From a virus, in IMG/VR virus record IMGVR_UViG_3300027976_000275, positions 1 to 20,237 of that record: DNA of 20,237 bases. One strand, written 5' to 3'. The notes under the pieces are model-generated. The model ran no database searches. It was not told the DNA's origin and was given only the letters and a program-made list of their open reading frames with translations. This document shows, piece after piece, positions 1 to 20,237 of the stretch. The position numbers were made by a program, and so were the translations under genes. Position 1 is the stretch's first letter, and the number at the start of each line of letters is the position of its first letter.

Positions 1-750
1 GGTCATTCTGCTGGCTATCACGCTTCACAACTTATTAGTGCTGTAAACTCTATGGCACTTGGTAATGGAGCTTATACTACGGCTAGTAATCAGGTGGTTA
101 TTGGGAATACGAGTATTACTCAGACATTGTTGAATGGCAACGTAGGAATAGACACAACAACACCAGGAGCTAAACTTGAAATTTCAGGAGATATAAAAAC
201 AACAAACAACAACCTAAAATTCACAGGAACATCACTATATGCAGGAAACGCAGATGCATCAACAATAGCATACACTCCATCTGACGGTATAAGTTCTATT
301 ACGGATGTACTATCAATAACATCGGATTGGGCAAGTACCACTAAATATAATGGTCAAACATTAGAAAGATGTAGAGCTGGAGAAACAATAACAAAAGGAC
401 AATTAGTACATTTATCTACCAATGGAAAATGGTTGTTGACAGACGCTGATCAACCTAATTTAAGTACGAGTTTACTTGGTATAGCTTTAGACACTGTAGA
501 AACAAATGACGAGTTTGCTGTTCTATTAGATGGAATTATAATAACTCCATTCCACAAACAAAATGGATCAGCATCCCCTGGAAAACCATTATATATTCAA
601 ACAAGTGCTGCTGGTAATGCTGGAGATGTTACAGAAGTGGCTCCATCCACTACTGGTGAAGTTGTAAGATTAATAGGGCATAACATAGCTGACCCTGAAG
701 ATGGTGTAATCATCAGATTTCAACCAGATAATACTTGGTTAGAATTATAG
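1..750 (+). CDS. Tail-fibre / appendage protein, C-terminal part (5' end outside window)
   Basis: The reading frame is open from the first base, so this is the last 249 residues of a longer protein; the ATG at 52 is internal. Near the fragment start there is a YadA-head-like repeat (SMALGNGAYTTASNQVVIGN, about residues 17-36), then the GNVGIDTTTPGAKLEISG signature (about 46-63), both common in trimeric phage tail fibres and appendages. The last 140 residues (from about GETITKGQLVHL) form a beta-rich domain with LLGIALDTVE and FAVLLDGII strands, resembling small capping or decoration domains. There is no catalytic S74 peptidase (chaperone) signature. It is followed by a collagen-like gene 30 bp downstream. 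Role inferred: part of a receptor-binding fibre on the virion. The fibre assignment is fairly sure from the motifs; its position on the virion is not known. Confidence 0.75.
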   Translation, partial: GHSAGYHASQLISAVNSMALGNGAYTTASNQVVIGNTSITQTLLNGNVGIDTTTPGAKLEISGDIKTTNNNLKFTGTSLYAGNADASTIAYTPSDGISSITDVLSITSDWASTTKYNGQTLERCRAGETITKGQLVHLSTNGKWLLTDADQPNLSTSLLGIALDTVETNDEFAVLLDGIIITPFHKQNGSASPGKPLYIQTSAAGNAGDVTEVAPSTTGEVVRLIGHNIADPEDGVIIRFQPDNTWLEL

Positions 751-780
751 TTCATAATATTTATATAAAAGAAAGAAAAC

Positions 781-1323
781 ATGGCAATAAAGTGGGGTGG
801 AGTTGAGTTAAATACAACTAGGTTAGGGATTGAAAGTAGACTATCTAAAGCAGATACAGCCGATAGTAGATTAAGTTCAATTCCAGTAGGAACAAACGAA
901 AATAAAATAGTAGTAATGGATGGTTCTGGTAATCTAAAATATAGAACTAACATATCATTAACTGGAGCTACTGGACCTACAGGTGCCTCTGGAGCTACTG
1001 GAGCTGTAGGAAGTACTGGAACACAGGGTATTATAGGACTCACCGGTTCCTCTGGAGCTAGTGGAGCTACTGGACCAACAGGTCCAACAGGTCCAACAGG
1101 ATTAAAAGGGAACGTAGGAAATACTGGTCCAACTGGATTAACCGGAGCAGCATCAACTGTAGCAGGACCTACTGGAGCTACTGGTATTAATGGACGTGAT
1201 GGTTTTAATGGACGTGATGGTAATAGCCATTTAGCAAATTTAGAAGTGGTAACTGTAAATGACCGAGGTGCTACTATAACTTTAACAATAGATGGTATGA
1301 AATATAATTTAGCTACAGTGTAA
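781..1323 (+). CDS. Collagen-like repeat fibre protein
   Basis: 180 residues. The N-terminal 60 residues look like a globular or trimerising head. Residues 62-124 are an uninterrupted run of Gly-X-Y triplets (mostly GPT, GAT, GAS). A short break (AASTVA) follows, then more triplets from G129 to G147 including two GRDGxN units, and a C-terminal beta domain (residues 150-180) ends the protein. Such collagen-like triplets form triple helices and are widespread in phage tail fibres. Thr in the Y position dominates, the composition seen in O-glycosylated bacterial collagens such as BclA. The ATG follows a purine-rich leader (AAAGAAAGAAAAC) and there is no separate promoter in the 30-bp gap, so it is probably co-transcribed with the fibre gene. 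Function inferred: virion surface fibre or spacer. Confidence 0.85.
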
Positions 1324-1359
1324 TAATAAATATAATTAAAGAAGTTATTAAATAATATT

Positions 1360-1388
1360 TTGCATTTAAAATAAAATTATTACTTTTG
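1360..1388 (+). promoter_or_regulatory. Bacteroidetes-type promoter for the modification gene
   Basis: TTG at 1360-1362 and TACTTTTG at 1381-1388, separated by 18 bp, match the Bacteroidetes sigma-ABfr arrangement (TTG near -33, TAnnTTTG near -7). The expected transcription start, a few bases after the -7 box, leaves only about 10 nt before the ATG at 1404, so the mRNA would have a very short leader. This also rules out the TTG at 1386 as a translation start, since it lies inside the promoter. Confidence 0.65.
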
Positions 1389-1403
1389 TTAAAAACCAAA
1401 AGT

Positions 1404-3623
1404 ATGGATAATTTATGTAAAAAAGCCTTGGAAGAAGGAGGCTCAGTTAATTATTTAATGATCCCTTCAAATATAACAAAAGGATTAGGGTTAACCAATC
1501 CTTCTCTGCTTTATATAAAAGGCAAATATTTACTAAACTTAAGACATGTTCAGTATACTTTATATCATAGCGAAAATAAACAAAAGTTTCAAACTCCTTG
1601 GGGGCCATTAGCATATCTTAATCCTGAAAATGATATTTCTTTAAGAACTACTAATTATATATGTCATTTAGATCCTAATACTTTAGCAATAGATACTTTT
1701 GAAAAAGTAGATACTGATAAGTTAGATATAAAACCTGTTTGGGAATTTATTGGTTTAGAAGATGCTAGAGTAGTACACTGGGATAACAATTTATGTTTAA
1801 CAGGTGTTAGAAGAGATACTAAAACTGATGGTGAGGGTAGAATGGAAATATCTAAACTTAATGAATCTTATAAAGAAATAAAAAGAATTAGGATTGAGCC
1901 TCCAACAGCTTCTTATTGTGAAAAGAATTGGATGCCGATTTTAGATATGCCATATCATTATGTAAAATGGTGTTCTCCGACAGAAGTTGTTAAATGGATT
2001 CCCGGTACAAATAAATCTGAAACAGTTGCCTTAGTAGAACAATCTATAAAATTTAACAGAGACTTAAGAGGTGGTTCTCAAGTTATTTCTGTAGGTGGTT
2101 ATTATATTGCTCTTACACATGAAGTAGATTTATGGCATAACGAGCAACAAAAAAAAGATGCTCAGTATTACCATAGATTTGTTATATGGGATAAAGAATG
2201 GAATATGGTAGCTCATTCAGAAGAGTTTAAATTTATGACTGCCCAAATTGAGTTTTCTTGTGGTTTAATTTTTGACGGTAATAGTTTTGTTATTCCTTTT
2301 GGCTTCCAGGATTCTACAGCTTTTATATTAAAACTTCCTGTAAGTACTTTTGAATCAATAACTAATTTTAACTTAGATTTAAAATTAGAAAATAAAACTA
2401 TAACATCAACGCCTTATAAACTAGAAAATTTTATAATGAATCCTTTTAAAGATGATAATACCTTTAATCTAGGAGAGTTTTATTTTAATCAAGGTCACAC
2501 AGCTTCTGCATTAGCTTTTTATCTTAGAACAGCTGAATATAGTGAAGATGATAATTTAATTTATGCATCATTACTCATGGTAGCTAAATGTTTATCTATA
2601 CAAGGTCAGAGAGGTACAACTGAAAAAGGATTATGGTTAAATGCTATAGCTTTTAAACCAGAGAGACCTGAAGCATATTTATTTTTAAGTGAATGGTGTG
2701 AAGCTAGAAAAGATTATCATGAAGCTTACTCTTATGCAACTATAGGAATTCAAAATGCTCATAACGCTGTTGTAATGACCTCAAATGTAGGTTATGAACA
2801 TAACTATCAACTTGATTTTCAAAAAGCTGTATCAGCCTGGTGGATAGGTAAATCTCAAGAGTCAAGAGATACCTTTATTACGCTTGTAAATAAAGGACCT
2901 GAATTAAATGAGAAATATAAAAAATTAGTACAATCTAATATAACATCATTAGGTTCAGGTCCAGATCCTTTTTTAAGATATCATAAAGGACTTTATAATT
3001 ACTTAAAATATAAGTTTCCTGGAGCTGAGGGCATTAAAAAAAACTTTTCCCAAACCTATCAAGATATGTTTACTCTTACTATGTTAAATGGTAAGAAGAA
3101 TGGTACATATTTTGAGATTGGGGCAGCTGATCCTTTTCATGGAAATAACACCGCCTTATTAGAACAGTTTGGTTGGACAGGTACATCATTGGAAATATTA
3201 CCTAATGAAGTAGAAAAATTTAAAGCACAAAGAAAAAATAACATTGTTTTATGTGATGCTACCAAATTTGATTATTCTACACTTACAGGACATACTGATT
3301 ATTTACAAGTAGACTGTGAACCTCCAGCTACAACTTTTGAAATACTCACTATGATCAACTGGGAGACTTGTACATTCGGAGTAATTACATATGAACATGA
3401 CTATTATACAGATGTAACAAGATCTTTTAGAAAAAAATCCAGAGACTTTTTAATAAGCAAAGGTTATATATTAGTAGTAAATGACATTGCTCCAAATGAT
3501 ACTTCTAATTATGAAGATTGGTGGGTTCATCCAAAACATGTTGATGCCAAGTTAATTAAACTAATGCTTAATACTAAAGATACTGTTAAAAATGCAGAAA
3601 AATATATGCTAGGAAAGCTGTAA
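1404..3623 (+). CDS. Glycosidase-type propeller / TPR-like / FkbM-family methyltransferase fusion
   Basis: 739 residues from ATG 1404; an upstream in-frame TTG at 1386 is inside the promoter and is rejected. Residues about 20-315 show repeated beta-propeller blades resembling GH130/GH43-type glycoside enzymes: GLTNPSLLYIKG (28-39), GLEDARVVHW (117-126), EKNWMPIL (173-180), RGGSQVI (222-228) and QIEFSCGLIFDG (281-292). Residues about 354-500 are helical and TPR-like (FNLGEFYFNQG, RPEAYLFLSEW), as seen in glycan-transfer proteins. The C-terminal part is FkbM-like, with an SAM-binding motif GTYFEIGAADP (567-577), SLEILP, the acidic VDCEPP (636-641) and EHDYY. No signal peptide is visible, so it should act in the host cytoplasm. 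Its place after two fibre genes suggests sugar modification or methylation of virion proteins; that is inference. The FkbM call is stronger than the propeller family call. Confidence 0.72.
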   Translation: MDNLCKKALEEGGSVNYLMIPSNITKGLGLTNPSLLYIKGKYLLNLRHVQYTLYHSENKQKFQTPWGPLAYLNPENDISLRTTNYICHLDPNTLAIDTFEKVDTDKLDIKPVWEFIGLEDARVVHWDNNLCLTGVRRDTKTDGEGRMEISKLNESYKEIKRIRIEPPTASYCEKNWMPILDMPYHYVKWCSPTEVVKWIPGTNKSETVALVEQSIKFNRDLRGGSQVISVGGYYIALTHEVDLWHNEQQKKDAQYYHRFVIWDKEWNMVAHSEEFKFMTAQIEFSCGLIFDGNSFVIPFGFQDSTAFILKLPVSTFESITNFNLDLKLENKTITSTPYKLENFIMNPFKDDNTFNLGEFYFNQGHTASALAFYLRTAEYSEDDNLIYASLLMVAKCLSIQGQRGTTEKGLWLNAIAFKPERPEAYLFLSEWCEARKDYHEAYSYATIGIQNAHNAVVMTSNVGYEHNYQLDFQKAVSAWWIGKSQESRDTFITLVNKGPELNEKYKKLVQSNITSLGSGPDPFLRYHKGLYNYLKYKFPGAEGIKKNFSQTYQDMFTLTMLNGKKNGTYFEIGAADPFHGNNTALLEQFGWTGTSLEILPNEVEKFKAQRKNNIVLCDATKFDYSTLTGHTDYLQVDCEPPATTFEILTMINWETCTFGVITYEHDYYTDVTRSFRKKSRDFLISKGYILVVNDIAPNDTSNYEDWWVHPKHVDAKLIKLMLNTKDTVKNAEKYMLGKL

Positions 3624-3644
3624 TTTTTTTTGTATATTATAGTT

Positions 3645-4133
3645 ATGAAGCATTGTTTATATTTCATATTGCTTATAAGCCTGACGGCCTGTTCAATAGA
3701 AAAAAGATTAGATAAATACTGTCCTTTATGTATACAGGATAACAGTGTTGAAACTACAATAACATATAGAGATACTACTATTGTAATTCCCGGAGAGACA
3801 ATTTATCTACAAGATACTCTTTATTGTGATTCTTTAGGAAATGTATTATCTAAACTTAATACTATTATCAAAGATAAGGAAGGAAGATTAATACGCTTAC
3901 AAACTACTTTACAAAATAATGTATATACATCTAGAGTTCACGTAGATACTATATACAGAACCCTTAAAGGTAATAATATATATCATACAAAAGTTATTAC
4001 TAAAACACTAAAACCTTTAAAAATTAAATATACCCCAAGCTGGATGATTTTCTTATCATACACTGGTGGTATATTTTTATTAATACTATTAATATATGTG
4101 TTGATTAAAATACTATCAAAAAAATTAATATGA
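3645..4133 (+). CDS. u-spanin-like lipoprotein with C-terminal membrane anchor
   Basis: 162 residues from ATG 3645; a TTG at 3630 would add five residues before the signal peptide and is unlikely. The N-terminus has a lipoprotein signal with hydrophobic stretch 4-13 and lipobox L13-T14-A15-C16. The periplasmic part (17-128) contains CPLC, short beta stretches (TITYRDTTIVIPG) and a helical segment. A single membrane helix follows at about 132-156, then a lysine-containing tail. An outer-membrane lipid anchor plus a C-terminal inner-membrane helix in one chain is the layout of unimolecular spanins (as in phage T1), which fuse the two membranes at the last step of lysis. Its stop overlaps the start of the holin-like gene by ATGA, supporting a lysis cassette. 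The assignment rests on topology and neighbour, not on residue-level homology. Confidence 0.7.
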   Translation: MKHCLYFILLISLTACSIEKRLDKYCPLCIQDNSVETTITYRDTTIVIPGETIYLQDTLYCDSLGNVLSKLNTIIKDKEGRLIRLQTTLQNNVYTSRVHVDTIYRTLKGNNIYHTKVITKTLKPLKIKYTPSWMIFLSYTGGIFLLILLIYVLIKILSKKLI

Positions 4134-4627
4134 AAACTAAATTAACACTATTCACTTTGTCACTTCTATCTGTATTTGCTCCGATTGCACTTTGTGCTAT
4201 TATATTAATGTTTATGATCTTTATAGACACTTTTGTAAAACTAATATCAATAAAAAAAATTGCTTGTGCGCAAAAGAAAAGATTTAGAGATGTCTTTAAA
4301 TCTAAAATCTTAAGAAAAGGTTATATATTTAAAGCAGCCGGTTATTACATTATAGCAGGAGCAATGTTTCCTTTAGACTATTATGTTCTAACCCCTTTCA
4401 CAACAGGTGTAATACATGCAATAGGCTTTACTTTTATTATAGCAAATACAGCCATATATACTAATATTTTATTAGGTATATTTTGTTTAATGGAATTTTC
4501 ATCTATTAATGAAAACTGGTTTGATATTACAGGAAGTAACATACTTAAATCGGTATCTTTGATGGTAAAGAAAATAAGAGTTGGAGTAGAAAATATTTCA
4601 GATACTTATAAAAATATTAAAATGTAA
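4130..4627 (+). CDS. Holin-like membrane protein
   Basis: 165 residues, translationally coupled to the spanin-like gene (ATGA at 4130-4133). Three hydrophobic segments are visible: about 7-33, 66-86 and 92-118. A short basic loop (KKIACAQKKRFRDVFKSK) lies between the first two. The third is followed by FCLMEFSSINENW, the acid/Asn-rich tail that in TcdE-type (phage_holin_4 family) proteins follows the last helix. The C-terminus is amphipathic and basic. Holins oligomerise in the inner membrane and open it at a fixed time so that endolysin or membrane collapse can proceed. No endolysin gene is present in this window. The holin call follows from size, topology, motif and pairing with the spanin; another small phage membrane protein remains possible. 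Confidence 0.65.
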   Translation: MKTKLTLFTLSLLSVFAPIALCAIILMFMIFIDTFVKLISIKKIACAQKKRFRDVFKSKILRKGYIFKAAGYYIIAGAMFPLDYYVLTPFTTGVIHAIGFTFIIANTAIYTNILLGIFCLMEFSSINENWFDITGSNILKSVSLMVKKIRVGVENISDTYKNIKM

Positions 4628-4664
4628 TACAAGCATAACGTATATTCATTATAAAATAACTATT

Positions 4665-4823
4665 ATGAAATTTAGAAATAACTGGGGCTTAAAAAACAAA
4701 CAATGGGATAAGATATCACTAAGGATTAGAATATCTTCACTAGATTTTTTAACAATTGAATTAGACATATCTAGAAACTTTTATATGTTTACTATACTTA
4801 ATTTTACTTTTAAAAACAGATAA
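4665..4823 (+). CDS. Small hypothetical protein (52 aa)
   Basis: ATG at 4665 opens 52 codons ending in TAA at 4821-4823, two bases before the next ATG (4826). The peptide is basic at the start (MKFRNNWGLKNKQWDKIS) and has a hydrophobic C-terminal half with alternating residues (LDFLTIEL, FYMFTILNFTF) but no clear membrane helix or known motif. It fills what would otherwise be a 200-bp gap between co-directional genes and has typical AT-rich codons. It is supported only by packing and codon use; the function is unknown. Confidence 0.5.
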   Translation: MKFRNNWGLKNKQWDKISLRIRISSLDFLTIELDISRNFYMFTILNFTFKNR

Positions 4824-4825
4824 TC

Positions 4826-5098
4826 ATGATAGATGATAAAAATCAGATCATAAGATCTATGAAAAGCTATAATAATGGTGGTGCATTTGATGTTGATAAA
4901 TTTCAACGTGGAGGATGTAACTATAGTAAAGCTGCTAAAAAAAATAAAAGACAAAAAGCTTTCCGTAATTTTGGTGAAAAAGCCGATAAAGTAGTAGGTG
5001 CCGTAGCAGGTATAGGAGCAGGTGTTGCTGCGGGAATTGGTATTAAAAAAATGTTGGATAAACAGAAAAAGGGAGGTCCCGTTAAGAAGAAAAAGTAA
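4826..5098 (+). CDS. Small basic Gly/Lys-rich protein with KKGGPVKKKK tail
   Basis: 90 residues. The N-terminal half contains GGAFD and FQRGG; residues 36-55 are strongly basic. Residues 57-73 are a Gly/Ala/Val-rich hydrophobic stretch (VVGAVAGIGAGVAAGIG) that could be a membrane or glycine-zipper helix. The protein ends KKGGPVKKKK (81-90). Closely similar GGxV-Lys motifs occur in the proteins at 17639-18337 and from 19413 onward, suggesting a shared role, possibly in the virion. It is the last gene before the terminator at 5120. I do not recognise a family. A membrane-active or virion-internal peptide is a guess from composition. Confidence 0.65.
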   Translation: MIDDKNQIIRSMKSYNNGGAFDVDKFQRGGCNYSKAAKKNKRQKAFRNFGEKADKVVGAVAGIGAGVAAGIGIKKMLDKQKKGGPVKKKK

Positions 5099-5119
5099 AT
5101 TCTTTCATCAGGCCTGCAT

Positions 5120-5156
5120 AAATCCAAATATATAATGTATTTGGATTTTTTCATTT
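5120..5156 (+). terminator. Intrinsic terminator
   Basis: A perfect 11-bp stem (AAATCCAAATA at 5120-5130 with TATTTGGATTT at 5138-5148) with a 7-nt loop (TATAATG), running directly into a T-rich tract (the last stem Ts plus TTTCATTT). It lies 21 bp after the stop of the 4826-5098 gene and ends the fibre/lysis transcription block. Confidence 0.85.
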
Positions 5157-5165
5157 AAATTTTTA

Positions 5166-5198
5166 TTGTTTAAACAAAAATTGTATATTTGTTTAAAC
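5166..5198 (+). promoter_or_regulatory. Promoter with operator-like repeats before the packaging operon
   Basis: TATATTTG at 5184-5191 fits the Bacteroidetes -7 consensus TAnnTTTG. The nearest upstream TTG (5166-5168) is only 15 bp away, shorter than usual. The -7 box is embedded in repeats: TTGTTTAAAC occurs at 5166-5175 and again at 5189-5198, 23 bp apart. Because GTTTAAAC is itself palindromic, the two sites also form an 11-bp inverted repeat (GTTTAAACAAA at 5168-5178, TTTGTTTAAAC at 5188-5198) around a 9-nt centre. This lies 15 bp before the ATG at 5214 and directly after a terminator. It is probably the promoter of the packaging genes, with repeats that could bind a regulator (inference). 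Confidence 0.5.
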
Positions 5199-5213
5199 TT
5201 TAAATGTATAGTA

Positions 5214-5495
5214 ATGAAAAAAGAAAATCAACAAGATCACTTAGAAGACTTAACAGCTGATGAATTAACAGCAAGAAAGCAAGACATGAAGCAATACTTT
5301 GAAGAGTCAATTCCTTATCTGGAAGCTCAAGTTAAGTATGAAAAATTGCTATCTGATATAGCTGAGTTTAAGTTTAAAAGATTTCAGTGGGATGCTCAGT
5401 TGTCTATGAATATGTATCAGATGCAAAATCCAGAAGAAGCCGATAGTGAAGATCCAGAAGCTCCTGTTCCTGAGAGAAAGCTTAAACAAGTGTAG
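5214..5495 (+). CDS. Small acidic helical protein, first gene of packaging operon
   Basis: 93 residues from ATG 5214 (MKKENQQDHLED). An in-frame TTG at 5166 is rejected because it overlaps the promoter repeats. The protein is predicted mostly helical, with charged heptad-like stretches (DELTARKQDMKQYFEES, EKLLSDIAEFKFKRFQWD) and an acidic, proline-containing tail (EEADSEDPEAPVPE). No catalytic motif is seen. It ends two bases before the next ATG (5498) and starts a run of closely spaced genes leading to the terminase. I do not recognise a family; a structural or DNA-packaging accessory role is only suggested by position. Confidence 0.7.
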   Translation: MKKENQQDHLEDLTADELTARKQDMKQYFEESIPYLEAQVKYEKLLSDIAEFKFKRFQWDAQLSMNMYQMQNPEEADSEDPEAPVPERKLKQV

Positions 5496-5497
5496 TC

Positions 5498-5866
5498 ATG
5501 GCTTTAGTAAACAGAGTTCAAAAAAGGGTAAAGATGCCCGCCTGGGATATTGTAAAGTTTCAAATACTTACTCATTGTTACATAAACAAGATTACAATGA
5601 GTGATGCAGACTTAAACTGCTTAACAATGTTAAGTTTTAGTCAACCTCTTGAACTTACAGGTTTTTGTTATGATGCATCTTCAGAAGAAGATTGGATATT
5701 TAAGTCTCCACAAACTGTAAGAAACTGTATCAATAAAGCTGAAAAAAACAAGTTAGTGGTTAGAGATAATGTGAATAAAAAAATAATCATGATCGATCCT
5801 GCTTTAAAGATTCAAACGGTTGGTACACTTTTACTAGACTATAAATTTTTAGGATATGAATCCTAA
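5498..5866 (+). CDS. Putative winged-helix DNA-binding protein
   Basis: 122 residues. An N-terminal basic segment (VQKRVKMP) is followed by helices around ILTHCYINKI and DADLNCLTMLSF. The second half reads IFKSPQTVRNCINKAEKNKLVV followed by a beta pair (KKIIMIDPAL), the order of a recognition helix and wing in winged-helix folds: S-x-x-TV-x-N-x-I-x-x-A is helix-turn-helix-like. The start follows the previous stop by two bases, and the end overlaps the HU-like gene by 11 bp, so the genes are co-translated. A DNA-binding regulator or a packaging-recognition subunit are both possible. The fold call is tentative and based on pattern only. Confidence 0.55.
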   Translation: MALVNRVQKRVKMPAWDIVKFQILTHCYINKITMSDADLNCLTMLSFSQPLELTGFCYDASSEEDWIFKSPQTVRNCINKAEKNKLVVRDNVNKKIIMIDPALKIQTVGTLLLDYKFLGYES

Positions 5867-6245
5867 AAAAGCAAGTAAACTTTATATAGAAGTTGCTGAA
5901 GAATTAGATATTTCTAGTTCACTAGTAGAAGAAACTATAAGTTTTTATTACAATTATGTAAGGCAAATGCTGAGTAATTTAGAAGAACCCCGGATAAATA
6001 TTGATGGGTTAGGTCAATTTGTTATTAAAGCAAAAATGGTTAAAAATTCTATACCTAGATTTACTAAATCTTTAGAAAATCATGACACATCAACATTTGC
6101 AGCTTATTTTAATAAGAAAGGAACAGAAACAAAATTAGAACTTCTTATTAAATTAGAAAAAAAAATTTTAGAACAGGAGTTAAGAAAAGAAGCTTTTAAA
6201 AAACTTAAGTATGGGGACAAATTTAAAAACAATCTGGAAAAATAG
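5856..6245 (+). CDS. HU/IHF-like DNA-bending protein
   Basis: 129 residues. The N-terminal helices (KASKLYIEVAEELDISSSLVEETISFYYNYVRQML) are followed by the strand/turn signature PRINIDGLGQFVIKAKMV, which matches the HU/IHF pattern in which a conserved G-x-G/F turn (usually GFGxF) precedes the DNA-binding arm. The tail after about residue 70 (helical, lysine-rich, LEKKILEQELRKEAFKKLK) is not part of canonical HU. crAss-like phages commonly carry IHF-like genes in this part of the genome. Expected role: bending or compacting phage DNA, perhaps at packaging or replication sites. The ATG overlaps the upstream gene, and its own end overlaps the next gene (start 6211). Confidence 0.65.
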   Translation: MNPKKASKLYIEVAEELDISSSLVEETISFYYNYVRQMLSNLEEPRINIDGLGQFVIKAKMVKNSIPRFTKSLENHDTSTFAAYFNKKGTETKLELLIKLEKKILEQELRKEAFKKLKYGDKFKNNLEK

Positions 6246-6519
6246 AAAACAAATTTTTGAAGGTATAACTAATTCAATTATTAGGGATGAATTTGTAGAA
6301 GATGTAGCAAGTCATAGAATGGAGGTGTGTGATAGATGTTCTCTTAAAGGAGACAAGTGTTCCATTCCTGGGACAGGGCCTTGTTGTAATGCCTGCGGGT
6401 GTTCTTTAACTTTTAAAACAAGATCTTTATCTTCAGAATGTCCTCATCCTGAAGGTCCTAAATGGAAAGCTATAATAACAGAAGAAGAAGAAAATAAATT
6501 AGATAATCTTAAAAACTAA
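6211..6519 (+). CDS. Cysteine-rich putative zinc-binding protein
   Basis: 102 residues, ATG 6211 overlapping the previous gene by 35 bp; this start keeps the whole basic N-terminal helix. Eight cysteines are clustered in C40-x2-C43, C50, C58-C59, C62, C64 and C77, followed by PHPEGPKW. The pattern suggests one or two zinc-binding knuckles. The C-terminus is acidic (EEEENK). It sits between an HU-like gene and another zinc-ribbon gene, just ahead of a nuclease and terminase. Nucleic-acid binding is likely, but no specific family is recognised. Confidence 0.7.
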   Translation: MGTNLKTIWKNRKQIFEGITNSIIRDEFVEDVASHRMEVCDRCSLKGDKCSIPGTGPCCNACGCSLTFKTRSLSSECPHPEGPKWKAIITEEEENKLDNLKN

Positions 6520-6523
6520 TATT

Positions 6524-6895
6524 ATGAGTAAAGATATTTTAAATATGGAAGAGTTTCTCTCTGAGCAAACTCCAGCAATACCTTATAAAGGTAAAGGTTT
6601 TGAATTTACTATGTTCAACAAAACATTTAAATTTTTAATATTTGATAAAAAAGTTAAAAAGGAGTCTTTATTTGCACCAGTTGAGGTTTGTAACAGCAGT
6701 CCTGTAGCAAATTGGCTTTGTAATAATAAAGGTAAAAACTATTCATCAGATATGAATGACTATTTTAAAGATATTAATACTATTTACAACTGTTCTGGTT
6801 GTAGACAAAACTTTCAAAAATCATCTATGTCTGAGCGTGAAGGAGTGTGTGCAGTATGTAGTTGGAAGTATGATTTAGAAAAATTAAAAAAATGA
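6524..6895 (+). CDS. Zinc-ribbon protein
   Basis: 123 residues. The C-terminal third has a clean zinc ribbon: C90-x2-C93 and C109-x2-C112 (NCSGCRQ ... GVCAVCSW). The N-terminal part (residues 24-55) is predicted beta-rich (FEFTMFNKTFKFLIF). Two further cysteines occur at 56 and 66. Its stop overlaps the start of the nuclease gene (ATGA, 6892-6895), implying coupled translation and possibly a joint function. Zinc ribbons in this setting usually contact DNA or proteins; no enzyme motif is visible. Confidence 0.7.
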   Translation: MSKDILNMEEFLSEQTPAIPYKGKGFEFTMFNKTFKFLIFDKKVKKESLFAPVEVCNSSPVANWLCNNKGKNYSSDMNDYFKDINTIYNCSGCRQNFQKSSMSEREGVCAVCSWKYDLEKLKK

Positions 6896-7728
6896 GTATA
6901 CTATTTAACGCAGAAGATCATAGTTATAAAAGTATTGATGATTCAGAAAAAATAGATTGGATAAGTGTGACTACTTTAGTATCTCATTTTAAAAAACCAT
7001 TTGATTCTAAAGCAGTTGCTCAAAGAGTTTCTAAAAGCAAAAGATCTAAATGGTTTGGTATTGCCCCAGTTGAAATTGAAAATATATGGAAAGCTGAAGC
7101 AAACAGAGCAACTACATTAGGAACTTATTATCATAATGAAAGAGAAGATGACTTATGTTCATTAGCTTCTATGGAAAGAGAAGGTGTTACTATTCCTATA
7201 TTTCCACCTCTTTCTGAAAAAGCTGGTGTTAGGCATGCTCCTAATCAAAAACTTGAACCTGGTGTTTATCCTGAACATATGGTTTACTTAAGATCTGCAG
7301 GAATTTGTGGTCAATCTGATTTAGTAGAAGTACTGAATGGTAAAATAAACATCATAGATTATAAAACAAATAAGGAAATAAAAAGAGAATCCTTTGTAAA
7401 TTGGGAAGGTTTATCTGAAAAATTAACGGCTCCTTTATCGGGTATAGATGATTGTAACTTTAATCACTATGCCTTACAGCTCAGTATTTATATGTATATT
7501 ATATTAAAGCATAACCCTACTTTAAAACCAGGAAAAATATTTATACATCATGTCAGTTTTGAAGAAGACAGTAAAGATAAGTATGGTTACCCAATTGCTA
7601 AATTAAATGATAGCGGAGATCCAATAGTTAAAGAAGTCATTCCTTTAGCAATGCCTTATTTGATTGATGAAGTACTCAGTATTATACATTACATGAGAAG
7701 TAATAAAGCTAATATAAAAAAGAAATGA
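6892..7728 (+). CDS. PD-(D/E)XK nuclease, Cas4/RecB-like
   Basis: 278 residues with a well-ordered active site: G77TYYH81 (the H of the RecB/Cas4 motif), E128 in YPE, GQSD143, then D156-Y157-K158 in IIDYKTNK, and Q196-x3-Y200 in ALQLSIY. These are motifs I-III plus the QxxxY helix of Cas4/RecB/lambda-exonuclease-type metal-dependent nucleases. All catalytic residues are present, so it should be active. The iron-sulfur cysteines of true Cas4 are not apparent. Coupled by ATGA overlaps to both the zinc-ribbon gene and the next gene, and two genes from the terminase, it probably processes DNA ends during replication, recombination or packaging; the exact substrate cannot be read from the sequence. 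Confidence 0.85.
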   Translation: MSILFNAEDHSYKSIDDSEKIDWISVTTLVSHFKKPFDSKAVAQRVSKSKRSKWFGIAPVEIENIWKAEANRATTLGTYYHNEREDDLCSLASMEREGVTIPIFPPLSEKAGVRHAPNQKLEPGVYPEHMVYLRSAGICGQSDLVEVLNGKINIIDYKTNKEIKRESFVNWEGLSEKLTAPLSGIDDCNFNHYALQLSIYMYIILKHNPTLKPGKIFIHHVSFEEDSKDKYGYPIAKLNDSGDPIVKEVIPLAMPYLIDEVLSIIHYMRSNKANIKKK

Positions 7729-8240
7729 TAATAAGACTGTTTGATGTGCAAAATGGAGCTGTTATTCCAACAGAACATTGCTATACTTTAAAGGCATTAA
7801 AAGATATAATGGATAATTATCCAGAAGAACATTTAAAAATATACCAATATTTGTTCTATATGACGTGTCCAAACCCTGACATGAACCCTTTCTTTCATAC
7901 TCCAGAAGTTGATAAAGAATCTTTAATCATAAATCAAATTGAAGGTTCTTTTTCTACTGAAGATGAAGACATATTTATGGCATTACAATTTTGTCAAAGA
8001 CTATATGAAACACCTACTTCAAGAGCTTATCATGGAATAGCCAAAGCATTGGATAATATAGCAAGATATATGGGTAATACTGCTATTACTGATGGTAGAG
8101 ATGGTAATATAAATCAGATCAGAGCTATTGCTAAAGATTTTGATTCAATTAGACAATCTTTTAAAGGAGCTTTTAAAGATCTTTTAGAAGAGCAATCTAG
8201 TAAAGTACGTGGAGGGATTGGTATGGCGTATGATCAATAA
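7725..8240 (+). CDS. Pre-terminase protein, candidate small terminase subunit
   Basis: 171 residues, ATGA overlap with the nuclease and 21 bp before the large terminase. Mostly helical: N-terminal LKALKDIMDNYPEEHLKIYQYLFYMTCP, central FMALQFCQRLYETPTSRAYHGIAKALDNIARYMG and a C-terminal basic, Gly-rich tail (KVRGGIGMAYDQ). No catalytic or helix-turn-helix motif is obvious. Position directly before the large terminase and helical composition make it a candidate DNA-recognition (small terminase) subunit, but that rests on synteny alone. The winged-helix-like protein at 5498 is an alternative candidate. Confidence 0.65.
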   Translation: MIIRLFDVQNGAVIPTEHCYTLKALKDIMDNYPEEHLKIYQYLFYMTCPNPDMNPFFHTPEVDKESLIINQIEGSFSTEDEDIFMALQFCQRLYETPTSRAYHGIAKALDNIARYMGNTAITDGRDGNINQIRAIAKDFDSIRQSFKGAFKDLLEEQSSKVRGGIGMAYDQ

Positions 8241-8261
8241 CTATTACAAAAATAATTATAT

Positions 8262-11200
8262 ATGAGTGAGATATACCAAGACATACCTTGTTGGGATAAT
8301 GGTGAATGGACTACAATTAGTTTTGATTCTAGAGAAATATTTGCTAATGCTATAAAAGATATTTTTTCTGAACCGGGTGAATATCACTTTGATGAAGTCA
8401 GTTTATTATTTAATGAGCAGGCCCAAATTTTTAGAAAGCAACATGTGTATTGTACAGCTCCTTTTAAATCAAGAGACTTTGTAACATACTGGGATGATCA
8501 AAAAAATAAGTGTAGAAAAGGAGTTTTTTACATGAAAGATTCTAAAAAATGGTTTATCACTCGTGATTATTACATGTGGTTAAACTTTTTACCAATATTT
8601 GATAAAGAACAACAATTATTTGATTTTGCTAAAATTAGAGATGCTCAGTATCATATGGCTCTGTATGAGCTTCTTGCAGAACTTAATCATCAACATGTAG
8701 CTATTTTAAAAAAGAGGCAGATAGCCAGCTCATACTTTCACATATCTAAACTACTTAATCAATTATGGTTTGAATCAGGGGTTACTCTTAAAATGGGAGC
8801 TAGCTTAAAAGATTATATAAATGAAAAAGGATCTTGGAAATTTATGTCAGAGTATGCCGCATTTTTAAATGAGCACACAGCATGGTATAGACCAATGTCT
8901 CCTGATAAAGTTTTAATGTGGCAACAAAAAATTGAAGTAAGAAAAGGTGATAGAAAAACTGAAGTAGGTCTTAAAGGTACTATGCAAGGAATGTCTTTTG
9001 AAAAAGATCCTACCAATGGTGTTGGGGGACCTGTTAAATATTTTTTTCATGAAGAAGCGGGTATTGCTCCTAAAATGGATCAGACTTATGAGTACATGCG
9101 TCCTGCTATGAAATCTGGTTTAATTACTACAGGTATGTTTATTGCTGCAGGCTCCGTTGGGGATTTGTCTCAATGCAATCCATTAAGAGAAATGATTCTC
9201 AATCCTGAATCAAAAGATATATATGCTGTTGAAACAAATCTTATAGATAAAAAAGGTACTGTAAAACCATCTGGTTTATTTATTCCAGAACAATGGTCTA
9301 TGCCTCCTTTTATTGATGATTATGGTAACTCGCTAGTAAAAGAAGCTTTAAAAGCTTTGGCTACTCAATTTGCTAAATGGAAAATTGATTTATCTCCAGA
9401 AGATTATCAATTAAGAATATCTCAGCATCCTAGAAATATAGAAGAAGCCTTTGCTCATAGAAGTGTTTCTGTATTTCCTCCACATCTTGTTGCAGCACAA
9501 CAAAGAAGAATAGAAGAAAAAGAATATTCTTATGAGTTTTTAGATATTATGACAGATGAGAATGGTAAAGTCATTGTTAAAGCATCTAATAAACAACCTA
9601 TTAAAGAATTCCCAATGACTAAAAAGACTGAAGATAAAACAGGTTGTTTAGTTGTATGGGAAAGGCCTATTGCAGATCCTACTTTTGGACAGTATTATGC
9701 TTCTATAGATCCAGTTTCCGAGGGCAAAGCGGAGTATATAGAAAACATGTTATACACACCAATAGGTAGAAAAAGAATAGGTGATGTTAAAATAGGTGAT
9801 AAAGTAATTGGTTCTAATGGACAATCTATTAACGTTATTGGTGTATATCCACAAGGAATAAAAAAATTATGTAAAATAACATTTAGTGATGGTCATAGTA
9901 TAAAAGTATGTGAAGATCATTTATGGAGTGTAAAATTATATGGTGGTACAAAAGGATTTATTACATTATCTGTAAAAGACTTATTAGATACTACAAAAAA
10001 AATTACTTATAATGGTACGGGAAGAAATATAAAAAAAGAATACAGCATTCATACTTATTATAAAAATAAACAAAATAGAAGTGCTTGGTCTATACCCATT
10101 GTTGAACCTATTACTTTTCAACCTAAAACATTAGAAAAAGTTAATGACAATTTTTCAGTAAATAGACAATCAATTCACCCTTATTTATTAGGAGCTTTAA
10201 TTGGAGATGGTGGATTATCACAAAAATCAGTAAGATTTAGTTCAGTTGATAATGAAATTATTGAAAAAGTTAAAAATACAATTACAGAAGATTTAGAATT
10301 AAAAAAAGTAAAAGGTGATAATTGTGATTATATAATAGTTACAAAAACAGGTAATAGAAATTCATTAACTCAAAAATTAAAAGACTTAGGGTTAATGGGT
10401 TTAAAGTCAAGTCATAAATTCATACCTGATGTTTATAAGTATGCTCTTTGCGCACAAAGAATAATATTATTACAAGGATTACTAGATACAGATGGTTCTT
10501 GTACAAATCATGGTGTAGAATTTTATTCATCTTCTAAACAACTTGCTTATGATGTAGTAGAATTAGTACAATCTCTTGGTGGAATAGCTAAAATTAGAAT
10601 GAAAAAAACTACTCATTTAGATGCTTATATTGTAAGAGTTAATTTACCAAGAGGGATCAGCCCTTTTATGTTATCTCGTAAAAAAGAAAAATATAAATTA
10701 TCAAAAGTGTTTAGTAAATATATTACAAATATAGAATATGTTGACGATGGTGAAGCAGTGTGTATTTCTGTTGATGCACCTGATAATCTTTATGTTACTG
10801 AACATGCTATTGTTACGCATAACACAACAACCTCAGAATCACTATGTTCCATATATGTAATGAAAGCTCCTGTAGAGGTAACTCGTGTTACAGGTATAGA
10901 AACAGAAACTTACATAGAGCCTGATAAAATAGTAGCAGCTTGGTGCGGTAGATTTGATGATTTAAATAAAACACACCAAAGACTAGAATTAATTATAGAA
11001 TGGTACAATGCGTGGACTGTTATTGAAAATAATATTTCATTATTTATACAACATATGATAGCAAGAAAAAAACAAAAATATCTAGTTCCTAAAAATCAAA
11101 TATTATTTCTTAAGGATTTAGGTGCTAATGCTAATGTATTTCAAGAGTATGGTTGGAAAAACACAGGAACATTGTTTAAACAACATCTTCTTAATTATGC

Positions 11201-11558
11201 TATAGAATATACTAAAGAAGAATTGGACGTAGAAACAAAAACAGACGGTACTATTGTAAGAACTACATATGGTATTGAAAGAATCCCTGACCCTATGCTT
11301 CTTGTAGAAATGCAGGAATATGCAGCAGGAGTCAATGTAGATAGACTCGTAGCTTTTTGTGCATTAGTAGCTTTTATGAGAATTCAACAAGCTAATAGAG
11401 GTTATGCTAAAAGAGTTATTATGGATGATTCAGCTAAAAACTTGCAAAAGTCCTCAAATTTGTTTACTTTAAATAAGAGTCCTTTTAGACATATGGGAAG
11501 AGGTCAATCATCAAAGAATCAAAAATTTAAAGGATCTCCTTTTAAAAATTTAAAATAG
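8262..11558 (+). CDS. terL: Large terminase (packaging ATPase/nuclease) carrying an intein
   Basis: 1098-residue precursor; removing the intein (490-854) leaves 733 residues. ATPase part: degenerate P-loop region KKRQIASSY (150-158) and Walker B YFFHEEAG (260-267). Nuclease part (RNase H fold): first acid in YYASIDP (D483), second in VIENN (E922) and third in GVNVDRLVAF (D1027). The product pumps phage DNA through the portal into the prohead and cuts the concatemer. The intein lies six residues after D483, within the joined sequence DPVSEGK/TTTSES, so the nuclease site should be non-functional until protein splicing. It is followed 7 bp later by the portal gene. The terminase identity is strong from motifs, length and synteny with the portal and capsid genes. 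Confidence 0.9.
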   Translation: MSEIYQDIPCWDNGEWTTISFDSREIFANAIKDIFSEPGEYHFDEVSLLFNEQAQIFRKQHVYCTAPFKSRDFVTYWDDQKNKCRKGVFYMKDSKKWFITRDYYMWLNFLPIFDKEQQLFDFAKIRDAQYHMALYELLAELNHQHVAILKKRQIASSYFHISKLLNQLWFESGVTLKMGASLKDYINEKGSWKFMSEYAAFLNEHTAWYRPMSPDKVLMWQQKIEVRKGDRKTEVGLKGTMQGMSFEKDPTNGVGGPVKYFFHEEAGIAPKMDQTYEYMRPAMKSGLITTGMFIAAGSVGDLSQCNPLREMILNPESKDIYAVETNLIDKKGTVKPSGLFIPEQWSMPPFIDDYGNSLVKEALKALATQFAKWKIDLSPEDYQLRISQHPRNIEEAFAHRSVSVFPPHLVAAQQRRIEEKEYSYEFLDIMTDENGKVIVKASNKQPIKEFPMTKKTEDKTGCLVVWERPIADPTFGQYYASIDPVSEGKAEYIENMLYTPIGRKRIGDVKIGDKVIGSNGQSINVIGVYPQGIKKLCKITFSDGHSIKVCEDHLWSVKLYGGTKGFITLSVKDLLDTTKKITYNGTGRNIKKEYSIHTYYKNKQNRSAWSIPIVEPITFQPKTLEKVNDNFSVNRQSIHPYLLGALIGDGGLSQKSVRFSSVDNEIIEKVKNTITEDLELKKVKGDNCDYIIVTKTGNRNSLTQKLKDLGLMGLKSSHKFIPDVYKYALCAQRIILLQGLLDTDGSCTNHGVEFYSSSKQLAYDVVELVQSLGGIAKIRMKKTTHLDAYIVRVNLPRGISPFMLSRKKEKYKLSKVFSKYITNIEYVDDGEAVCISVDAPDNLYVTEHAIVTHNTTTSESLCSIYVMKAPVEVTRVTGIETETYIEPDKIVAAWCGRFDDLNKTHQRLELIIEWYNAWTVIENNISLFIQHMIARKKQKYLVPKNQILFLKDLGANANVFQEYGWKNTGTLFKQHLLNYAIEYTKEELDVETKTDGTIVRTTYGIERIPDPMLLVEMQEYAAGVNVDRLVAFCALVAFMRIQQANRGYAKRVIMDDSAKNLQKSSNLFTLNKSPFRHMGRGQSSKNQKFKGSPFKNLK
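9729..10823 (+). mobile_element. Class 3 intein with LAGLIDADG homing endonuclease, inside terL
   Basis: 365 residues (precursor 490-854). It begins with Ala (AEYIENMLYTP), not Cys/Ser, followed by the block A continuation (KRIGDVKIGDKVIG). Block B is CEDHLW with H553 and W555; block F is AVCISVDAPDNLYV with C834; block G is VTHN ending at N854, followed by +1 Thr855. Trp in block B, Cys at F:4 and Thr before the His-Asn form the WCT triad of class 3 inteins, in which the F-block Cys is the first nucleophile. Two LAGLIDADG helices are visible, LLGALIGDGGL (642-652) and LLQGLLDTDGS (736-746), each with its acidic residue, so the homing endonuclease looks intact. The whole element is in frame. 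Confidence 0.92.
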
Positions 11559-11565
11559 AAAAAAT

Positions 11566-14316
11566 ATGCAAATCATAAATGCAATGCAAGCTAAGGCTGG
11601 AGCCAAAACTGATCAAAACAGAATGAGTTCTATTACACAGCCTTTACAGTTTCTTTCTAAAAAAGAAAAGAATGAAGAGTGGGCCGCTTGGAATTTAGAT
11701 TGGATTGAGTGGCAAGGACTAAAACAGCTTGGTAGAAATTCTCGTAGATTAATGAAAAATTATAAGCTTGCAAAAGGTATAATTGACAAATCTGATTATA
11801 TAGTAGAAACGGATAATGATTATAGAGATATTGTAGAAATACTTACTAAAGAAGATCAATCAGCTTTAGAGTTAAAGTTTTATCCAATTATCCCAAATGT
11901 TATTAATGTTTTAGTAGCTGAATTTGCTAAAAGATCAACTAAGCTTACATATCATGCTGTGGATGAATATTCATATAATGAAATGATGGAGCAAAAAAGA
12001 AGTATGGTGGAGGAAACTTTACTGTCAGATGCTCAAGTAAAACTTACAGCAGCTTTATTAGAACAAGGTTTAGATCCTGAGTCAGAAGAAGGACAACAAG
12101 CATTGTCTCCTGATAATCTTAAATCATTGCCCGAAATTGAACAGTTCTTTAAAAAAGACTATAGATCAATGATAGAAGAATGGGCTTCTCACCAACACAA
12201 AGTTGATGTTGAAAGATTCAAAATGAATGAGTTAGAAGAAAGAGGTTTTAGAGATATGCTTATTACTGATAGAGAGTTTTGGCATTTTCGGATGATGGAG
12301 GATGATTATGAAGTTGAATTGTGGAATCCAGCAATTACATTTTATCATAAATCACCTGACTCAAGATACATATCTCAATCTAATTGGGTAGGCAAGACTG
12401 ATATGATGACCGCTGCTGATGTTATTGACAGATATGGATATATTATGACAGAAGAGCAGTTGGCTTCATTAGAAGCAATCTATCCTGTTAAATCTGCTGG
12501 TTATAATATTGGAGGTCTTCAGAATGATGGTTCATTCTATGACGGTACAAAATCACATGAGTGGAATACTAATATGCCTTCACTAGCATATCGTCAGTAT
12601 ACTTCAGCTATGGGAGGAAGTGTAATAGATAACGGAGACATTATAAGTGATATACTAATGGAAAGTGAAGATTACCAAGATCAAGGTACAGCTTTCTTAT
12701 TAAGAGTATCTACAGTGTATTGGAAATCTCAAAGAAAAATAGGTCATTTAACCAGTGTTACTGAAAACGGTGAAGTAATTAATGAAATTGTATCTGAAGC
12801 TTATACTATTGTAAATAATCCTATTTATGATAATAGACTTTTTAAAAATAAAAATAAAGATAATCTTCTTTTTGGAGATCATATAGATTGGATATGGATT
12901 AATGAAGTATGGGGTGGTGTAAAAATTGGTCCAAATATTCCATCTTTTTGGGGTATGAATAATCCTGGAGGCTTTTCTCCCTTATATATTGGGGTAGATA
13001 AAAATAAAATGGGATCATTAAGATTTCAATTTAAAGGAGACTCTACATTATATGGTTGTAAACTTCCTGTAGAGGGAGCTGTGTTCTCAGATAGAAATAC
13101 TAAGTCTACTGCTTTATTAGATTTAATGAAACCTTTTCAAATCGGCTATAATATTGTAAATAATCAAATTGCCGATATTTTAGTAGATGAATTAGGTACT
13201 ATTATCATGCTTGATCAAAATACTTTACCAAGACATTCATTAGGTGAAGATTGGGGTAAAGGTAATTTAGCTAAAGCATATGTGGCAATGAAAGATTTCC
13301 AAATGTTACCTTTAGATACTTCTATAACTAATACAGAAAATGCATTAAACTTTAACCATTTTCAAAAATTAGATCTTTCTCAAACAGAAAGACTGATGTC
13401 TAGAATTAACATTGCAAATTATTTCAAACAACAAGCTTATGAAGTAATTGGTGTTAATCCTCAAAGAATGGGACAACAGTTATCACAAATGACAGCTACT
13501 GGTGTAGAACAAGCAGCTAGTGCTTCTTATGCGCAAACAGAAGTATTTTTTATACAGCATTGTGATTACCTAATGCCAAGAGTACATCAGATGAGAACAG
13601 ATTTAGCTCAGTATTATAATTCTACAAAACCTTCAGCAAGACTTACATATATTACAGGGGCCGATGAAAAAGTAAATTTTGAAATAAATGGTACTGATTT
13701 GTTAATGAGAGATTTAAATATCTTTTGTACAACTACTGCTAATCACAGAGCTATATTAGAACAGCTTAAACAAATGGCTATTCAAAATAATACAACAGGA
13801 GCAAGTATTTATGATCTTGGTAAAATTGTACAATCTGATTCAATTGCTGAACTTAATAAAGTTCTTAAATCATCAGAACAAAAACAACAACAAGAACAAC
13901 AACAACAACAACAACAAGCACAGCAATTACAACAAGAACAATTGGCTGCTCAACAAGAACAATTACAATTACAAATTCAAGCAGATGCTGAAAAACAAGA
14001 TAAACAACTTGAAAATAATGTAGTTGTTGCTGAGATTAGAGCTGCTGGATTTGGAGCTACTGTAGATATTAATGAAAATGAAATGTCTGATTATCAAGAT
14101 AGTCTGAAAGATATTAGACAAACTCAACAGTATCAAGATCAAACAAGTTTTCAAAGAGAAAAACTGTCTTCTGAAAATTTAAGAAATTCTCAAAAAATGA
14201 ATCTTGAACAACAGAAGTTACAAGTTCAGAAAGAAATAGCTGATAAACAACTTGAAATTGCTAGGGTTAACAAAAATAAATTTGATAAACCATCAAATGA
14301 TAAAAAGAAAAAGTAA
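11566..14316 (+). CDS. Portal protein
   Basis: 916 residues, 7 bp after terL. The N-terminal part (EEWAAWNLDWIEWQGLKQLGRNSRR, then a YKLAKGIIDKSDYI helix) and ALELKFYPIIPNVINVLVAEFAKRS followed by helical stem-type segments fit the portal proteins of crAss-like and related large phages. In phages the portal is a dodecameric ring at the capsid vertex that receives the terminase and passes the DNA. The last 150 residues are an unusual low-complexity helical tail, very rich in Gln (about 772-818) and then charged (FQREKLSSENLRN, QKEIADKQLEIARV), predicted coiled-coil. No known catalytic motif. The assignment comes from order (terL-portal-scaffold-MCP), size and sequence character, not from a profile search. 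Confidence 0.8.
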   Translation: MQIINAMQAKAGAKTDQNRMSSITQPLQFLSKKEKNEEWAAWNLDWIEWQGLKQLGRNSRRLMKNYKLAKGIIDKSDYIVETDNDYRDIVEILTKEDQSALELKFYPIIPNVINVLVAEFAKRSTKLTYHAVDEYSYNEMMEQKRSMVEETLLSDAQVKLTAALLEQGLDPESEEGQQALSPDNLKSLPEIEQFFKKDYRSMIEEWASHQHKVDVERFKMNELEERGFRDMLITDREFWHFRMMEDDYEVELWNPAITFYHKSPDSRYISQSNWVGKTDMMTAADVIDRYGYIMTEEQLASLEAIYPVKSAGYNIGGLQNDGSFYDGTKSHEWNTNMPSLAYRQYTSAMGGSVIDNGDIISDILMESEDYQDQGTAFLLRVSTVYWKSQRKIGHLTSVTENGEVINEIVSEAYTIVNNPIYDNRLFKNKNKDNLLFGDHIDWIWINEVWGGVKIGPNIPSFWGMNNPGGFSPLYIGVDKNKMGSLRFQFKGDSTLYGCKLPVEGAVFSDRNTKSTALLDLMKPFQIGYNIVNNQIADILVDELGTIIMLDQNTLPRHSLGEDWGKGNLAKAYVAMKDFQMLPLDTSITNTENALNFNHFQKLDLSQTERLMSRINIANYFKQQAYEVIGVNPQRMGQQLSQMTATGVEQAASASYAQTEVFFIQHCDYLMPRVHQMRTDLAQYYNSTKPSARLTYITGADEKVNFEINGTDLLMRDLNIFCTTTANHRAILEQLKQMAIQNNTTGASIYDLGKIVQSDSIAELNKVLKSSEQKQQQEQQQQQQQAQQLQQEQLAAQQEQLQLQIQADAEKQDKQLENNVVVAEIRAAGFGATVDINENEMSDYQDSLKDIRQTQQYQDQTSFQREKLSSENLRNSQKMNLEQQKLQVQKEIADKQLEIARVNKNKFDKPSNDKKKK
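13879..13977 (+). repeat. CAA-rich microsatellite coding poly-Gln
   Basis: CAA codons run almost uninterrupted inside the portal gene (Q772, Q774-776, Q778-784 and a Gln-rich continuation). Seven consecutive CAA codons lie at 13897-13917. Other frames show poly-Asn shadows. Such triplet tracts can vary in length by slippage without frameshifting. Confidence 0.85.
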
Positions 14317-14371
14317 TTAGCTATATAGTACAAAAAATTAAATAAAGTGTTTTAAATGTACCAAGTTTAAT

Positions 14372-14381
14372 TTGTATATTG
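14372..14381 (+). promoter_or_regulatory. Possible weak promoter before the scaffold-like gene
   Basis: TTGTATATTG in the 90-bp gap after the portal gene contains TATATTG, one base short of the TAnnTTTG -7 box, but there is no clear -33 TTG at the usual distance. Related TTGTATATT strings precede the genes at 3645 and 5214 (3630-3638 and 5181-5189). Evidence is weak; it could simply be AT-rich leader. Confidence 0.25.
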
Positions 14382-14406
14382 AAGTATAAACAAAAACCAA
14401 CAAAAA

Positions 14407-15663
14407 ATGAGTGAAGATACACAAGACCTTACTAAAGAGGTACAAGATTCTACAACGGTAGAACAGATTGATGTAAATATTGATGAGTTATTTGGTATGC
14501 CTGGTGCAGAAAGTATTATGCTTCCTGCTGATGGTAAATCTAGTAAACCAAAGTCAGTTTTTTCTAAGGAAAATATTGATATTGCGTTCCTTGACAATGC
14601 TATTACTAGTGAAGAAAGAGTAATAGAAAAAGAAAACAAAGCAGAAGTTGAAGAAACTATTGCTGAACTTGATGGCTTAATTGCTCAAGAAGAAGATGCT
14701 GGAAATAAAGGCAGACCGAAAGTAGATAAAAGTGGTCTTTATGATTTAGCACAAAAAATGATTGAAGACGGAGCTTTAGTAGCTTTTGATGATGATAAGT
14801 CATTAGAAGAATATACTACTAAAGATTTTAGAGAATTGTTTGAAGCTAATTTTGAAGAAAGAGAAGCTAAGATCAAAGCAAAAGTTCCAAAAGAATTTTT
14901 CAATTCTCTTCCTGAAGAACTTCAGATTGCAGCAAAGTATGTTGCTGATGGAGGTCAAGATTTAAAAGGATTGTTTAGAACACTTGCTCAAGTAGAAGAA
15001 ATGATTCAATTAGATCCTTCAAATGAGTATGATCAAGCAGAAATTGCAAGACAGTATCTGTATGCTACAAACTTTGGATCACCGGAAGAAATTGAATCTG
15101 AAGTACAAGATTGGAATGATTTAGGTAAGTTAGAACAAAAAGCAAATCAGTTCAAACCTAAGTTAGATAGAATGCAAGAAGAGATTGTTGCAAGACAATT
15201 AGCAGAGCAAGAGCATAAGAAAGAACAGCAAAATGCAGCAGCTCAAAAATATACAGATAATGTATATAATACACTTTTAACAGGAGAGTTGGGAGGAATT
15301 AAACTAGATAAAAAGATTCAGAGTCAATTGTATTCAGGATTAGTTCAGCCAAATTATTCTTCTATATCTGGTAAACCTACAAACATGCTTGGACATCTTT
15401 TAGAAAAGTATCAGTTTGTAGAACCTAGACATGATTTAATTGCTGAAGCTCTTTGGCTACTTTCAGATCCTGACGGATATAAAGGAAAAGTAAGAGAGCA
15501 AGGTAGTAAACAAGCTACTGAAAAAACAGTAAGAATGTTAAAAACAGAAGAAGCTAACAAAAATACAACAACTTCACATGATGAAGAAGAAACAAGAAGA
15601 CCTACATCTAAACCACAAAGAACAATATCTAGAAATACAGGAAATATTTTTAGAAAATTTTAA
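14407..15663 (+). CDS. Head scaffolding-like protein
   Basis: 418 residues, acidic in the first two-thirds and rich in Glu/Gln/Lys helices (EERVIEKENKAEVEETIAEL, DRMQEEIVARQLAEQEHKK), with a basic Ser/Arg/Lys tail (RRPTSKPQRTISRNTGNIFRKF region, last 22 residues). Scaffolding proteins typically are acidic, helical, sit between the portal and the major capsid protein, and end in a basic capsid-binding helix; all four points fit. No protease motif (e.g. Ser-His-Asp) is seen, so this is not an obvious scaffold-protease fusion. The leader AAAAACCAACAAAA (14392-14405) recurs before the gene at 18370. The scaffold role is inferred from position and composition. Confidence 0.68.
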   Translation: MSEDTQDLTKEVQDSTTVEQIDVNIDELFGMPGAESIMLPADGKSSKPKSVFSKENIDIAFLDNAITSEERVIEKENKAEVEETIAELDGLIAQEEDAGNKGRPKVDKSGLYDLAQKMIEDGALVAFDDDKSLEEYTTKDFRELFEANFEEREAKIKAKVPKEFFNSLPEELQIAAKYVADGGQDLKGLFRTLAQVEEMIQLDPSNEYDQAEIARQYLYATNFGSPEEIESEVQDWNDLGKLEQKANQFKPKLDRMQEEIVARQLAEQEHKKEQQNAAAQKYTDNVYNTLLTGELGGIKLDKKIQSQLYSGLVQPNYSSISGKPTNMLGHLLEKYQFVEPRHDLIAEALWLLSDPDGYKGKVREQGSKQATEKTVRMLKTEEANKNTTTSHDEEETRRPTSKPQRTISRNTGNIFRKF

Positions 15664-15690
15664 TTAGTAACAAATAAAAACAAATAAATA

Positions 15691-17307
15691 ATGGCAACTC
15701 CAGTAATGAACAATGGTATATTCCTCAGAGATACCGCTTACAATGCAAGTTCCCATGTGGATTCTTACCACTTGGTGAACATGCTGAAAGATGCAGAACC
15801 AATGGACTTAGGTCCTGTGGATTTGTGGGCAATGGCCCAAAAAGTTGAAATGCCACTTTACCAAATGTCTAGTTTTGGTGGTAAAAATGTAATCAATGTT
15901 GATAATGCTCGTGGAGAGTACAAATGGCAAACTCCGGTTTCTATTGACCTTCCCTACATTCTTGAAGACATTGAACCAGCAAATGACTTTAAAGGTATAG
16001 ACGGTACTACATTCCGTATTAAATTAAACAGACGTGAATTTGGACATGGTGATATCATCACTTATGATAAATACAACGGTGTTGAGATGTACATCACAGC
16101 AGAGGATATTTTACCTCTTGGTGATGGATTTATCTACACAGTACAATTAGTAAATAATGATAATTTCAAATATATTGATAACAAGTATTTGGCTAATGGT
16201 ACTAAAGTATTCCGTAAAGGTTCCGCACGTGGTGAGTATGGAGAAAGATTCTCTGATATTCAGACAAGAACAGGTTTCCGTGAATTCTACAACTTTGTAG
16301 GTGGTGCTGAAGCTCATGTTCATTACTCTGTTTCATCTCGTGCAGACTTGATGATTAAAGGGGGAATGAACGCAGATGGTACAGTTCCTGTAACTGAAAT
16401 CTGGAGAACATTTGACAAAAACATTGATCCTTCTGTATCTTCATTAGAAGACATGGTTAAAGTAATGGGTAAAGATAAAGTTAAGAAAGCATTTGATAAT
16501 GGTGACTTATCTAGAACTTTCCTTACTGGAATGGAAGCAGCACATTTATCTAAAATTGCTTCTGACATTGAGACTTACTTAATGTGGGGACAAGGTGGAC
16601 GTGTTAAACAAGATGGTCCAGATGATTTAAGATTATCTGTAGGTCTTTGGAAACAGTTGGATAACTCTTTCAAAAGAATCTATAACAAGAATAACTTTAC
16701 ATTGGATCTATTCCGTTCAGAGATTTATAATTTCTTTAATGGAAAAGTTGAATTCCAAGGTCCAGATCCAAAACGTTCACTAGTTGTTCAAACGGGTATG
16801 GGTGGAATGCGTATGGTTAATGAAGCAATCAAAAGAGAAGCAGTATCTTCTGGTCTCTTGATTCAAGCTGCCGATATTGGTGCTATCACTGGTAAAGGTA
16901 TGGACTTGAACTTTGGATTTGCTTATACATCTTATGTAATTCCTTTCTTAGCAAATGTGAAGTTTGTATTGAATCCAGCATTTGATAATGTTCATACTAA
17001 TGATATTGAGAATCCTATTATTGATGGTTTCCCTTTATCTTCTTATTCATTCATTATTTTTGATATTACTGATAACACAAATGACAATATTTTCTTGTTG
17101 AAGTTATCTTGGGATAATCAATTAAAATGGTGGTATCAGAATGGTACTATGGATTACATGGGACGTACTCAAGGATTCCAGTCTTCTGGTCAATTTAATG
17201 GATACCGTGTAATGATGTCTCAAACAATGCCAGCTATCTGGGTTAAAGATCCGACTAAGGTTCTTAAGATTGTTATGAGAAATCCATTAACTGGTGGGAG
17301 CTTCTAG
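15691..17307 (+). CDS. Major capsid protein
   Basis: 538 residues, 27 bp after the scaffold-like gene. It is predicted mixed alpha/beta with an N-terminal arm (residues 1-50), central FRIKLNRREFGHGDIITYD and GGAEAHVHYSVSSRADLMIKGG, and a beta-rich C-terminal half (FGFAYTSYVIPFLANVKFVLNP, FIIFDITD), as expected for an HK97-fold capsid protein of a large tailed phage. Codon choice differs from the neighbours: at least a dozen Arg codons are CGT and many Phe/Tyr/Asn codons end in C, while the rest of the window uses AGA and A/T endings, a sign of very high expression. Together with its location after portal and scaffold this makes it the best MCP candidate. Residues forming the fold's E-loop or P-domain cannot be assigned by eye. 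Confidence 0.85.
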   Translation: MATPVMNNGIFLRDTAYNASSHVDSYHLVNMLKDAEPMDLGPVDLWAMAQKVEMPLYQMSSFGGKNVINVDNARGEYKWQTPVSIDLPYILEDIEPANDFKGIDGTTFRIKLNRREFGHGDIITYDKYNGVEMYITAEDILPLGDGFIYTVQLVNNDNFKYIDNKYLANGTKVFRKGSARGEYGERFSDIQTRTGFREFYNFVGGAEAHVHYSVSSRADLMIKGGMNADGTVPVTEIWRTFDKNIDPSVSSLEDMVKVMGKDKVKKAFDNGDLSRTFLTGMEAAHLSKIASDIETYLMWGQGGRVKQDGPDDLRLSVGLWKQLDNSFKRIYNKNNFTLDLFRSEIYNFFNGKVEFQGPDPKRSLVVQTGMGGMRMVNEAIKREAVSSGLLIQAADIGAITGKGMDLNFGFAYTSYVIPFLANVKFVLNPAFDNVHTNDIENPIIDGFPLSSYSFIIFDITDNTNDNIFLLKLSWDNQLKWWYQNGTMDYMGRTQGFQSSGQFNGYRVMMSQTMPAIWVKDPTKVLKIVMRNPLTGGSF

Positions 17308-17500
17308 GTACAGGTGTAACTTATTTACAGCAGTACTAGGAAAATTAGTAGAAACTCTGGCAATGAGCAAAAAAACAGTAAGAACTGTGCTGAGACTTGA
17401 GGGATTAGAAATAAGAACTCAATCTCAGCAACAGCTCTTAATGAATGGAAGCGGTTCTTTGAGACATGATACTTACAGATGTAACAACTCCAAGATTTAA
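17294..17500 (+). CDS. Short HTH-like reading frame after the capsid gene (doubtful)
   Basis: 68 codons starting at a GTG inside the capsid gene end (or at ATG 17363). Residues about 16-40 read LGKLVETLAMSKKTVRTVLR followed by LEGLEIRTQS, a good helix-turn-helix pattern (V-x-x-L-A-x-S-x-x-T-V-x-x-V-L) with the following RT-S-Q seen in DNA-binding tails of homing endonucleases and similar proteins. The frame is +1 relative to the capsid gene, overlaps the next ORF by 35 bp and coincides with RNA hairpins. It could be a small DNA-binding gene, the remnant of a homing-endonuclease gene, or not coding at all. Confidence 0.3.
   Translation: MGASRYRCNLFTAVLGKLVETLAMSKKTVRTVLRLEGLEIRTQSQQQLLMNGSGSLRHDTYRCNNSKI
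17315..17429 (+). other. Cluster of adjacent hairpins, candidate structured RNA
   Basis: Four neighbouring inverted repeats: TGTAA/TTACA (17315-17319 and 17325-17329); TACTA/TAGTA (17334-17338 and 17346-17350); ACAGT-AAGA-ACTGT (17375-17388); and a 12-bp stem with one bulged C (GCTGAGA at 17389-17395 plus TTGAG at 17397-17401, pairing with CTCAA 17418-17422 and TCTCAGC 17423-17429, 16-nt loop). No U-tract follows, so this is not an intrinsic terminator. The last stem is GC-richer than its surroundings. The same bases can be read as the HTH-like frame, so the two explanations compete. Confidence 0.35.
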
Positions 17501-17633
17501 AAAAGGGACTTTAGATAATTATGAAACGGCTTTTGTAAATAAAACAGGAAAAAAAGTATTAAATTTACTCTATAAAGATTCAACAGTGTACCTAGATAGA
17601 AAATATAATAAGTATTTAGAAATAATAAATTAA
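17466..17633 (+). CDS. Small hypothetical protein (55 aa)
   Basis: ATG 17466 (a TGA in the same frame lies just upstream at 17460) opens 55 codons to TAA at 17631-17633, five bases before the next ATG. The peptide reads MILTDVTTPRFKKGTLDNYE, then TAFVNKTGKKVLNLLYKDS and VYLDRKYNKYLEIIN, a compact basic protein with a likely beta-hairpin (AFVNKTGKKVLNLLY). Codon use matches the neighbours. It sits between the capsid gene and the next virion-module gene, a place where small head-completion proteins are found, but no family is recognised. Confidence 0.5.
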   Translation: MILTDVTTPRFKKGTLDNYETAFVNKTGKKVLNLLYKDSTVYLDRKYNKYLEIIN

Positions 17634-17638
17634 TAATT

Positions 17639-18337
17639 ATGAAAAAAATTATAAAAGACCCTCCTCTTACTTTTTTTAGAAAAGCTAATGAGGCTAGACA
17701 AAAGGCTTTTAAAAAAGCTTTACCAAAAGCTCAAGAAGGCCTTGATACTACAAATAGAGGTACTGTAATGGAACAATTTAGGAAGGATAATAATTTTGCA
17801 ACTCAAGATCAACTTAAAAACTATATAAAAAATAATAGTATAGAGCATCTTAATGCAAGAAATAAAGCTTTTTATGATTCACTAGGTCCTGTAGAACCTG
17901 GTATGGTGCGAGATGCTTATGTTGATAAACCAGATGATAGGCATTTAAAACATGCACAAATGACTTTAGGAAGGATGCAGGCTGCAGAAAAATATCTTAG
18001 AGATTATGATACTGCTAATCCAATGGGTAGATTACCAATTAGACCAGCAATGCCTATTCAAAAGAAAGGTGGTACAGTAAAAGCTAAAAAAGCTTTACCA
18101 AAAGCTCAAAAAGGTACTAGTGTAAAAGCTACAGCAGATAGTACTAAATATTATAAACAAAAGTTTGATGATAAATTTGCTATAGGAAAATCTTTGTCAA
18201 AATTAGGTGCTACAAAAAAGGTGCTTGATAGATATGTTTCCGAAGGTACTAAAGCATATACAGATATGAGTAGACAAAAATATAAAGGTAAACCAGGTTA
18301 TGATAAAAACGGATTCCCTATTAAAAAGAAAAAATAA
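17639..18337 (+). CDS. Basic virion-module protein with two KKALPKAQ motifs
   Basis: 232 residues, strongly basic. It contains KKALPKAQEG at 25-34 and KKALPKAQKG at 150-159, plus QKKGGTVKAKK (141-151) and a lysine tail (IKKKK). The two PKAQ copies are encoded by an identical 24-bp stretch (17711-17734 and 18086-18109). The rest is helical (QFRKDNNFATQDQLKNYIK, RMQAAEKYLRDYD). PKAQKGG recurs in the partial gene from 19413, and GGxV-Lys motifs occur also in the gene at 4826. No enzyme motif is seen. A virion-internal or tail-associated protein with processing or sorting tags is a reasonable guess from context; function unknown. Confidence 0.7.
   Translation: MKKIIKDPPLTFFRKANEARQKAFKKALPKAQEGLDTTNRGTVMEQFRKDNNFATQDQLKNYIKNNSIEHLNARNKAFYDSLGPVEPGMVRDAYVDKPDDRHLKHAQMTLGRMQAAEKYLRDYDTANPMGRLPIRPAMPIQKKGGTVKAKKALPKAQKGTSVKATADSTKYYKQKFDDKFAIGKSLSKLGATKKVLDRYVSEGTKAYTDMSRQKYKGKPGYDKNGFPIKKKK
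17711..18109 (+). repeat. Two identical 24-bp copies encoding KKALPKAQ
   Basis: The bases at 17711-17734 and 18086-18109 are identical over 24 positions, both in frame in the same gene. Identity at the DNA level, including the Leu TTA and Pro CCA codons, suggests a recent copy or strong constraint. Confidence 0.8.
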
Positions 18338-18369
18338 TTAATAATTAACAATTAAAAACCAACAAAACA

Positions 18370-19386
18370 ATGGAAAATTTCACAATGGTAGAAACAGGAA
18401 AGGGTACAGTTAAGCAAACCGCTATAGCTGTTAGACCTTTTTTTGATGCTAGTGCCTCTAATATGGGGTTAGAAGATTATGGTATGTCTCTTTTTGATGG
18501 TGTTAAACATCATGAACAATTAGCATGCTTAGAAAACAATGGAGTAGTAAGATACTTAACAGGTCTTAATGAATTTGCTCCTGAGATTAAATTGCTTAAT
18601 GCAGATGACAGAGAAGCAAGAATAAAAGAAATAAGAAGTGCTGTTGCAGAACTAGAAAAAGAATTAGCTGCAAATGTATTAGATGTTGAAGATCCTCTTT
18701 TTTGGAATCAAGTAAAACTACTTAAACCTGATAATGGAGATTTTTGGAATAAAATTACAATAGCTTGTGGTAATGAGCCTGTATTCTTAGACCCAAAGGA
18801 TCCATATGATAGAATTAAATTACACGGTATTGAAGCTGGTGGTTTTTCTATTGTATCTAAAAGTTATGATGATGCAAGATCAAGACCTGTTGCTCCTAAA
18901 TTTTATTTAGATAAAACAGAAGAAACAGTAATGGTAAGAACTGAATACAAGAAAATGCGTAATAAAGCACTTTCTGAACTTCAGAAATTATTTGATAAAA
19001 ACAGTACTAAATTATTTTATATTGCAAAAGTTGTAGATATAAATAGTACACAATATAAAAAATCAACACCTAATGATGTTATCTATGAAAACATGGATAA
19101 TTATATTAATGGTATAGGTGGAGAAACAAATCTAGAAAGAGCTGCTAAATCATTTATTGATACAGCTAACATGGATATGGAAACTTTAAAAATTAAATCA
19201 ATTGTTAGAGATTCTAGTTTCTTTAAGTATATAGTTAGTAAAGCAGATGGTTATATATATCATACAAAACTAGGAGCAATGCTTGGTAGAAATGTATCTG
19301 ATGTAGTAGAGCATTTAAAAAACCCTTTAAATGAGGATATTTTAAAAGACTTAAACCAGTCTGTTGAAAAATATTGGAATTCATAA
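18370..19386 (+). CDS. Conserved-looking virion-module protein, function unknown
   Basis: 338 residues with mixed composition and no low-complexity. Recognisable segments: an N-terminal beta-rich stretch (KQTAIAVRPFFDAS), a helical linker (REARIKEIRSAVAELEKELA, about 81-100), a central block DPLFWNQVKLLKPDNGDFWNKI, then DPYDRIKLHGIEAGGFSIV, and a C-terminal helical region (NKALSELQKLFDKNSTKLFYIAKVVD, MDNYINGIGG). No catalytic motif is apparent. It follows the small basic gene by 32 bp, and its leader AAAAACCAACAAAA (18354-18367) is identical to that of the scaffold-like gene, hinting at shared high expression. I interpret it as a structural or head-to-tail protein by location; the family is not recognised. 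Confidence 0.75.
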   Translation: MENFTMVETGKGTVKQTAIAVRPFFDASASNMGLEDYGMSLFDGVKHHEQLACLENNGVVRYLTGLNEFAPEIKLLNADDREARIKEIRSAVAELEKELAANVLDVEDPLFWNQVKLLKPDNGDFWNKITIACGNEPVFLDPKDPYDRIKLHGIEAGGFSIVSKSYDDARSRPVAPKFYLDKTEETVMVRTEYKKMRNKALSELQKLFDKNSTKLFYIAKVVDINSTQYKKSTPNDVIYENMDNYINGIGGETNLERAAKSFIDTANMDMETLKIKSIVRDSSFFKYIVSKADGYIYHTKLGAMLGRNVSDVVEHLKNPLNEDILKDLNQSVEKYWNS

Positions 19387-19412
19387 TTTAACTTAAATTA
19401 AAAAATATCGTT

Positions 19413-20237
19413 ATGGCAAGCACAATGGACAAAAAAAACAAACTAGCAAGATTACAAAAAAAAGAAAGCAACCTTGTATATAAAGGAAAAAAAGCTGTTG
19501 ATGAAGGTAGAGAGAAAAAAGCTGATAGACTTTTAGGGAGAGCAGCTAAAGTTGAAAACCGTGTAATTAAAACATCTAAAAAAATGCAATCAGGAGGATC
19601 AGTAAAAACTAAAAAAAATAATATAATTATGAAAACACCTAAAAAAAGTACAGTTAAAAAAGGATATGCCCCTAATCAGGGTGTTGCTACTATTATGAAA
19701 ACACCTAAAAAAAGTACAGTTAAAAAAGGATATGCCCCTAATCAGGGTGTTGCTACTTATTCAGGATCAAAAAGTAAATATACAGGTACTGATTCTAAAG
19801 GTAAAGTAGATTGGATAAGTAATTACGATACTAAGAGTGGTGATAAAAGATATGAGGCTTTAGGTAAACCTACTTACCAAACTACAAAAAATTATCTAGA
19901 AAAAACTCCTGATTTTAAAAAATCAATGGATACAATAGGATATGCGGCTGGTAAAAAAGAATTTACTGTAAATAGTATTACTAGATCTCCTGGTAAATTA
20001 ACTACTACTAAATCAGCTAAAGTTCCTAGATCTGCTGTTAATAAAACACTTGATAAATGGAAAGCATCTGCTAATGATATGGGTGGAAGTAAAACTAAAA
20101 AAACACCAAAAGCTCAAAAAGGGGGTCCTGTTGATTTAGAAAAAAAAGAAAAGGCTCTTAATGCTGGACCTGGTGTAAGACTAGCTCCAGAAGGAAGTGC
20201 TAACAGAGCTGAACAAGAAAGAAGAGCAAAAAAGCGT
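19413..20237 (+). CDS. Lysine-rich virion-module protein with PKAQKGG motif (3' end outside window)
   Basis: ATG 19413 opens 275 codons with no stop before the end of the window, so the C-terminus is missing. The protein is very basic. It carries MQSGGSVKTKK (58-68), two perfect 22-residue repeats (72-93 and 94-115) containing KTPKKSTVKKGYAPNQ, and KKTPKAQKGGPVDLEKKEK (229-247). The middle reads KYTGTDSKGKVDWISNYDT with charged helices. The motifs tie it to the genes at 17639 and 4826. It starts 26 bp after the stop of the previous gene with an A-rich leader. No enzyme motif is visible; it is probably a virion or DNA-binding protein with extended, disordered regions. Confidence 0.7.
   Translation, partial: MASTMDKKNKLARLQKKESNLVYKGKKAVDEGREKKADRLLGRAAKVENRVIKTSKKMQSGGSVKTKKNNIIMKTPKKSTVKKGYAPNQGVATIMKTPKKSTVKKGYAPNQGVATYSGSKSKYTGTDSKGKVDWISNYDTKSGDKRYEALGKPTYQTTKNYLEKTPDFKKSMDTIGYAAGKKEFTVNSITRSPGKLTTTKSAKVPRSAVNKTLDKWKASANDMGGSKTKKTPKAQKGGPVDLEKKEKALNAGPGVRLAPEGSANRAEQERRAKKR
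19626..19757 (+). repeat. Perfect 66-bp tandem duplication
   Basis: Bases 19626-19691 are repeated without a single change at 19692-19757. The unit is 22 codons and in frame (I-M-K-T-P-K-K ... Q-G-V-A-T), so the protein gains a duplicated basic segment. Perfect identity indicates a recent event or a tract still changing by recombination. Confidence 0.95.

Follow-up and report, generated by a model that had tools for sequence, protein, structure and literature searches.

Class 3 intein beside the predicted nuclease motif I in the large terminase of an uncultured crAss-like phage

The window, i.e., the whole stretch of DNA analysed (20,237 bases of a virus record), comes from an uncultured crAss-like phage. 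Its crAss-like structural genes encode a major capsid protein (Crass_capsid), a large terminase (TerL) and a portal protein. The terL features described here all lie on the plus strand. The terL open reading frame encodes a precursor of 1098 aa (8262..11558), recognised from its translation and its matches to the terminase large subunit family PHROG 6681 (N-extein 8.7e-40; C-extein 1.4e-12). This frame holds an in-frame insert of 365 aa, running from A490 to N854 (9729..10823), which we assign to the class 3 inteins from empty sites, motif conservation, a profile search and an AF2 model. The N-extein (489 aa; 8262..9728) comprises the ATPase domain, the linker and the start of the nuclease domain, as judged from translation, PHROG and fold matching, while the C-extein (244 aa; 10824..11555), delimited by PHROG matches and empty sites, opens with the +1 residue Thr855 and supplies the remainder of the nuclease domain, the joined exteins being 733 aa long. 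Elsewhere in the window, an open reading frame with collagen-like G-X-Y repeats (781-1323) probably encodes a fibre or appendage protein.

An earlier note on this DNA had placed the insertion between K489 and T855, with the flanks rejoining as DPVSEGK/TTTSES, and this proved precise: intein-free homologues run gap-free across the junction, and about 150 related TerLs read DPVSEGK|TTTSES without an insert. The upstream half of the site EGK|TTT, i.e., E-G-K, lies at 9720..9728. When viral contigs were scanned with the N-extein, 74 of the 78 readable loci among the nearest 80 were empty, with DPVSEGK directly followed by TTTSES, and four were occupied; a second scan, using a more distant member as the query, returned 78 empty and two occupied sites among 80 loci. 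The closest comparison is between an occupied contig (L090) and an empty one (L176), which are 99.3% identical over 1000 bases upstream and 99.6% over 735 bases downstream, and the sole difference across the site is exactly the insert, between AAA and ACA. Because of the empty sites and this pair, the K489/T855 boundaries are set by comparison rather than by the reading of motifs. The complete intein occurs at the identical junction in 38 other viral contigs, and its removal restores a conserved host protein with the exact junction of the empty relatives. Judged on sequence, the recognition of the insert as an intein goes far beyond chance. A more divergent intein occupies the same terminase site in another contig (L245, from 4464 onward), with Arg for Lys at -1 (EGR|), and this contig ends within the intein.

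The residues expected of a splicing domain are all present. Block B contributes His553-Leu-Trp555 (HisB:10 and TrpB:12; 9918..9926), C834 is CysF:4 and the predicted first nucleophile (10761..10763), and Thr852-His853-Asn854 (ThrG:5, HisG:6 and AsnG:7; 10815..10823) close the intein. In intein numbering Ala1, His64, Trp66, Cys345, Thr363, His364 and Asn365 are invariant among 47 aligned relatives, the W-C-T triplet is found in 80 of 80 cellular relatives, and the +1 residue is Thr in every copy at the TerL nuclease site. Class 3 inteins have no Cys, Ser or Thr at position 1, carry TrpB:12, CysF:4 and ThrG:5, nearly always have Ser or Thr at +1, and begin their reaction at CysF:4 (PMC5222942, PMC7664689). 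With Ala1, the triplet and Thr855, the terL insert fits a class 3 intein, the class that the earlier note had read from the same signature, and the residues and positions which that note gave (A490, W555, C834, T852-H853-N854, T855, D483, 9729-10823 and a 733-aa extein) are correct.

Searches and modelling agree with this assignment. The intein matched known intein structures by phmmer (E=4e-11) and PDB inteins in a profile search (down to E=2e-21), and Pfam LAGLIDADG_3 (PF14528) at E=1e-11. The matches to gp41-1 do not represent a class 1 intein with the WCT triplet, 6riz being an engineered C1A/F65W/D107C variant (PMC7664689). The AF2 model of the intein (mean pLDDT 92.1) matched the folds of PI-SceI, TliVMA, I-DmoI, MchDnaB-1 (M. 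chimaera) and the M. smegmatis class 3 DnaB intein. The modelled intein combines a Hint domain, which carries splicing blocks A, B, F and G, with a two-motif LAGLIDADG endonuclease. The endonuclease domain spans approximately intein residues 145-322 (10161..10694), as placed by PF14528, the PI-SceI and I-DmoI fold matches and a dN/dS of about 0.25, and it contains the two LAGLIDADG helices noted earlier (LLGALIGDG and LQGLLDTDG), with their acidic residues.

The insertion falls six residues after Asp483 (9708..9710), the probable first nuclease acid (motif I) by conservation and by a weak alignment with T4 gp17. Asp483 is invariant in crAss-like TerLs, including those of crAss001 and FpV21; conservation also extends to E557 and D662 (spliced numbering). 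An hhalign comparison to T4 and RB49 gp17, which was not statistically significant, pairs D483 with T4 gp17 D401. The AF2 model of an intein-free relative (L004) was poor (pLDDT 63) and served for fold matching only; in Foldseek this low-confidence model matched T4 gp17 at E=7e-9 and the RB49 gp17 nuclease domain more weakly (E=1e-3). Neither the TerL profile nor the C-extein found a terminase among PDB sequences, therefore the nuclease assignment rests on PHROG, the fold search and motif conservation; the invariance of D483 and the fold match support its reading as the first nuclease acid. The further proposal, that the conserved catalytic site is a protected homing target, stands in part. 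Conservation of the Asp extends across crAss-like phages, whereas EGK|TTT is confined to the environmental clade: the GKTTT part is absent from the five crAss-like terminases aligned from outside it, where gut relatives read DPYDHDQSGTNSLG and similar, and the homing target is therefore conserved within the clade only.

The relatives of this intein in other genes offer a better explanation of the site, as far as sequence can tell, than conservation alone, namely its resemblance to a Walker A GK|T. Nearly all of their junctions lie between the Lys and the Thr or Ser of a Walker A motif, in helicases, PhoH-like ATPases, DnaB-like and RecA-like proteins, terminases of other phages and a Streptomyces protein (GSGK|TMVALRA), the host proteins of unannotated contigs being named solely by the residues that flank the junction. 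The preference for GK|T is strong but not a rule, since a few tallied relatives have no G at -2, PhoH-like proteins are entered at RGR|T, and the terminase copy of mycobacteriophage Phrappuccino has the junction GK|C with a +1 Cys. The RGR|T site, which is not a Walker A GK|T, recurs with a related class 3 intein in phage contigs and in actinobacteria (L161, L317, L326). One further relative (L164, 2396-4363) is gp36 of Bacteroides phage BS-TP3, named a terminase large subunit although the note in its record points to a structural match with DnaB; its intein sits in a short P-loop protein, and the terminase name may come from the intein.

In an unrooted tree from a quick search, a single clade (SH-aLRT 99) unites the 23 copies at the nuclease site of crAss-like terminases, within a family otherwise found at Walker A G-K|T, at PhoH G-R|T or at a few further positions in ATPase domains. 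Their nearest sister is the intein of a helicase-like ATPase on a viral contig (L129), which shares A1, the WCT triplet and THN|TT with the terL intein, but sits at a true Walker A motif (GLGK|TTS) and is about 44% identical. The TerL of the window contains a single GK[ST], that of EGK|TTT, and no other is common to 29 intein-free relatives. The presumed Walker A region of this TerL, ILKKRQIASSY (residues 148-158; 8703..8735), lacks G-K-T/S and is invariant in those 29 relatives; we take KKRQIASSY as the Walker A from its position and a weak alignment with T4 LSRQLGKTT. Because EGK|TTT is the sole GK[S/T] and the protein's own presumed Walker A has no GKT, the intein appears to have arrived at a P-loop look-alike: an intein adapted to GK|T probably settled at the only such mimic that TerL had available. 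As the tree is unrooted, this direction is an inference, and in principle it might be the copies elsewhere that are derived.

Patterns of divergence differ between the intein and its host gene. When 22 occupied terminases were compared in pairs, intein similarity exceeded that of both exteins in 157 of 231 cases; intein identity correlates with extein identity at r=0.13, compared with r=0.63 between the two exteins. At fourfold-degenerate sites, identity is 0.71-0.95 in the intein against 0.40-0.65 in the exteins for 12 of the 15 pairs shown, the other three, all of them pairs with the window itself, having little or no intein-extein difference. By these comparisons the intein is mobile between phages. 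Median dN/dS is 0.25 in the endonuclease domain and 0.14 in the splicing part, values by which both are under purifying selection. The last base before the insert is A in 26 of 28 distinct occupied sites and in 63 of 123 empty ones (Fisher p=3e-5, with related sequences counted); as the sequences are related, this is only a hint of a target preference and no test of it. Two contigs (L085 and L128) have nearly identical terminase exteins but inteins that are only 77% alike, therefore alleles are also replaced at the occupied site. The set of near-identical pairs with occupied and empty sites would also allow the gain, loss and allele replacement of inteins to be studied in nature. In L097 (3070-4164 plus flanks) the upstream flank is 98.7% identical to L176, the intein and C-extein are of the L012 type, and the switch falls at the N-junction; this contig arose either by homing, with co-conversion on one side, or by chimeric assembly. 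The 3′ end of L036 and the 5′ end of L099, both from one sample, share a 36-base overlap at the intein edge, the pattern that coexisting occupied and empty alleles would produce there.

Taken together, the insert is very probably a class 3 intein that is mobile by means of a LAGLIDADG homing endonuclease, entered crAss-like terL at the EGK|TTT look-alike and spread by homing. Its splicing can be proposed from the established class 3 pathway in verified relatives: CysF:4 (C834), aided by HisB:10, TrpB:12 and ThrG:5, would attack the K489-A490 bond, the N-extein would be transferred to the +1 Thr855, and cyclisation of Asn854 would release the joined 733-aa terminase. The endonuclease domain would cleave empty terL genes at GARGGNAAR^ACN or close to it, with an occupied copy as the template for repair; the horizontal transfer and the frequency of A at -1 lend indirect support to such cutting. 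The lineage normally resides at Walker A GK|T sites, and most likely a single entry of this branch into crAss-like terL took place at EGK|TTT beside Asp483, because the terminase has no GKT in its own presumed P-loop and offers only that look-alike of GK|T. Homing would then have carried the intein among diverged phages.

Other readings of the insert were weighed against this one. An Ala at the intein start also suits class 2, in which the +1 residue attacks directly, as in KlbA, and a Ser (S486) four residues ahead of A490 might serve a class 1 reaction. However, class 2 combines Ala1 with a +1 Cys as the first nucleophile and no WCT triplet, whereas here +1 is Thr and the triplet is invariant; S486 belongs to the extein because empty relatives retain S-E-G-K, by which a class 1 intein beginning at S486 is ruled out. 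Splicing by another class is thus highly unlikely. That the insert does not splice, or is a decaying pseudo-intein, is a very slim prospect given that the frame is open and all catalytic residues are retained in 38 other contigs, that dN/dS is low and that both halves of the extein are conserved in a protein expected to be essential for packaging. Equally, the chimeric appearance of L097 and the break at the intein edge between L036 and L099 could raise the suspicion that assembly had fused an intein to terL, but the identical junction recurs in dozens of contigs from many samples, including some of >100 kb such as L128, and an artefact is barely conceivable.

Although its position suggests that splicing here might gate DNA cutting, any intein in an essential enzyme must splice. 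A regulated intein, in which tuned splicing would hold back nuclease activity until packaging calls for it, would suit a location six residues past the first nuclease acid and the uninterrupted ATPase domain of the precursor, and a mycobacterial DnaB class 3 relative is reported as a stress sensor (PMC6195587). Against this, occupancy is patchy, and the phages of about 150 empty relatives manage without the intein, while fast horizontal transfer suffices to explain its presence; we regard regulation as unlikely. A related reading, in which the intein is a switch between motor activities such that the precursor could assemble or translocate but would not cut DNA until splicing completes the nuclease site, is a decidedly doubtful proposition. 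Selfish mobility alone accounts for the patchy occupancy and the fast transfer.

The reading of a mobile class 3 intein that homes at a look-alike site can be set beside known terminase inteins. In a survey of mycobacteriophages the terminase was the commonest intein host, with every terminase intein in the ATPase domain (PMC5050341). These inteins (TerL1-a to -e, TerL6-f and Pham3880-g) share with the present one the host enzyme, class 3 in several cases and horizontal spread; however, their seven published sites all fall within the ATPase domain, whereas the crAss-like one is in the nuclease domain and belongs to phages only distantly related. Among DnaB inteins, those of class 3 (Msm DnaB-1, Mle DnaB and MchDnaB-1) likewise have no nucleophile at position 1, the W-C-T triplet and the Hint fold, but they are helicase mini-inteins, whereas the terL intein keeps its endonuclease domain and lies outside a P-loop (PMC5222942, PMC7664689). 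In the open-licence papers searched, we found no intein of class 3 at motif I of a terminase nuclease; what is new is the nuclease-domain address, the chemistry being already known. This site is a concrete, testable case of an intein lineage changing address, in which the intein would keep its local splice context (G-K before, T after) by meeting it in an unrelated catalytic motif.

A TerL intein is also typical of one group of gut crAss-like phages (PMC7886860). Those of cr53_1, cr56_1 and Dulem virus 42 share the phage group and the gene, but they start with Cys (class 1 type) and lie in the ATPase C-motif region or the linker rather than at nuclease motif I, differences which rule them out as the same element. 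In these three sequences (L256, L257 and L258) the Cys1 inteins occupy two other sites, and in-frame TAG codons occur in both extein and intein.
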